From Methanomicrobiales archaeon (GTDB taxonomy: Archaea > Halobacteriota > Methanomicrobia > Methanomicrobiales > JACTUA01), in the NCBI GenBank assembly GCA_030019205.1, contig JASEFH010000001.1, positions 62,001 through 126,000 on the forward strand: 64,000 bases of DNA, written 5' to 3'. Below, one piece after another: positions 1 to 64,000 of this stretch. The notes under the pieces are model-generated. The model was not told the DNA's origin, did no database searches, and was given only the letters and a program-made list of their open reading frames with translations. Each line of letters starts with the position of its first letter. The first letter of the stretch is position 1. The translations under genes were made by a program, and so were the position numbers.

Positions 1-1047
1 GGCCAGGAACTGATCCACGTTCCCCTCAATAAGCCCCGGGTATCCGTTGATCGCGGCTGTTGCAAAGATCCCGGTGGCGATCGCTCCCCAGAGGCCGCCG
101 ATACCGTGGACTGCCCATGCATCCAGACTCTCGTCCAGCTTGCGGTCGATACGGAAGAGCATTGCCCGATAGCAGATCAGCCCGGCGATAGCGCCGATGG
201 CGAGAGCAGCGATCGGCCCCACGTATCCGGCCGCAGGAGTGATCGCGACGAGGCCGGCCACGGCACCCCCGACCATGCCCAGGGAGGCTGGCCTGCCTTT
301 CAGCCAGCTGGCGAAGAGCCAGGCGAGTGCGCCGGCAGCGGCAGAGGTGTTGGTCACCACAAACGCATTCACCGCAATCTCGTTCGCGGCGAGAGCGCTA
401 CCTGCATTGAATCCGAACCAGCCAAACCAGAGCAGCGCGGTTCCCAGGAGCGTCATGGGTATGTTGTGGGGCTCCATGGGGTACTCCCCGAAGCCTGCAC
501 GCTTCCCGATGACCAGCGCCACGGCAAGGGCTGCGAACCCGGAGCTGATGTGGACGACGGTCCCTCCGGCGAAATCCAGCGAGCCTAAAGTCATCGCCCA
601 GCCGCCGCCCCAGGCCCAGTGCGCCAGGGGGTCGTAGACGAACGTCGTCCAGAGGAGGGCGAAGACGACGAAGGACGAAAGCTTGACGCGCTCAGCCATT
701 CCCGATGTGACGATGGCCATGGTGATCGCCGCAAAGACCAGCTGGAACACCATGAAGAGCATCGGTGAGTACCCTGCATCGCCCGCTTCGAGCCCGACTC
801 CATTCAGCCCCATGAACTCGAGGTTGCCGATCAGCCCTCCGAGGTCCGTCCCGAACGCAAGGGAATACCCCACGAGGATCCACTGGACGCTCACCAGCGC
901 GAAGGCCAGGAACGAGAGGGCGACCATGGAGATGAAGTTCTTCCTCCGCACCAGCCCGCCGTAGAAGAATCCCACACCAGGCGTCATCAGCATGACCAGT
1001 GCCGTTGCCGTGAGCATCCATGCAGTTGTCCCTGTATCGAGTGCCAT
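1..1047 (-). CDS. amt: Ammonium transporter Amt, 3' end cut by window edge
   Basis: Integral membrane channel of the Amt/MEP/Rh family that takes up ammonium. Read on the complement from the ATG at 1047 (protein start [20 protein letters not shown]), the frame stays open to base 1, giving about 349 residues of a usual 390-450. It shows the first hydrophobic helix, a [12 protein letters not shown] segment, the family motif [13 protein letters not shown] and the later [15 protein letters not shown] segment. A GGAGAG ribosome site lies 7 bases before the start. It sits 93 bases downstream of glnA on the same strand with its own TATA box, the usual pairing of ammonium uptake with glutamine synthetase. 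A GlnB/GlnK regulator gene often follows amt but would lie outside the window. Confidence 0.93.
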
Positions 1048-1100
1048 TCCATCTCTCCAGATCTTTTCTCTTTCGTGATGTTGGAAGGAAGTTATTATCC

Positions 1101-1117
1101 ATTTTTTATAAATTTTT
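1101..1117 (-). promoter_or_regulatory. TATA-type promoter of amt
   Basis: On the complement the AT stretch reads AAAAATTTATAAAAAATGG, a good archaeal TATA box, about 55-70 bases before the amt start codon. That would give a short leader carrying the GGAGAG ribosome site. This allows amt to be expressed separately from glnA. Confidence 0.6.
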
Positions 1118-1132
1118 CTATTTTCCTGAACG

Positions 1133-1140
1133 AAAAAAAA
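1133..1140 (-). terminator. Oligo-T terminator after glnA
   Basis: Directly after the glnA TAA the transcribed strand carries eight consecutive T residues. T tracts without a hairpin are the normal intrinsic terminator in Euryarchaeota. It precedes the amt TATA box. Confidence 0.6.
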
Positions 1141-2472
1141 TTAGTACATGGCGAGGTACCGTTCCAGCTCCCAGGGGTGGACGGCGAGCCGGTAGGCATC
1201 GGTCTCGAGCTCGCAGATGCGGTTGAGGTTCTCGCAGACGTGCGGGCCCAGTGTATCGCAGAGGATCTTATCTTCCATGAGGAAACCGTTCGCCTCTTTG
1301 AGTGTGCCCGGCAGCATCTCGATGCCCCTCTTCTTACGCTCTTTCTCCGTTAGGTGGTAGATGTTCACGTCTGTGCTCTCCCCGGGGTCCACCTTATTCC
1401 GGATACCATCCAGCCCCGCCGCGAGCATGCATGCGAAGGTGAGGTAGGGGTTGCACATTGGATCGGGGCTCCGGAACTCCGCACGGGTGCTGTTGCCCCT
1501 GGCTGCCGGGACGCGTACGAGAGCGGATCGGTTCGAGGCGCTCCAGGAGATATACACAGGGGCTTCATAGCCGGGCACCAGTCTCTTGTAGGAGTTGATC
1601 GTGGGATTCGCGACCCGGGTAATCGCTTTGGCGTGTTTCAGCAGCCCTCCAATGTAATAGCGCGCCGTGTCCGAGAGCTGTCTGTCGCCATCCGGATCAT
1701 AGAATGCGTTCTTGCCGTCCTTCATGAGAGAACCATGGGTGTGCATACCGCTGCCGTTGATACCCGCGATGGGTTTGGCCATGAAGGTTGCATGCAGCCC
1801 TCTCCGGAGAGCCAGCGTCTTCGTGGCGAACTTGAGGGTGATCACTTTGTCTGCCGTATCCAGGGCGTCGGAGTACTTGAAGTCAATCTCATGCTGGCTC
1901 TCCGCCACTTCGTGGTGGGAGGCCTCGATCTCGAACCCCATCTGTGTAAGCCCCATCACGATGTCACGCCGCACATCCTCCGCTGCGTCGCTCGGCGCCA
2001 GGTCAAAGTAACCTCCCGCATCCTGAAACTGGACCGAGGGTTTGCCGTCCACCATCTTGAAGAGGAAGAACTCGAGCTCCGGACCGGTATTAAATGTGCT
2101 GAAACCCATCTTCTGGGCATCTGCAATCGCCTTTTTCAGTATATATCTCGGATCCCCTTCGAAGGGCTTGTTGCCGTAGGTGTACACGTCGCAGATAAAG
2201 CGCGCCACCCGCGCATCCGCCGGCCTCCAGGGCAGGACGGTATACGTAGCCGGATCGGGTTTGAGCAGCATATCCGACTCCTCGATCCGTGCAAAACCTT
2301 CAATGGAAGAGCCGTCAAACCATATACCATCTGTCAGGGCCTTCTCCGCCTGCTCTACGGGAATCGCCACGTTTTTAGGAATCCCCACGATGTCTGCAAA
2401 CTGGAGGCGGATGAACCTGACCAGATCGGCCTCGATCCGCGCGAGCGTCTCGCCGACAACATCTCTACTCAT
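1141..2472 (-). CDS. glnA: Glutamine synthetase type I
   Basis: Cytoplasmic dodecameric enzyme that joins ammonia to glutamate using ATP, the entry point of nitrogen assimilation. The 443-residue length fits archaeal GSI-alpha, without the 25-residue insertion of adenylylated GSI-beta. Visible family signatures are DGSSIEGFARIEESD near the N terminus, the GPELEFFLFK segment, HEVAESQHEIDF, the HTHGSLMKDGKNAF glutamate-site loop, NPTINSYKRLVPGYEAP and the arginine-rich substrate site SNRSALVRVPAARG. The canonical tyrosine adenylylation loop is not evident near the C terminus, so control is probably by feedback and by PII-type proteins. The start at 2472 is supported by a TATA box 22-33 bases upstream and no ribosome site, so the transcript should be leaderless. 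Confidence 0.97.
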   Translation of the reverse strand: MSRDVVGETLARIEADLVRFIRLQFADIVGIPKNVAIPVEQAEKALTDGIWFDGSSIEGFARIEESDMLLKPDPATYTVLPWRPADARVARFICDVYTYGNKPFEGDPRYILKKAIADAQKMGFSTFNTGPELEFFLFKMVDGKPSVQFQDAGGYFDLAPSDAAEDVRRDIVMGLTQMGFEIEASHHEVAESQHEIDFKYSDALDTADKVITLKFATKTLALRRGLHATFMAKPIAGINGSGMHTHGSLMKDGKNAFYDPDGDRQLSDTARYYIGGLLKHAKAITRVANPTINSYKRLVPGYEAPVYISWSASNRSALVRVPAARGNSTRAEFRSPDPMCNPYLTFACMLAAGLDGIRNKVDPGESTDVNIYHLTEKERKKRGIEMLPGTLKEANGFLMEDKILCDTLGPHVCENLNRICELETDAYRLAVHPWELERYLAMY

Positions 2473-2493
2473 GGCAAATAGCTTCTACCATTC

Positions 2494-2505
2494 TATATAT
2501 AAAAT
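2494..2505 (-). promoter_or_regulatory. TATA box of leaderless glnA
   Basis: The complement reads TTTTATATATAG centred about 28 bases before the glnA ATG, so transcription should begin at or within a few bases of the start codon. No Shine-Dalgarno sequence is present between them. Confidence 0.7.
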
Positions 2506-2702
2506 TTTCCATTTCGCTGCTGTCAGCAACACTCCCGTCCCCAACCGAGAAGTGCCGGATGCCCTGGCAGCCTTCCCTGTCAAAGAACGGTTTACATCCG
2601 TATTCAGATATTCGTGACCCGCGCATATATGATGCACGCCTCGCCAAGCAGTGGAGGGCTCTCCTTGACTGGATCAATGCGGATAAACTGGGTGCCCTTC
2701 GG

Positions 2703-2723
2703 TATCCTGAACGGTTCAGGATA
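2703..2723. repeat. Palindrome with 10-base arms
   Basis: The arms TATCCTGAAC and GTTCAGGATA are perfect inverted copies separated by a single G. Such a tight spacing suits a dimeric DNA-binding protein better than an RNA hairpin. It lies about 230 bases upstream of the glnA start. Confidence 0.65.
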
Positions 2724-3338
2724 GCCCGACTCCCTCTCCTGCTCCGTATGCCCGCGCGCATGGCGGCTGACCATAGGCGCTCCTTCCGTCGGAGTGACTC
2801 CATGAGTCTTCGCTCCCGATCCAAGCACGGAGCCTCGCAGGGAACACCGTCATCACCGTCGACAGCCCTGATCAGGCAGCCAGGACGGCAATGGGTTGAC
2901 GGGCAAGCGACGATCGATGGTTCCACCAACCTGGCGTTCGGGCTCGAATCCTCGATGGATCGGTCCAGACCGAAGATTCCTTCCTCCTATGGCTCAAGGG
3001 CAGCAGCACTGCGCGGTGAGAAGCATCGCGCGAATCGGTCGGTCGCTGATGGCGCGCATGATCGAAACGACCACTTCAACGCTCTTGCGGAACGCATCCA
3101 TCTCTCCGGTATCAAACTTCGGCATGATGCAAAGACTCGCTCCGCTTGTCCTGCCCATCGTGTAGCATGTGTCCGAAACCGTTTACAGATAGCGGGTTTT
3201 GCCATGCGTGGTCACGGGGGATCGAACGAGGATTGCGTGTAGGATTGAAGGCATGCAGTAGAAATCTGATATGCGTCTTCGGAGAAGGCGTGAGGCGACA
3301 TCCATGAGGGGGGATGAAGCGGGGGGGGCGGAGGTTAA

Positions 3339-3354
3339 GGTGCAATGGGTGCAT
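3339..3354. promoter_or_regulatory. Direct GGTGCA repeat upstream of the operator
   Basis: GGTGCAATGGGTGCAT carries two GGTGCA half-sites in direct orientation, 46 bases before the main palindrome. It may be an auxiliary binding site for the same regulator. This is an inference from motif sharing only. Confidence 0.35.
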
Positions 3355-3399
3355 ATGCGGACGATACTATGGCGTGAGCCTCGGTACGCGTACAGGGAA

Positions 3400-3427
3400 G
3401 GTGCACTATGATTGAATCATGTGCACC
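3400..3427. promoter_or_regulatory. GTGCAC palindromic operator of the glutamate synthase operon
   Basis: The outer arms GGTGCAC and GTGCACC enclose inner arms ATGATT and AATCAT around a central G, with a single unpaired T on the left side. The site ends 9-10 bases before the TATA-like box at 3437-3449, an arrangement that suits an activator or a repressor that blocks TBP/TFB. A related GTGCAC pair lies in the untranslated leader at 3492-3507. Confidence 0.6.
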
Positions 3428-3436
3428 GGGATAGAG

Positions 3437-3449
3437 AAAAATTTAAATG
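3437..3449 (+). promoter_or_regulatory. TATA box of the glutamate synthase operon
   Basis: AAAAATTTAAATG in an otherwise GC-rich region, about 75-85 bases before the chosen start codon, implies a leader of roughly 50 bases. It is placed directly between the two GTGCAC palindromes. Confidence 0.6.
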
Positions 3450-3491
3450 TGATAACATGGAAGTTCTATGGATATGTTCTGGATATTGTTT

Positions 3492-3507
3492 GTGCACCCC
3501 CGTGCAC
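3492..3507. promoter_or_regulatory. GTGCAC-CCCC-GTGCAC site in the leader
   Basis: Two copies of the self-complementary hexamer GTGCAC are separated by CCCC, 15 bases before the start codon. A protein bound here would sit downstream of the transcription start, and the same sequence could also form a small RNA stem close to the start codon. Confidence 0.5.
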
Positions 3508-3522
3508 GGCACTGTGATCGCA

Positions 3523-4575
3523 ATGTGTGGCATTATCGGTGTTATTGACCGCTCTTTGCAGGCGATGGATGGTTCGCATATCAGGCGAGCCCTCTCGACG
3601 ATGAACGAACGCGGTAGCGGTGAGGGTGCAGGGTATGCAGCGTACGGCGTCTATCCCGAGTTCAAGGACTACTACGCGCTTCATGTCTTCTTCGACGAGA
3701 TCCATGGGACGAAGGAGTCGTTAGAAGATCTGCTTGGGCAATGGGGAAGAATCGTTCACGATGAGGAGATCCCCACATACGAGCAGCCCAATGTGCGCAA
3801 GATTCACACCCCGTGGCGCTACTTCTTCGAACCCGACCGGAGACTGATGCCCTGGTCCGCATCCCCGGAAGACGACATCGTTGCACGGATCGTGATGCAG
3901 GTAAACAGTCAGCGCAAAGGCTCCCTCATCTTCTCGTCCGGGAAGAACATCGGGGTATTCAAGGCATCGGGCTGGCCCGAGGATGTGGCAAACTTCTTTC
4001 GGATCGAGGACTACCGGGGCTATATCTGGCTGGGGCACAACCGCTATCCCACAAATACTCCTGGGTGGTGGGGCGGCGCACACCCCTTCAACCTGCTGGG
4101 ATGGAGTGTGGTGCACAACGGGGAGATCACATCTTACGGGACAAACCGCCGGTATATCGAGAGCTTCGGGTACCAGTGCACCATGTTCACGGATACAGAG
4201 GTGGTCGCCTACCTGATCGATCTCCTCGTCCGCAGGCACCGCCTATCCGATGAGATGGCAGTGAGGGCGCTTGCACCCCCGTTCTGGGACGAGATCGAAC
4301 AGATGCCTCAAAAAGAACGGGAACTCTACACCGCGCTCCGCCTGGCATACGGTCCGGCGATGATGAACGGGCCCTTTGCCATCGTCGTGGCAAACCCGGA
4401 CGGCATCGTGGGATTCACGGACCGCATCAAGCTCCGTCCGCTGGTCGCCGGGGAATGCGGGGATCGGCTGTTCATCAGCAGCGAGGAGGCGGCCATCCGT
4501 GCCATGGAGCCGGAAGTGGATGGCATTTTCATGCCGGGTGCAGGAGAAGCAGTCGTCGGGAGGGTCGTGAGGTGA
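3523..4575 (+). CDS. Glutamate synthase module 1: class II glutamine amidotransferase
   Basis: Ntn-type glutaminase that releases ammonia from glutamine for glutamate synthase. The start is set at the ATG at 3523 because it yields MCGIIGVIDR, which exposes the catalytic N-terminal cysteine after methionine removal; an upstream extension from 3412 would bury it. The 350-residue protein keeps the GHNRYPTNTPG and HNGEIT segments typical of the family. It corresponds only to the first domain of bacterial GltB, the split arrangement known from archaea. It is the first gene of a four-gene operon and its TGA overlaps the GTG start of the next gene, so the modules are likely translated in fixed ratio. 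Confidence 0.93.
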   Translation: MCGIIGVIDRSLQAMDGSHIRRALSTMNERGSGEGAGYAAYGVYPEFKDYYALHVFFDEIHGTKESLEDLLGQWGRIVHDEEIPTYEQPNVRKIHTPWRYFFEPDRRLMPWSASPEDDIVARIVMQVNSQRKGSLIFSSGKNIGVFKASGWPEDVANFFRIEDYRGYIWLGHNRYPTNTPGWWGGAHPFNLLGWSVVHNGEITSYGTNRRYIESFGYQCTMFTDTEVVAYLIDLLVRRHRLSDEMAVRALAPPFWDEIEQMPQKERELYTALRLAYGPAMMNGPFAIVVANPDGIVGFTDRIKLRPLVAGECGDRLFISSEEAAIRAMEPEVDGIFMPGAGEAVVGRVVR

Positions 4576-6080
4576 CCCTTGGGAGCCTGCCGGGCCGCTA
4601 CCGAATCAAGATAGACAGGGATCGGTGCATGCTCTGTGAGCGCTGCATCGAGAACTGTTCCTACGGGGTGTTCCGGAGAGATGGAGAGCGCATTCATATC
4701 GACTCCAGAACGTGCACTGCCTGCCACCGTTGCATTGCCCTCTGCCCCCGGGATGCCATCGATCTCGTGGAGCGCCCTGTCGACTACCGCAGCCATCCTC
4801 TCTGGACCCGCGAGGCGCGGGAGGCGATTTACAACCAGGCTCGCTCTGGAAGGATCATCCTCTCAGGCATGGGGAACGCTCTCCCGTATCCAGTGATCTT
4901 CGATCGTCTGGTGCTGGATGCCTGCCAGGTGACGAATCCCAGTATCGATCCTCTACGGGAACCCATGGAGCTGCGCACCCATATCGGGAAGAAGCCCGCC
5001 CGGCTCGAGATCCGGACCGAAGACGGGGACGTCGAACTCCTCACGCAACTCTCCCCCGCCCTGCAGCTGGAGACTCCGATTATGATCGCGCATATGAGTT
5101 ACGGAGCGATCAGCCTGAACGCCCAGCTGGCGATGGCGAAAGCGGCAACACGCTCCGGCACGTTCATGGGGACCGGGGAGGGAGGGCTGCACAGGGCGCT
5201 CTATCCCTACCAGGATCGCATGATCGTCCAGGTGGCGAGCGGCCGTTTCGGCGTGGACATCGATTATCTGGAGCGCGGAGCCGCGATGGAGATCAAGATC
5301 GGGCAGGGTGCGAAGCCGGGGATCGGCGGACACCTCCCCGGCGAGAAGGTATGCGCGGATGTCTCCTGCACCCGCATGGTCCCGCTCCACAGCGATGCGA
5401 TCAGCCCGGCCCCGCACCATGACATCTACAGTATCGAGGACCTAAAGCAGCTCGTCAGGAGCCTGAAAGAGGCGACGGAATGGAAAAAACCCGTCTTTGT
5501 CAAGATCGCAGCAGTTCATAACGCAGCCGCCATAGCAGCGGGCATCGCGCGTTCTGCCGCCGATGCAGTGGTGATCGACGGTTTCCGTGGCGGGACAGGG
5601 GCAGCGCCGCGGGTCTTTCGCGATCATGTCGGCATCCCGATCGAGGCGGCGATCGCCAGCGTCGACCAGAAACTGCGGGATCAGGGTATCCGCAACGAAG
5701 TCTCTCTGATTGCGAGCGGCGGCATACGGGAGAGCGCGGATGTCGTAAAGGTGATCGCGCTCGGGGCGGATGCGGTGTACATCGGAACGGCGGCGCTCGT
5801 CGCCATGGGCTGCCGGGTCTGCGGCAACTGCTACCGCGGGCTCTGCCCCTGGGGGATTGCCACCCAGCGGGAGGATCTGGTGCGGCGGCTGGACCCGGAG
5901 GAGCAGTCCGTCCATGTGGAGAACCTGATCCATGCATGGACCTTGGAGATCTCCGAACTGATGGGTGCAGCCGGTATCAACAGCATCGAGAGCCTGCGGG
6001 GCAATCGGGACCGGCTCAGAGGATATCTCCTGGATGAAGGGATCCTGAAAGTGCTGGACGTCAAACCGGTAGGGGCATAG
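4572..6080 (+). CDS. gltB: Glutamate synthase module 2: ferredoxin domain plus FMN synthase domain
   Basis: Carries out the reductive transfer of ammonia to 2-oxoglutarate on FMN. The GTG at 4572 overlaps the preceding stop codon and follows a GGGAGG ribosome site, giving 502 residues. Residues 12-70 hold two 4Fe-4S motifs, CMLCERCIENC and CTACHRCIALC. The FMN barrel follows with MSYGAISLNAQLAMAKA, GEGGLHR, GQGAKPGIGGHLPGEKV, GFRGGTGAAPRVFRDH and ASGGIRESADVVKVIALGAD. The cysteines of the 3Fe-4S site appear in CRVCGNCYRGLCPWG. The N-terminal ferredoxin is characteristic of the archaeal-type enzyme and gives an electron entry point for the FrhB-like protein two genes downstream. Confidence 0.95.
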   Translation: MTLGSLPGRYRIKIDRDRCMLCERCIENCSYGVFRRDGERIHIDSRTCTACHRCIALCPRDAIDLVERPVDYRSHPLWTREAREAIYNQARSGRIILSGMGNALPYPVIFDRLVLDACQVTNPSIDPLREPMELRTHIGKKPARLEIRTEDGDVELLTQLSPALQLETPIMIAHMSYGAISLNAQLAMAKAATRSGTFMGTGEGGLHRALYPYQDRMIVQVASGRFGVDIDYLERGAAMEIKIGQGAKPGIGGHLPGEKVCADVSCTRMVPLHSDAISPAPHHDIYSIEDLKQLVRSLKEATEWKKPVFVKIAAVHNAAAIAAGIARSAADAVVIDGFRGGTGAAPRVFRDHVGIPIEAAIASVDQKLRDQGIRNEVSLIASGGIRESADVVKVIALGADAVYIGTAALVAMGCRVCGNCYRGLCPWGIATQREDLVRRLDPEEQSVHVENLIHAWTLEISELMGAAGINSIESLRGNRDRLRGYLLDEGILKVLDVKPVGA

Positions 6081-6081
6081 C

Positions 6082-6822
6082 ATGCGAGTGCAGATCGATG
6101 CGAGAGGTATGAGTTACACCGAGCTCAACCAGCGGATCCGGGCCGCGGTGAAGGACGGGGCCGACGCGATCGAGGTCGACCACGTCCTCGGCCAGCGGTT
6201 CATCGCGGACGGACTGAAGGGCAACGGCATCTCCATCACGCTGAACGGCGTCCCAGGAGGAGATCTCGGAATGTTCATGAGCGGACCGACGCTGATCGTG
6301 CACGGCAACGCAGAGCACGCACCCGGCAACACCATGGACGGCGGAATGATCGTCATTCACGGCAGTGCCGGGGACGCGACCGCCCACAGCATGCGGGGCG
6401 GCCGGCTCTATGTCCGCGGGAATATCGGCTACCGCGGGGGCATCCACATGAAGCAGTACCTGGATAAACGCCCTATCCTGGTAGCCGGAGGTACGGCCCG
6501 CGCATTTCTGGGCGAGTACATGGCCGGGGGCATAATCGTCGTCCTGGGGTGCGGTTGCGATGCTGCCGTAAAAGAACGCGGAATCGGCAGCGGCATCCAT
6601 GGCGGGGAGATATTCATTCGCGGCGACGTCCAGGAGAAGCATCTGGGTGTGGGGGCGAAGAGACAGCCGTTTACAGACGAACACCGAGATCGGATCGCCC
6701 CGATCATTCGGGACTTTGCCGATCACTTCGGGATGGATGCAGCGCCGCTTCTGGAATCCGACTTCACCCGCATCGGCCCGGCCAGCAGCCGCCCCTTTGC
6801 GAGCAAGTACACGTGGGAGTAG
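6082..6822 (+). CDS. Glutamate synthase module 3: GXGXG beta-helix domain
   Basis: Equivalent to the C-terminal beta-helix domain of GltB (pfam GXGXG), which shapes the ammonia tunnel and supports the synthase site. The 246 residues carry repeated glycine turns, for example GNTMDGGMIVIHGSAGDATA and MRGGRLYVRGNIGYRGG, and later AFLGEYMAGGIIVVLG. It begins one base after the previous stop codon, so it is translationally linked. On its own it has no catalytic residues; its role is structural within the complex. Confidence 0.93.
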   Translation: MRVQIDARGMSYTELNQRIRAAVKDGADAIEVDHVLGQRFIADGLKGNGISITLNGVPGGDLGMFMSGPTLIVHGNAEHAPGNTMDGGMIVIHGSAGDATAHSMRGGRLYVRGNIGYRGGIHMKQYLDKRPILVAGGTARAFLGEYMAGGIIVVLGCGCDAAVKERGIGSGIHGGEIFIRGDVQEKHLGVGAKRQPFTDEHRDRIAPIIRDFADHFGMDAAPLLESDFTRIGPASSRPFASKYTWE

Positions 6823-7854
6823 ATGAAGCGCATGGAAGGGAAATGCTATCAGGATCTGGAGAAGGCGGTCTGGGACGCGGGAATCTGTGCAGGCTGCGGG
6901 GCGTGCGTTGCTGTCTGCCCGGCAGACGCAATCTACTTCAGGACAGGGGCTGATTCGGCCCACCCTGTCCATTGCGGTTACTGCAAGCAGGCGACGGACG
7001 ATGTGCCGTGCGGTGCATGCTACGAGGTCTGCCCGAGGGCATCCCCCGTGCCTGCGACCGAGCAGCCTCCCGGGGACTGTATCGATTGGCTGACGGCACG
7101 CGCCGCGTTCGAGGTGCCGGGACGACAGAGCGGGGGAGCGGTGACCGCAATCCTCCATAACGCCCTCGAGGAAGGATTGATCGACGCTGTCGTTACCGTT
7201 GCCGAGGACCGCTGGACGCATCGCCCTTCGTCGGTGGTTATCACCGAGACCGATGCGCTGATCCACCAGGCAGGGAGCCGCTACGCCTGGTGGGTGCCGC
7301 TCGTAGCTGCCCTCAAAGAGGCGGTTATGATCCGCAAGCACCGCAGGATTGCGGTGGTGGGGGTTCCCTGCGTGGCCGCAGCACTCGCACGGATGCGCAG
7401 GAGCGAGCATCCGCTGCTGCGCCCCTTCACGCGGTCGATCCGGCTGGTAATCGGCCTTTTCTGCACGGAAAGTTTCGATTTCCATCGCCTCATGGAGGAG
7501 AAGCTCGGGCGGGAGCACCGGATCGAACCCTGGCAGATCCGCCGCCTGGACGTGAAGGGGAAGCTCATCGTCGGTCTTACCGATGGCCGCGCCATCGAGA
7601 TCCCCCTCACCCGGCTTGAAGAATGCGTGCGCCCCGGCTGTCATGCATGCACGGACCTCACCGCACGGGAGGCAGACATCTCAGCAGGCGGTATCGGAAG
7701 CAAGGAAGGCTGCACCACGCTCATTCTCCGGACCGAGCTCGGGAAGGGTTTCGTCGACGATGCGGTTCGCACGGGAAGGCTGATCGTAAGCCCAGAGGTC
7801 GACAAAGACGCTATCGAGAGACTGGCCGCGCAGAAGAGAAATCGCAGGAGTTAG
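6823..7854 (+). CDS. FrhB/FpoF-family F420 oxidoreductase subunit, glutamate synthase partner
   Basis: Member of the coenzyme F420 hydrogenase/dehydrogenase beta-subunit family, which binds FAD and F420 and passes electrons to iron-sulfur clusters. The N terminus has a 4Fe-4S motif CAGCGACVAVC, then a second cysteine group with CGYCKQATDDVPCGACYEVC. The FrhB core includes the segments GGAVTAILHNALEEGLIDAV, VVGVPCVAAALARMR, GLFCTESFDF and the late CVRPGCHACTDLTAREADIS. The start codon abuts the stop of the previous gene. Its place as the last gene of a glutamate synthase operon suggests that F420H2, rather than NADPH or ferredoxin alone, reduces the synthase; this is inferred from context. A second in-frame ATG at 6832 is also possible. 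Confidence 0.88.
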   Translation: MKRMEGKCYQDLEKAVWDAGICAGCGACVAVCPADAIYFRTGADSAHPVHCGYCKQATDDVPCGACYEVCPRASPVPATEQPPGDCIDWLTARAAFEVPGRQSGGAVTAILHNALEEGLIDAVVTVAEDRWTHRPSSVVITETDALIHQAGSRYAWWVPLVAALKEAVMIRKHRRIAVVGVPCVAAALARMRRSEHPLLRPFTRSIRLVIGLFCTESFDFHRLMEEKLGREHRIEPWQIRRLDVKGKLIVGLTDGRAIEIPLTRLEECVRPGCHACTDLTAREADISAGGIGSKEGCTTLILRTELGKGFVDDAVRTGRLIVSPEVDKDAIERLAAQKRNRRS

Positions 7855-8755
7855 GCAGGGGCCGCCACAGGGAGGCTTCTCACCAATCTGGCGGGTTTCT
7901 GCCATGGGCGGGGGCGCCTCTTCGAGAGATGCGAGATCCCCCGCTATCGGGCTTCTTGATCCGAAGAGGACAGAAGTCATCAACTCCCACCTGCGATAGT
8001 CGGACATACAATGGGAAGGATATCCGGTACTGCGATCGGCAAGCTGGAACCGAACCGGGTTTCTTCTCCTCGCGGGGGGAGCATACCGGATCGTTCCTGC
8101 GTTCGGGATCGGGGCTATCGTGTCTATCGGAGCGGCGGTAAATGGGGGGAGTCTCTCTATTCGTAAGATACGCCTGGAACAGGGTGCAGGAGACCGAGTG
8201 CAATCTCGTTCTTCGTCTCCGGGTGAGACCGGATCCCGTCAGCACCCGTAAGGGTCTAACGGGTGCGGAGGTGTATGGGTTCGGGGGGGGAGGGCGCACC
8301 CCCTCCATAGGTCGTGATGGGGCCTGAAGGGAGGGAGCATGCGTGGAGTTCCCCGGGCAGCCGGACCTGGAGGGAAACAGCCATCCCTGGCATCGCGAAG
8401 ACAGCCGGTAATATCGAGGTTATCGCAGGTATGGTGCGGGGGTGCACCCTCTTCTCCAACAGAGCCCCGCCCCCACGCGAGATGCCCGCGCATAGGGGAG
8501 CCGCACACCTGGATCGGGGAGCAACCCTCCGACCACAAGCAGGGGTATTGAGGAGAATCCGAAATCCCAATGCAATCCTGACAAGACGGGCCGTGCTCCT
8601 TCCCCTGAAGTTGCGGTCGGGTTCAAGCCTCCCGCGACCGAGGGGACGGAAACAGAGAGCGGGAGGGGGTATTCCGAGAGGTAGGAGAGAATGCAGATCG
8701 CGGCTTCCACCGGAGAGTTCCAAAGCGGCTCCGGGAAAATCGAGGAGCGCGAACC
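7855..8755. other. Convergent spacer of 0.9 kb rich in inverted repeats
   Basis: Lies between the ends of the FrhB-like gene and cca. No gene was recognised on either strand. Its middle part (8022-8266) contains several nested inverted repeats listed separately. GC content stays high throughout. Confidence 0.6.
8022..8266. repeat. Cluster of nested inverted repeats
   Basis: Three structures can be paired by eye. ATCCGGTA at 8022-8029 pairs with TACCGGAT at 8084-8091. GGAGAC at 8189-8194 pairs with GTCTCC at 8215-8220 around an inner CGAG/CTCG stem (8195-8198 with 8205-8208). GCACCCGT at 8242-8249 pairs with ACGGGTGC at 8259-8266 around a 9-base loop. The region could form a series of hairpins in RNA or DNA. 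Confidence 0.5.
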
Positions 8756-10114
8756 TCACGCGCCTGGCGCCTGGCGTTCCTCCCGGCGCCGGATCCGTGT
8801 CAGAGGAGAGATCCTGCAGAGGAATCTGCCGATGAATTCGGCGAACTCCTCCTCCCAGCATTCGGCGCCGGCACGCACCGTCCATCCCTCTTTGAGCACC
8901 TGCTTGATATGCCGTCCGTGACCCACCTCCAGCAGTTCCTGTGAGGACAGGAGGTCGAAGGCCCGCTGATACCGTCGCGGAATCTCGACAATGTAGATCC
9001 CGTCCTGTATGAAAGGACCGGCGTAGGTGTTCTGCTGGTACTTGCGGGCAAATTTAGCCGCATTCTCTGCCGACCAGAGGGGCGGTCCCACGTGCCGCTT
9101 CACCGGCGGGAGCGTGTCTTCGAGCAGCTCGAAGAGGAGCATGCTCTTCCCGCCGTTCATCGAGCAGTCCGAACGGTTCACGGAAAAACCATGCCGTTCT
9201 AGCAGACCGACGACCGCATCCTGACTTTTACGCAGCTGCGGCACCACCACGTCGGGGATGTACGGGGGCGTCGACAGAACGATTGCGTAGAGCGCCGTGC
9301 CTCGTTCGGAGAGGACACGCATGAAATCCTCCTTCCGCATGGGCGGCTGCGGGGTGTGGAAGAAGAAGGAGGGCGAGGGGCGCTCCAGGTATCCCCGGGC
9401 CAGTTCCACGAACTCGAATTTCCGCGTGAGCGACACCGCAGCCGCCACGTTGCGGGCGGGATCGATCGGATCGATGACCACCAGGGGTTCGTCGAACTGC
9501 TTCGCTCCATGCCCTTCGATGTCGATGTACGTGCGCTTCTTCCAGGCTGCAGCAGCCCTGATCAGACCTCGGAACCCTCTGTAGTGGAGGATGAGAAGTT
9601 CGCAGAGGTATCCCGAGAACCCCTCCGTCATCTGGTCCGATCCGTAGATCCCCCCGGCCATCATGAACTGTTTACAGAGCAGCACATCGTCCACCCACTC
9701 CCCGATCCGCTCCATGAGGTATAGGGTGTGGAACGGCGTTCTGTCGACCGCGCTCTGGATCTCCCGTGCGCACTCCACCTCGAAGCAGGGGACGAGATCG
9801 ACGTCAATGCCCCCGATCTGCGTGTTGATGTAGGGATGCTCCGCGTACTTCTCCTGCCACCGTTCGCCGTACGTCTGGGCAAGGCGCCGTGCCAGCGACA
9901 GCCCCTGCTCCTCCAGCTCGCGCCGTGAGATCGAGGCTGGAAAGAGCAGGAAGATGTCCAGATCGAGATCGCCCCTCACCCATGTATTCCGTGCGACCGA
10001 TCCCACGATCATCGGTCTGGCGACGCCGCTCGCCCGGATGGCTCGTACCAGCCGCTCTGCAACGGACAGAACCAGGGCCCGCTCCTCCTCCGTGGGGCGG
10101 ATCCTATCGAGCAC
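8756..10114 (-). CDS. cca: Archaeal CCA-adding enzyme (tRNA nucleotidyltransferase)
   Basis: Class I CCA-adding enzyme that adds or repairs the 3' CCA of tRNA; this matters here because none of the three tRNA genes in the window encodes CCA. Family signatures include the nucleotidyltransferase motif GSVARNTWVRGDLDLDIFLL with its paired aspartates, the DVDLVPCFEV strand carrying the third carboxylate, and the archaeal tail domains. The GTG at 10114 has a GGAG six bases upstream and yields about 452 residues, the normal length. A CTG at 10141, nine codons further upstream with GGAGG at ideal spacing, would fit family N termini better. The gene overlaps or abuts the end of thpR, with which it forms an operon. 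Confidence 0.92.
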   Translation of the reverse strand: MLDRIRPTEEERALVLSVAERLVRAIRASGVARPMIVGSVARNTWVRGDLDLDIFLLFPASISRRELEEQGLSLARRLAQTYGERWQEKYAEHPYINTQIGGIDVDLVPCFEVECAREIQSAVDRTPFHTLYLMERIGEWVDDVLLCKQFMMAGGIYGSDQMTEGFSGYLCELLILHYRGFRGLIRAAAAWKKRTYIDIEGHGAKQFDEPLVVIDPIDPARNVAAAVSLTRKFEFVELARGYLERPSPSFFFHTPQPPMRKEDFMRVLSERGTALYAIVLSTPPYIPDVVVPQLRKSQDAVVGLLERHGFSVNRSDCSMNGGKSMLLFELLEDTLPPVKRHVGPPLWSAENAAKFARKYQQNTYAGPFIQDGIYIVEIPRRYQRAFDLLSSQELLEVGHGRHIKQVLKEGWTVRAGAECWEEEFAEFIGRFLCRISPLTRIRRREERQAPGA

Positions 10115-10137
10115 CTCGATCTCCAGGGGAGTGCGGT

Positions 10138-10680
10138 TCAGAAGGGCACCTCCGCAATATCCTCGTAGATTGGACCATCCGGGGTCAATGTGCTCTTCTT
10201 CAGCTTCAGGGCGGAGATAGTCGCGCACCCGAGCGCCATGGTGGAGAGCATCTTCACCTGCCGCAGAAGCGTGGGATCGAACTGGCGGATCCGCGCAAGG
10301 GTGACGTGGGGGCGGTAGGGACGCCCTTCCTTCTCTATTCCCAGTGGCTCCAGCACAGCCTCCACCTGTCGTGCCAGCGCCGCACATTCGCCGCCGTCCC
10401 GCACAATTCCCCAGACGACGCGGGGCTTCGACGGAGGATTACCGGCAACCCCATCGACGGATATCTGGAAAGACCGAAAGCGGATGGAAGAGAGCGCCTG
10501 TACGACCGGTTCAATCTCCCCGTGCTCTATCTCTCCCAGGAACTTCAGCGTGATATGCACGGCTTCCGGACGGACCAGCGTCAGGCGGGCTTGACTCTGC
10601 AGCAGCAGCCGCTGGGCTTCCTGCACTCTGCTACGGATCTCCTCCGAGATCTCGACTGCGACGAACGTGCGTACCATCAT
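10138..10680 (-). CDS. thpR: RNA 2',3'-cyclic phosphodiesterase (2'-5' RNA ligase family)
   Basis: Small 2H phosphoesterase that opens 2',3'-cyclic phosphates on RNA and can join tRNA halves through 2'-5' bonds in vitro. The 180-residue protein has both HxTx motifs, HITLKFLGE near residue 43 and HVTLARI near residue 144, in the expected symmetric arrangement. It is the first gene of an operon with cca, so both products act on tRNA ends. The start is ATG ATG at 10680/10677, with a TATA-like TTATACC about 25 bases upstream and no clear ribosome site, so the message is probably leaderless. Confidence 0.92.
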   Translation of the reverse strand: MMVRTFVAVEISEEIRSRVQEAQRLLLQSQARLTLVRPEAVHITLKFLGEIEHGEIEPVVQALSSIRFRSFQISVDGVAGNPPSKPRVVWGIVRDGGECAALARQVEAVLEPLGIEKEGRPYRPHVTLARIRQFDPTLLRQVKMLSTMALGCATISALKLKKSTLTPDGPIYEDIAEVPF

Positions 10681-11070
10681 AGAAATATACTTTATGCGCG
10701 GGTATAAGAGTAATCGTTCTCAGGAGCATTCCCGCGAAGGTCCCGCCCGTCCCGATGGGGAACGGACGATCATGGCGGGCACCGCCACCGCACGGGGTAG
10801 TACGGCAAACAAACCTCCGGGCGGTCTGCCTGCCCCGCGTGCGAGCGGCGGTGCACTCCCGCCCCCGCAGAAGGCGCAGATGCATCTCGGGGGGCAGTAC
10901 CTCCCACGGAGATGCCCGGTCGATCCCCGCGGCGACCCGGCCCAGCATCGTGTCTTGGGAGAAAAAGAGATCGTGGCCGCCCGCAGAACAAAGCTGGAAT
11001 CAGATCCTTAACTTAACATTATGGTAGATCTAATAGAGCTGTAAGCACTTTAAAGAGAAAAAGAGAATCT
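10681..11070. other. Divergent spacer between thpR and the glutaredoxin gene
   Basis: Holds the divergent promoters and no recognised gene. A minus-strand frame beginning at 10948 reads in a protein-like way (MLGRVAAGIDRASPWEVLPP at its start) but runs through the thpR promoter and matches nothing recognised. A hairpin lies at 10882-10915. Confidence 0.5.
10882..10915. repeat. Two-step hairpin
   Basis: GCATCTC at 10882-10888 pairs with GAGATGC at 10909-10915, and inside it a run of G residues from 10889 can pair with CTCCC at 10901-10905 around a short loop. It is one of several strong hairpins in the gene-poor spacers of this window. Confidence 0.5.
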
Positions 11071-11088
11071 GGAGAGGTGTCGAAGGTT

Positions 11089-11424
11089 ATGGGCGAGAAG
11101 ACGAAAGAGGCGAAGGGCACGAACGCTATGCTGCACCACGCGATTCCCGTCTCCACATCCTCTGCGCCGCAGTTGACAGTATATTCTTTAGAGTTCTGCC
11201 CCAACTGCGAGACGTTGAAGGACTACCTGAAGAGCAGGGGCATACCCTTCATCGAGAAGGACATGTCCAGCCGGGAACCCCTCGCAGAGCTCCGTCTCCA
11301 CGGGGTATTCGCGCGTGAGGCGCCGGTCCTTCGCCGGGGGGAGAGGTTCCTCACCTCCGGAGAACTCTTCAGTTCGGGTCGGGTCAGGGAGGAGCGGATA
11401 CAAGAGCTGGTATCAGGTGAGTAA
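11089..11424 (+). CDS. Glutaredoxin-like protein, likely reductant of NrdD
   Basis: Thioredoxin-fold redox protein of about 111 residues. The core begins LTVYSLEFCPNCETLKDYL, with a CPNC active site in the usual position after the first strand, followed by the GIPFIEKDMS helix-strand and the EAPVL cis-proline region. The ATG at 11089 has GGAGAGG about 11 bases upstream; a GTG at 11077 is an alternative. It ends two bases before nrdD, so it probably supplies electrons to that reductase, as NrdH-like redoxins do for other classes. An N-terminal extension of about 30 residues precedes the fold and has no recognised function. Confidence 0.82.
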   Translation: MGEKTKEAKGTNAMLHHAIPVSTSSAPQLTVYSLEFCPNCETLKDYLKSRGIPFIEKDMSSREPLAELRLHGVFAREAPVLRRGERFLTSGELFSSGRVREERIQELVSGE

Positions 11425-11426
11425 GG

Positions 11427-13643
11427 GTGGCACGGCAGACAAAGCAGTACGCGCCGCTTCCGCAGCCAATGTCCACCCGGCAGACCACGCTCGATGGAGA
11501 TTTTGCCCCGCCTCTTCCCAAAGTGCGGACCTCCGACGGGCACATCCTGGAATGGGACCGGGAGAAGATCGTTCAGCAACTTCTCGAGGAGACCAAACTC
11601 GTGGAGATCTTCTACGGGCATACGGCGGCAAGCGAGGAGGTGGCGCATGAGATCGCGAGGAGGGTGGAGCAGCAGATCCTGAGGATGGGCCTCAAGTCGC
11701 TGAGCGGGGCGCTCATCCGTGAGATCGTGAACACGACCCTTCTTGAAGCCGGGTATCCGCAGTACAGGAATGTATCCACGCGGGTGGGCACCCCGGTCTA
11801 CGATGCCCACCTCATCGATGTGGGCAGGGGGTTCGAGGCCAAAGACAACGCCAACCTCCAGGAGAACGCCGAGACGTCCCACAAGAAGAAAGCGGACAAG
11901 ATCAGCAAAGAGCAGTACCTCCTGCAGCTCCCCCCCGATCTTGCCGACCACCATCTCGCCGGAAACCTGCACATCCACGATCTCGAGTATTTCGGCACCC
12001 GCCCCTTCTGCCAAGACTGGGATCTCCGCTACTTCTTCTATTACGGTCTGATGCCGGATGGGAACGGCACAAAAGCCTCGGTCGCCGGACCGGCCAAACG
12101 GGCGGAGGTTGCAGTACTCCATGCGGTAAAAGCGCTCGGAAGCGCTCAGACCAATTTCGCCGGCGGGCAGGGCTATTATAACTTCTTGACCTTCCTCGCA
12201 CCGTACTTCGAGGGCATGGCATACGACGAGATACGGCAGTTAATGCAGATGTTCGTATACGAGATGACCCAGATGATGGTCGCCCGCGGCGGGCAGCTCG
12301 TATTCTCCTCGGTTCAGCTGACCCCCGGCGTGCCCAGGCTCTGGAGAGACCGCCCCTGCGTATACAAAGGGAAGGTCTGGAACGGCACTTCGGCGCCCCG
12401 AAGAACCTACGGGGAGTTCGAGCGCGAGGTCCGTCTCCTCTTCAAGGCGTTGATGGAGGTGATGCTGGAGGGGGATTACTGGGGAAAGCCCTTCAGTTTC
12501 CCGAAACCCGAGATCAGCATCGAGCCGGACTTCACTCGCGAGGACGAGGAGTTCAACCGTGCCCATCCGGATCTCCCCACGTACCGCGATCTCTATCTCA
12601 TGACGTTCGAACTCGCATCCAAGTTCGGCACACCCTACTATGACAATCAGATTCCCGCGTATCGCGGCGCCGGCCAGGGAATATCGTGCTATCAGTGCTG
12701 CGCGTATCAGTTCTCGTCCCTCGCAAACGAGGATGACGAGTTCATCGAGAAGCTGGAGTTCCTGGAGGGAAAGCACTTCTCCATGGGCTCCTGGCAGGTG
12801 GTCTCCATCAACTGCCCACGGGCGGCGTACAAAGCCGGGGGCGACGATGAGCGCCTGTTCGCAGAACTCCGTTCGCTGATGGACATCGCCGTCGAGGTGT
12901 TCAAGATCAAGCGGCGGTGGCTCGCGCTCATCGCCGCCAAGGGGCGAATGCCCTTTGCCATGCAGCGCCCAAAGGATCCCAACACGGGTGAACGGGGAGC
13001 GATTGCCGTCGATCTTGAGGGGCTCGTCTATACCATCGGGGTGGTGGGCGTGAACGAGATGGTTCAACACCATCTGGGAGAGCAGCTGCACGAATCCAGG
13101 GCGGCGTTCTCTCTCGCGGTTCGGGCGATGACCGAGATGGAACTGTACGCCCGGGAGCTCTCAAAGCGGCACGGCATGGAGATCGCGCTCGCGCGCACAC
13201 CGGCGGAGACGACCGGTCAGCGGTTCGCCGTCGCCGACCTTCTTGACAAGACCTATCGGGAGCATGCCGTCCGCGTGATCAAGGGGGACATCGAGACCGC
13301 GTTGAAGAGGCTCGGCACCACCCGGGATCTTCCCATCTACTACACAAACGGCACGCACGTAGCGCCGAATGCCCCGATCCCGCTGACGAAACGGATCGAG
13401 ATCGAGCACGTATTCTTCCCCATCATCGACGGCGGCAATATCTTCCACATCTGGCTCGGCGAGGCGCGGCCGGACCCGCGCGGATTGATGGACATGGCGA
13501 TGAACCTCTGCCGCAACACACAGATCGGCTACTTTGCGTTCACGCGGGATCTCACCGTCTGTTTGAAGCGGTTTCACGAGCGCAGGTCTGAGAAGGGGGT
13601 CGATGCGACCTGGCGCACTGTGGACAGGAGGATTCGGGTTTGA
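11427..13643 (+). CDS. nrdD: Anaerobic (class III) ribonucleoside-triphosphate reductase, C terminus missing
   Basis: Makes deoxyribonucleotides under anoxic conditions using a glycyl radical. The GTG start at 11427 follows the redoxin stop by two bases. Residues 30-130 form an ATP-cone regulatory domain (LEWDREKIVQQLLEETKLVE), then the barrel follows with LHIHDLEYFGTRPFC, GGQLVFSSVQLTPGVP, the cysteine-rich GISCYQCCAYQFSS and YYTNGTHV. The reading frame stops soon after IGYFAFTRDLTVCLKR. Family members normally continue for about 60 more residues with a four-cysteine zinc site and the glycyl-radical loop, neither of which is present. Reading one base off after CLK gives SGFTSAGLRRG, which looks like eroded zinc-site sequence. 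As written the product should not form a radical unless the missing part is supplied elsewhere. No nrdG activase gene is adjacent. Confidence 0.88.
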   Translation: MARQTKQYAPLPQPMSTRQTTLDGDFAPPLPKVRTSDGHILEWDREKIVQQLLEETKLVEIFYGHTAASEEVAHEIARRVEQQILRMGLKSLSGALIREIVNTTLLEAGYPQYRNVSTRVGTPVYDAHLIDVGRGFEAKDNANLQENAETSHKKKADKISKEQYLLQLPPDLADHHLAGNLHIHDLEYFGTRPFCQDWDLRYFFYYGLMPDGNGTKASVAGPAKRAEVAVLHAVKALGSAQTNFAGGQGYYNFLTFLAPYFEGMAYDEIRQLMQMFVYEMTQMMVARGGQLVFSSVQLTPGVPRLWRDRPCVYKGKVWNGTSAPRRTYGEFEREVRLLFKALMEVMLEGDYWGKPFSFPKPEISIEPDFTREDEEFNRAHPDLPTYRDLYLMTFELASKFGTPYYDNQIPAYRGAGQGISCYQCCAYQFSSLANEDDEFIEKLEFLEGKHFSMGSWQVVSINCPRAAYKAGGDDERLFAELRSLMDIAVEVFKIKRRWLALIAAKGRMPFAMQRPKDPNTGERGAIAVDLEGLVYTIGVVGVNEMVQHHLGEQLHESRAAFSLAVRAMTEMELYARELSKRHGMEIALARTPAETTGQRFAVADLLDKTYREHAVRVIKGDIETALKRLGTTRDLPIYYTNGTHVAPNAPIPLTKRIEIEHVFFPIIDGGNIFHIWLGEARPDPRGLMDMAMNLCRNTQIGYFAFTRDLTVCLKRFHERRSEKGVDATWRTVDRRIRV

Positions 13644-14680
13644 CCCTCCTGGCAGTCGACGTGGGGAGAGGTACCCAGGACATTCTCGTACACGAGCCCG
13701 AAAGACCGCTTGAGAGCTCCTGCCAGCTGGTGCTGCCCTCGCCGACGGTTATCGTGGCAACGCGGATTCAGGCGGCGACGGCGAGGAGAGAGGACATCTT
13801 CCTCCGTGGGCACTGTATGGGCGGTGGTTCCAACGTAGCGGCGATCGCACGGCACCTGCGTGCGGGGCTGAAGGTGTATGCCACGGAGGCGGCGGCGAGG
13901 ACCATCCACGACAACCCCGCGAGGGTTCGGGAGATGGGCATCCAGGTGGTGGATCACCCTCCCGATTCCGCCGCCGTCATCCACATGACGGATTACATGG
14001 AGCCAGAACTGCGGGCGACGTTCGAAGCGTTCGGGATGCGATATCCGGAGCACCTTGCGTTTGCCGTCCAGGATCACGGGTACAGCCCGGATCGCAGCAA
14101 CCGCATCTTCCGATTCGAGATGTTTCTGCGATCTCTGGAAGCGGGAGACTGGAACCTGTTCTCTCTCGTCCACGATCCCCCCCTGCCGGAGATGACGCGG
14201 ATGCAGTCGGTGCGGGAACAGGCGGCCGGCGCCCTGGTGATCGATACCGGCCCGGCCGCCCTGATCGGCGCCCTGTCCGATCCCGTTATCGGGGACCGTG
14301 CAAACGGGGGTCTGACTCTCGTGAATGCTGGCAACGGCCATACACTCTGTTTCACCCTGAAGGGGGAGGAGGTGCACGGGCTCTTCGAGCACCATACGGC
14401 CGCTCTGGACCGTTCCAGCCTGATCCGGTTCATCCGAAAACTGCAGGAGGGCTCGCTGGGGAACGAGGAGATCTTCGGCGAAGGCGGGCATGGCGTGGCG
14501 ATAAGAAAGCCGCTCGAATCCGATTTCATCGCGGTTACCGGCCCGAACCGGAAGCGGCTGCTGCCCGATGCATACCAGGCGGCTCCGCACGGCAACATGA
14601 TGCTCACCGGCTGCTTTGGCCTCCTTTCGGCATGGGAACGGGTGCGAGGACCCCTCGACGGATCGCAGGCGGCACCATGA
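13640..14680 (+). CDS. DUF1786 family protein
   Basis: Uncharacterised archaeal family, 346 residues. The start is a TTG at 13640 that overlaps the nrdD stop; GGAGG seven bases upstream makes this start convincing. The N terminus, LLAVDVGRGTQDILV, resembles the phosphate-binding loop of sugar-kinase/actin-type ATPases, and a second glycine-rich segment GALVIDTGPAALIGA and the motif NAGNGHTLCF occur in the second half. It has sometimes been annotated as related to pyruvate formate-lyase activation, which would suit a place next to a glycyl-radical enzyme, but no radical-SAM cysteine motif is present. Function unknown. Confidence 0.8.
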   Translation: MTLLAVDVGRGTQDILVHEPERPLESSCQLVLPSPTVIVATRIQAATARREDIFLRGHCMGGGSNVAAIARHLRAGLKVYATEAAARTIHDNPARVREMGIQVVDHPPDSAAVIHMTDYMEPELRATFEAFGMRYPEHLAFAVQDHGYSPDRSNRIFRFEMFLRSLEAGDWNLFSLVHDPPLPEMTRMQSVREQAAGALVIDTGPAALIGALSDPVIGDRANGGLTLVNAGNGHTLCFTLKGEEVHGLFEHHTAALDRSSLIRFIRKLQEGSLGNEEIFGEGGHGVAIRKPLESDFIAVTGPNRKRLLPDAYQAAPHGNMMLTGCFGLLSAWERVRGPLDGSQAAP

Positions 14681-15148
14681 ATTCCTGATCGCGCATCGCG
14701 CATGCCAGTCCCTCTCCAGCTTCCTACATCCGCCAGAGCAGGAAGAGCCGAATCGGGAGGGAGGAATCTTCTGGGGATCGCTCGGGACATTGTTCAGGAG
14801 AGGATGGGGGCAGCTATCGATGGAGGCGCCCATCTAGCGCGCAAAGACGCTACGTCTGTACGGGCTGTCGGCTCACGTTTGGCGCGACGGGACCCCGGGC
14901 ACAGTGGAACCGAAGAGAATGGCACTGCAATGTTCCATCAGGTGAGCCGTGGAAGGCTGCAGCACATCGGAATTGCCGGACGTTTTTGTAACAAAAATTG
15001 TGTTAACGGCCGTTTGAGAATTTGCGCATTGCATTTACAACAAAGTTCTTTTTCCTGCGGGACAATACGAATATCGAGATATTCGGGTTACACCGGTATT
15101 GCGCCGTATCGCAATTATTAAGACAGGTATGCACCCATTTTTATCCCG
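14681..15148. other. Spacer before the membrane hypothetical gene
   Basis: GC-rich first half without a recognised gene, then an AT-rich stretch from about 14980 that carries likely promoter sequence for the downstream gene (for example GCAATTATTAAG around 15112). No repeat or RNA was recognised. Confidence 0.5.
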
Positions 15149-15838
15149 ATGGGTTATTTCGAATTTAAACTGGTTATATTCTTCTTTCTAGGCTTAACCT
15201 GGATTTATTTCAAGATACCCCGGATGATCTGGGATTGCGGACTGGTAAACCTTCTCTGCTGGAGCAGCATTGACGTTTTCCGATATAACAATAAAGCTAG
15301 ACGTCTTGCACGGCAGTACACGAAAACCCGCGTGGATGGAAGGCACGCCGGTATCATGATCTGCCACCAGAAGAGGATTCCCTTCCTCGAGACGACAGAC
15401 GAAAGGATGTACGCGTGCGGCGTGGACATCCTCATCGAACACTTCCTGAAGCACGGTATTCCTTTCAACGTATACGACTGCTATACGCCCGAGGATGGGA
15501 GCAGGGTGATACGGAACCCCGACGTCTCGTCGCTCTGGATCTTCGGCCACGGCATGAAGTCCGGGATATACTTCGGGTATAAAGAGACCCTGCACTATGC
15601 CGAGATGCACGATGCCCCGAAAAAAGAGTTCATCGGGCAGTTTCACTGTAATGCCTTGGGCGGGCGCTCTCTCGCGGACTACATCGGCACGGAGGGGTGC
15701 TCGTTTGTCGAGGAGGGCTACCGCTGCACGCATCAGAATCGAAAGGCCATCCGGCGGCTACTGCGCGATCCCCGCCTGAGATACGCGAAGGGTTGCGGAT
15801 TGCCGACTCCGCCGGCGGAGTCGGCATGTGCCCGGTAG
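15149..15838 (+). CDS. Membrane-anchored hypothetical protein, possible caspase-like fold
   Basis: Not recognised as a named family. The 229-residue protein starts with one hydrophobic helix (FKLVIFFFLGLTWIYFKI, residues 6-23), so the rest is probably cytoplasmic. The soluble part has a strand ending in SLWIFGHGMKSGIYF (around residue 130) and, 33 residues later, a strand GQFHCNALGGRS. A strand ending in GHG followed by a strand ending in a cysteine and small residues is the layout of clan CD peptidases (caspases, CHAT), with His and Cys as the catalytic pair. This is a pattern reading, not a proven homology. The last codons run through a 26-base perfect palindrome. The gene stands alone. Confidence 0.6.
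   Translation: MGYFEFKLVIFFFLGLTWIYFKIPRMIWDCGLVNLLCWSSIDVFRYNNKARRLARQYTKTRVDGRHAGIMICHQKRIPFLETTDERMYACGVDILIEHFLKHGIPFNVYDCYTPEDGSRVIRNPDVSSLWIFGHGMKSGIYFGYKETLHYAEMHDAPKKEFIGQFHCNALGGRSLADYIGTEGCSFVEEGYRCTHQNRKAIRRLLRDPRLRYAKGCGLPTPPAESACAR
15801..15826. repeat. Perfect 26-base palindrome
   Basis: The left half TGCCGACTCCGCC is followed directly by its exact inverted copy with no spacer. It lies within the last codons of the preceding gene, 12 bases before its stop codon. It could act as a transcription end signal or a protein binding site. Confidence 0.75.
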
Positions 15839-16036
15839 CTTTCTATCGGTTCCAAGGATGCACGGACAGGCTATCACGGGAGGGCACCGCCCGACAGAAG
15901 AGGATCCCGCCCGGTCAACGGCGGCGGTGAAAGGAACCCCATCCGAGGATCGCGGTCGATGCGGCAGCATCCAGCTCGACATCAATACCCCGCTTCATCC
16001 ATGATTCCGCACTGCGATTCCTTGCTGGACGTCCAA

Positions 16037-16312
16037 CTAGCCTTCCCCCTCTTTCAGTTCGTAATAGTCTCTCGACTCCTGCAGGTGCTCGTAGGCTGCC
16101 CTGCCGCTCATCAGGAGGTCGTCGCGGGTGACGCCCCGCGAGGGATCCCGCGGGAGCTGCTCGAGCTCCACCTCCAAGCCCCGCCGGAACCGCTCGATAT
16201 CCACCCGATCCCACGGGATGCCGAGCATCTCGCCGATGATCTCCGCCTCCTCCTTCCGCACGTGTGCCTTCTGCGCCATGGAAACTGCACGATCCAGGGT
16301 ATGGATCCTCAT
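16037..16312 (-). CDS. DUF5661 family protein
   Basis: Small acidic protein of 91 residues. The pattern IIGEMLGIPWDRVDIERFRRG, split here as IIGEMLGIPWDRVD then IERFRRGLEVELE, with the downstream VTRDDLL and AYEHLQESRDYYELKEGEG, matches the DUF5661 family seen in bacteria and archaea. The ATG at 16312 gives the conserved N terminus; a longer frame up to 16444 would overlap the acyl-CoA synthetase end and has no family support. It lies 31 bases downstream of that gene on the same strand and is probably cotranscribed. Function unknown. Confidence 0.75.
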   Translation of the reverse strand: MRIHTLDRAVSMAQKAHVRKEEAEIIGEMLGIPWDRVDIERFRRGLEVELEQLPRDPSRGVTRDDLLMSGRAAYEHLQESRDYYELKEGEG

Positions 16313-16343
16313 TAAAGCTTCCGATAAACCGGCAGGAGAGAGT

Positions 16344-18242
16344 TCACGGCCTGTCGCGCGGGTAACCCAGCACGGCGAGAACATCTCTGATCTCGTCCAG
16401 AATCGCGGGATCGTCGATAGTTGCCGGAGTCTGGTACGCTGCACCGTCGGCGATCTTCTTGATGGTTCCCCGCAGGATCTTGCCGGACCGGGTCTTGGGC
16501 AGACGTTTGACGACGGCGGCGGATTTCAGGGAGGCGACAGGGCCAATCTTCTCGCGGACGAGCTGTATGAGTTCTCGCGTGATGATTTCGGGGTTCCGCT
16601 GGACATCCGCCTTGAGCACAACGAGAGCCAGCGGGACCTCGCCCTTGACCGGATCGAATACACCGGTGACGGCGCATTCGGCAATGTCGGGGTGCGATGC
16701 AACCACCTCCTCCATGGCGCCCGTGGAGAGGCGGTGGCCGGCTGTGTTGATGATGTCGTCTGTCCGCCCCATGATCCATATATACCCATCCGAATCGATG
16801 TATCCTGCATCCGATGTCAGGTAATAACCCGGGTATCGCGAGCAGTAAGTCTTCACGAATTCCGCGTCATTGTTCCAGAGCGTCGTCAGGCAACCCGGGG
16901 GCAGCGGCAGACGGATGACCACGTTACCCGTGGCGCCCCCATCCAGGTCGTTGCCCTGATCGTCCAGAACATGGACATCGTATCCCGGCATGGCCCTGGT
17001 GCAGGAGCCCGGTTTTACTGGAAGCTGTTCCAAGCCCACCGGATTCGCCCCGATTGCCCAGCCTGTCTCGGTCTGCCACCAGTGGTCGATTACGGGAACG
17101 GAAAGGCGTTCTTCTGCCCAGCGGAGTGTATCGGGATCGCACCGTTCACCGGCCAGGAACAAGGTACGGAGCGGGGATAGATCGTACTTGCGCATGTGAT
17201 CTCCCGCTGGATCCTCGCGGCGTATCGCTCGAAAAGCGGTCGGGGCGGTGAACAGCACGGAAACGCCGTGCTGTGAGATCACCCTCCAGAAAGCGCCGGG
17301 ATCAGGGGTTCCCACGGATTTACCCTCGTACAGAATGGTGGTGCAGCCATACGAGAGCGGCCCGTAGACGATATAGGAGTGCCCCACGACCCAGCCGATG
17401 TCGGAGGCGGCCCAGTAGACCTCCCCGGGATTGACACCGTAGATATTCTTCATGCTCCACTTGAGGGCGACGAGGTGGCCTCCGTTGTCCCGAACCACAC
17501 CCTTCGGGATGCCCGTCGTGCCGGAGGTGTAGAGGATATAGAGGGGATCCGTTGCGGATACCGGAACGCATGCAGCCGGTTCTGCGTCCACGAACTCGTC
17601 CCACTCCCTGTCGCGCCCGTCGATCAGGGATGCCGGACACTCGGGGCGCTGCAGAATGACGCAGCGTTCGGGTTTCGCGGCAGCCAGCGTTATTGCCTGA
17701 TCGAGCAGGGGTTTGTAGGGGATACGGCGGGTAACCTCGATTCCGCAGGAGGCGGACAGGATCAGCTTCGGTCGGGCATCCGAGATCCGGGTCGCCAGTT
17801 CTTTCGCGGCAAAACCCCCGAAGACAACGGAATGGATGGCACCGATACGGGCACAGGCGAGCATGGCGACCACAGCTTCCGGGACCATCGGCATGTAGAT
17901 GACGACCCGATCGCCCTTGCCGATGCCCTCCTGCAGCAGCCCACCGGCGCACCGGGTCACCTGGTCCAGGAGTTCCGCGTAGGTATACTGACGGACCGTG
18001 CCGGTGACAGGACTGTCATAGATGAGCGCCGGCTGGTTCCCCCGCCCGTTCTCCACGTGGACGTCCAGAGCATTGTAGCAGGTGTTGAGCAGTCCGCCGG
18101 TAAACCAGCGGTGGAAGGGCGGGCGGGATGTGTCCAGGACGCGATCGTAGCTGCGGTACCAGGAGACCTCTCCTGCAGCCTCTCCCCAGAAACGCTCCGG
18201 CTCCATCAGGGACTGCCTGTGGATCTGCGCATACGTGCTCAC
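16344..18242 (-). CDS. Acyl-CoA synthetase, AMP-forming (propionate/acetate type)
   Basis: Activates a short-chain acid to its CoA ester using ATP. At 632 residues it has the full two-domain ligase: the P-loop LYILYTSGTTGIPKG, the WWQTETGWAI adenylate motif, the YLTSDAGYIDSDGYI hinge region and, at the C terminus, PKTRSGKILR with the catalytic lysine that is often acetylated. The N-terminal segment RPPFHRWFTGGLLNTCYNAL is more like propionyl-CoA synthetase (PrpE) than acetyl-CoA synthetase, so propionate is the likelier substrate, but substrate cannot be fixed from sequence alone. A TATA box lies at 18259-18270 and GAGGAG precedes the start codon by eight bases. In a hydrogenotrophic methanogen it would serve carbon assimilation. 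Confidence 0.93.
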   Translation of the reverse strand: MSTYAQIHRQSLMEPERFWGEAAGEVSWYRSYDRVLDTSRPPFHRWFTGGLLNTCYNALDVHVENGRGNQPALIYDSPVTGTVRQYTYAELLDQVTRCAGGLLQEGIGKGDRVVIYMPMVPEAVVAMLACARIGAIHSVVFGGFAAKELATRISDARPKLILSASCGIEVTRRIPYKPLLDQAITLAAAKPERCVILQRPECPASLIDGRDREWDEFVDAEPAACVPVSATDPLYILYTSGTTGIPKGVVRDNGGHLVALKWSMKNIYGVNPGEVYWAASDIGWVVGHSYIVYGPLSYGCTTILYEGKSVGTPDPGAFWRVISQHGVSVLFTAPTAFRAIRREDPAGDHMRKYDLSPLRTLFLAGERCDPDTLRWAEERLSVPVIDHWWQTETGWAIGANPVGLEQLPVKPGSCTRAMPGYDVHVLDDQGNDLDGGATGNVVIRLPLPPGCLTTLWNNDAEFVKTYCSRYPGYYLTSDAGYIDSDGYIWIMGRTDDIINTAGHRLSTGAMEEVVASHPDIAECAVTGVFDPVKGEVPLALVVLKADVQRNPEIITRELIQLVREKIGPVASLKSAAVVKRLPKTRSGKILRGTIKKIADGAAYQTPATIDDPAILDEIRDVLAVLGYPRDRP

Positions 18243-18258
18243 ATGACCCGCTCCTCAT

Positions 18259-18270
18259 CCAATATAAAGC
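18259..18270 (-). promoter_or_regulatory. TATA box of the acyl-CoA synthetase gene
   Basis: The complement reads GCTTTATATTGG about 20-28 bases before the start codon. The leader, if any, would be very short although a GAGGAG ribosome site is present. Confidence 0.55.
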
Positions 18271-18339
18271 AGATGCGATGGGGGCCAAATAACACTTTTT
18301 ATTTTTTTCCCTGCGGGGGCTTCGGGGTCGGAAGGATGC

Positions 18340-18570
18340 CTACGCGCTTTCATCGACTGCTTTGATCACGACATCCCTCGGGATCCGAATATCTCCCCGG
18401 GCACCCGTCATGGATAGCCAGGAGTACAGGGCGGTGATGACCCGGTGCAGTCTCTCCGCATTCTGAAGCCTGGAGGCGATCCATTCCGCGATCTCCTGCT
18501 TGTTCAGGATCCGCACGGGGTATACCTTCTCCGCCGCATCGAGATGGGCGACCACGACGCCGTCTTGCAT
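18340..18570 (-). CDS. Small hypothetical protein
   Basis: A 76-residue frame starting MQDGVVVAHLDAAEKVYPVR with predominantly helical content (KQEIAEWIASRLQNAERLHR) and an even codon pattern. A TATA-like TTTTTATAGAGG lies 21-32 bases upstream of the ATG, consistent with a leaderless gene. No family was recognised. It precedes the acyl-CoA synthetase by about 100 bases on the same strand but that gene has its own TATA box. Confidence 0.6.
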   Translation of the reverse strand: MQDGVVVAHLDAAEKVYPVRILNKQEIAEWIASRLQNAERLHRVITALYSWLSMTGARGDIRIPRDVVIKAVDESA

Positions 18571-19463
18571 GCAGCCACATCTGGGAAGACCTCTATAAAA
18601 AAGACATCGCCCGTCCCGATGTGAAACTGTCGCGCTCTCCTGTGACAGGGGTTCGGTCAGAGATAGGGAGGAGCATCCACCACCGGCTCTCCCTCGGGGC
18701 TGCCATGGGCCGCGATCCGGGGAGACAGTTTAGCGGAGAGGGATGAAGAGTTCAGGAGTTAAGCCGGGTCTTCTCTGCCGGCGTGACGGGAACGGCCTTC
18801 GGCTCTGTCGAAATCCTCATCAAGGGCCTGGGTACGGCTCTCGGGGGTTCTCCGGGGAAGGCCCCCGCTCCTCCGGACCCTTCGTGCGACAGAGCATCCT
18901 GCCCGGCATGTACAGTTCCGGTACGGGCCTGTCGCACGATTCCCCTCCCCCTCGGGGAGGGGGGGAATCCGGATCATCGACGGGTCATCCGCGGGACAGG
19001 CGGAAAATACGCCGGGGAGCTCTTCTCTTGAGCCCGGCCTTCCCGCATTCATGGTCCAGACTCCTGTCCCTTCGCAGAATGCAGATGCGGAAGAGAGTGC
19101 GGGTGCCATCCGGTTCCCCCTTCGAATCACCCCCTCGCTTCTCCATGGTGTTGCCATTATCCCCCGTGCGAGCCGGCCGCGAACGCCCCTTCGTGAGCTC
19201 CGCTGGCCGGGATCGGATGGTATCCGGTTCTATCGCATCGGAAAGGGGGAAGGAGGATGCACTCACTTTCCCGTCCCCACCGGGTGCGGTACTGCACGTG
19301 GCAAGAGAGATGAACTGGATCGGGGAGCGGCGTACGAATGATGCGGGGGGTTCGGAGAGGTGAGTTCCACCTCCTGTCTCGCCGTAAATCGCTGCATGCG
19401 GCGACATCGGGACCGGCGGGTGGAACTGCCGTGCTACGGGCTGCCCCTTGTGCGGATAGAGTT
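18571..19463. other. Spacer of 0.9 kb with a structured block
   Basis: No gene was recognised on either strand; the frames that stay open are rich in Arg, Pro, Ser and Gly as expected of non-coding GC-rich DNA. The section 18842-18969 has consecutive strong inverted repeats listed separately. Confidence 0.6.
18842..18969. ncRNA. Candidate structured RNA (three consecutive hairpins)
   Basis: CGGGGG at 18842-18847 pairs with CCCCCG at 18862-18867. CGTGCGACAG at 18883-18892 pairs perfectly with CTGTCGCACG at 18929-18938 and encloses a second stem GCCCG (18901-18905) with CGGGC (18924-18928). GATTCCCC at 18938-18945 pairs with GGGGAATC at 18962-18969 and continues inward through a C/G-rich stem to a TCGG loop. 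The strand and any function are unknown. It could equally be a DNA-level repeat or a composite terminator. Confidence 0.4.
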
Positions 19464-19736
19464 CTAGGGAACAAGGCTGAACTCGACCACCGCTCCGTCC
19501 TCCGTATCCGTGACTGCGGAAAGAGCCGCCATCAGGCCGCATTCCTCGAGCTCGATTCGCAGATCCTCGAAGTAATCGTAGAACCCGCACGTTCCGCAGA
19601 AGCAGCCCGTGAACTCGATCCAGACCCGCTCTCCCGATCGCCTCGCAAGGCGGGCTCTCGCCTCCGGTGCCCGCATGGCGTTGAATGCCTCGATAGCCTG
19701 CAGTATACGCCCCTCGTCACGATCTCGCTCCCTCAT
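19464..19736 (-). CDS. Conserved small cysteine-motif protein
   Basis: A 90-residue protein starting MRERDRDEGRILQAIEAFN and containing FTGCFCGTCGFYDYFEDLRI, a CxCxxC-type cluster followed by an aromatic acidic stretch. The second half is a strand-rich segment ending VVEFSLVP. The ATG at 19736 is preferred to a GTG at 19751 because GGAG lies seven bases before it. It follows the nitroreductase gene by 126 bases on the same strand. The family looks like one of the short conserved methanogen proteins of unknown function; the cysteines may bind metal. Confidence 0.7.
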   Translation of the reverse strand: MRERDRDEGRILQAIEAFNAMRAPEARARLARRSGERVWIEFTGCFCGTCGFYDYFEDLRIELEECGLMAALSAVTDTEDGAVVEFSLVP

Positions 19737-19862
19737 GAGGGGTCTCCTCACCGTCTCTCCGGCGGCAGCCAGGCTGAAGCAGGGTCTCCCGCATCGCGCG
19801 GGGGAGGATTCATCCCGATTCGGCGGCGGGATCTGTGCACGGCGGTCCGATCCCTCGCACGA

Positions 19863-20414
19863 TCACCAGTGATCATACCGCACCAGTTCTGCGATCGGCT
19901 TTCTCTTCTTGGCAGCGGATCGATCCGCCGGGTAACCGAGCGGGGTGAAGGCAACGGGCTCCACGTCGGGCGGGATGCCCAGCACCTCCCGTGCCGCACC
20001 GACATCGAATGCCGCCACCCAGTGTGTGCCAAGGCCCATGCTCGCCGCAGCGAGGGTCAGGTGGTCCACGGCAATGGCTACATCCACGCTGCCGTAGTTC
20101 CTGCCGTCGGCGCGCGTCCAGGCCTGGGATGGAAGGGCGCACGCGCAGATCAGTAGCGGCGCGCTCCAGAAGAAGTCCCTGTCGTATATGCGCCGGAGGT
20201 CCGCCTCTTTTCCATCCGTATGAATGACGATGAGCTGGAACGGTTGACGATTCGCTGCTGTTGGCGCAAGCCGGGCGGCTTCCAGCACGGCATTCAGCTT
20301 CTCCTCCTCGACCTTCCGCTTCTCGAACGTTCGCACGCTGTAGCGATTCTTCGCAAGTTCCAGAAAATCTCCCGCACTCACCTCACGGTTGCGGGACCTG
20401 CCCAACAGACCCAT
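19863..20414 (-). CDS. Nitroreductase family FMN protein
   Basis: FMN-dependent oxidoreductase of about 183 residues. The N-terminal signature NRYSVRTFEKRKV, the FMN-binding AARLAPTAANRQPFQLIVI and the C-terminal ASMGLGTHWVAAF and FTPLGYPAD segments are typical of the short archaeal nitroreductase-like proteins. The physiological substrate cannot be told. The ATG at 20414 is chosen because a TATA box at 20435-20447 places transcription start at that codon; a GTG at 20423 is also in frame. Confidence 0.85.
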   Translation of the reverse strand: MGLLGRSRNREVSAGDFLELAKNRYSVRTFEKRKVEEEKLNAVLEAARLAPTAANRQPFQLIVIHTDGKEADLRRIYDRDFFWSAPLLICACALPSQAWTRADGRNYGSVDVAIAVDHLTLAAASMGLGTHWVAAFDVGAAREVLGIPPDVEPVAFTPLGYPADRSAAKKRKPIAELVRYDHW

Positions 20415-20434
20415 GGGTTGCACTCTGTGCGGTG

Positions 20435-20447
20435 GAATATATAAATT
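20435..20447 (-). promoter_or_regulatory. TATA box of the nitroreductase gene
   Basis: The complement reads AATTTATATATTC, 21-33 bases before the ATG at 20414. This suggests a leaderless transcript and no coupling to the RNA polymerase operon upstream. Confidence 0.6.
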
Positions 20448-20726
20448 GACGGTGAGGCCGATCGATGCGATGGAGGGTATTCCTTTCCACTTCTCCGCTC
20501 CCGATCTGGTTACCGTCTCTCACGAGAAAGTATCGCGGGACAGGCCTCTCCCCCCGGGCGCGGTGGAGGAGCGGCGCGGAAGGCGGCGGATTTTTCCGTT
20601 CATGGAATGCGGGAAGATCCCCTCGGGAGGCTTCCGCTCCCGCCGTCCCGGACATGCGCCGTTCAGCAAGCGATGCGCCTTCCGCGCACGAATGTACGAA
20701 AGAGCGGTAAAAGAACTCAATTCTAG
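20448..20726. other. Spacer after the RNA polymerase operon
   Basis: No gene recognised. The rps12-rps7-EF-2 genes that often follow nusA in euryarchaeal genomes are absent here, and a T tract directly follows nusA. Confidence 0.5.
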
Positions 20727-20735
20727 CAAAAAGGG
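20727..20735 (-). terminator. T-tract terminator after nusA
   Basis: Immediately after the nusA stop codon the transcribed strand reads CCCTTTTTG, a short oligo-T signal. It marks the probable end of the RNA polymerase operon. Confidence 0.45.
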
Positions 20736-21167
20736 TTAGAGCAGCCGCACGTCGGCAATATCGTGCTGCCGCTGCGCCAGCCGCTTGGCTTTGAAGATAT
20801 TCTTGCCCTCTTTGCCGATGGCGATGCCGCGTTCCTCGTCAGGAACGCTAACCTGCGCAATTCTCATGCTGTCGACTTCCTGGAATTCGACCGAAGTCAA
20901 CTTCGCCGGCAGGAAACAGTTGCGGATGAACCGCTCGGGATCCGGAGAGTACTCAACGACCTCGATCTTCTTCCCCATCACTTCGGAGGCATTCTTGATA
21001 CTTGCGCCTTTCTTGCCGATAGCCCGTCCCATCTCTCCGGGATTCACCACAAAGATGATCCGTCCGTTCCGGTCGTCGACGATGCAATCGCGGCTCCCGG
21101 CTCCCGTAAGGCTCTCGAACTGCGAGATGAGGTGCATGGAATCCTCATCGAGCTTAATCTCTCCCAT
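20736..21167 (-). CDS. nusA: NusA-like transcription factor (two KH domains)
   Basis: Short archaeal NusA consisting only of the two KH RNA-binding domains, 143 residues. Both GxxG-type loops are visible: GRAIGKKGASIKNASEVMGK and GIAIGKEGKNIFKAKRLAQR. The N-terminal domain and S1 domain of bacterial NusA are absent, as is normal in archaea. It is the last gene of the RNA polymerase operon, 18 bases after rpl30e, consistent with a role in elongation or termination. Confidence 0.95.
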   Translation of the reverse strand: MGEIKLDEDSMHLISQFESLTGAGSRDCIVDDRNGRIIFVVNPGEMGRAIGKKGASIKNASEVMGKKIEVVEYSPDPERFIRNCFLPAKLTSVEFQEVDSMRIAQVSVPDEERGIAIGKEGKNIFKAKRLAQRQHDIADVRLL

Positions 21168-21185
21168 ATCTATCCTCGTTCAGCC

Positions 21186-21470
21186 TTACTGGATCTCCAG
21201 AATATCGGACTCCCCCGGATCGACCACCGCAAGCGCACTCACCATGAACGGTTTGCCGCTGGCCATACCGAGCTCGACACTGGAGCCGTCGTAGATGTAC
21301 GCGCGGACATTCTCCTGCCCCTGCATCGCTGATCTGATGCCTGCTGGAGCGTTTCGTGCGATCACGACGAGCCTTGCTCTGCCCTCCTGGATGCACTCCA
21401 GGGTCTCGTTGGTTCCGAGGACAACATTTCCCGTCTTCATTGCCCTTCGCAATGATGTGTTGAAATCCAT
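21186..21470 (-). CDS. rpl30e: Large ribosomal subunit protein eL30
   Basis: A 94-residue L7Ae/L30e-type RNA-binding protein. It begins MDFNTSLRRAMKTGNVVLGT and contains the conserved ARLVVIARNAPAG segment. The ATG at 21470 is preceded by GGTGA seven bases upstream; longer frames overlap rpoA2. It is in its usual archaeal place between rpoA2 and nusA. Confidence 0.95.
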   Translation of the reverse strand: MDFNTSLRRAMKTGNVVLGTNETLECIQEGRARLVVIARNAPAGIRSAMQGQENVRAYIYDGSSVELGMASGKPFMVSALAVVDPGESDILEIQ

Positions 21471-21481
21471 GTAGAATTCAC

Positions 21482-25284
<3,803 letters not shown>

Positions 25285-25297
25285 GTTCTCTCCCCCC

Positions 25298-27112
25298 TTA
25301 CACCATGTCTTCCAGTTTCAGCCTGGGGGCAATGCCCATGCTCTTCATCTCGTCCAGGAGGAGTTTGAACGCGTAGCTCATCTCCACGGCATAGATCTCG
25401 GTCTCTCCCCCACAGGCGAGACAGCGGGTCACGTTGCGCTTGCGATCCAGCATGGCGATCATGCCGCACCGAGCGCAGACGTACTGGACGACCTTGTCGG
25501 ACTCGTCGAGGAGCCGCTCCTTGAGCGCCATCGCAGCCCCGTGCCCGATCATGACATCCCGCTCCATCTCGCCGAACCGGAGGCCTCCCTCGCGGGCCCT
25601 CCCTTCCGTGGGCTGGCGCGTGAGCACCTGCACCGGTCCACGGGAGCGGGCATGCATCTTGCTCGAGACCATGTGGTAGAGCTTCTGGTAATAGATAACC
25701 CCTACGTAGATATCGGCCTCGAACTGACGCCCCGTTATGCCGTCGTACATCACCTCGCGACCGGTATGCGAGAATCCCAGTCTCCTCAGGGAGTCCCGCA
25801 GCTCCTCTTCGGAAGCACCGGTGAAGGCGGTTCCGTCGATCCGCCGCCCTTCCAGGGCTCCCACCTTGCCCCCGAGCATCTCCAGCATGTGGCCGATCGT
25901 CATCCGGCTCGGGATGGCGTGGGGATTGATGATCAGATCCGGCGTGACGCCCTGTTCGGTGAAGGGCATATCCTCCTGAGGCGCTATGAGGCCGATAACA
26001 CCTTTCTGTCCGTGGCGGGAGGCGAACTTGTCCCCGACTTCTGGGATACGGAGGTCGCGGGTCCGCACCTTGACCAGACGGGAACTGTTCTCTCCTTCGG
26101 TGATGATCACCGTATCCACGATGCCGTGCTCGTTGCTGCGCATGGTGACCGACGTATCGCGGCGCTTCTCCACGGCGATCAGTTCGCCCGTCGGCTCCTC
26201 CAGGAATCGCGGCGGTGAGGTCTTGCCGATGAGGACATCCTTCTCGTAAACGACCGTCTCCGGATTGATCACGCCGTCTGCGTCCAGATGCTTGTACGCT
26301 TCGGCCCCATGGGCGCCAGTGACCTCCTCGTCTGGCACCTCGATCTTGTCAACCTGTCCGCCAGGATATCGGCGCTCCTCCCCCTCATAGGTGCGGAAGA
26401 AGTGGGAGCGTCCAATCCCTCGGTCGATGCTCGCTTTGTTGAAAATGAGCGCATCTTCGATGTTGTATCCCTCGTAACTCAGGATCGCCACGACGAAGTT
26501 CTGACCGGCCGGCCGGTCGTCGGATCCGATCACCTCCGAGGTCTGGGTGTGCACGAGAGGCTTCTGCACGTAGTGAAGCAGGTGCCCCCGAGTGTCCGGG
26601 CGGAGCTTCATGTTCGCCGCGCCGAACCCCAGCGCCTGTTTCACCATCCCGGCCCCCATCGTCACGCGCGGGCTGGCGTTGTGCTCCGGGAAGGGGACAT
26701 GCGCGGCGGCGATGCCCAGGATCAGGGAGGGATCGATCTCCAGATGGGTGTGATCGGATGTGAGATCCTCTTCATTGATTGCGATCAGGAGGTCCTCCTC
26801 CTCCTCCGCATCGATGAACTCGATGAGACCGCGCCGCACAAGGACGCTGAAGTCCGCCCCGTCGTCCCGTATCTCCCGGATATCGTCGTTTGTGAGGAGA
26901 GGTTTTCCATTCTCCACGATGATCAGCGGACGGCGGGCTCTGCCGCGATCCGTGAGAATCACCACCTCGTTGTTGTACTCCTTGTAGGATACGTTGATGT
27001 CGCCGGAGATCTCGCCGCGGCGGCGCATCTTCCGCATCTGGCTGACCAGGTGCCGCGGATCGTCCACAAGACCGATGAGCGCGCCGTCGACGAATACCCG
27101 TGCCTTCTTCAT
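25298..27112 (-). CDS. rpoB1: DNA-directed RNA polymerase subunit B'
   Basis: C-terminal half of the second-largest subunit, separate in methanogens; 604 residues. Conserved features are [20 protein letters not shown], the [13 protein letters not shown] motif near the catalytic centre, [20 protein letters not shown] and the C-terminal zinc ribbon [10 protein letters not shown] with CLACGG. It overlaps rpoB2 by four bases. The split B subunit is a marker for methanogens and their relatives. Confidence 0.97.
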
Positions 27113-28707
27113 GCAGTCTCCCTCCGCAGCTCTTCGACGCCCAGGCTATAGAGGATGCGTTTCACTTCCTCCTCGTCTTCCACGCCCTTGCTGATCTCGA
27201 CCATCTGCGCGAAGTTCTTCACAAGGCCGCAATTGGGCCCTTCTGGCGTCTCGCTCGGGCAGATGCGCCCCCACTGGGTGGGATGGAGATCCCGCGCCTC
27301 GAAATGCGGCTGGGAGCGCGAGAGGGGGGATATCACCCGCCGCAGATGGGATAGCACGCTCATATGATCGATCCGGTCCAGCAGCTGGGAGACGCCGGTG
27401 CGCCCGCCCACCCAGTTACCGGTGGCAAGCGGGTGCAGAAGCCGTTCCGTCAGGACGTCCGCACGAACCGCCGTGGCGATGGAGAGATCGCGGTGCCGCA
27501 TGCTTGCCCTCTCCAGCTGGTACTTGATATCCCGCGTCAGCCGATTCAGGGAGATACGGAAGAGATCCTCCATCAGGTCGCCGGCAAGCTTCAGACGCTT
27601 GTTGGCATAATGGTCTTTGTCGTCGATATGCCTCTTCTCGAGGACGAGATCGAAGCAAGCTTCCGCCATCCGTCCGAGGAAATGCGCCTTCGCCAGACGA
27701 ACCCCTTCGATCGTCTGCCGGTAGCCCTCGTCGCCCTCTTTCATGCCGGGGGGGATTAGGTAGTTCAGGTGGGGCAGCAGGTAGTTGTCCAGAACGAACT
27801 CGGCCCGCTTCCGCTGGTAGTCCCGAGTCTGGTTCGGCGCGAGCTTCTTGCCCACATACATGATCCCGCAATCGACACTGTCGCACTCACTCTCCTCGAG
27901 GTTCTGCATCATGAACGTGAGGATATCCTCATCGGTGGATACCGCGCTCACGATATCGTGATCGCTCACCATGCCGAGCGCCCGCATCAGGTCAACGAAG
28001 CGGAGGTGGCCGGCGACCGATGGGAACGAAACCTCGAGGAGGTTCTTCCGGTTCCTCTCGACCACGACGAGGGCACGGTAGCCCCGGAATTGGGAGAAGA
28101 CCTTCGCCACGTAGATGCGCTCGTTGTAGCGCTCGGTGTACTCTGTCATGATCTTATTCGAGGCGAGATCCTCAAGGGTCATCAGAACGCGCTCGGTCCC
28201 GTTGATAATGAAGTAGCCTCCGGGATCCAGAGGATCCTCCCCGCGCAATATCCGCTCCTCGTCGGAGAGCCCGTAGAGGTTACAGGCGGCCGATCCCACC
28301 ATGATGGGCAGCTGTCCGATGGTCGCGATCACCGGTTCCTGACGCTCCCCCCCCTGGACGAGAGTCATGTCCAGGTGGATGGGTGCTGCATAGGTGAGGT
28401 TCCGCAACCGGGCTTCGCTCGGGAAGAGGTCGGCCTGAGATCCGTCCGCCTCACGGACCACGGGCTTTCTCACCTCGATCGTGCCGAGTTCGACCCATAC
28501 CGGTTCGTTGCTCTTGCCGCGACTCTCGATGTCCGTCTCGATGATACGTTGTTCGTTCACGACCTTCTGGAGATTGTACTGGAGAAAATGGTTGAAAGAG
28601 TCGAGTTGGTGGCGCGCAACATGCTCCCGAGAAAAGAATGCCCTAGACAATACACTTCTATCCAACAAGAAATCAGCTCCGCTATTATTTTTTGGGCCTT
28701 CTGACAA
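27109..28707 (-). CDS. rpoB2: DNA-directed RNA polymerase subunit B''
   Basis: N-terminal half of the second-largest subunit, 532 residues. It contains [20 protein letters not shown] near the start, [20 protein letters not shown] and the fork-loop region with [20 protein letters not shown] at the C terminus. The start is assigned to a TTG at 28707 that overlaps rpoH by 23 bases; no ATG or GTG start exists before the conserved region and the ribosome site is weak, so the exact first codon is uncertain. Translation is probably coupled to rpoH. Confidence 0.95.
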
Positions 28708-28936
28708 CTAGGCGATAGGATTCGGATCTGCCCGCTGTCTGACTGGTGCGTATGATCTTCAGTATATCCCCGGGTTTGGCTTTTATTGCCTTGGCTGCGG
28801 GATCGTCGTGATATATTTTGGGTAACTGTTCGGGTGTAATTCTGTAGGTGGAGAGTAGCTGCATGATCTCCTCCTCACTCATAATCTGGTGCTCCGGCAC
28901 CATTGCATGCTCAAGCACGTTTAATGGGGTACTCAT
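28685..28936 (-). CDS. rpoH: DNA-directed RNA polymerase subunit H
   Basis: Small assembly subunit homologous to the C-terminal domain of eukaryotic Rpb5. The 83-residue protein has [18 protein letters not shown], then [20 protein letters not shown] and the terminal [11 protein letters not shown] typical of the family. The ATG at 28936 is preceded directly by an in-frame GTG. It is the first gene of the RNA polymerase operon. Confidence 0.96.
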
Positions 28937-29020
28937 CACATCCCCTGCTCACAAAGAGATCCTCATTATCGATATGCTCATCACCGGCTCAAAACCCACC
29001 ACAGATTATGGCTGTGGTAG

Positions 29021-29094
29021 CGGGCCCGGGGGGATTTGAACCCCCGGCCATCTGGTTAAAAGCCAGACGCTCTACCTAGCTGAGCTACGGGCCC
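29021..29094 (-). tRNA. tRNA-Lys (anticodon TTT)
   Basis: Complement folds fully: acceptor GGGCCCG/CGGGCCC, D arm GCTC...GAGC, anticodon stem TCTGG/CCAGA with loop CTTTTAA, and T arm GGGGGTTCAAATCCCCC. The discriminator base is G. CCA is not encoded. There is no intron. It lies on the same strand upstream of a receiver-protein gene and has its own AT-rich promoter. Confidence 0.97.
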
Positions 29095-29130
29095 AAGGGG
29101 TAGCATCATTTGGCATTATTACAATGCGGG

Positions 29131-29145
29131 AAAAGTATATAAAAT
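29131..29145 (-). promoter_or_regulatory. TATA box of tRNA-Lys
   Basis: The complement reads AAATTTTATATACTT, about 40-50 bases before the tRNA 5' end. This is the usual spacing when a short leader is removed by RNase P. Confidence 0.65.
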
Positions 29146-29588
29146 TTCTCACTACCGGCGCAAATCGGGGCTCCCCTCCCTCCCCAACGCCTCATCGGTA
29201 ATCGCAATGCGATTTTAAAAACTCATTGCAGAGGCATCGGTGCGGTTCCGTGCTCGGCCCTTCACTCATGGATTGGCACGAAAGCGTCGGTTGCCTTGTA
29301 CGTGCCCGCTGGCGCTGCACTCGTCTGCGATTCCCTTTCCGGCGTCTCCTGAAAGCATCGAAAATTTTCTCATGGGCGATCGGACAACATCTCACAGGCC
29401 ACCATGTACTGCTCGCCCGGTCCTGCGCGCAATGTCTGTAATTACGGGCGATCGGCGGCCCCGTCGGAGTGGGGAGAATCCAGTTCCCGGGTTGGCGTAT
29501 TTTCGCCGACAGATCTGCACAACGGCGGTTGTTCTCGCGGTTCCAACCGTCGCAGTGGTCGAATGGCAAAGAAAGCGGGGGTGAGATT
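29146..29588. other. Spacer between tRNA-Lys and the receiver gene
   Basis: No gene recognised. A small inverted repeat AATCGC/GCGATT (29200-29214) abuts a TATA-like GATTTTAAAAAC, which might drive an unseen short transcript, but no product was identified. Confidence 0.5.
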
Positions 29589-30224
29589 CTATCTCTTCTC
29601 GAGAACACGCCCGAGGTCGGCTCTGAGCATCTCCAGACGTTCTTCCTGGCTTCGAATGGAGAGAGCCATCGTCTTGATGGCATTCGATATCTTCTCGCTC
29701 ACTTTGATCTTGGGGTCGTGGACATCGTACGTCGTCTCCAGAATCTTCAGCAGCCGCTTGTTGACGTCGACGTTCTTGTTCAGCGAGGCATACTCCTCGA
29801 TTACGTGATGATCGAGTCCGGCCTTTCGTGCCGCCTCCACGTCCAGTCGAATCGCCTTTCTGCGGTTCAGGACGTGTTCGATGGTATCATAGAGCTCGCG
29901 GTGCGTAATGGGCTTCAAGACGTAATCCTCGATGTAGGGTCCGTATTCCTGCGCTTCATCCGGAGTCAGCTGCTTTGCTGTGAGCATGAGAACGGGAATG
30001 TCATGACAATTCGGATTGCTCTTGATGCGCTCCAGCGTCTCCCATCCGTCCATCGGCTCCATCATGATATCGAGGAGGATGATATCGGGTGTCACCTCTT
30101 TCAGGATATCGAGGGCCTCCTGTCCACTGTATGATGCAATCGCTCGATACCCGCCCCTTTCCAGCATGGTCACAAATACGTCGACAATGAAGGGACTGTC
30201 ATCCACTACAAGGATCGTGTACAT
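29589..30224 (-). CDS. Receiver-domain response regulator with helical tail
   Basis: Signalling protein of 211 residues. Residues 1-120 form a CheY-type receiver: acidic pair VVDDS, phosphoacceptor Asp52 in ILLDIMMEPMDGW, Thr in MLTAKQ and Lys in YVLKPIT. The remaining 90 residues are helical and contain no DNA-binding motif, so output is probably by protein contact. It starts exactly one base after the stop of the upstream roadblock gene, so the two are cotranscribed and likely act together. The PMDGW-type phosphorylation loop is shared with the second receiver in the window at 62362. Confidence 0.88.
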   Translation of the reverse strand: MYTILVVDDSPFIVDVFVTMLERGGYRAIASYSGQEALDILKEVTPDIILLDIMMEPMDGWETLERIKSNPNCHDIPVLMLTAKQLTPDEAQEYGPYIEDYVLKPITHRELYDTIEHVLNRRKAIRLDVEAARKAGLDHHVIEEYASLNKNVDVNKRLLKILETTYDVHDPKIKVSEKISNAIKTMALSIRSQEERLEMLRADLGRVLEKR

Positions 30225-30602
30225 CTACCACTCACTCCCAATTCGATCGGCAACTTCTCGGAGCTGTTCGATTGTTTCCTGATCAGCTGTCGATATCCGG
30301 ACGACAGCGATAAGAAGGATCTTCTCCCCGGCACTCATCAGTAAAATCTTTGCATTTCCGGAGTTAATAATAATGGATGATGGCGAACCGAGGTCGAGGA
30401 TACTCGCTACGGCATCGGCCGAGGAGAGTATGCTTGCACACATAACACCCACCAGCCGTGCGGATTCGCCCCCCTCCTCAAAGTATTTCCCCATCATGAT
30501 GCCGGTCTTAGTTACAAGTGCGCATGCTATCACGCCGTGTATGGACCTGATTCTGTCGATTGCTCGTGCGACAGTCTCTTTTGTTACCGGATGCGCATCC
30601 AT
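30225..30602 (-). CDS. Roadblock/LC7 domain protein
   Basis: Small alpha/beta protein of about 125 residues of the roadblock/MglB/LC7 superfamily, which regulates small GTPases and other nucleotide switches. It reads GVIACALVTKTGIMMGKYFE, then LDLGSPSSIIINSGNAKILL, the usual strand-helix-strand pattern. The ATG at 30602 is preceded by an in-frame GTG and by GGAG about nine bases upstream. It is the promoter-proximal gene of a two-gene operon with the receiver protein. No Ras-like GTPase gene is adjacent, which leaves MinD, across the divergent promoter, as the only nearby nucleotide switch. Confidence 0.8.
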   Translation of the reverse strand: MDAHPVTKETVARAIDRIRSIHGVIACALVTKTGIMMGKYFEEGGESARLVGVMCASILSSADAVASILDLGSPSSIIINSGNAKILLMSAGEKILLIAVVRISTADQETIEQLREVADRIGSEW

Positions 30603-31051
30603 CACCGATTTGCTCCAATATTTCTCTAGCTACATTTCTATTATATCAATATATCTTTTTTCTCTTGCGACCTTTAATTTGAACAGATTAAAAATAGTGA
30701 TACATTTTAGTCTTTACTGAAGAACAGGTCCGAATTCATCTTATATGGCATGCTGACCGCCTCTCTCTCCTTCAACAGCGCGATCGCCTCCTGCCCGCCA
30801 AGAGCTGCCGTCCTGGTAACCAGAACGCCATCCATTGCGCCGGGGAGGGCGTGCGGGAACGTAGGGGAGGTGGCGATGGGGGATCTCAAGAAGGCTCGAC
30901 CGGGATGCAGAGGCTGCCGGAAAAAGACTCTCCAAACACGAATCAAAGGAAGAATGTCGTAATAATTTCTAATATAAATGTTAAAAAGGCAGAAATATTT
31001 TAAAAATCAAGATCAATAGTATTATAAAATGAAGAAACATTTATTAGTACA
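30603..31051. other. Divergent promoter region with a gene remnant
   Basis: AT-rich promoter DNA lies at each end (about 30610-30710 and 30955-31050). Between them, on the minus strand from about 30835 to the stop at 30707, a frame reads like the C-terminal part of a protein (GGQEAIALLKEREAVSMPYK near its end), without a start codon context or recognisable family. It may be the remnant of a lost gene. Confidence 0.45.
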
Positions 31052-31672
31052 ATGCAACTTCCGAGAGGCACGTTCCGCTCCATGAAGAAAGGCGTCACAC
31101 TGGAGGCGCTGCTTCGGGAGCTGAACGAATCGCCCTTCTGCGGTTACTGCACCATATCCGCCAGTACGGGAGTCTCCACGCTCGTCCTGGACCGAGGCAG
31201 GTGCGTTCTCGCGGAGTGCCGTCATCTGAAGGGGGACGACGCCTTGAGGATGATTCTTGACCAGGGGGGATCTGATGTGGATGCCGAACTCCGCCATCTC
31301 TCCAGCACGCAGCTGCAGCTCGCGTTTGAGTTCAACAGATCCGCGCTCGTGGAAAGAGCCACGTCTCTCCTGGATCTCCTGGGATCTGAAGCAGGAGCGA
31401 AGAATGAACGAGAAGGCGTCGTGGCACGGGAGGCGGTCAGCAGATCCAGCCCGACCGGAAAATCCGATACCGGCGCAGCGCCTCCAGCGATAGACCGGCC
31501 GCGCACTGCACCTTCGCCACGGGTCCAAGATTCAGAAGCCCTCTCCAGCATCAACCGGGATCTGGAAGCGCTGGATTCCATGGACCTGGAGAGCCTGGCC
31601 GATAAGATCCGGCAGAGTTGCAAGAGGACGGTGAGACGTCTTCACCTCGAGCATCTGATCGAGGAGGAATAG
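31052..31672 (+). CDS. DUF4388/PATAN-like protein
   Basis: A 206-residue protein beginning MQLPRGTFRSMKKGVTLEAL. Residues 15-80 have the layout of the DUF4388/PATAN effector domain: a helix LLRELNESPFCGYCTISAS, a strand pair ending LVLDRGRCVLAECRH, then GDDALRMILDQGG. The middle (about 110-165) is Ser/Pro/Ala-rich and probably disordered. The C-terminal 40 residues form a charged helix. The match is by fold pattern and is tentative; an alternative is the methanogen DUF2226 group. It is the first gene of a run that continues with a roadblock-like membrane protein and MinD. Confidence 0.6.
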   Translation: MQLPRGTFRSMKKGVTLEALLRELNESPFCGYCTISASTGVSTLVLDRGRCVLAECRHLKGDDALRMILDQGGSDVDAELRHLSSTQLQLAFEFNRSALVERATSLLDLLGSEAGAKNEREGVVAREAVSRSSPTGKSDTGAAPPAIDRPRTAPSPRVQDSEALSSINRDLEALDSMDLESLADKIRQSCKRTVRRLHLEHLIEEE

Positions 31673-31689
31673 ATGCGAGGATGATAGGT

Positions 31690-32220
31690 ATGGATAACAC
31701 AACATTGGGACTGATAATCCTTCAGATCATAACGGTCCTCCTGCTCGCAGGTGTGGTACTGGAGGCGATCGTTGCAGTTTATCTGGCAAAGATTCATCGG
31801 AAACTGGATCTTGCGGCGATTCCGCCCCTTGGATCTTCCGGTATGATCACGACCCGCCCACCCCCCGAGGCAGAGGGCGCGGAGATGCCGGAGAGCGTGG
31901 ATCTCATCCAGGGGTTCAGCAGCATGACGGAGAGCATCCGGGCGCTCGCGGGTAAGTACGGTCTCCAGTCGTTCACACTCGCCACACAGGACGGACTGGT
32001 CGTCGCTTCGTCCAGTCCCGGCAACCAGGAAGATGCAGCAATCTACAGCCACCTGTTCACAAAAGGCGAGAAGCCCGACGATCCGCTCGTGCAGCTCTTC
32101 GGGATCCGCCATCGGGGTTCGTCTCTGATCGGCATCGTAAAAGCACATCGCACAATACCGGAAAGCTGGATGAAGTCGATAGAAGAGGATGTAAAAATAA
32201 TTTTAGGCAGGTGGCTGTAA
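31690..32220 (+). CDS. Membrane-anchored roadblock-like protein
   Basis: A 176-residue protein with one N-terminal transmembrane helix (LGLIILQIITVLLLAGVVLE), a proline-rich linker (TRPPPEAEGAEMPE) and a C-terminal domain with the roadblock strand pattern, FTLATQDGLVVASSSPGNQE and then LFGIRHRGSSLIGIVKAHRT. The ATG at 31690 is preferred to 31681 because GAGG lies nine bases upstream. It starts 17 bases after the PATAN-like gene. The topology would hold a roadblock platform at the cytoplasmic face of the membrane, next to the membrane-cycling MinD ATPase encoded downstream. Confidence 0.65.
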   Translation: MDNTTLGLIILQIITVLLLAGVVLEAIVAVYLAKIHRKLDLAAIPPLGSSGMITTRPPPEAEGAEMPESVDLIQGFSSMTESIRALAGKYGLQSFTLATQDGLVVASSSPGNQEDAAIYSHLFTKGEKPDDPLVQLFGIRHRGSSLIGIVKAHRTIPESWMKSIEEDVKIILGRWL

Positions 32221-32248
32221 CATTTCGTGCAACGATATATTAATTATC

Positions 32249-32264
32249 CTTAAATAAATTTACG
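32249..32264 (+). promoter_or_regulatory. Probable promoter of minD
   Basis: CTTAAATAAATTTACG lies in an AT-rich gap 27-42 bases before the minD start codon. It suggests that minD can also be expressed apart from the two upstream genes. Confidence 0.45.
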
Positions 32265-32290
32265 ACAATAGTTCCATGTGAAGGTGTTGA

Positions 32291-33076
32291 ATGGTCAGGG
32301 TTTATACGATCGCTTCCGGTAAGGGCGGCACGGGAAAGACCACGGTCACAGTCAACCTGGGAACATCGCTGGCCAGATTGGGTAAAGAGACATATGTCAT
32401 GGATGCCGATATCGGCATGGCCAATCTGGGGCTGATTCTTGGCCTTGAGGATGCCCCCGTCACCCTGCATGAGGTGCTCGCCGGTCGTGCCCGGGTCAGC
32501 GATGCCATCTACGAGGGACCGGGGGGTCTGAAGGTGGTGCCGAGCGGGATATCCCTGCAGGGATTCCAGCAGGCGGATCCCGAACGGCTGAAGGACGTGA
32601 TGAAAGAGCTCGTGAACCGCTGCGAATTCCTGATCATCGATGCACCTGCGGGGATCAGTCGGGACGGGGTGATTCCGCTGGCCATTGCAGACGCGGTCAT
32701 CCTGGTGGTGAACCCGGAGCTCTCCTCACTTGTCGATGCCCTCAAGACCAAAATCCTGACCGAGGTCGTGGGTGGAAAGATTCAGGGCGCGATCCTGAAT
32801 CGGGTCGGTGCCGATAAGACGGATTTCGTCAACCAGAAGGTGGAGAAAGTTCTCGGGGTCGAGATTCTGGGAACGATCCCGGAGGATCCCAATATACGGC
32901 GGGCGGCATCGTTCAAGACGCCCGTGGTGCTCAAATATCCCACGTCACCGGCAGCCAGAGCGATACGGCAGATCGCAGCTGGTCTGGCTGGCTGCCCGAT
33001 CGACGAGAAGGTGGAAGAGCAGAAGGACGGTTTTATCGATCGATTTGCAAGAGCACTGTTCAGAGGGCGACGATGA
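32291..33076 (+). CDS. minD: MinD/ParA-family ATPase
   Basis: Deviant Walker ATPase of 261 residues. The P-loop is SGKGGTGKTTVTVNLG with the signature lysine, followed by YVMDADIGMANLGLILG (switch I) and LIIDAPAGISRD (switch II). The C-terminal end, FIDRFARALFRGRR, is amphipathic and basic, as expected of a membrane-targeting helix. Archaeal MinD-type proteins position chemosensory arrays, archaella or other structures. The short spacing to a membrane coiled-coil gene and to roadblock proteins suggests a positioning or signalling role here rather than cell division itself. Confidence 0.92.
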   Translation: MVRVYTIASGKGGTGKTTVTVNLGTSLARLGKETYVMDADIGMANLGLILGLEDAPVTLHEVLAGRARVSDAIYEGPGGLKVVPSGISLQGFQQADPERLKDVMKELVNRCEFLIIDAPAGISRDGVIPLAIADAVILVVNPELSSLVDALKTKILTEVVGGKIQGAILNRVGADKTDFVNQKVEKVLGVEILGTIPEDPNIRRAASFKTPVVLKYPTSPAARAIRQIAAGLAGCPIDEKVEEQKDGFIDRFARALFRGRR

Positions 33077-33276
33077 GTCTGAGTCTGGAAGGGATCCTGC
33101 TGATATTCCTGGGCTCCGTGATCGTTCTCCTGCTCTTCATCATGTACATCATGCTGGTGCGGATCCGGCAGCTCCTCGGTGAGCTTGAGGTGATGGAGAG
33201 CAGGATGAAGGTGACCGATTCCGAGCTCGAAGAATTGACCAAAAACGTCGAAGAGTTCAAGAAACTAAGGATATAG
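33073..33276 (+). CDS. Small membrane coiled-coil protein
   Basis: A 67-residue protein with one N-terminal transmembrane helix (GILLIFLGSVIVLLLFIMYI) followed by a charged heptad-like coiled coil ending VEEFKKLRI. It overlaps minD by four bases (ATGA), so production is coupled. The arrangement suggests a membrane anchor or partner for MinD. No family name recognised. Confidence 0.7.
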   Translation: MSLSLEGILLIFLGSVIVLLLFIMYIMLVRIRQLLGELEVMESRMKVTDSELEELTKNVEEFKKLRI

Positions 33277-33328
33277 GGGCCTGCCGCGGGAAGCGAAGGT
33301 AGATAAGGGATCCGCACAAACGTGATAG

Positions 33329-33402
33329 GGGGCCATAGGGTAGCCTGGGCATCCTAGGAGACTGGGGGTCTTCTGACCCGCGTTCAAATCGCGGTGGCCC
33401 CA
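33329..33402 (+). tRNA. tRNA-Pro (anticodon GGG)
   Basis: Acceptor GGGGCCA/TGGCCCC, D arm with AGG...CCT, anticodon stem GGAGA/TCTTC (one G-U pair) with loop CTGGGGG, variable TGAC and T arm CCGCGTTCAAATCGCGG. Discriminator A. No intron and no encoded CCA. Confidence 0.93.
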
Positions 33403-33445
33403 TAGATTTTATTGCCCTCCCGTGAAAGAGTTAGCTCCAGTTTTC

Positions 33446-34297
33446 ATGAAGATCAAACCCCGCTGCTTTGAGTGTCTTCTATCCCGCGTGGAGTTCGAGA
33501 GCCGGCTCTCGACGGACGATCGGGAGCGCATCGAGCGGGTGACATCAGCCTGCCGGGCTCTCCTTCGCGAGAAGTTCTCACCCGACCAACCTGCCCCGCG
33601 GATCGCGTCCACGATCCACCGCCTGGCCTATCAGCTGCTGGACGATCCCGATCCCTATGCCGGATTGAAAGCGTCCTGCAACGCCCAGGCGATTCAGGCG
33701 GCGGAGCGCATCGGGCCGACTCTCCATACGCTGCGCGATCACATCATTGCCAGCGTCATTGCCAACACGTTCGACTACGGCGTGCAGTCGCACGAGGTGA
33801 CGGACGATTTCCTCCGCTACTATCAGGAGAAGATGAAGGACGGGCTCGCCATCGACGATATCGATGGGATAGCGCAGCGGACTGCACGCATCGTCTACTT
33901 CACGGACAACTGCGGCGAGATCGTCATGGACGCGCTTCTGATCCGCTGCTTAAAGGAGCGCGGATCGCGTGTGACCCTGGCCGTGAAGGGGGCTCCGATA
34001 CTGAACGATGCCACGTGCGAGGATGCCCGTCTGCTGGGTCTGGATCGGGTGGTCGATCGGCTTACGACGACGGGCAGCGGGGATATCGGAGTGACCCTGG
34101 AAAAGGCGCCCGAGGATCTCGCCGATGCCCTGCAGGAAGCCACGCTCGTCATCGCGAAGGGGATGGCCAACTACGAATCCCTGACAGAGTATGCGGATCT
34201 GCCGCCCACCGCCTACCTCATGGCCGTGAAATGCGATACAATCGCGGAGAGCGTGGGGGTTCCCAGGGGTTCCCTGGTCGCGATGCTCGTGCCCTAG
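33446..34297 (+). CDS. DUF89 family metal-dependent phosphatase
   Basis: Member of the archaeal DUF89/AF1104 branch of damage-control phosphatases, about 283 residues. The ATG at 33446 gives the usual N terminus MKIKPRCFECLLSRVEFES; a GTG at 33422 is also in frame. Conserved metal and substrate residues occur in YFTDNCGEIVMDALLI, VKGAPILNDATCEDA and GMANYESL. Family members dephosphorylate damaged or excess phosphometabolites; the substrate here is unknown. The gene follows tRNA-Pro by 43 bases. Confidence 0.85.
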   Translation: MKIKPRCFECLLSRVEFESRLSTDDRERIERVTSACRALLREKFSPDQPAPRIASTIHRLAYQLLDDPDPYAGLKASCNAQAIQAAERIGPTLHTLRDHIIASVIANTFDYGVQSHEVTDDFLRYYQEKMKDGLAIDDIDGIAQRTARIVYFTDNCGEIVMDALLIRCLKERGSRVTLAVKGAPILNDATCEDARLLGLDRVVDRLTTTGSGDIGVTLEKAPEDLADALQEATLVIAKGMANYESLTEYADLPPTAYLMAVKCDTIAESVGVPRGSLVAMLVP

Positions 34298-34369
34298 TCG
34301 TTCTGCGCCGACGAAGACTGCCCCCGTCTCTCATCGGGGAAGGGCCTCGGATATCCCTCTGCCCACCCG

Positions 34370-35683
34370 TCAGAGGGATCCGGTTTCTGCCATATACCGG
34401 AAGATGTGCGGGAGAACGAACGTAAGCAGGATCAGCATCAGCATGAGCACGCTCGTGAAGGAGATTACGTAAGGGGCATAGCGGGACAGTCCCCAGCGGT
34501 TGAAGAGTCGGTCCACGCCTTCTTTGAAGATGTACCCCCCGTCGAAGGGGATCATGGGGATCGCGTTGAACAGCCCCACGTTGACGTTGAACCAGCCCGC
34601 CCAGAAGAGGAGGTGGACCACTCCCCAGAACTGGCTGAACGGGACGCTGAAATATGCCATCTCGGGCGCATCGAACCCCAGGAAGCGTATGGGCATCAAT
34701 CCGAAGCGGTTATCGATGTCCAGCGGCAGGATGAGCAGGCCAAGTATCTGGAAGGGGGATCGGATCGACTGGATGGAGCGGATGACCCCCTCACCGTTGT
34801 AGTACTCGATTCCCATGAAACCGGAGTCCCTGTCGCCGAATACATCCGGCCATTCCGTGAGGGTCAGCGTATGGCTCTGCATGACACCGTTCTTCTCGAC
34901 GGCAAGGGTTATCGTATCACCGGGCTCGGTGGTCTGAAGAATCGCAGCGACATCTGCGGGCGTTCGAACGGGGATCCCGTCGATGCTGCGGATGATCGAG
35001 TTCGTCGGAACTCCTGCAGCATCCGCGGCGTAGTTCTGGTAGATGCCGTAGACGACCGGTTCCGATGTGGGAACTGCCATCCCCACGAGCAGGATCATCA
35101 GGACGAAGCAGATCGCGCCGAGGACGAGGTTGTTGGTGATCCCTGCACCGTACATCCTCGCTTTCTCTGCACTGCGGCTCTTCTCCACATCCTCTTCGTC
35201 GGGCTCCACGAAGGCCCCGATGGGAACCACCGCCAGGAGAAGCCCGACGCTCTTCACCTTGATGTTTTCAACCCTGCACAGGATACCGTGTCCGAACTCG
35301 TGGATGACGATGGTGAGGAACAGGCTGAACCAGACGGCGAACGTGGAGGGGATGAACTCGTTCACGCCAGGGATGATGAGCACGTTCCAGGGATCGATCG
35401 CATTCTGCTGCTGCTGGGCAACGATTAGCGCCACGCCGAGAAGGAGCAGGGCTGCCATCGCGACGAGAACCACTCCGACGATGGCGACTCCGGCTGATCC
35501 GTACCAGCGCAGAATTCTCCGATAGGGGATAAACCGGTCTAAAAAAGCCACGTTCTGGCTTCTAATCATCATGATGGGGCCGTAGAAGGTGATTCTCTCG
35601 GCCCACAGCCCCTTCCTCTGGATATACCCTGCGACAATAGCGTAGAGAGCGACGAAAAAGAGCGCGATCAGGACCCAGTTCAT
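34370..35683 (-). CDS. Site-2-protease-type membrane metalloprotease
   Basis: Polytopic M50 peptidase with an inserted PDZ domain, 437 residues. The zinc motif is in FLTIVIHEFGHGILCRVE and the distal metal ligand in FNAIPMIPFDGGYIFKEG, both within transmembrane helices. The PDZ-like part spans AADAAGVPTNSIIRSIDGIP to the KNGVMQSHTLTL strand. The ATG at 35683 is chosen because it begins the first membrane helix (MNWVLIALFFVALYAIVAG) and a TATA-like CTTTATGTC lies about 30 bases upstream; a longer frame reaching 35854 runs through that promoter. Such proteases cleave membrane-bound regulators; the target is not encoded nearby. Confidence 0.9.
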   Translation of the reverse strand: MNWVLIALFFVALYAIVAGYIQRKGLWAERITFYGPIMMIRSQNVAFLDRFIPYRRILRWYGSAGVAIVGVVLVAMAALLLLGVALIVAQQQQNAIDPWNVLIIPGVNEFIPSTFAVWFSLFLTIVIHEFGHGILCRVENIKVKSVGLLLAVVPIGAFVEPDEEDVEKSRSAEKARMYGAGITNNLVLGAICFVLMILLVGMAVPTSEPVVYGIYQNYAADAAGVPTNSIIRSIDGIPVRTPADVAAILQTTEPGDTITLAVEKNGVMQSHTLTLTEWPDVFGDRDSGFMGIEYYNGEGVIRSIQSIRSPFQILGLLILPLDIDNRFGLMPIRFLGFDAPEMAYFSVPFSQFWGVVHLLFWAGWFNVNVGLFNAIPMIPFDGGYIFKEGVDRLFNRWGLSRYAPYVISFTSVLMLMLILLTFVLPHIFRYMAETGSL

Positions 35684-36322
35684 CCTGTAATCATTCGATC
35701 CCGATCGACATAAAGATGGTGCCCCGCCGCATGGATCTCTCAACAGCAATCGGGATGTGAAATCCAGGCCTTTATCATGAGGGGCGTTCCGGGGACGCGG
35801 GGCGGGATCTTCCGGCAGCCTGCGACGTGGGGACAGCTGCATGTGTCGCACCATCTGGAGATTGGGCGCGATTGCCCGAGTCGTATCGATTCCTCGGGAT
35901 TATATGTCCGTGCGTAGGCCGGCGGGTTTCGACAGAATGGTATCCCGCCCCTGATCGTCCAGAGCGCGGTGCGGGATACGAGTCCGCTTCTCTCTTACGA
36001 CTCCTCTGGTATTGGGACAGGCCCGGATAGGGGGAGCAGGGGACGGGAATGCACCACGTTTGCCCTGAGGGGATTTTAGGACGATCCATCAGGGCCCATC
36101 GCACCAGGGAGTCCCTCCGAATCGCCGAACTGGCTCCATCGCACGCGGGGACGCAGCCGATCGGGGGGAGGGGATTTCACCCCGTGGGAAATCGGGCCGG
36201 ATTGGAGACGAGAAGGATCGGGCACGCCTGCGGTGCGGCCGCCCCGCAGGGATTCACACCCAATCCCCTGCAGGACCGAACGCAGCCCCTTCGGATCGAT
36301 TTCGTATGGGGGTACTGCATCC
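35684..36322. other. Spacer between the membrane protease and rnhB
   Basis: No gene recognised. The part 35821-36003 contains nested inverted repeats listed separately, and a further block near 36021-36051 repeats the words GCCCGGAT and GACGGGA seen in other spacers. Confidence 0.55.
35821..36003. repeat. Nested inverted repeats, partly mutually exclusive
   Basis: TGCGAC at 35821-35826 pairs with GTCGCA at 35845-35850. GAGTCGTA at 35878-35885 pairs with TACGACTC at 35996-36003, and inside that pair GTATCCCGC at 35940-35948 pairs with GCGGGATAC at 35971-35979. CCCGAG at 35875-35880 can alternatively pair with CTCGGG at 35893-35898, which would break the outer stem. All arms are perfect. It lies downstream of rnhB and upstream of the protease promoter. 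Confidence 0.55.
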
Positions 36323-36970
36323 CTATCCGGGAAAGGACGTGATCCGGGACTGCTCCAGCTGGAGCGAGAGGCTGGTGATGGTCTTCCAGCTCTTCCTGGC
36401 AAACGGCGGCGCCTTTCCTTCCGCCTGCATATACGCCTTTAAAAAATCGATCGTCGTCGCATCAGAGGGGTAGCCGCTTCCAATATCGCCGTACTCTTCC
36501 TTGAGCCGGTCGATCGCCCGGTCGCGGTTGACTTTCGCCACGATGCTGGCTGCACCAACGATGGCGTATCGTTTATCGGCACTGTGCTCGGCCACCACCG
36601 CGATCCCCGGAGGCAGGTGTGCTCCGACCATGCGGGCATAACGCGATGCATTCACGTCGCAGGCATCGACATACGCGGTCGGGACCGCGAGGTGAGCGAT
36701 CACCTCGGCATGGGCCTTCGCAACACGGCGGTTCAGGCTCATCCCCGGTCGTGCAGCATCGATCTCCGCGGGGGGGATGACCGCCAGGGCGGTGAGGAAG
36801 CGATCCTCGATCATGGCAAAGAGCTTCTCCCTCTGCCGGCGGGAGAGCTCTTTGGAATCCCGGATCCCGAGGCCGAGGCAGTCCTCCAGCGATCGGCAGC
36901 TCACACCGGCGACGACGAGCGGTCCGAGCACGGCTCCTTTCCCCGCCTCGTCCACACCGCAGATTGCCAT
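36323..36970 (-). CDS. rnhB: Ribonuclease HII
   Basis: Endonuclease that cuts the RNA strand of RNA-DNA hybrids and removes misincorporated ribonucleotides. The 215-residue protein has the catalytic acids in ICGVDEAGKGAVLGPLVVAG and AYVDACDVNASRY, and the conserved AIVGAASIVAKVNRDRAID. The ATG at 36970 follows GGAGG by eight bases; an ATG at 36991 would overlap that ribosome site. It is the last gene on the minus strand after the ferredoxin and geranylgeranyl reductase genes. Confidence 0.95.
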   Translation of the reverse strand: MAICGVDEAGKGAVLGPLVVAGVSCRSLEDCLGLGIRDSKELSRRQREKLFAMIEDRFLTALAVIPPAEIDAARPGMSLNRRVAKAHAEVIAHLAVPTAYVDACDVNASRYARMVGAHLPPGIAVVAEHSADKRYAIVGAASIVAKVNRDRAIDRLKEEYGDIGSGYPSDATTIDFLKAYMQAEGKAPPFARKSWKTITSLSLQLEQSRITSFPG

Positions 36971-37059
36971 CGGTTGTTCCTCCAACAGCATCGTTCTCGA
37001 GGATCCAGCCGCTGTCTCCCCCTCCGGCGCGCTATTGCCGCAGACAGGGAGTCGAGGCG

Positions 37060-38256
37060 TCAGGACAGGGCATCCCGGAGGGCCTTCAACTCCAGCAGCA
37101 GTTTCGGGTTCCGTTTGATCAGCTCACGGATGAGCGTGAACGTGCTGAACTCGGCAAGATCGATACTGGCGCCCGTATGTACCAGCGCATTCAGCTTCTC
37201 GTCGGACAGGGTGATGAAGTACTCCTTGATCTTGTAGTTGCGCTCGATCGCCTTACCCATCCGGGAGGTGCGCCAGGCAGTATCGTAGGCCATCAGCCGC
37301 TCACGGCTGCAGTCTCCCGCTCCGATGCATTCGGCGGCCACTGTGGCGGCAAGATCTCCCGTAAACATCGCGTTGTAGATTCCGCCGCCCGTCAGGGGAT
37401 CCACGACGCGGGCGGCGTCCCCCACGATCATGAGGCCGTCCCCCACTGTGGATGGGAGAGGCTTCGAGACCGGAACGCCCCCCACAATGCACTCGATCGC
37501 CTTTCCTCCCGGAAACTGACGCCGGACGAAGCGGTCGAGATAATCCTTTGCACGATGGCCCGATCCGCTCTTTCTGCCCGTTATTCCGATGCCGACGTTC
37601 GCAGACCGCTCCCCCTTGGGAAAGACCCAGAGATAGCCCTCGGGGGCGACCTCATTGCCCAGGTAGAAGACCGTCGCACGCGGGTCGATCTCGATATCCG
37701 TTAGCAGATACTGGGCGCAGCTCATCAACTCGCGGAGAGGGACAGTCGTATCGATCCCGCACCAGCGGGAGAACTTGGACTCCACCCCATCCGCCGCGAT
37801 GACCACATCGGCGCGTACCCGCTCAACCTGGCCGCAGCGTTCCACCACGGCGCCCTGCACCCTCCCTCCCTCCAGGATCGGCGAAGTCGCACGGGTCTTG
37901 ACGGAGACATCCGCTCCCGCCTCCGCCGCCTGCCAGACAAGCTCTCGATCGAAGACCTTTCGGTCGAGGATGTATCCCACCTCGTTGCCGGCCATCCCGG
38001 CCTCGAGCGTCATCGAGGATCCGTCGGGAGCGACGATTCGGGCCCGCTCGATATCCGCAGCGATCCACCGCTCGTCGGGCTCGACGAACTCGGTCAGAAT
38101 GTCCTTCCCGATCCCCTCTGCGCAGCGTACCGGGACGCCGATCGCCGGCCGCTTCTCCACAAGGCAGACCGAGAGCCCCTTCCGCGCCGCTGTCCGCGCG
38201 GCTATCGCCCCGCCGGGCCCACCACCAACGACCAGGACGTCATACTGCCGTCTCAT
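37060..38256 (-). CDS. Geranylgeranyl reductase family flavoprotein
   Basis: FAD-dependent enzyme that saturates the isoprenoid chains of archaeal membrane lipids (digeranylgeranylglycerophospholipid reductase group), 398 residues. The N-terminal FAD loop is [20 protein letters not shown], the family motif [20 protein letters not shown] is present, and the second FAD segment reads [20 protein letters not shown]. The ATG at 38256 gives the usual [10 protein letters not shown] start. It overlaps the ferredoxin gene just upstream by 17 bases, which fits the known ferredoxin dependence of the methanogen enzyme. Confidence 0.92.
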
Positions 38257-38425
38257 CGTCCACGACCTCCAGGGCCCCCAGCGGGCAGGCTCTCGTGCAG
38301 ATCTTGCAGCCGGTGCAGTGGTCATCCACGGTCAGGTAGGCGTCGATGAGTTCCAGGGCTCCCGCCGGGCAGACCGAAACGCAGGCACCGCAGTAGCCAC
38401 AGACATCTCTACGTATGGTGAGCAT
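38240..38425 (-). CDS. Two-cluster 4Fe-4S ferredoxin
   Basis: A 61-residue bacterial-type ferredoxin with two complete cluster motifs, [12 protein letters not shown] and [12 protein letters not shown]. Translational overlap with the geranylgeranyl reductase suggests it is the dedicated electron donor for lipid saturation. The promoter side carries AT-rich sequence GATAAAAAGG about 45 bases upstream. Confidence 0.95.
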
Positions 38426-38627
38426 TCATCTGATGTTGGGCAGATACGCCGATAATACTTCCTTTTTATCGAACGGATCGGCTGCTGCATCACCATCTCT
38501 CCCACAGTGAGTCCCGACCGGGCGGATCGCTCATGGGAAGGAGATAGCTCCCCTGCCGTGACAGATGCAAAAGTGTGGCGGGACGGGCAGGGAAGGCATC
38601 CTGCGACCTGCCCGCCCTCCCGGGAGG

Positions 38628-39374
38628 CTATCCGATGTAGTTCAGCTCGTCTTTCGCTTTGGCCTTCTCGCCTTCGCGGATCTGGTCGATCGCCTGCTCC
38701 ATCTCCGCGGCGCGATCCTGGAGTGTCGTTGCATCGACGGCGACACCGATCAGTCTGCAGAGCACGGAGAGAACTCTGGATGCGCTCTTCGGGTCGACAA
38801 GATACCCGGAGGTCTCCCCCATCAGGCAGATCCCCTCCATGTTCCGCAACGCCCCAAGACCGAGGAGGAGCCCGGAGGCTCCGACGATTCCCCCGACGGT
38901 ACCGTCCCGGCGGAACGTCACGCCTGCCGCTTCGGCCTCGGCGCGGAGGTGGGGCATATTCACGGCGCCCAGGACCATGGGCGTATCCACGAGGTGCCCT
39001 ACCCCATAGCCGCCCAGGGTGTACAGTCGGCGAACGCCCATATGCTCGGCGACATCCAGGTAGCTCTGGCAGAGTATGTAGTGCCCCTCGCTCGTCGTGC
39101 TCTGGTGATCACCCACCAGGAATACGATCCTCCTGCCCTCACCCTCCCAGAAGTAGAGCTCGTTATTGGCCAGGTGGGTGATCCCCTGCGGATCGATGAT
39201 CACTTGGGGCGGCAGGTAAATGGAATGAATCTCGGCGATCTTCTCTGCGGAGAGTTCCTCTATCATGTACTCCGCCACCAGTTTGCCGACCTGTCCGATG
39301 CCGGGGAGCCCCTCGATCAGGGTGTCCGCCTTCACGTCGGTCGTATCCAGGAACTGAACGGTTACGCGCTCCAT
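38628..39374 (-). CDS. PAC2 family proteasome-assembly-chaperone-like protein
   Basis: A 248-residue protein of the PAC2 family, related to eukaryotic proteasome assembly chaperones. Typical segments are LIEGLPGIGQVGKLVAEYMI, IVFLVGDHQSTTSEGHYILC, LYTLGGYGVGHL and GASGLLLGLGALRNMEGICL, with a coiled C terminus. It overlaps nop10 by 13 bases and ends the aIF2-alpha operon, the usual archaeal order. Confidence 0.92.
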   Translation of the reverse strand: MERVTVQFLDTTDVKADTLIEGLPGIGQVGKLVAEYMIEELSAEKIAEIHSIYLPPQVIIDPQGITHLANNELYFWEGEGRRIVFLVGDHQSTTSEGHYILCQSYLDVAEHMGVRRLYTLGGYGVGHLVDTPMVLGAVNMPHLRAEAEAAGVTFRRDGTVGGIVGASGLLLGLGALRNMEGICLMGETSGYLVDPKSASRVLSVLCRLIGVAVDATTLQDRAAEMEQAIDQIREGEKAKAKDELNYIG

Positions 39375-39523
39375 GCCTTCATTCTCCTCCGGTAGGGCCC
39401 ATACGCGTCCAGGGGCGAGAATCGTGCCGGGTGCGCCGGTACGGTCGCCTGACCGCAGAGGGGGCAGCAGGGTGAGAGAGTGTACGTCCTGTCCCGAGGG
39501 CAGCGTCGGATGCAGCGGCTCAT
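39362..39523 (-). CDS. nop10: H/ACA ribonucleoprotein Nop10
   Basis: A 53-residue gene found in the gap between aIF2-alpha and the PAC2 gene. Translation from the ATG at 39523 reads MSRCIRRCPRDRTYTLSPCC, then PLCGQATVPAHPARFSPLDA and ends RRRMKAWSA. The zinc-binding cysteines, the AHPARFSP motif and the YRR region are characteristic of Nop10, which helps assemble box H/ACA pseudouridylation particles. It overlaps aIF2-alpha by ATGA and PAC2 by 13 bases, so the whole run is translationally coupled. Confidence 0.95.
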   Translation of the reverse strand: MSRCIRRCPRDRTYTLSPCCPLCGQATVPAHPARFSPLDAYGPYRRRMKAWSA

Positions 39524-40308
39524 GCGGCTTTACCCGCCTTCTGTTTCCGACTGAATCTTCCGATGCCGTCTGCCTTCTCCATCACGCGGATGGCAGCATT
39601 GGCAGCTTTTTCAATGGCCTTCTCCGCCTGTTTGTAATCCGGCGCGGTTACCTTCACGCGGTAGATCGGAGCTCCCACGTACGAGAGCTCGATGTCCACG
39701 TCCGGCATCTTCAGCTGGGCGCTGCGGAGGGCGCGCCGGATGACATTGACGCCATCGGACTTTCTGGATGTCAGTTCCAGGAAACCCGTGATGGTCACGC
39801 GCGGAATCTTAACGTTCTCCTCAGCGATGCGCAACAGGACTGAGGCGACCGGATCCTCGAACCCCAGTTTATCTACTGCCTTTTTTCCGTTGACGACTGC
39901 ATCCTCAAAGAAGGGGAACAGGAGACCATAACCCTGGTAGATCTTCTCCTCGATCTTCTGGGGGGTTTCGCCCGTCTCCTCGCTCACGAATCCGATCCAA
40001 GTACGAGCCTTCTGTTCGTTCTTCCACTCCCTAATCTTCTCGCGGCGTTGATGCTCGTTTACATCCTTGAGAGAGAGATCGATATGGCCTCGCTGGGCAT
40101 CCACATGCAGCACCTTGCATACGACCTTCTGCCCCTCCCGGATATAGTCCCGGATGTATTTTACCCAGCCGGTCGCGACTTCGGAGATGGGTATGAGGCC
40201 CTGGCGTCCCCCGTACTCATCCAGACTGACGAATGCCACGAAGTCCCGGACCTCCTGGACCGTGCAGACCACAAGTTCGCCTTCGTCCGGCCATGATCTC
40301 TCGTGCAT
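39520..40308 (-). CDS. Translation initiation factor aIF2 subunit alpha
   Basis: A 262-residue subunit of the initiator-tRNA-binding factor. The N-terminal S1 domain reads GELVVCTVQEVRDFVAFVSL with DEYGGRQGLIPISEV and WVKYIRDYIREGQKVVCKVL; a helical middle and the C-terminal alpha/beta domain (KVTAPDYKQAEKAIEKAANA) follow. It is placed between rps27e and nop10 in the standard archaeal order. Confidence 0.96.
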   Translation of the reverse strand: MHERSWPDEGELVVCTVQEVRDFVAFVSLDEYGGRQGLIPISEVATGWVKYIRDYIREGQKVVCKVLHVDAQRGHIDLSLKDVNEHQRREKIREWKNEQKARTWIGFVSEETGETPQKIEEKIYQGYGLLFPFFEDAVVNGKKAVDKLGFEDPVASVLLRIAEENVKIPRVTITGFLELTSRKSDGVNVIRRALRSAQLKMPDVDIELSYVGAPIYRVKVTAPDYKQAEKAIEKAANAAIRVMEKADGIGRFSRKQKAGKAA

Positions 40309-40315
40309 GCGGCAA

Positions 40316-40504
40316 TCACTTCACGATCGCGAGGATCTCTCCTCTGATAACCGCCTTTCCGCCGGTCGGTTCGGCAAGAACCTCTCCACAGACCACGCAG
40401 TCTACCCGGCTGCTGGCCCGCTCGAATACCAGCTGCTCGTTCTGGCACTCCGGGCACTTTACGCGGCAGAACGCCGTCCTGTTCTCTCTCTCCAGTCGAA
40501 CCAC
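40316..40504 (-). CDS. rps27e: Small ribosomal subunit protein eS27
   Basis: A 62-residue zinc-ribbon ribosomal protein with CPECQNEQLVFERASSRVDC and VVCGEVLAEPTGGKA. The start is a GTG at 40504, 6 bases after the rpl44e stop codon, with GGAGTGA overlapping that stop. It is cotranscribed with rpl44e and aIF2-alpha. Confidence 0.95.
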   Translation of the reverse strand: MVRLERENRTAFCRVKCPECQNEQLVFERASSRVDCVVCGEVLAEPTGGKAVIRGEILAIVK

Positions 40505-40510
40505 AGATCT

Positions 40511-40789
40511 TCACTCCGTCAACTCGAACTTGCTGATCCGGAACCCTTCGCGCAGAAATGCCTTCTTGCACTTCGTGCAGCGATACCGCACATTGATCTT
40601 CTTCGTGGGCTTCTCACCGCCGGGCACCTTGGAGAACTTACCCCTGTTGCCCACCGTGCCGCGCCGCGCCTTCTGGCGGTCGATCCAATTGAGACCGCTG
40701 GACCGCCCTTTCTTAACCTTCTCGACCTCCACGACCTCGTGCCGCTTGCAGTGAGGGCAGTACGTGGTGAATTTTGCTGGCATTTTCAT
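40511..40789 (-). CDS. rpl44e: Large ribosomal subunit protein eL42 (L44e)
   Basis: A 92-residue zinc-binding ribosomal protein. It shows [19 protein letters not shown], the [16 protein letters not shown] loop that contacts the ribosomal E site, and the second zinc half-site [10 protein letters not shown]. The start is MKMPAKF at 40789. An AT-rich stretch between gins51 and this gene could hold a separate promoter. Confidence 0.96.
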
Positions 40790-40825
40790 AAAATGAGCCC
40801 CATGTATTGAGTTCGAATACCAGTA

Positions 40826-41449
40826 TTATTTGATAGGCCTGATATTTAAGGCTATGTTGCGGCCGCAGAGTACATCCGCATTCTTGAAGGGAAGTGTCGC
40901 GATATCCTCTCTCCCAAGGTGATAGATCCTCCCGTCCATACCCATGAACGGGTCCACATCGCTCAGGATCCGCACGAGACTGTACGGCAGGGAGGGGGCA
41001 TCTTCTGACTCCTCCCTGCCCTTGGCCGCCGGCAGGACTGCCGCAGGCACCTCCGGCTCGCTCCCGTTGAGATCCAGCCGGCTCTCGAGCAGACATTCCC
41101 TGCACTTCAGGATGGCCGCCGTAACCTGCTCCAGCATCTCCCGTTCCGCTGAGAGCATTCGCCGCATCTCGTCTTTATCCTGGTAGTAGTTCTCCACCTG
41201 CTTGCAGGAGAGGGTGAGGATCTTCCAGGTTCGCCGATAGAAGACGAAGCGGATGGTGTCGCGGATGTAGTTGATCTCCTCAATCACGCTTCGCGCCTGA
41301 TCGCTCAGCGGATCCTCCAGCCTGCGCAGCTGTCCGTAGAGTTCCTCCAGGTACGTCCGCGCATGCTCAAATGTGTCGCTCTGGATCTCGGAGAGCTTCT
41401 CGCTCTCCCTCTCATTCATCAGCACGAGGAAGAGATCTTCGCGTCTCAT
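40826..41449 (-). CDS. gins51: Archaeal GINS complex subunit
   Basis: Replication factor that joins MCM and Cdc45/RecJ in the replicative helicase. The 207-residue protein has a helical A domain (YLEELYGQLRRLEDPLSDQA, then FVFYRRTWKIL) and a small C-terminal B domain ending YHLGREDIATLPFKNADVLC. The order of A before B is that of Gins51. It overlaps priS by four bases, the conserved archaeal pairing of GINS with primase. Confidence 0.88.
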   Translation of the reverse strand: MRREDLFLVLMNERESEKLSEIQSDTFEHARTYLEELYGQLRRLEDPLSDQARSVIEEINYIRDTIRFVFYRRTWKILTLSCKQVENYYQDKDEMRRMLSAEREMLEQVTAAILKCRECLLESRLDLNGSEPEVPAAVLPAAKGREESEDAPSLPYSLVRILSDVDPFMGMDGRIYHLGREDIATLPFKNADVLCGRNIALNIRPIK

Positions 41450-42591
41450 GCTCCTTTGCTCCCGGCGATCTCTGCAAGGCCTCTGCAGCAGAGGAATACA
41501 GCGAGCGCCTCCGGAACGGTATTCTCTCCCTTCTCGACCGCATAGGTGTTCCCGAGGAGGCGCATCGAGAGGGTGGCGCTCGCCTCCACCCGTACATCTC
41601 GTTCCCCGAATATAACTGCATCGACCAGGGGATCGAACTGCGGCAGATCGCGGACGGAAAGAGGAGTGACGCGCATTCCGCTCCCGCCGTGGAGCGAGGT
41701 GGGCAGGCGTATCAGTCTCTTGACGTCGGTCGTGACCGGCTCGTCGGCGAGGGCGGCGGTTTTGCGGAGCCTCGCGGAAAACTCGCCCTGTTCGGCCGCG
41801 ATCAGCCGCTGAAGCAGCGGATTCGCCATGAATGCGGCCATACGGCGGGGCGAAGCGCTGCTCAGTAGATCTCCGGCGTACTTGCAGAGCCGTTTCGCCT
41901 CCTTATCGCGCATGCCCGCTACGTTCATGCAGTGCTGGTGCGCCTCCCCCTCCGGCAGCTGGAGTATCCAGCGGAGATACTCAAGCAACGTCGTCTGGTA
42001 GCGGAGCCGCCAGCCGCGCGCAGGCCTGGAGCGGTGGGGCGCCATGCATCGGGAGTCCAGCCCGATCCCGCAGACGTAATCTACGATCTCCCGCCGTTCC
42101 TGGCTCCCCCAGGTCCGCACCGCGATGTCATTGACATGGATGTGGTATCCCCTCCCCCCCGAGAAGACGACGGATATGCTCCGCTCGGAGAAACCCAGTT
42201 CGTCGATCAGCATGCGGAGAAGTTTCTCCGCCTCTTCGCGCACCCGCTCGAGCATCATATGGTAGGGTCCCCGCATGATGTGGTCGGCATCGAGATCGAA
42301 GATGAGGTCCGCACCGCTCCAGCGCTTCTCGGGCATCGTCGCGGCGGAGGGGGCCTCGTAGTATGCACTGGAGTAGTAGATGTGCGCCGGAACCAGCGTC
42401 CGGACGTACTCGGAGAGCTCCCCAGCGCTCCCGAACCCGATGTGGCGCCGCATGCGGATGTCGGTTGAGCCCGGGTCGAAGAAGACAAATCCCCATTCCC
42501 GCTGTTCCAGCGCCGCCGGGGGGGTGATGCTGACTCTCCTGTAGTACTCGGTGAACCGCTGCTTCAGGAACTCGGCGGTGGCGGGTCTCAT
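41446..42591 (-). CDS. priS: DNA primase small (catalytic) subunit
   Basis: Archaeal/eukaryotic-type primase, 381 residues, that makes primers for replication. The catalytic acids are in SGADLIFDLDADHI, and the nucleotide-binding motif is VVFSGGRGYHIHVND. The C-terminal part includes VTTDVKRLIRLPTSLHGGSG, typical of PriS. The ATG at 42591 overlaps the elp3 stop; a longer frame reaching 42756 is unsupported. Neighbours are elp3 upstream and gins51 downstream, both with four-base overlaps. Confidence 0.95.
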   Translation of the reverse strand: MRPATAEFLKQRFTEYYRRVSITPPAALEQREWGFVFFDPGSTDIRMRRHIGFGSAGELSEYVRTLVPAHIYYSSAYYEAPSAATMPEKRWSGADLIFDLDADHIMRGPYHMMLERVREEAEKLLRMLIDELGFSERSISVVFSGGRGYHIHVNDIAVRTWGSQERREIVDYVCGIGLDSRCMAPHRSRPARGWRLRYQTTLLEYLRWILQLPEGEAHQHCMNVAGMRDKEAKRLCKYAGDLLSSASPRRMAAFMANPLLQRLIAAEQGEFSARLRKTAALADEPVTTDVKRLIRLPTSLHGGSGMRVTPLSVRDLPQFDPLVDAVIFGERDVRVEASATLSMRLLGNTYAVEKGENTVPEALAVFLCCRGLAEIAGSKGA

Positions 42592-44162
42592 GCCAGTCTC
42601 TTGATCATGTATGGGCCTTCCCGTTGATATCCCTGCTTCTTGTAATAGGGGCGGACCCCCACCCCTGACATGACGGCAACCCGTGCATACCCTGCACTTC
42701 CGGCGATCTCCTCGGCCGCACGGAGCAGATGGTTGCCGTAGCTGCGGTGCTGCCACTCCGCCTCCGCTGCGCGGGCGCCGAGGGCAACCATGCTCCCGTA
42801 AACGTGCAGTTCCCGGATCAGCGCCGCGCCGTCGAGCTCCGGCCGGAAGGCGGCGGACGGGAATCGGAGGCGCAGAAACCCGATCAGCGCCTCCCCCGCC
42901 TCCATAGAAATGAAGTGCTCGGTACCCCCGCAGCAGGGATAGGTCAGCACGGCAATCCCCGGAGTCTCCCGCGGGGGGAGTCTCCCCGCTTCACGGCAGC
43001 GGATGCAGCGGCAGCGCTTGCCCCACTCCTTCAGCCTTCGGGCTGCCAGCTGGCGGAAGTTCGAGTGGCGGGAGCCGGCCACGATCAATCTGGCGGGAAT
43101 GTCCCGCTGTATCCTCTGCAGGCGCACGTACGAGGGCAGGATGGATTTGGCGTATGCGATCAGATCCACCAGTTCCTCCTCCGCATAGGGCTGGTACTCC
43201 CCCTGCCTGTAGAGATCCTCGATCCCGGATCCCGGCGTCACCAGCGTGGGATAGATCTTCAGAAAATCCGGTCGGAATCGGGAATCCTCGAAGAGCGTCT
43301 CGAACATCCTGCGGTCCGTCTCGATGCTGCTCCCGGGCATGTTGGGCATCACGTGGAACCCCACTTTCAGGCCGGCATCCCGAAGGTGCCGGTTCGCCTG
43401 CACGGCATCCTCGACCGTGCATCCCCGCCGGTTCAGGGCGAGGATGCGATCCTCCGAATGCTGGATGCCAAGCTCCACCTTCGTCACCCCCAAGCGCAGC
43501 ATCTCCCCGATCTGCTCCCGACGGGACCAGTCCGGGCGTGTCTCGAAGGTGGTCGCGACGCATCGCGCCAGAGCGGTCTCGTTCGCGAGGAACACCTCTT
43601 CGAGGCTGCCGGAAGGCGCAGCGTCAGGGCTGCCGAACGCGTTCATCGCCTCGATGCAGCGGCGCACGAACCATTCCTGGTACTCGACGGGACGTGCCGT
43701 CATCGTCCCCCCCATCACGATCAGCTCCACCTTGTCTACCGGATGCCCCAGGCGGAGGAGCTGCTCCAGCCGGGCATGCACCTGTCTGTACGGATCGAAC
43801 GCATGCTCCCGCGCGCGAAGCGCGGCCGGCTCCTCACCTGTGTAGCTCTGAGGGCTCCGGAACGGATGTTCGGGCCCTCCGGGGCAGGGGAGGCACTTTC
43901 CGTGCGGACAGGGCGCCGGGGACGTCATCACGGCAACGGGCGCCACCCCCGAGAGGGTCCGCGTGGGTTTCACCTGCAGGATCCTTCGGATCAGATCCCG
44001 TTTCTCCGGATCCGCGGCGGCCAGAATCGCCGAGTTCTTGGGAATGGGGGAAAAACCATATTTCCGGCAGACATCGATTTTTATTCTTTCGACATCGAAC
44101 GATCCCGGTCGCTCAGAAGAGATCCGGGAGATGATCTCCCGATAGATGGCTTCTTCGTCCAT
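42588..44162 (-). CDS. elp3: Elp3-type tRNA uridine-34 modification enzyme
   Basis: Radical-SAM plus acetyltransferase enzyme that starts formation of 5-carboxymethyl side chains on wobble uridine in tRNA. The 524-residue protein has the cluster motif CPHGKCLPCPGGPEHPF, the core IVMGGTMTARPVEYQEWFVR, LGIQHSEDRILALNRRG and GFHVMPNMPGSS, a zinc site CRCIRC, and a C-terminal GNAT domain with LHVYGSMVALG and KKQGYQREGPYMIKRL. Archaeal Elp3 acts without the other Elongator subunits. Confidence 0.95.
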   Translation of the reverse strand: MDEEAIYREIISRISSERPGSFDVERIKIDVCRKYGFSPIPKNSAILAAADPEKRDLIRRILQVKPTRTLSGVAPVAVMTSPAPCPHGKCLPCPGGPEHPFRSPQSYTGEEPAALRAREHAFDPYRQVHARLEQLLRLGHPVDKVELIVMGGTMTARPVEYQEWFVRRCIEAMNAFGSPDAAPSGSLEEVFLANETALARCVATTFETRPDWSRREQIGEMLRLGVTKVELGIQHSEDRILALNRRGCTVEDAVQANRHLRDAGLKVGFHVMPNMPGSSIETDRRMFETLFEDSRFRPDFLKIYPTLVTPGSGIEDLYRQGEYQPYAEEELVDLIAYAKSILPSYVRLQRIQRDIPARLIVAGSRHSNFRQLAARRLKEWGKRCRCIRCREAGRLPPRETPGIAVLTYPCCGGTEHFISMEAGEALIGFLRLRFPSAAFRPELDGAALIRELHVYGSMVALGARAAEAEWQHRSYGNHLLRAAEEIAGSAGYARVAVMSGVGVRPYYKKQGYQREGPYMIKRLA

Positions 44163-44169
44163 CGCGCTG

Positions 44170-44430
44170 TTAGTGCTCTGCCGTCACCTTTCTTGAGCCG
44201 AGATCGTGCGCATAACCCGGCACCTGGTGCATGTTGATATGCTGCACGAGTTCCTCGCCCAGTGTGAGAATGGCTTTTTTATGCAGGATTTTATTTTTAT
44301 GAATGTGCACGGGAGAGATCGCGAGGGAGTCGTATTTGCCGGTCAGAACCTCCACCCCGCTTACGCTTTCATAGTATTTCTTGATATGAACAAGCAGCAT
44401 GTGTAGATGAAGCAGTTCCTCTTTTTGCAC
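44170..44430 (-). CDS. UPF0058 family protein
   Basis: Short helical protein of about 86 residues of the archaeal UPF0058 family, with KEELLHLHMLLVHIKKYYES and SPVHIHKNKILHKKAILTLG. Family members start just before the KEEL segment, so the GTG at 44430 (preceded by GGTGAT) is preferred to an ATG at 44451. It lies seven bases upstream of elp3 and is cotranscribed with it. Function unknown. Confidence 0.85.
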   Translation of the reverse strand: MQKEELLHLHMLLVHIKKYYESVSGVEVLTGKYDSLAISPVHIHKNKILHKKAILTLGEELVQHINMHQVPGYAHDLGSRKVTAEH

Positions 44431-44504
44431 ATCATCACCTTTCTTAAACATTACTATTTTTCCTTCCTACATATAATTTTATGGTGGTTTTTATATTGAA
44501 CGGG

Positions 44505-45368
44505 ATGAATGCTGCCGGCGCCCTTCTGGGGCTCGCTGTCGGCGACGCCATGGGTGCTCCGCTTGAGGGTCTGCCCGCCCCGAGACGGAAGATAACCCGG
44601 ATGATCGGAGGGGGGCTGCACGGTATCCGGCGCGGGGGGTACACGGACGACACCCTGCAGGCCATCGCCATTGCCCGCTCTCTCGTCGTCTGCAGGGGAT
44701 TCTGTGCAGAGGATGTAGCACAGCGGCTGGTTGCCGCCTACCATGCCCATCCGTCGTTCTTCGGCCCCACCTCGTCCGCCGCCTTCGATCTGATCGAGCG
44801 GGGGTGCAGCCCCGAGACGGCGGCATGGTTGATCCACCAGAGGAAGGGGGAGAGCCGATCCAACGGCAGCGTCATGCGCGGCCCGCCACTCGGTATCTTC
44901 TACCCTCCCACTGCCGTGCGCACTGTGAGCCTCCGCTGCTCCCGCCTGACACACTACGATCCTGTCGCGGGAGAGTGCTCCGCGTTCGTCAACCAGATGG
45001 TGAGCAGCCTGTGCCGGGGGGCCTCCCGGGAGAGGGCCTTCGATCTCGCGCTCGACCAGTGCGAGGACACCGAGCTTCTCTGTCGCATGCAGGACTTCGG
45101 ACGGTATCCCCTGCTGCCGTCCCTGGATGCCGTGGAGGCCACACACTGCGCGGTGACCCTGTTCCTGGAGAGCGAGACGTTTTCCGACGCGATCATCGCG
45201 GCGGTGAATCTGGGCGGGGATGCGGATACCGTCGGGGCCATATGCGGAGCCCTTGCCGGCGCCGAGCAGACCCTTGCAGCCATCCCCTCTCCCTGGCTGC
45301 AGGATCTGCAGGATGCGCACCGCCTGCTCGAACTCGCGGCAGATCTCTGCTCCGTCTCACGTCCGTAA
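44505..45368 (+). CDS. ADP-ribosylglycohydrolase family protein
   Basis: Hydrolase of the DraG/ARH family that removes ADP-ribose from proteins or other acceptors, 287 residues. Metal-binding motifs are present: GGYTDDTLQ near residue 46, SNGSVMRGPPLG in the middle and NLGGDADTVGAICGALAGA near the C terminus. The ATG at 44505 is favoured because TATAATTTTA lies 24-35 bases before it and the mature N terminus MNAAGALLGLAVGDAMG is typical. DraG itself reactivates nitrogenase reductase, but no nitrogenase genes are in the window, so the target is unknown. Confidence 0.9.
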   Translation: MNAAGALLGLAVGDAMGAPLEGLPAPRRKITRMIGGGLHGIRRGGYTDDTLQAIAIARSLVVCRGFCAEDVAQRLVAAYHAHPSFFGPTSSAAFDLIERGCSPETAAWLIHQRKGESRSNGSVMRGPPLGIFYPPTAVRTVSLRCSRLTHYDPVAGECSAFVNQMVSSLCRGASRERAFDLALDQCEDTELLCRMQDFGRYPLLPSLDAVEATHCAVTLFLESETFSDAIIAAVNLGGDADTVGAICGALAGAEQTLAAIPSPWLQDLQDAHRLLELAADLCSVSRP

Positions 45369-45376
45369 AAGAGGGC

Positions 45377-45826
45377 TTATACGGGGCGCAGCTCCACCAG
45401 TTTCAGCACCCTGCCCCTCTCGCAGCCTTCCGGGGCATTGCCCAGTATCTCCCCCACTACGTACCTCTCCCCCTCGATGATCCCCTCCGGGTGACAGAGG
45501 TCGTAACTCTTGCACTCCCTCCTGCTGCAGGAGAATTCGAAGAGAATTCTGGAGTTCACAATCGCCTTATCCGCACTGATCAGTCCGACAATCGGCGACT
45601 CGACAACCTCGATGGCGCACGCGCCCCCGGCGTGCACCTGGCACTCATGCTTCGTCGTTGCCCGAATGCCCACGATGCGGTACTTTCTCCCCGTCTGAAG
45701 ATTGTGGCACGCCTTCCGCACGCGGCAGACCTCGCACTCGGGCAGTTCCCCCTCGTAAATGAAGTCGAGACCGGGCCGTGCGAGCGTGGCGCCGATCACG
45801 GTCACCTTCGGTTTTCCATCCGTCAT
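45377..45826 (-). CDS. UPF0179 family protein
   Basis: Archaeal conserved protein of 149 residues with a cysteine-rich pattern: CEVCRVRKACHNLQ, CQVHAGGACAIEVVES and CSRRECKSYDLCHPEGI. The cysteines may bind an iron-sulfur cluster or zinc. It follows egsA by six bases on the minus strand, and its 3' end converges with the ADP-ribosylglycohydrolase gene eight bases away. Function unknown. Confidence 0.9.
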   Translation of the reverse strand: MTDGKPKVTVIGATLARPGLDFIYEGELPECEVCRVRKACHNLQTGRKYRIVGIRATTKHECQVHAGGACAIEVVESPIVGLISADKAIVNSRILFEFSCSRRECKSYDLCHPEGIIEGERYVVGEILGNAPEGCERGRVLKLVELRPV

Positions 45827-45832
45827 TCGACC

Positions 45833-46912
45833 TCACTCCCGATAGAGCATTCGCACCAGGTTCTGTGCGGCCTCTCTCGTGATCCCCATGTCCAGAATGG
45901 TGAACCGCTCCGGGCGGATCGTCTTTGCCATCAGCAGGGCTTCGACGGCGACCCCATCCTCGATCCCGATCTCCGACGGCGTCGTCGGGGCTCCGATCGT
46001 CATCAGGGAGCTGCGGATGGATCGCCAGTCGCCCCCGTGGAGGTACATGGTGATGATCGTCCCGATGCCGCACTTCTCGCCGTGGAGACCCTGCTTCGGC
46101 GCGAGGATGTCCAGAGCATGGCTGAACTTGTGCTCGCCGCCGCTTCCCGGCCTCGAAGAGCCGGCGATGCTCATCGCCACCCCGGAGGAGACGAGCGCCT
46201 TCGTGACGATCCAGGCGCTCTCCTCCTGGTGCGGCTTGATCGCATCCGCATTCTTCACCAGTATCTCCGCCGTCATGCGCGACATCGCCATGGCGTACTC
46301 GGATACCGGTTCCCCCCGGAGGCGATGGGACAGCTCCCAATCCAGCACAGCCGTGTAGTTGGATATGATGTCCGCACATCCGGAGGCGAGCAGACGGTGC
46401 GGAGCGGAGGCGATGATGCCGGTGTCCGCGACGATGGCGATGGGCGGATGGGCTTCGAGCGAGGCAGCTCCCTCTGCGGTCGGCACCGACGCTCGCGCGG
46501 AAGCGATGCCGTCGTGGGAGGCGGCAGTCGGCACGCTGATGAAGGGGCGGTCGAGGTTGAAAGAGGCGATCTTCGCGATATCAATCACGCGACCTCCGCC
46601 GACCCCGATGAGGAAGTCTGCAGAGGCGGCATCCGACTCCGCCTGCGCTATCACCTCCGGCGTGATCGCGTCCGCAATGAGGACCGAGGTATCGTACGAA
46701 GCAGACAGCAGTTCTTCCACCCGTTTGCCCGCCACCTGCATCGTACTCTTCCCGGAAATGATGAGCGCAGAATCGCCGAGTTTCAGATCCTCGCTGACTG
46801 CCGGCAGCTGGTCCAGCACGCCGTGCCCGATGATTACGTCCCGGGGCAGCTGCATCCACTTGGACTTGTCGAAAACCTTCCTTTTGAGTACTTTTATGCC
46901 ATCTGCGCTCAT
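45833..46912 (-). CDS. egsA: sn-Glycerol-1-phosphate dehydrogenase
   Basis: Makes the archaeal-specific glycerol-1-phosphate backbone of ether lipids from dihydroxyacetone phosphate with NAD(P)H. The 359-residue protein shows the nucleotide loop IGVGGGRVIDIAKIASF, the conserved PFISVPTAASHDGIASARAS, and the zinc ligands in GGEHKFSHALDILA and MYLHGGDW. Its start codon lies only 12 bases from the divergent DUF63 start, so each promoter lies inside the other gene. Confidence 0.97.
   Translation of the reverse strand: MSADGIKVLKRKVFDKSKWMQLPRDVIIGHGVLDQLPAVSEDLKLGDSALIISGKSTMQVAGKRVEELLSASYDTSVLIADAITPEVIAQAESDAASADFLIGVGGGRVIDIAKIASFNLDRPFISVPTAASHDGIASARASVPTAEGAASLEAHPPIAIVADTGIIASAPHRLLASGCADIISNYTAVLDWELSHRLRGEPVSEYAMAMSRMTAEILVKNADAIKPHQEESAWIVTKALVSSGVAMSIAGSSRPGSGGEHKFSHALDILAPKQGLHGEKCGIGTIITMYLHGGDWRSIRSSLMTIGAPTTPSEIGIEDGVAVEALLMAKTIRPERFTILDMGITREAAQNLVRMLYRE
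46889..46898 (+). promoter_or_regulatory. TATA box of the DUF63 gene inside egsA
   Basis: TACTTTTATG lies 27-36 bases before the DUF63 start codon, within the first codons of egsA on the other strand. The message should be leaderless. Confidence 0.5.
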
Positions 46913-46924
46913 TTAATATCAGGT

Positions 46925-47770
46925 ATGATTAGGGAGTTCGTATACAAATACTACATCGATCCCATACGCTACGGTCAGCCCTATACTCTGGTCGATACGC
47001 TGACCTACGCGCTCCTCCTCATCGCCGCCGTCTACTTGATCCACCGCTGGTTCGAGAGGGAGGGGATCGCGGTGGATCGGGACTTCATCCTCTCCACACT
47101 CCCTTACGTCGTCCTTGGGGGGCTGCTCCGCGTCGTGCAGGACACCGGCCTGATACAGTCCGATCTCCAGTTCCTTCTGGTGACGCCGCTCATATTCTTC
47201 TCCCTCTTCGTCTTTACCGTGGGTGCGCTCTACACGGCCCGGCGGGTGCGCGCAAACGCGAGCACGGATGCCAGGCTGCGCCTCTACCGGGGGATCGGTA
47301 TCGTCGCATGTGCTTTTGTCGCGCTCGTTCTCCTCCTGTTCGGAATATCGGAGACGCTCATCGCTCTGGATGTTCTCGGGATCATTCTCGCCATCGCCTT
47401 CGGCACTACCGCCGCCGTCTGGCTATCCGTGCGGTATCTCCTGGGATGGAAGTTTGTTGCCGATCCGCTCTATATATGCCTCATCTTCGGGCACATGCTG
47501 GATGCCAGCGCGACATCCTTTGGCATCGACCTGCATCCCCTGCAGTACGTGGAGCAGCATGTGGTGGGATCGGTGCTGATCGAGTGGACCGGGACCGCGT
47601 TTGCCATGTTCCCGCTCAAACTCGCGGTTGTGGTGCCTGCACTCTATGTGCTTGAGATGTACCGCAGGGAGGGGAACTCGACCCTCTGGCACCTGGTGAT
47701 CCTGGCCATGATCGTGGTGGGTCTGGCCCCGGGCGTGAGGGACATGATGCGGATGGTGCTGTATGTTTGA
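46925..47770 (+). CDS. DUF63 family membrane protein
   Basis: Archaeal polytopic membrane protein of 281 residues with about eight transmembrane helices (for example YALLLIAAVYLIHRW and LALVFLLFG-like stretches). Family features include the N-terminal YKYYIDPIRYGQPYTLVDTL, GGLLRVVQDTGLI and GHMLDASATSFGIDLH. The ATG at 46925 is the conserved start. It overlaps the SpoIIM-family gene by eight bases, a frequent archaeal pairing, and may act with it in membrane organisation; no biochemical function is established here. Confidence 0.9.
   Translation: MIREFVYKYYIDPIRYGQPYTLVDTLTYALLLIAAVYLIHRWFEREGIAVDRDFILSTLPYVVLGGLLRVVQDTGLIQSDLQFLLVTPLIFFSLFVFTVGALYTARRVRANASTDARLRLYRGIGIVACAFVALVLLLFGISETLIALDVLGIILAIAFGTTAAVWLSVRYLLGWKFVADPLYICLIFGHMLDASATSFGIDLHPLQYVEQHVVGSVLIEWTGTAFAMFPLKLAVVVPALYVLEMYRREGNSTLWHLVILAMIVVGLAPGVRDMMRMVLYV
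46939..46950 (-). promoter_or_regulatory. TATA-like box of egsA inside the DUF63 gene
   Basis: On the complement TATTTGTATACG lies 27-38 bases before the egsA start codon, within the first codons of the DUF63 gene. The two divergent promoters are therefore interlocked. Confidence 0.45.
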
Positions 47771-48329
47771 GCTGACGTACGGCAGGGCGATTGCTGCCAC
47801 CCTGGTGATCTTCTGTATCGCCGCCCTCCTGGGTGCAGCGGCCGTCTCTATCAGTCCGGAGTCGGGAAAAGCGCTTCTCGAGGTGATGCGCGAGCAGATT
47901 GTGGGCGACGTCCTGGGCGGCGATCCCCTCATCCTCGCAGCGAAGATCTTCCTGAACAACCTTCAGGCCAGCATCCTCCTCTTTCTGGGTGGGGCATCAT
48001 TCGGACTCCTGACACTCTTCATCCTCCTCGTGAACGGCGTGGTGATAGGCGGGGTCCTGGAGCTGGTGCGGGAGCAGCAGGGCTTTCTCTTCGTAGCCGC
48101 GGCGATATTGCCGCACGGACTCTTCGAGGTGCCCTCGTTCATCATCGCCGGATCGCTCGGGCTGATGCTGGCGCATGCGCTCTACAGGGAGTGGTTCTTC
48201 GGGGAGGACGCGGCGATGCACGCGCTTGGCCTCGGCAGAAAATTCGTCACGATCGTCGTCCCCCTGCTCGCTGTCGCGTCGATGATAGAGGCCTTTATTA
48301 CGCCAGAAATCATAAATTTTGTAATTTGA
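47763..48329 (+). CDS. SpoIIM (stage II sporulation M) family membrane protein
   Basis: Membrane protein of 188 residues with five to six helices. It contains [40 protein letters not shown] and [20 protein letters not shown], the glycine-rich pattern of the SpoIIM/DUF95 family. In bacteria the family acts in membrane and wall remodelling; the archaeal role is unknown. It lies between DUF63 and proS and is translationally linked to DUF63. Confidence 0.88.
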
Positions 48330-48337
48330 GGTGTTTT

Positions 48338-49771
48338 ATGGAAGAAGAGACGGGCGCCCTCCCCCAGAAAGACGATTTCAGCAGCTGGTACAACGAGGTG
48401 CTCTGGAGGGCGGAGATCCTGGATGTGCGGTATCCGGTGAAGGGTCTGTATGTCTGGTATCCGTACGGGTTTGCGATACGGAGGCGGGTATACCACGAGC
48501 TCCGCGAACTGATGGATCGGGATCACCAGGAGGCGCTATTCCCCCTGCTGATACCCTTCCAGGAGTTCATGAAGGAGGCGGAGCACATCAAAGGGTTCGA
48601 GGACGAGGTCTACTGGGTGACGCGCGGCGGGTCGACCGAGCTGGACGTCTGCCTGGCGCTGCGTCCGACGAGCGAGACGGCGATCTACCCGATGTATGCC
48701 CTGTGGATCCGTTCGCACGCGGATCTTCCCCTGAAGCTCTATCAGGTCGTGAATACGTTCCGCTACGAGACGAAGCATACCCGCCCGCTCATCCGCGTGC
48801 GGGAGATCACATCGTTCAAGGAGGCGCATACAGTCCACGCCACATGGGAGGAGGCGGAAGAGCAGGTGAAGAGGGCGATCGATCTCTACCGGGAGTTCTA
48901 CGACCGGCTCTGCATCCCGGTCGTCGTGTCCCGCCGGCCGGATTGGGACAAATTTCCGGGTGCAGACTACACGATCGCCGTGGATACCGTCATGCCGGAC
49001 GGAAGGACGCTGCAGATCGGGACTGTCCACCACCTGGGAGATCACTTCTCGAAGACCTTCGACATCCAGTACGAAGACGCCACAGGCGACCAGAGGCATG
49101 CCTTCCAGACCTGCTACGGCATCTCCGAACGAAGCATCGCGGCTCTCATCAGCCTGCACGGAGATGATCGCGGTCTCATTCTGCCTCCGCTGATCGCACC
49201 CATCCAGGTGGTGGTGGTGCCCATCCTCATGGGGAGGCGGAGGGACGACGTGAGTGCGGCAGCGATCGAGCTTGAAGAGCAGCTCAGGCAGGGGGGTATC
49301 CGGGTGAGACGGGACACCCGCGAGATCCGCCCCGGTGCAAAGTACTATCACTGGGAGATGCGGGGAGTCCCCCTGCGGCTGGAGATCGGGCCCCGGGACC
49401 TGGACGCGGGGGTTGTAACCGCCGTGACGCGGCTGGGCAGGCGCACCTCGATTGAGCGTTCCGCCATCCTGGAAGGGGTGAACGGGATCATGACCGATCT
49501 GCAGGAAGAGATCCGGGTTCGGGCCAGAGCGCGGCTGGAGTCACGGATCTGCGTGGCGTCCGATCTGGATGGTGCGATCCAGGCGGTGAAGCAGGGCATG
49601 GTGGTGATCCACTGGTGCGGGTCTTCCGAGTGTGCAGAACTCATCGAGAAGGACGTCGATGCGAGCATTCTCGGAACAGATCTTCAGTGCCCCATAGCAG
49701 TGCCGCAGGAAGGTCCCTGTCCGGTCTGCGGGAAAGTCGGGCTGCCTGCTCTCCTCGCCCGCTCCTACTGA
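48338..49771 (+). CDS. proS: Prolyl-tRNA synthetase, archaeal type
   Basis: Class II aminoacyl-tRNA synthetase of 477 residues that charges the tRNA-Pro found in this window. The class motifs are seen in [40 protein letters not shown] and the [15 protein letters not shown] segment. The C-terminal extension has a cysteine zinc site ([26 protein letters not shown]) and ends in tyrosine, as in the archaeal/eukaryotic type. The ATG at 48338 gives the conserved N terminus. Confidence 0.96.
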
Positions 49772-50470
49772 CAACCACTCTCGTATCCCCTTTTTCCGAG
49801 ATACGCGGTACGGATCGCGCTTGGCTGTCTTTCTGTCTCCTGCATCGCATATCCTGATCGTGGCGTTCGCACCAGCCACGAGCACGGGTCTGGATGCAGC
49901 GGAGGATCCATCGGAGTGCTGGCGTTCCGATCGGGTAGTCCCCCAGACATTGGAGACGACCGATCCGAAGGATCGATCGAATGCGGCGGGGACCGGGCAG
50001 CGTGCCGCCGGATCTTGCCGAACCGAAGGTATCGGACCAGGCTACGCGGGATGAAGGAATGCCAGATCCTTCCCGTATGGACCTTTCACGGCTTCGTTCC
50101 CCCGCATTCCTTCTTCAGGCCTATCTCACCAAGGGGACGAATCCCCCTTGTCTCCGATCCCGCGGTGCGAGATCCGGAATGGCAATCCTATTGGGCTGCT
50201 GCAACCCTAACGCCTGCAGGGAGAGCAGGCACCGACCTCTAGGAAGGGGTCGGAGCCGGCGTGCGGCAGGAGCCCCAATCCGGTCGCCCCATTCCATGTG
50301 CAATCCCAGCATATCCCTGTGCGTCCGGCGCCGGGCTCTGGCGGCGAGAGGTTTTCTGGCAACCCCCCCACCCGTGCGGCGTCGAAGCCATCGGGGAATG
50401 GAGGGAGGCCCTGTGACGGGCACGGTTCCCGGGGGGTCGGAGGATGCCCTCCTGCCCAACCGCCATCCTC
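49772..50470. other. Convergent spacer of 0.7 kb rich in hairpins
   Basis: No gene recognised between proS and the HNH gene. Several small perfect inverted repeats occur, including CGATCC/GGATCG at 49961-49975 and the group at 50130-50253 listed separately. Confidence 0.6.
50130..50253. repeat. Series of consecutive hairpins
   Basis: CAAGGGG at 50130-50136 pairs with CCCCTTG at 50144-50150. GCCTGC at 50212-50217 pairs with GCAGGC at 50225-50230. CCGACC at 50232-50237 pairs with GGTCGG at 50248-50253. Between the first and second, TCCGATC and GATCCGGA can pair with one bulged base. This density of perfect short stems is higher than in the coding regions. Confidence 0.5.
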
Positions 50471-50995
50471 TCAGTTCGGCTCCGATTCTTCCGGGCTGCC
50501 CTGCGGGGGATGCACGCTGCGGAGCGCATCCAGGCCCTTTCCGGACTCTTCCGTATTCTGCAGAACCGTATGCACCCGCGCGTGGCATATCCCGCACAGG
50601 GTGAGAAGGTTGCCGGGATCGTCGTTTGTCTTGTCCTGGTCGATGTGGTGGATATGCAGCGCGGTACTTCCGCCGCAGAGGGCGCAACGGGAAGCGTCGC
50701 GCTCTAGGATCGCTTTCCGGACGTTCTTCCACCCCCGGAGGGCGTACTTGTCCCAGGATCGGACGGGAAGGTCCGAGAGCGAGCAGAGCAGCTCCCCGTC
50801 CTTTCGTTCTGCATGCGGACAGCGGTAGCAGAGACGCTTGAATCGATTCGACTCGATCCGTCCGCAGCAGAGGGGATCCACGCGGGTGTCGAACGTGTCC
50901 AGTGTGAGCTGGATCTCGAGCCTGGAACCCCGGCGGTCGGCTGCCCGTCCGCCCCCGACCGCCAGCCTCCGTTTCTCGTTCAGACGTCCTGACAT
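50471..50995 (-). CDS. HNH endonuclease-domain protein
   Basis: A protein of about 174 residues. The C-terminal half is an HNH nuclease domain with zinc cysteines: RDASRCALCGGSTALHIHHI, then DQDKTNDDPGNLLTLCGICH. The N-terminal half has a further cysteine group (CCGRIE, CYRCPHAE) that may form a second zinc site. Such proteins occur as free-standing nucleases, in defence systems and in homing elements; no partner gene is present. The start is uncertain: ATG at 50995 is used, but a GTG at 51100 also gives an open frame. Base composition matches the neighbours. Confidence 0.75.
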   Translation of the reverse strand: MSGRLNEKRRLAVGGGRAADRRGSRLEIQLTLDTFDTRVDPLCCGRIESNRFKRLCYRCPHAERKDGELLCSLSDLPVRSWDKYALRGWKNVRKAILERDASRCALCGGSTALHIHHIDQDKTNDDPGNLLTLCGICHARVHTVLQNTEESGKGLDALRSVHPPQGSPEESEPN

Positions 50996-51132
50996 TCTCT
51001 GCAGTCGGGAGCTGATGTTGCCGGACGGCGCGGGAAATTTGCACAGGTTCGCATCGTTGGCAGCCGTTCGAATGCAGTCAGGTATCGTCCAGGATCGCAC
51101 TGTGTTCCGAGCGAAAACAGGTGAGAGTGCCC

Positions 51133-51588
51133 TCAGCAGTTCGGGCAGATGAAGTGAACGGTATATCCGGGGAGTGCCAGGTCCCCGATCATGACCTTTC
51201 GCCCATTATTGACAAAGATTCGGCCGCATTTTTTGCACCGCTTGGGTTTCAGCCTGTCCCACCGGGACATGGGCAGATCCAGTTCGTAGTAGCTGGTCTG
51301 CGCGTTCTTCGTGCCGTAGCCCGAGGAGTCTGCATATCCTGTCAGCAGGTCCATGATCTGGAGGGGGCTCACTCCCATGTCGTCGAACCGCTTGAACATG
51401 AAGTAGTTCAATACGATCCAGGCTAGATCGGAACGGTCCAGCCCTTCCTCGAACTCCATGCAGGCGTCTTCCTCCTCCTCAAGGGCGCAACCGCAGAGCG
51501 GGCAGCGTCCACCCACCAGCTCGTCCAGAAAGACCTCCTCCTGGCATCCGGGGCAGGTGGTGTGGCGGGCATTGATCCGTGAACTCAT
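51133..51588 (-). CDS. Double zinc-ribbon hypothetical protein
   Basis: A 151-residue protein with three CxxC groups: CPGCQEEVFLDELVGGRC with PLCG near the N terminus, CKKCGRIFVN near the C terminus and a terminal CPNC. The middle is helical (SDLAWIVLNYFMFKRFDDMG). This gives two zinc ribbons flanking a helical core. The ATG at 51588 has AGGAG nine bases upstream. No named family recognised; it looks like a conserved methanogen protein and a nucleic-acid or protein adaptor role is possible. Confidence 0.72.
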   Translation of the reverse strand: MSSRINARHTTCPGCQEEVFLDELVGGRCPLCGCALEEEEDACMEFEEGLDRSDLAWIVLNYFMFKRFDDMGVSPLQIMDLLTGYADSSGYGTKNAQTSYYELDLPMSRWDRLKPKRCKKCGRIFVNNGRKVMIGDLALPGYTVHFICPNC

Positions 51589-52054
51589 GGGCGTTTACTC
51601 CTTTTAAGAGGCTGTTCCTGCCGTATGCCTGGAGGAATCCTCTTCGTGACTACGATCGATGTTCGGTGCATCTTCAGTTCTGTGTTGTACTGGGTATCTT
51701 CATATACATATCGCATGGAGGGCGGTTATCGGGAAATACGCAAATCCCGCGCGCATTTCTGTCATGCTGCCCCCCTCGAGTCCCCTGACGCGAACGGCTT
51801 CATACGCGGCTCCGATTCGCACCAGGATTCCGTTCAAACCGCGGGAAAATCCTGCCTCTCCAGCCGATCCTACTCGATGTAGTTGGGGGTTTGTGGACTT
51901 AAAAGTATTGATTCCTGCAAATTTCCGATGATATCCGTCGAACCTGCGCTGCAGGATGCGCTCCCCCGCGGTTCCGTCCGATACGGCAAGTGTGGCAGGG
52001 CTTTGCATTTCACCCGGCAGCATTGCGCCGCTGTGCTGCCCCACTCGCTCGCGA
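51589..52054. other. Spacer between the zinc-ribbon and endonuclease V genes
   Basis: No gene recognised. The part 51610-51680 resembles, loosely, sequence in the spacers at 50095-50180 and 8085-8185 (complement). Weak AT-rich promoter sequence lies near 51600. Confidence 0.45.
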
Positions 52055-52756
52055 TCACGGCACGCATCGATCCTCTATACCCCGTATTCGAGCGCGGTTT
52101 GCCAGCTGGTGAGCCTGGCGGATAGGTTCAGGCAGCCGGTAACCCCGGGATGCTGTAAGAACCACCTTCACAGCAGATTCGAGATCGAATCTGTGCCCTA
52201 CGGACACGAAGACCGGCGCTGCCCTCTCCGACGTCCGCACTGCCATGCCAATCACGTTCCCATCTGAACGGATGGGGGACGCTGATCCGCGGGTGAGTGG
52301 AGGGTCGGAGAATCTCCCCGTAAGAATGCGTTTGGCCACACCGATACTCGGCGTATCCAGCAGGACTCCCATGTGGCTTGCGATACCGAATCCTCGGGGA
52401 TGCGCCACGCCGTGACCATCGAACAGGACGACATCCGGTGCCTCTTCCAGCTGCGAGAAAGCCTCGAGGAGGATGGGAACCTCGCGGAATGCGAGCAGAC
52501 CGGGAATGTAGGGGAAGCGGATCCCGGAAGCAGCGCACACTCCGTTCTGGAACTCGATCTGCGGATAGGTGAAGGTGACGACCGCTGCATAACCCGTACC
52601 GCCATCTCGGGCGTAGGAGACATCCGCTCCCGCGATACTGCGAATCGTACCAGGATCCACGGCATCTCCGATCCGCACACGCTCTTTCAGCTGCAGCTGC
52701 AGGGCAATCGCCTCGTCCCGCGTATCGATATCGGGAATCCTGAGAACGGGCTCCAT
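52055..52756 (-). CDS. nfi: Endonuclease V
   Basis: DNA repair enzyme that nicks one base 3' to deaminated adenine (hypoxanthine). The 233-residue protein has the catalytic aspartate in SIAGADVSYARDG, the FPYIPGLLAFREVPILLEAF wedge region and the second acid in VVLFDGHGVAHPRGFGIASH, plus the SIGVAKRILTG motif. The ATG at 52756 gives a normal N terminus. It stands alone. Confidence 0.94.
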   Translation of the reverse strand: MEPVLRIPDIDTRDEAIALQLQLKERVRIGDAVDPGTIRSIAGADVSYARDGGTGYAAVVTFTYPQIEFQNGVCAASGIRFPYIPGLLAFREVPILLEAFSQLEEAPDVVLFDGHGVAHPRGFGIASHMGVLLDTPSIGVAKRILTGRFSDPPLTRGSASPIRSDGNVIGMAVRTSERAAPVFVSVGHRFDLESAVKVVLTASRGYRLPEPIRQAHQLANRARIRGIEDRCVP

Positions 52757-53353
52757 TCGTTCCCCCTCAATCCATCAGGGCATCCCCATGCTGGACAACC
52801 CCGTGTTCTGGCCTTCACCCGCAGGAATCCCGACTCCGGTTCCTCGCGGCGAATCTTTCGCGGTGCACCGCGCCCCTTCCCTCTCGCCCGGAGCGACCAT
52901 CATCCATCCGGCTTGTCCGCTCCTTGCAGCTGCTGCATCCATGGTTCATGCATTCCCGGTATCCGGTCGCCTCCCCGGTGGAGCGGGGCTGCAGCAAGGG
53001 GATGCGTAGACACCCCTCCCCGGGGCATCGCGCTGCGGCGAGGGGCATCCCCCTCTCCCTCATGATCCCGCTTCGCCATCCGGTGCGGCGCGGCAGGAGT
53101 CCTGGATCTGGAATGGCTGTCGCCCCTGGTGGGGCACGCCGCTCCCGAGCCAAGCGGACGGGCCTCATGCCGAAAACGGCGGCAAGACTATGTGAGAGAG
53201 GAGTTGATGAAAAACGTCGGGATACGACGCGAAAGAAGCCTCTGACGCAGTTCGGATGAGCAGACGGACCGACAGGCGAAGCGGAGAAGGCAGCGCAGGA
53301 AGGCTGTCTTCCGCAGGCGTTCTCCCCCATGGACGATCGGACGATCGACAGTA
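52757..53353. other. Spacer between endonuclease V and ferritin genes
   Basis: No gene recognised. It includes a perfect 14-base palindrome CGCGGTGCACCGCG at 52859-52872, whose core GGTGCACC matches the half-sites of the glutamate synthase operator. Confidence 0.5.
52859..52872. repeat. 14-base palindrome with GGTGCACC core
   Basis: CGCGGTGCACCGCG is fully self-complementary and lies about 100 bases upstream of the endonuclease V start. It may be a second site for the GTGCAC-binding regulator or chance in GC-rich DNA. Confidence 0.5.
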
Positions 53354-53842
53354 TCAGGCGCGCTCTGCCAGTTGGGCATCCAGCATGAGGAGCAGCCCCT
53401 TCTCCTCGCCGATCATCTTGAGCCGGTCGACGATATCGCTGGCGCTCGCCTCTTCTTCCACCTGTTCGTCCACGAACCAGCGGACCATGTTGGCTGTCGC
53501 ATGATCCTTCTCCCGGATTGCCAGATCCATCAGATCGTAAATCCAGTTCGTCACTTTCTGCTCGTGCTTGTGAACCTCCTCGAAGACTTCGAGGGGAGTA
53601 CTCCATACCTGTCTCGGCGCCTCGATCGGCATGAGGGAGATCTTGCCGCCGCGGGATATGACATGATCGAAGATCTTCATCGCATGTTCACGCTCTTCCA
53701 GTGCCTGGGTGCGCATCCATTTCGCCATGCCCCTGTAGGACGTGGACTCGAAATAGGCCGACATGGAGAGATAAAGATAGGCGGAGTAGAGCTCGCGATT
53801 GATCTGCTTGTTCAACGCCTCCTGTACGCTCTCAGCAATCAA
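53354..53842 (-). CDS. Ferritin
   Basis: Iron-storage four-helix protein of 162 residues. The start is placed at the TTG at 53842 because GGAGG lies seven bases upstream and the product then begins as other ferritins do, followed by EALNKQINRELYSAYLYLSM. Ferroxidase residues are visible in QINRELYSAYLYLSM, ALEEREHAMKIFDHV and VEEEASASDIVDRL. It would protect the iron-rich methanogen from free iron and oxygen. A TATA box lies at 53891-53900. Confidence 0.94.
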   Translation of the reverse strand: MIAESVQEALNKQINRELYSAYLYLSMSAYFESTSYRGMAKWMRTQALEEREHAMKIFDHVISRGGKISLMPIEAPRQVWSTPLEVFEEVHKHEQKVTNWIYDLMDLAIREKDHATANMVRWFVDEQVEEEASASDIVDRLKMIGEEKGLLLMLDAQLAERA

Positions 53843-53890
53843 AGAAAAACCTCCTCGTGCATTTACCGGTTCCCCCTTCCTGTCAGTATG

Positions 53891-53900
53891 GAATATAAAT
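53891..53900 (-). promoter_or_regulatory. TATA box of the ferritin gene
   Basis: On the complement ATTTATATTC lies 49-58 bases before the TTG start, implying a leader of about 25 bases that carries the strong GGAGG site. It is one of the leadered genes in this window. Confidence 0.6.
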
Positions 53901-53976
53901 GTTGTCCAGACCGCAGGAGGGGACACTTCCCATCATTTTACGGGTCCGGCGGATCACGCCTCCCGTCCCGATCCCT

Positions 53977-54825
53977 TCAGACCGCACGCGATAGAATCCT
54001 GCGTATCTTCTCAACCCGATCGATCGTCCCTCCCCCGGGCCGGAGGAGACGCTCCTCGAATGTGGGGAGAGCAGCCTGATAGAATGTCCCGAGGGCGATC
54101 GGTGCGTCGGCGTTGTAATCCCACTCTCGAACCTTCTGCCATGCCTGGCTGTAACTCCCGGGGTCGTGATCGGTGAGATCGTAGACGTGCCGATCGTAGT
54201 AGTCATGGATATCGTAATACGTGGCGCAGACCTGCAGTACATCCACGAGGGAGAAACCCCTGTGCCGTATCGCCTGCTTGAAGAGCTCCTTGAGTTGCTG
54301 TAGCTTCTTCGTATATCCCCGCGCGATGTAAGTTCCGCCGCTCGCCAGCACCAGCTCCAGAGGGTTGAGAGGCTTCTCAATCGTGCCGCGCGGTGTAGAA
54401 CGGCCCTTGAACCCCTCGGGCGACGTGGGCGTGTACTGCCCTGTCGTCAACCCGTACACCCGATTGTTATGGACGATCACCGTGATGTCCAGATTCCTCT
54501 TGGCAACGAAGAGAAGGTGATCCAACCCTTCCGCATACGCGTCTCCATCACCGGAGAAACAGATCACATGGAGGTCCGGGTTGGCGATCTTGATACCCGA
54601 AGCCACGGGAATGGGTCTTCCGTGAATCGCGTAGAAACTGTTGATGTCAAGATAGTCTACAAGTTTCCCGTGGCATCCGATTCCGGCGACGAGCACCACA
54701 TTCTCGAAGGCCAGACCCTCTCTGTTCAGCTCCAGCAGCGCCGATTTCATCATATGCTGGATGGAGAAGTTGCCGCATCCCGGGCACCAGGTGTTTTCGG
54801 CTGCCGTAATCAACTGCCGTGTCAT
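53977..54825 (-). CDS. 2-oxoacid:ferredoxin oxidoreductase beta subunit
   Basis: Thiamine-diphosphate-binding subunit of 282 residues. The N terminus has NTWCPGCGNFSIQHMMKSAL with cluster cysteines, then VLVAGIGCHGKLVDYLDINS, VICFSGDGDAYAEGLDHLLF (thiamine site) and VIVHNNRVYGLTTGQYTPTS, the lysine/threonine region typical of 2-oxoacid enzymes. It overlaps the alpha subunit gene by four bases. The substrate may be 2-oxoglutarate or a mixture of 2-oxoacids; a methanogen uses the former in its incomplete reductive citric acid route. Confidence 0.92.
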   Translation of the reverse strand: MTRQLITAAENTWCPGCGNFSIQHMMKSALLELNREGLAFENVVLVAGIGCHGKLVDYLDINSFYAIHGRPIPVASGIKIANPDLHVICFSGDGDAYAEGLDHLLFVAKRNLDITVIVHNNRVYGLTTGQYTPTSPEGFKGRSTPRGTIEKPLNPLELVLASGGTYIARGYTKKLQQLKELFKQAIRHRGFSLVDVLQVCATYYDIHDYYDRHVYDLTDHDPGSYSQAWQKVREWDYNADAPIALGTFYQAALPTFEERLLRPGGGTIDRVEKIRRILSRAV

Positions 54826-56483
54826 GCCAGCACCTCATGCAACCGGGCGAGCAGTTCGTCCAGGGAGAATGGCCTGCCGTCGTACTTGAGGATCTCCGCA
54901 TCGGTACGGAATCCGAACCTTCGGATGAGCAGGCTCAGCTGCGAGGTGACATTGTTCTCCACGGCGATCAGTCTCTCCACCCCCTCGACCGAGCGCCGGA
55001 ACGGCTCGGCGGGAAACGGCATGAGGACAACCGGCTGGACCATGCGTATCCCGAGCGTTTCCGCGGCTTCGCGGCAGACTCCGCTGTTGGAACCCCAGCA
55101 GAGAAGGGCTGTGGCGGATTCCTGGTCTCCCTGCACTTTCACCTGTTCGTACGTCCGAAGATCCGCTGCGAGGCTCTCTTCCTTGCGCAGGAACTTCTCC
55201 TGCATCCGTCGGACCATCTCCTCGTTTTCGGTGGTGATCCCTCCCGGATCGTGGAAGTAACTGTTCACCTTGATGGTCTGCCCCTTCTCCGGCGCAAATG
55301 CCAGAGGCGAGACTCCGGATGCCGTTATCGCGTAGCGGTTATAGGGCCCCTGCCGATCCCAGAGAGGGGGCTCTTCAGGGTTCACTTGGGGGACCAGCTC
55401 GGAGTCGAATGTATATATGCCCTCGGCAAGGTGCTTGTCGGTGAGCACGAATGCCGGCACCTGGAACTTCCAAGCCATGTTCAGGGCCACGCCGCCCCAG
55501 AAATAGGCCTCGTCTGCATCTCCGGGTGCAACGATGAATCTGGGAAATTCCCCCTGGCCGGCGTGCATGACGAAGAAGAGGTCGCCCTGCGCCGTGTAGG
55601 TGGGAAGGCCCGTGCTCGGTCCTGTCCGCTGGCCCATCACGATCACGATGGGAAGTTCCGCCTGCCCGGCCAGGGATAGCCCCTCTGTCATCAGGCAAAA
55701 ACCACCCCCCGAGGTCCCAACGGCCACCCGCTCCCCCATGTAGGAGCAGCCGAGCGCCATCAGCATGACCGCAATCTCGTTCTCGGGGTGCACAACCTTC
55801 AGTGCGAACTCGTCTGCCACCGCGGCAAGGTAGGTGAGGAGGCTGGTGCTCGGGGTCATCGGGTAGGCAATATAGGCGGAGAGACCGCTCTTCAGGAATC
55901 CCAGGGCGATGGCCTCGTTGCCGGAGATCATGGGAAGGCCTGCCCCATTTTTTATCGCCAGGGGTGCTGCGCTCCGGGAGGCATCGTAGCCTCTCCTAGC
56001 CATGGCGAGATTGATCTCGAGACTCTTCGGGATCGTCCTCCTGAACAGGTCCTCCAGGATCTTCCAGGGAATGCCTGCAGCCCGCGAGAACGCCCCGATA
56101 ATTCCAGAGTTCCGGGTTATGGGAGGTGCATTCTCCTCCTTCACCATGTGAAAGAGATCGATCCCGATTCCGTCCTTTGGCAGGGTTTTTACAGCGTTGG
56201 AGTCGTAGATGATCGTCGTCGTCTCCTTGATGCGGCGCCTGTGCAGGTCGATGCAGTCCTGGTTGAGGGCCAGAAGATAGTCGACCCGGTCGCGGTGACA
56301 TGATATTCGACGATCTGCACCCCGAACGATGGCAAAATTATGTCCGCCCCGGATGAGGGACGGGTAATCGTAGTACATATAGGGATGGTAGCCGAGCTGG
56401 TTCAGGAGGCGAGCGATGCTGAGGCCTGCGAGGTTGATCCCTTCACCTGCCCGTCCGCCGATGAGGATCGACACGTCCTGCAT
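54822..56483 (-). CDS. 2-oxoacid:ferredoxin oxidoreductase, fused gamma-alpha subunit
   Basis: A 553-residue fusion. Residues 1-180 form the gamma domain (SILIGGRAGEGINLAGLSIA, IRGGHNFAIVR) and the rest is the alpha pyrimidine-binding domain with GNEAIALGFLKSGLSAYIAY, PMTPSTS, GTSGGGFCLMTEGLSLAGQA and GQRTGPSTGLPTYTAQGDLF. This gamma-alpha fusion with a separate beta subunit is the two-subunit form; no delta ferredoxin subunit is encoded beside it, so electrons pass from beta to free ferredoxin. The GPSTGLPT loop is typical of 2-oxoglutarate and broad 2-oxoacid types. Confidence 0.93.
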   Translation of the reverse strand: MQDVSILIGGRAGEGINLAGLSIARLLNQLGYHPYMYYDYPSLIRGGHNFAIVRGADRRISCHRDRVDYLLALNQDCIDLHRRRIKETTTIIYDSNAVKTLPKDGIGIDLFHMVKEENAPPITRNSGIIGAFSRAAGIPWKILEDLFRRTIPKSLEINLAMARRGYDASRSAAPLAIKNGAGLPMISGNEAIALGFLKSGLSAYIAYPMTPSTSLLTYLAAVADEFALKVVHPENEIAVMLMALGCSYMGERVAVGTSGGGFCLMTEGLSLAGQAELPIVIVMGQRTGPSTGLPTYTAQGDLFFVMHAGQGEFPRFIVAPGDADEAYFWGGVALNMAWKFQVPAFVLTDKHLAEGIYTFDSELVPQVNPEEPPLWDRQGPYNRYAITASGVSPLAFAPEKGQTIKVNSYFHDPGGITTENEEMVRRMQEKFLRKEESLAADLRTYEQVKVQGDQESATALLCWGSNSGVCREAAETLGIRMVQPVVLMPFPAEPFRRSVEGVERLIAVENNVTSQLSLLIRRFGFRTDAEILKYDGRPFSLDELLARLHEVLA

Positions 56484-56508
56484 GGTATCTCACGGGAATG
56501 GGCGCGGC

Positions 56509-56518
56509 GATATATATA
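56509..56518 (-). promoter_or_regulatory. TATA box of the 2-oxoacid oxidoreductase operon
   Basis: On the complement GTATATATATCG lies 25-36 bases before the ATG at 56483, suggesting a leaderless message. Confidence 0.6.
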
Positions 56519-56573
56519 CGTCTCGGTATCTCCTCCGTACGAGAGCTCCCGTCCCCATGGCCCCTCCTATCAG

Positions 56574-56976
56574 TCATTTCGCCTCCCGGGAGCGTGGGGT
56601 CGGGAAGCCCTGCATCAGCGGACGAGCCGGGAGATGTCGCCTCGTCGATTGATTCGTACCCTGGATGCGCGGATCGTTGTCGGAGAGGTCTATCAGGAGA
56701 CGGGTTCCGACCCCGGCGAAGATGGTCCCGATGACCCTGTTCGGTCTCTCCAGCCGCTTCCGCCGGGCGTGAATGGGGGCAGACGAGAGGATCGGCGTGG
56801 CAAAGAGATCGTTGATGGGAATGAATCCCGTGTCATTCCGGACGCAATAGTATGTGTTCCGGGGATCCTCGAGGAGAACGAGCTTGATCGGTACACGTTG
56901 CAGACACAGCGAGGAGCGCGAATCCCGGTTTGATCTCCCGGTCCGTCACTTCCGGCGCATTCTGTCTGTTCCCCAT
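56574..56976 (-). pseudogene. Frameshifted small gene
   Basis: On the complement the ATG at 56976 opens a frame MGNRQNAPEVTDREIKPGFA that continues LLAVS and then loses sense. From about 56895 a different frame reads smoothly: PIKLVLLEDPRNTYYCVRND, then TGFIPINDLFATPILSSAPI, RVIGTIFAGVGTRLLIDLSD, to a stop at 56574. Joining the two requires one frame change near 56900. The second part has no start codon of its own. The family is not recognised. It may be a true pseudogene or a sequencing error. Confidence 0.5.
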
Positions 56977-57100
56977 TGCCGTGCGTCCGTGCTGCTCGCG
57001 GCTGATGAGATGCGGTATTGCCCGCCCCCCTCCCTGCAGCCCCGTTCCGAAATTCGGTCAAAAAGAGATACGAAGAATGGTTCTTTCTGCCCTCTGCCTG
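56977..57100. other. Short gap between the frameshifted gene and the FMN enzyme
   Basis: Contains the end of the FMN synthase-like gene on the minus strand and no other recognised feature. Together with 56519-56573 it makes up the rest of the 0.6 kb spacer. Confidence 0.4.
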
Positions 57101-58690
57101 TCAGAGATCGAGTATGGTCTCCGCCTCGTCTCTATAGGCGTCCATCACGTAGGGGATACCGGACACTCTGGCTGCATCCTCGGTGAGGGCCATCAGATCT
57201 TTGCGCCCCACGGTCTTGAGGCTGAAGTTCCTGCTGCCTGCCATCAGCTGCTGCAGGCCGATCCGGAATCTCTGGGTATAGGTGTAGATGCCGATCGCAC
57301 CGGTCGGTATCTCCTGCATGCGAGCTCCATATCTGGCCTTCAGCTCCTCGTAGGTGATGAAGATCTCGTTCGGGGTCGTGCCGTACTTGGAGACCGTCTT
57401 GGGCAGGTCGCCTTGCTTGATCCACTCCCCGATGTTCTTCCCGACCATACCGGGGATCATGAGGCCTCTGCCCATGCATACGGCCTTCACATAGGGGCTG
57501 CCCATCGCAATGGCTTTGAATACATTGGCCTCGTCGGAGAACCCCCCTGCCATCGCGATATCCGGTACACGCACCCCTCTCCTGCGCAGCCGCTCGCAGA
57601 ACTCGTAGGCGAGCGCCTGGATGTAGAAGGTCGGGATACCCCACTCGTTCATCATGGGCCACGGGCTCATGCCGGTGCCTCCCGGAGCGCCATCGATGGT
57701 GAGCAGATCGATCTTGGCTTCCGCACCGAAGCGAAGGGCCATCGCCAGTTCGACCATGGAGTAGGCACCCGTCTTCAGGGTGACGCGCTTGAACCCGATA
57801 TCCCGCAGGCGGTCGACCTCCTCCAGGAACCCCTCGTGGGTCACGAAACCAAGCCTTGAATGCCGTTCGAACTCGTCGATTCCTCCTCCTTTGAACGCCT
57901 TCTGTATCTCAGGCCGTTCGGGATCGGGCAGGACGATATACCCCCTCCTCTTCAGCTCCAGCGCCCGCTCGAGGGACGGGACCTTGATCTCGCCTCCAAT
58001 GCATTTGGCCCCCTGCCCCCACTTCAGTTCGATCGTGTCCAAATTGTGCTTGGAGGCGACGTATTCGGCAGTGCCCAGGCGTGTATCCTCCACATTCAAC
58101 TGAACCAGGATCTCGCCGTATCCCTGATGGAACTTACGGTAGATCTCGATCCTCCGGTCCATCTCCGGCGAATTCACCACTTTCCCTTTATTGTCCAGCT
58201 GCAGGTCGGGATCGACGCCGCAGACGTTCTCCCCGCATACCAGTGTGATGCCCGAGATCGCCGCGCCGATGGCAAAGTGCTCCCAGTTCTTCCGCGCAAT
58301 CTCCGTCGAACCCAGCGCTCCTGTGAAGATCGGCACCCGCAACGTTACTTTTCTGTCCCATCCGTACTCCGTCTCCGTATTTACGTTGTGGAAGACGGCA
58401 GAATCCGGCCCGATCTCAGTGCCCTCCGGCAGCCCCTTCGCCCCGACGGCGTACCCCTGGATGTTCAGGTGGGAGTAGTCTATGGGATAGTTCTTGTCAG
58501 CGCCAGCGGTCATCCCTCCGAACGGGGAAGGGTACAGGACTTCGCGCCCCCGGAACGAGGAGAGCCAGATATCGCAGCCTCCCTTGCACCCGTCCATGCA
58601 GCGGGTGCAGATCCCCGACATCGGAACGACATCGCGGGACCGGTTGAATGTTCCCAGTGCTTCGTTGGCATTGGGCTGTCTCAAGTTCAT
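57101..58690 (-). CDS. Glutamate-synthase-like FMN-binding protein
   Basis: A second member of the glutamate synthase FMN-domain family, 529 residues, without amidotransferase or GXGXG modules. The N terminus has a cysteine group, CTRCMDGCKGGCDIW, likely an iron-sulfur site. The barrel includes GALGSTEIARKNWEHFAIGA, LVQLNVEDTRLGTAEY, ELKWGQGAKCIGGEIKVPSL, LLTIDGAPGGTGMSPWPMMN and AGGFSDEANVFKAIAMGSPY. The pattern GQGAK...GG and DGAPGGTG keeps the FMN and 2-oxoglutarate site features. Stand-alone proteins of this type are common in methanogens and their reaction is not settled. It could be a ferredoxin-dependent amino-acid enzyme. Confidence 0.88.
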   Translation of the reverse strand: MNLRQPNANEALGTFNRSRDVVPMSGICTRCMDGCKGGCDIWLSSFRGREVLYPSPFGGMTAGADKNYPIDYSHLNIQGYAVGAKGLPEGTEIGPDSAVFHNVNTETEYGWDRKVTLRVPIFTGALGSTEIARKNWEHFAIGAAISGITLVCGENVCGVDPDLQLDNKGKVVNSPEMDRRIEIYRKFHQGYGEILVQLNVEDTRLGTAEYVASKHNLDTIELKWGQGAKCIGGEIKVPSLERALELKRRGYIVLPDPERPEIQKAFKGGGIDEFERHSRLGFVTHEGFLEEVDRLRDIGFKRVTLKTGAYSMVELAMALRFGAEAKIDLLTIDGAPGGTGMSPWPMMNEWGIPTFYIQALAYEFCERLRRRGVRVPDIAMAGGFSDEANVFKAIAMGSPYVKAVCMGRGLMIPGMVGKNIGEWIKQGDLPKTVSKYGTTPNEIFITYEELKARYGARMQEIPTGAIGIYTYTQRFRIGLQQLMAGSRNFSLKTVGRKDLMALTEDAARVSGIPYVMDAYRDEAETILDL

Positions 58691-58701
58691 GTCTAAAATG
58701 T

Positions 58702-58714
58702 TTCCTTCCAGGAA
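58702..58714. promoter_or_regulatory. Inverted repeat at the start of the FMN enzyme transcript
   Basis: TTCCTTCCAGGAA consists of arms TTCCT and AGGAA with a TCC centre. It lies 12-24 bases before the start codon, between that codon and the AT-rich TATA-like CAAATATTAATG at about 58715-58726 on the complement, where a repressor would block transcription start. Confidence 0.45.
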
Positions 58715-58925
58715 TCATTAATATTTGGAAATATTTTTTAAAGAAGATCCTGTACGTGGATCCGGTCGTCAGCCGGACTGGAAGACGGCAGGATCGGTGG
58801 CATGGGTGCGTGCCGGTATTGAAGGATGGACTTGGCCATCTTACGGTGGATATCCCTCTGCATCGCGATTGCACCTCACTCTGCGAGTCGGAATACTCAA
58901 ATACCGGAGGGAACCACCTTGCCAT

Positions 58926-59411
58926 ATGAACGCCAGATTGCTCATACCTCTTCTCGTCATGCTGGGGATCCTGGCGATGGCAGCGGCGTGCACGACGGCG
59001 CCCGATGGAACTCCCACGACCACCACGACCCCGCCGGCGACGGCGGTCCCGGGAACCGCCACGCAGACGCCGGGTGCATCCCTCTCACCGGGACCGACGG
59101 AGACGCTGCCGGGTCCGAAGATGGTGGCCTTCCAGATCGATAAAAACCCGATCCCGGTAACGCCGGTTGTTACGGTCACCTTCAATGGGGGGCTTGGACA
59201 GGCAGACCTGACACGCATAGTCATCAAATTCACCAGTGCAGAAGGCAGAGTCGAGGAGAAAACCCTTCTCAAGAATCAGATAAGGAGCGGAGAGAGAGTG
59301 GAATTCCAGGGCACGACCGGAACCGACCGCGTCGAGATCCGGGTCAGTTACACTGACGGCAGCACGTATAAAGTGGTGGATCAGCTGGTGCCGTTCCAGA
59401 CGCGACGGTGA
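58926..59411 (+). CDS. Secreted lipoprotein-like protein
   Basis: A 161-residue protein. Residues 1-20 form a signal peptide with a lipobox-like end (LLVMLGILAMAAAC), then a Thr/Pro linker of about 40 residues (TTTTTPPATAVPGTATQTPG), then a beta-rich domain of about 95 residues (PVTPVVTVTFNGGLGQADLT to VVDQLVPFQTRR). The pattern is typical of surface lipoproteins in Methanomicrobiales. The ATG at 58926 begins the signal peptide; a longer frame from 58725 is not supported. Function unknown; it would sit on the outer face of the membrane. Confidence 0.82.
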   Translation: MNARLLIPLLVMLGILAMAAACTTAPDGTPTTTTTPPATAVPGTATQTPGASLSPGPTETLPGPKMVAFQIDKNPIPVTPVVTVTFNGGLGQADLTRIVIKFTSAEGRVEEKTLLKNQIRSGERVEFQGTTGTDRVEIRVSYTDGSTYKVVDQLVPFQTRR

Positions 59412-59460
59412 GAAATCCGCACACCCTCCTTTTCCGTTTGCCGGGGGCATCCCTGCGCTC

Positions 59461-60147
59461 TTACGCGGACCGATCAACGCGCCAGTGGATGAGGACCCCC
59501 CCGTCCAGTCTCTGAAGGCTCTCCAGGTTCAGGCGCGGGAACGCGCTCTCGCTGGAGAACCCTGCCCCCTCTGCAGGAGTCGGGGCATCCCGGCCCCCGA
59601 TTATGACGTTCCCGACGAAAGAGTACATCTCGTCGACGAGATCCCGCTGGAAGAGGGACCAGATCAGGGTCCCGCCTCCCTCCACCATCAACCGACGAAC
59701 CCCCATCGTGTGCAGCTCCTGCATCAGGAGGGCGAGATCCACCTCGGAGGCGCCTGCCCTGACGACAGTTGCGTATCTCTCAATCGCATCGACCCTCTCC
59801 ATCGGGGCGCCCAGGGATACGGCTACGACACGCCTTCCTTCGCCTTTATGCAGAATCTCGGCATTCAGGGGAGTTCGGGCGTGACTGTCGACCACAACAC
59901 GGATTGGATGGGGATCCTGACCCCTGTCGATCCGCTGCTGCACGAGTTCGGGGCTTTTTACCGTAAGGGAAGGATCATCCGCAAGAACGGTGCCGATGCC
60001 CACCATGACGGCATCGCTTCCCGCCTTCATCCGGTCGACCCGTTCCCGGTCGCCGCGTCCTGAGATCCGCACCTGCCGCCGCTCAAAGGTTGAGATCTTG
60101 CCGTCTGCACTCATCGCGAAGTTCACTGTAACGTACGGGCGCATCAT
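59461..60147 (-). CDS. arfC: 2,5-diamino-6-(ribosylamino)pyrimidinone 5'-phosphate reductase
   Basis: RibD C-terminal/HTP reductase family enzyme for the second step of archaeal riboflavin and F420 precursor synthesis, using NADPH; about 228 residues. It has PYVTVNFAMSADGKIST at the N terminus, the VGIGTVLADDPSLTVK motif, PIRVVVDSHARTPLNAEIL and VRRLMVEGGGTLIWSLFQ. The start is ATG ATG at 60147/60144 with a TATA-like AGTAATAAAGG about 25 bases upstream, so the transcript is likely leaderless. Confidence 0.93.
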   Translation of the reverse strand: MMRPYVTVNFAMSADGKISTFERRQVRISGRGDRERVDRMKAGSDAVMVGIGTVLADDPSLTVKSPELVQQRIDRGQDPHPIRVVVDSHARTPLNAEILHKGEGRRVVAVSLGAPMERVDAIERYATVVRAGASEVDLALLMQELHTMGVRRLMVEGGGTLIWSLFQRDLVDEMYSFVGNVIIGGRDAPTPAEGAGFSSESAFPRLNLESLQRLDGGVLIHWRVDRSA

Positions 60148-60538
60148 GTATCTGTGTGCCGTGATCCCTTTATTACTCCTTCCTTTCTTGGCCTGTCCCT
60201 CCAGCAGACGCGGATGCGCGTGGGGGGCATCGGCGGGGTGCACCTATTCTTTTCCCGATGCGATGGGCCTTCTATCGGCGATCCCCTCGCATGCATGTAC
60301 GGCAAGAGAGCCGAGCGCCCCATGAATCCGCATCCATCGGCAGATCGCATATGGGTATGCCGCACGGGCAGCGACGGGGCGGTAGCGACAGCCGAACGAG
60401 GGAATTCCCGGATTGACCGACGGCAACAGTCCAATGTACAGGATAAATATCTTTATTTTCCTAAAAATCTTTCTTATAATTAAATAGAAAAAATAGCAAT
60501 ATTTTTATGCTAATTTTGGAATAACTACTATCACCGGC
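60148..60538. other. Divergent spacer between arfC and the histidine kinase
   Basis: GC-rich in the middle with no recognised gene; AT-rich from about 60440 to 60525, where TATTTTTATGC near 60500-60510 is the likely promoter of the kinase operon. Confidence 0.5.
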
Positions 60539-62365
60539 ATGTTCCTGGAAGATGCATATCCGCGGTTGAAGCGTCATCTCGATCTGGACGAGAGCGATCT
60601 CGTCAGACTCTGGGTGATTCTTGCCTTCATCATCATCGCCCTCTGTGCAACGGTATATTCTTTCGATATCTCCGCTGGCAATCCCAATCCCTACTTCGTC
60701 TACCTCTTTCCCCAGCTCTATTACATTCCTATCGTGCTCGTATCGATCTGGTACCCCCGGTTTGGTCTCCAGGCAACCATTCTTCTCGTGGCTGCGTTAT
60801 TAACGATCAGCGCATACTTCTCTCTCATTGGGACGGCGGTGGATCCGATCACTTTCACGCTGAATGCGGCCCTCTACATCTGGGTGGTGGCGGCAACCAC
60901 CCTGCTCGCCCGCGATGGGGATCTATTCTCTTCCAGGTACCGAAGACTCTATGACAATGCAGCGGCCGGCATCGTTCTGTTCGATATCCAGAAAGGCAGC
61001 ATTCTCGAGGCAAACCGTACACTCGCAGAACGACTGGGCTATACTCTCCGCGAGCTGAAGGCGCTACCGGTTGCTGCACTATGGGCTGAACCCGCCCAGA
61101 GAGAGAGCCTGTTCGAGCGTCTGCGAGCCGGGTTTCCTGTCGTGAATCGCGAAGCCCGGTTCGCCTCAAAGTCTGGGGATTTACTCGATTTCTTGATTTC
61201 CTGCAGGGAAATCGAATTTGAGAAGGTATTTGAAGCTACATTCATAGATATTAGTGCTTTGAAGGGTCTGGAGTCTGCAATCGGGAATTCCAGGAAGCAT
61301 TTCGAGAAGATCGTGGGTCATTCCCGCGACCTGAACTTTTTACAGGAGCTGGACGGCACCTACCGTCAGGTGCACTGGAAGGCCGCAGACGCATACGGCA
61401 TCGGGATCCAGGGCCTCATCGGGAGGTCGCCCTACGACTTCCTGACAAAAGAAGAGGCGGACAGGTACATGGAGCGCGTGGAGGAGGTGCGGAGGTCGAG
61501 GAGAAGCGTCGAGTGGGAGATGCCGATAACGCTCAACGGACGGGAGCATACATTCTCCACTACCCTGACGCCTCTGTTCGACGATGCCGGTGCTGTGGTC
61601 GGAATCATGGGTTCGTGTCGGGACGTTACGGAGGAGACGGGGGAGAACCTGGCACGGATCCAGCTGGAACGCGAGATCAGGCACCGCAGGGATTTCATCA
61701 CCACTGCCGCCCATGAACTTCGGACGCCGCTCCAGCCCATCCTCGGTTACCTCCACCTGCTCCTGGATGAGCCGGACCTCTACTCTCTGAACGAAGAGAC
61801 CACACGCATTTTGCGTCTCTGCCTCGAGAATGTCGAACGCGAGCGGCGCATCGTGGATCGCATGCTGGAACTCTCGATCCTCTACAATGGGAGACTCCAG
61901 CTGGATCGCGGGGAGATACGCCTGTTCGATCTGGTGAGTTCGATCATCGCCCGCGGAGGCTATGACAAGGATGCCGCGGTGACCGTTCGGATTCCCCGGG
62001 ACACAGTGATCGTTGCGGATCCGAACTGCATCTACCAGGCGATCGAGACGCTCGTCTCAAATGCCGTGCGCTATAACACTCCTCCAAAAGCGGTCTCCAT
62101 CACCTACAGCAGCGACGGCAGGGATCACTGCATCGCTGTAGAGGATAACGGCATCGGCATCGACAAAAAGTCGCTCGGAGCCATATTCAAGCCGTTCTAT
62201 CTTCCGGACGCTGACAATCTTTCACGCCAGACGAACCGCATGGGTCTGGGACTATCCATCGCGCGCGAGTATATCCGCCTTCATGGCGGCGACATACACG
62301 TGCGGAGCCGGATAAACCAGGGAAGCACGTTCACCATCCGCATTCCGAAGGAGGCAGAACGATGA
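60539..62365 (+). CDS. Membrane PAS-PAS sensor histidine kinase
   Basis: Sensor of 608 residues. Residues 20-125 hold four to five membrane helices (VILAFIIIALCATVYS, LYYIPIVLVSIWYP, ATILLVAALLTISAYFSLIG, LYIWVVAATTLLA) with no large external domain. Two PAS domains follow (about 135-235 and 265-375; RLYDNAAAGIVLFDIQKGSI and LEWEM-type segments). The dimer and phosphotransfer domain carries His392 in AAHELRTPLQPILGY. The ATPase domain has the N box (ALETLVSNAVRYN-like), VEDNGIGIDKKSLGAIFKPF and GLGLSIAREYIRLHGGDI. It overlaps the receiver gene by four bases. Confidence 0.93.
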   Translation: MFLEDAYPRLKRHLDLDESDLVRLWVILAFIIIALCATVYSFDISAGNPNPYFVYLFPQLYYIPIVLVSIWYPRFGLQATILLVAALLTISAYFSLIGTAVDPITFTLNAALYIWVVAATTLLARDGDLFSSRYRRLYDNAAAGIVLFDIQKGSILEANRTLAERLGYTLRELKALPVAALWAEPAQRESLFERLRAGFPVVNREARFASKSGDLLDFLISCREIEFEKVFEATFIDISALKGLESAIGNSRKHFEKIVGHSRDLNFLQELDGTYRQVHWKAADAYGIGIQGLIGRSPYDFLTKEEADRYMERVEEVRRSRRSVEWEMPITLNGREHTFSTTLTPLFDDAGAVVGIMGSCRDVTEETGENLARIQLEREIRHRRDFITTAAHELRTPLQPILGYLHLLLDEPDLYSLNEETTRILRLCLENVERERRIVDRMLELSILYNGRLQLDRGEIRLFDLVSSIIARGGYDKDAAVTVRIPRDTVIVADPNCIYQAIETLVSNAVRYNTPPKAVSITYSSDGRDHCIAVEDNGIGIDKKSLGAIFKPFYLPDADNLSRQTNRMGLGLSIAREYIRLHGGDIHVRSRINQGSTFTIRIPKEAER

Positions 62366-62751
62366 ATCGCCGCGTTCTGGTGGTGGATGACGATCTGCCC
62401 ACCCTGGAGGTGATGGAGCTTATACTCCGCAAGATAGGATGCGAGCCCCTCGTGGCGGACAACGGGATGGATGCCGTGCACCTGATCAAGGCGCACGTGC
62501 CGGAGCTGGTTCTCATGGACGTGATGATGTCTCCGATGAACGGCTGGCAGATCCTAGAGACGATGATGCAGGATCCGGAGATGCGGAACGTCCCCGTAAT
62601 CCTCTTCACCGCGAAACGCCTGGAGGACGAGGAGATATCCCGCTACGGGAGCATGGTCGCCGGTGTTCTGGAGAAACCGATCTCCCCTTCAGAACTGAGA
62701 AACGCCCTTCAGATCTTCTTCGACGGACAGAAGATTTCAGGATGGGCGTAG
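62362..62751 (+). CDS. Single-domain receiver (CheY-like) protein
   Basis: A 129-residue receiver with VLVVDDDLPTLEVMEL, phosphoacceptor Asp53 in LVLMDVMMSPMNGW, Thr in LFTAKRL and Lys in VLEKPIS. It has no output domain, so it works through a partner or a phosphorelay. The ATGA overlap with the kinase indicates that they form a pair. The phosphorylation loop resembles that of the receiver protein at 29589. Confidence 0.93.
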   Translation: MNRRVLVVDDDLPTLEVMELILRKIGCEPLVADNGMDAVHLIKAHVPELVLMDVMMSPMNGWQILETMMQDPEMRNVPVILFTAKRLEDEEISRYGSMVAGVLEKPISPSELRNALQIFFDGQKISGWA

Positions 62752-63076
62752 CCCATCCCGCATGCGGTGCGCGGTTCGGAACGGCGCCCGGCATCATCGG
62801 GGATGGAGAACGGGCGGGGCATGCCCGCCCCACGGCAGGCATGGGGATCCATTCTCCGCGATCGGCTTGCACCGTTCCGAATGAGCGCCAGACAGACCCT
62901 CCGGTTGCCTGTTCCCCGTACAGATGGGATAGCAGGCCCCTTCCGCATGTGCTGTGCAGGAACCGCCCTCGTCGCCCCTCTGGGGATGGTTCCTGCTCCG
63001 TCAGAAAGGGACTTCCCTGCCGGCGTACCGGCCGCATGGGGGCCATGGAGGGGCCGGAACAACAGAAAAACGCGAG
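62752..63076. other. Spacer after the two-component operon
   Basis: No gene recognised. Most of it (62775-62881) is occupied by a nested inverted-repeat structure listed separately. Confidence 0.6.
62775..62881 (+). repeat. Nested inverted-repeat structure after the receiver gene
   Basis: TTCGGAACGG at 62775-62784 pairs perfectly with CCGTTCCGAA at 62872-62881. Inside, GGAGAA near 62805 pairs with TTCTCC near 62852, and GGGCGGG at 62812-62818 pairs with CCCGCCC at 62824-62830 around a five-base loop. The whole could fold as one long branched hairpin starting 24 bases after the receiver stop codon, so it would be part of that transcript's 3' end. Confidence 0.55.
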
Positions 63077-63150
63077 TGCCTCAGCCCGGATTTGAACCGG
63101 GGACAACCAGATCTTCAGTCTGGCGCTCTCCCGAACTGAGCTACTGAGGC
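63077..63150 (-). tRNA. tRNA-Phe (anticodon GAA)
   Basis: Complement folds fully: acceptor GCCTCAG/CTGAGGC, D arm GCTC...GAGC, anticodon stem CCAGA/TCTGG with loop CTGAAGA, T arm CCCGGTTCAAATCCGGG, discriminator A. No intron; CCA not encoded. It converges with the two-component operon. Confidence 0.97.
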
Positions 63151-63274
63151 AGGAAGACCTGAGGATTATAATAGTACGTGAATCCTAATAAATGATCGGT
63201 TTGCACCACGCTGGACGCATCCGAGCAGAGCGGGAAGATTCTGCCGGGATTGGAATTGCAGGCGCAGGTTTGAG

Positions 63275-64000
63275 ATGTCGAGGAGTAAGGAGAAAGAGAG
63301 CGGTCTTGAAGATGCCCTCGTCTCCAGGAGGTGCGATGTGGTTCACCTCACGCACAACGATCTGGATGCCGTGGGGGCAGACGCGATTCATCGGATGAGG
63401 TACGGGGAGATCTTCACCGTCTTCAGCTCGGTGGGTACCTTCCCGCAGCTCTTCCAGCGGATCGCGGGTGTCGCGGGCAGGGGTCACCTTCTGTCCATAT
63501 CCGACCTGGGCTACCAGCAGGGGATCGAGAAGGCTGCCGAGAAAGCCGTTTCGAACGGCTGGAGGATCGAGTGGCGGGACCACCATCGCTGGGAAGACGA
63601 AGAGGTTCAGCGTATCCGCGGGAAGGTGGGGGTGCTGCATGTCGACACCGAGCTCTGCGCCTGCGGGATTGTGGCACGGGACCTTCTCCCGCACGATGGC
63701 AGGGCTCTCGAGGTGGCAGAGGTGGTCTGCGACTACGATCTCTGGAAGAACCGGGATCCGCGGGCCGCCATCCTGGCCCGGGTACTGACAAGGGAGGAGA
63801 ATCGGGAGTACGTGCGGGATTGTCTGATCCGGGGCATTTTTTCCGACGAACGCATCGAACAGCAGTTCCATGAGATCGACCGCGAGATGCAGGCCATGAT
63901 CGACAGGAGCATGCGGGACGCCCGGATCTACGAGAACAAATACCGCATCGCGTTCACGCCTCTCTACGGGCATCCGAGCGAGACGGCATACGCTCTCCGA
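63275..64000 (+). CDS. DHH family phosphoesterase, cut by window edge
   Basis: The frame from the ATG at 63275 is open to the window end (242 residues seen). It has a DHH-type metal site: VVHLTHNDLDAVGADAIHRM (motif I, with His and Asp), LSISDLGYQQG (motif II region) and WRDHHRWED (the DHH motif). VLHVDTELCACGIVARDLLP corresponds to motif IV. Such enzymes hydrolyse phosphodiesters in nucleotides, oligonucleotides or DNA; the C-terminal DHHA1 domain would lie beyond the edge. GGAATT-rich upstream sequence gives no clear ribosome site. Confidence 0.88.
   Translation, partial: MSRSKEKESGLEDALVSRRCDVVHLTHNDLDAVGADAIHRMRYGEIFTVFSSVGTFPQLFQRIAGVAGRGHLLSISDLGYQQGIEKAAEKAVSNGWRIEWRDHHRWEDEEVQRIRGKVGVLHVDTELCACGIVARDLLPHDGRALEVAEVVCDYDLWKNRDPRAAILARVLTREENREYVRDCLIRGIFSDERIEQQFHEIDREMQAMIDRSMRDARIYENKYRIAFTPLYGHPSETAYALR

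Follow-up and report, generated by a model that had tools for sequence, protein, structure and literature searches.

The nrdD gene of the window (the whole stretch of 64,000 nucleotides analysed here) very probably encodes the large subunit of a class III ribonucleotide reductase that is permanently split into two obligate chains, with the glycyl radical located on the small subunit. The sequences display a complementary split at a domain boundary, conserved motifs, an order-wide co-occurrence of the two parts, purifying selection, and an activase. The features concerned are collected in Table 1.

Table 1. Features bearing on the split reductase; positions without a contig or locus label are those of the window.
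Feature	Location	Strand	Description and matches
Glutaredoxin-like protein	11077..11424	+	PF00462; directly upstream of nrdD
nrdD, putative large subunit	11427..13643	+	738 aa; ATP-cone and 10-stranded barrel; PF13597, PF03477, TIGR02487
NrdD C-terminal end	13560..13643	+	Cys712 of TRDLTVC and 26-residue tail
AGGAGG	13626-13631		ribosome site of the next gene
nrdD stop codon	13641-13643		overlaps the next start (TTGA)
DUF1786 protein	13640..14680	+	PF08735; TTG start at 13640
Small protein, putative radical subunit	G000:C2:114586-114945; locus L002 1306-1668		120 aa; PF13597 506-562
PF13597 match in the small protein	G000:C2:114781-114936		profile positions 506-562
NrdG2 radical-SAM activase	G000:C10:28148-28663		TIGR02495, 152 bits
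Compact full-length NrdD of another type	G119:C1:590703-592373		569 aa
Viral stand-alone radical domain, L093	2377-2730		IMGVR_UViG_3300048839_001180
Viral stand-alone radical domain, L094	4713-5186		IMGVR_UViG_3300029775_000005
Very small phage-type protein, L095	155-376		61-69 aa
Very small phage-type protein, L096	11-208		61-69 aa
Very small phage-type protein, L097	~5001-5078

The window NrdD matched positions 1–516 of the 562 in PF13597 (NRDD; 453.6 bits, far above the cut-off) and positions 1–533 of the 581 in TIGR02487 (NrdD; 485.5 bits vs a cut-off of 326), and the same ORF also matched the ATP-cone profile PF03477. The barrel match at curated cut-offs, together with the active-site cysteines and the presence of an NrdG activase, places the predicted protein within the class III reductase family. 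The cysteines 195, 421, 424, 425, and 463, whose roles in the finger loop and the strand were assigned from known structures, were invariant in 33 genomes. The chain ends at the boundary between the barrel and the glycyl-radical domain: the C-terminal zinc site and the radical glycine, which in relatives outside the order occupy the position of the TRDLTVC tail, were not in this chain, whose match stops at PF13597 position 516, and neither a zinc site nor an RVTGY motif followed TRDLTVC in the window ORF. The original prediction that NrdD ends before those two elements was thereby borne out, with 26 residues separating the TRDLTVC Cys from the stop; and it was equally right in placing the ribosome site and start of the next gene in the same bases, which overlap recurs in a similar form, with the same downstream start, in the family relatives L005 and L007.

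That next gene encodes a DUF1786 protein, so that a radical domain encoded downstream and reached by frameshift or read-through was ruled out. Pfam annotates DUF1786 as a putative pyruvate formate-lyase (PFL) activating enzyme, in a genome that has no PFL-type glycyl radical domain. Upstream of nrdD, the glutaredoxin-like protein is the likely electron donor for the reductase; L081 and L083, two relatives with full-length NrdD, have the order redoxin-nrdD as well.

Considered alone, the window ORF, with an essential part missing and a shifted frame that looks vaguely like a zinc site, might pass for a pseudogene, for the product of a sequence error, or for a gene whose C-terminus was recently lost in this organism; the original prediction had indeed offered a broken gene or faulty sequence among its explanations. 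We give this reading practically no credence, in view of what was found in an order-wide sample of 232 Methanomicrobiales genomes. A PF13597 match was present in 203 of them and, among the matches listed, the large chain ended at about positions 500–516 of the profile, the exceptions being that of G107, which ran to 524, fragmentary ones at the edge of a contig, and, in G119, an additional full-length NrdD of a different type. The same end point thus recurs across the genera of the order in chains with a mean identity of 80% and with pairwise dN/dS values of 0.01–0.13 (0.085–0.123 for the window gene against its family relatives), which refutes both the broken gene and the sequence errors. Furthermore, the tails after TRDLTV, of some 25–35 residues, can be aligned between families, as in CLKRFHERRSEKGVDATWRTVDRRIRV vs SLKQFKEYRSEKNPESCLSVADRRVEV; most of the order has Ser or Ala in place of the Cys of TRDLTVC. 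None of the homologous genes compared had a remnant of a radical domain in a shifted frame, which result, together with the homology of the frame-0 tail, led us to reject a frameshift remnant. As to the shifted-frame stretch SGFTSAGLRRG, described beforehand as looking like eroded zinc-site sequence, a similar stretch was seen in none of the 11 other homologous genes compared; it is no eroded zinc site, and the resemblance is due to chance.

The missing part is apparently encoded elsewhere in the genome. A whole-genome search with PF13597 gave two matches only, namely the window nrdD over profile positions 1–516 and a small protein on another contig over positions 506–562; no second full-length nrdD, for which a search had been suggested, was found in this way. 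The small gene lies between pyrF (orotidine 5'-phosphate decarboxylase) and cbiZ, and the two reductase genes are unlinked in this genome. The 120-residue protein, of sequence MDWTPEQ...CPLCGAAVCPSCGSHDVVQISRVTGYMQDVSGWNAGKQQELKDRVRYTVA, carries CPLCGAAVCPSCG and SRVTGY. It differs from the C-termini of full-length archaeal NrdDs in that its zinc motif, CxxCx4CxxC, is compact and in that an extra zinc-ribbon-like part, containing CxxC...CxxC, has been added at the N-terminus. Its cysteines, its RVTGY, and its GWN..K..EL.DR are near-invariant; and besides PF13597 it gave a weak zinc-ribbon match, below the cut-off. This stand-alone zinc-site and glycyl-radical protein, conserved as it is across the order, supports the third explanation originally put forward, namely that another protein supplies what NrdD lacks. 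The suggestion that such a separate domain might be YfiD-like held with respect to its separate encoding, but failed with respect to its kind: the protein matches the NrdD C-terminus and not the glycyl radical domain PF01228, of which no match was found in the genome, nor was a PFL-type glycyl radical enzyme.

When the two chains were aligned to the structure 8p23 of the P. copri NrdD, the large one reached as far as residue 690 or so, and residues 697–738 were covered by the small one, in a chain numbering that appears to run four ahead of that of the publication. In that paper, the core is given as residues 123–671, the glycyl radical domain as 676–739, and the radical glycine as Gly711 (PMC11226230); from these limits and the alignments, the split falls at the domain boundary. 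The radical glycine of P. copri aligns with Gly95 of the small protein. Modelled on its own by AlphaFold, the small protein had a disordered radical loop, and a fold search with that model gave no significant match.

The two parts go together across the order. NrdD was present in 123 of the 135 genomes with a completeness of at least 90%, the 12 without it all belonging to one genus (g8); and of those 123 the small protein was found in all but two (G017 and G187). With the threshold set at 80% completeness, a full-length small protein, 60–83% identical, was present in 167 of 185 genomes, the remaining 18 comprising 14 from one genus without NrdD (weak matches in five of these were not borne out by a profile search) and four incomplete assemblies. 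The NrdD-bearing genomes in which the small protein went undetected were four in all (G017, G083, G161, and G187; 84–93% complete). The pairwise dN/dS of the small gene was 0–0.16, which values, with those of the large one, indicate that both are under purifying selection. Across 33 genomes, the distances of the large proteins and those of the small ones gave a correlation of 0.85, a figure that shared ancestry alone could produce. In many relatives, the NrdD loci (of families f3 and f4) and class II loci have open frames of about 1100–2000 residues with interrupted matches, the large NrdD chains of this kind in the order measuring 1200–2000 residues; the interruptions are probably inteins. 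G119 possesses, in addition to the split enzyme, the compact full-length NrdD of Table 1, just upstream of which lies a weak radical-SAM match.

An activase is likewise retained, NrdG2 being present in all ten of the split genomes tested. Conversely, in genus g8, devoid of both NrdD and the small protein, NrdG2 was also missing from the five genomes tested of five; the joint loss of the three as a single event would support their forming one enzyme, though it is suggestive only. The truncated NrdD could, nevertheless, have been repurposed, for instance for nucleotide sensing through its ATP-cone, with the reductase function lost and the small protein serving something else, and the class II reductase that this genome and most others of the order also possess would leave room for such a change. 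An independent survey gives, in its table as read here, a class II enzyme in three of four Methanomicrobiales genomes (PMC2667541). We consider repurposing very improbable, however, given the invariance of the active-site cysteines, the retention of the activase, and the existence of 19 genomes, out of the 112 that are at least 94% complete, in which neither a class I or dimeric class II reductase (PF02867) nor a monomeric class II one (TIGR02505) was found. Those 19, including the single-contig genomes G189, G197, and G201, have both NrdD parts and therefore seem to possess no recognised reductase besides the split one; a reductase of unknown type may alternatively serve them. The call to look for another class of reductase is answered by a class II enzyme in this genome, absent from 19 relatives.

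A further possibility is that the small protein is not a permanent subunit at all, but a spare part of the YfiD type that repairs an NrdD cleaved by oxygen. Stand-alone homologues do occur together with full-length NrdD in some genomes of the families f8 and f31, which belong to the same phylum, f8 being the one that we infer to be Methanosarcinaceae-like; and spare parts have been predicted for other glycyl radical enzymes (PMC8683613). In Methanomicrobiales, however, the large chain itself lacks a radical domain that might be repaired, so that the small protein must act there all the time, and we hold the spare-part reading to be improbable for this order. For the Methanosarcinaceae-like copies it may well be correct: there, the homologues of about 119 residues beside full-length NrdD (L073, L074, and L076–L080 in f8, seen directly in G416 and G366) are candidate spare parts for a class III reductase.

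As to how the obligate two-chain enzyme might have arisen, in a tree of the shared NrdD part 19 split sequences formed one clade (100/100) with the full-length L086 as its sister; the simplest account of this topology is a single loss of the domain, on the order's stem. All the stand-alone forms compared have in common the compact zinc motif and an H-x-V-x-Q before SR(V/I)TGY, which shared motifs favour a pre-existing stand-alone family over simple fission. A tree that combined the small protein and full-length C-termini, on 121 columns only, did not separate fission from capture, and the nesting of the full-length rows in it was taken as an artefact. Stand-alone copies were also seen on viral and mobile DNA. 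The radical domains of L093 and L094, 56–62% identical, lie on IMG/VR contigs with tail or terminase genes; no NrdD large chain was found on these two contigs, which may be fragments, but only the small protein. G218 has three further copies (L242, L243, and L244), of which L243, the one read most fully, has as neighbours a YhcG/DUF1016 nuclease gene and a 1036-residue protein devoid of named domains, and the G434 copy (L075) adjoins a Prim-Pol primase. The phage-type contigs L095–L097 encode very small proteins with a radical-loop-like RVVGY/RIVGY...WNAGKQQEF and without the full zinc site. We would tentatively entertain, as possible though doubtful, a scenario in which a viral or mobile family of stand-alone subunits served as a spare part in some methanogens and became obligate in Methanomicrobiales after the host enzyme had lost its radical domain, in which event ATP-cone-controlled docking would act as a switch on DNA precursors and viruses could supply a subunit of their own.

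With respect to the working of the proposed two-chain reductase, NrdG2 would abstract hydrogen from Gly95 of the small protein, and so generate the glycyl radical on that chain. The open end of the barrel would receive the small protein, in a permanent or a reversible association, and the RVTGY loop of the latter would reach into the active site, close to cysteines 421, 424, and 425 of the finger loop. From there the radical would move on to a cysteine and to the substrate; re-reduction of the enzyme would fall to a redoxin, for which the glutaredoxin-like protein encoded upstream is an example. The physical association of the chains, the radical on Gly95, and the catalysis itself are what we infer, as is a control of docking by the ATP-cone. 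In the P. copri NrdD, the radical domain, there part of the chain, becomes mobile when dATP is at the ATP-cone (PMC11226230); a separate radical domain could be controlled in a like manner, through its docking.

To our knowledge, glycyl radical enzymes have been described as chains carrying their own radical, and the loss of the domain has been regarded as damage. If the present reading is true, a natural two-part class III reductase exists throughout an order, is apparently obligate, and is the only recognised reductase of some methanogens. Such a system would permit asking how an activase recognises the radical subunit and how docking occurs, in what way the radical domain is governed by ATP and dATP, and whether spare parts can become subunits; the viral and mobile copies, for their part, suggest a viral route for influencing the supply of DNA precursors in the host. 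For annotators there is also a warning, in that these nrdD genes appear truncated and are nonetheless complete. Our search of the open-licence literature found no published account of a split NrdD, and a prior description elsewhere is possible.

Compared with the canonical NrdDs (P. copri 8p23, T. maritima 4U3E, and that of phage T4), the proposed enzyme has the same barrel, finger-loop cysteines, and radical-SAM activase, a zinc ribbon and an RVTGY-type radical loop, and, as in P. copri, an ATP-cone; the canonical enzymes, however, have the radical domain as the C-terminal part of a single chain, whereas here it is a separate gene product, which moreover has the added N-terminal zinc-ribbon-like part and the compact CxxCx4CxxC. 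A free-standing glycyl radical domain that completes an enzyme in trans is likewise known in YfiD/GrcA and in Y06I of phage T4, these two being, according to PMC8683613, the only validated spare parts, both for PFL. YfiD belongs to PF01228 and targets PFL, whereas the small protein corresponds to the PF13597 C-terminus and would target the reductase; and YfiD repairs a damaged enzyme that normally has its own domain, whereas the Methanomicrobiales large chain has none, the coexistence with an intact enzyme that characterises YfiD being encountered only in the Methanosarcinaceae-like genomes. The NrdJa/NrdJb of Pseudomonas aeruginosa is likewise a two-chain reductase with a separate C-terminal part, described in PMC4520616 as a unique split ribonucleotide reductase in a free-living organism; but that enzyme is of class II, uses B12, and has a small chain that performs dithiol exchange, whereas the small chain here would carry the catalytic radical, and the NrdD split spans an archaeal order. 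The split NrdD thus resembles a combination of the YfiD rescue with the split class II enzyme.
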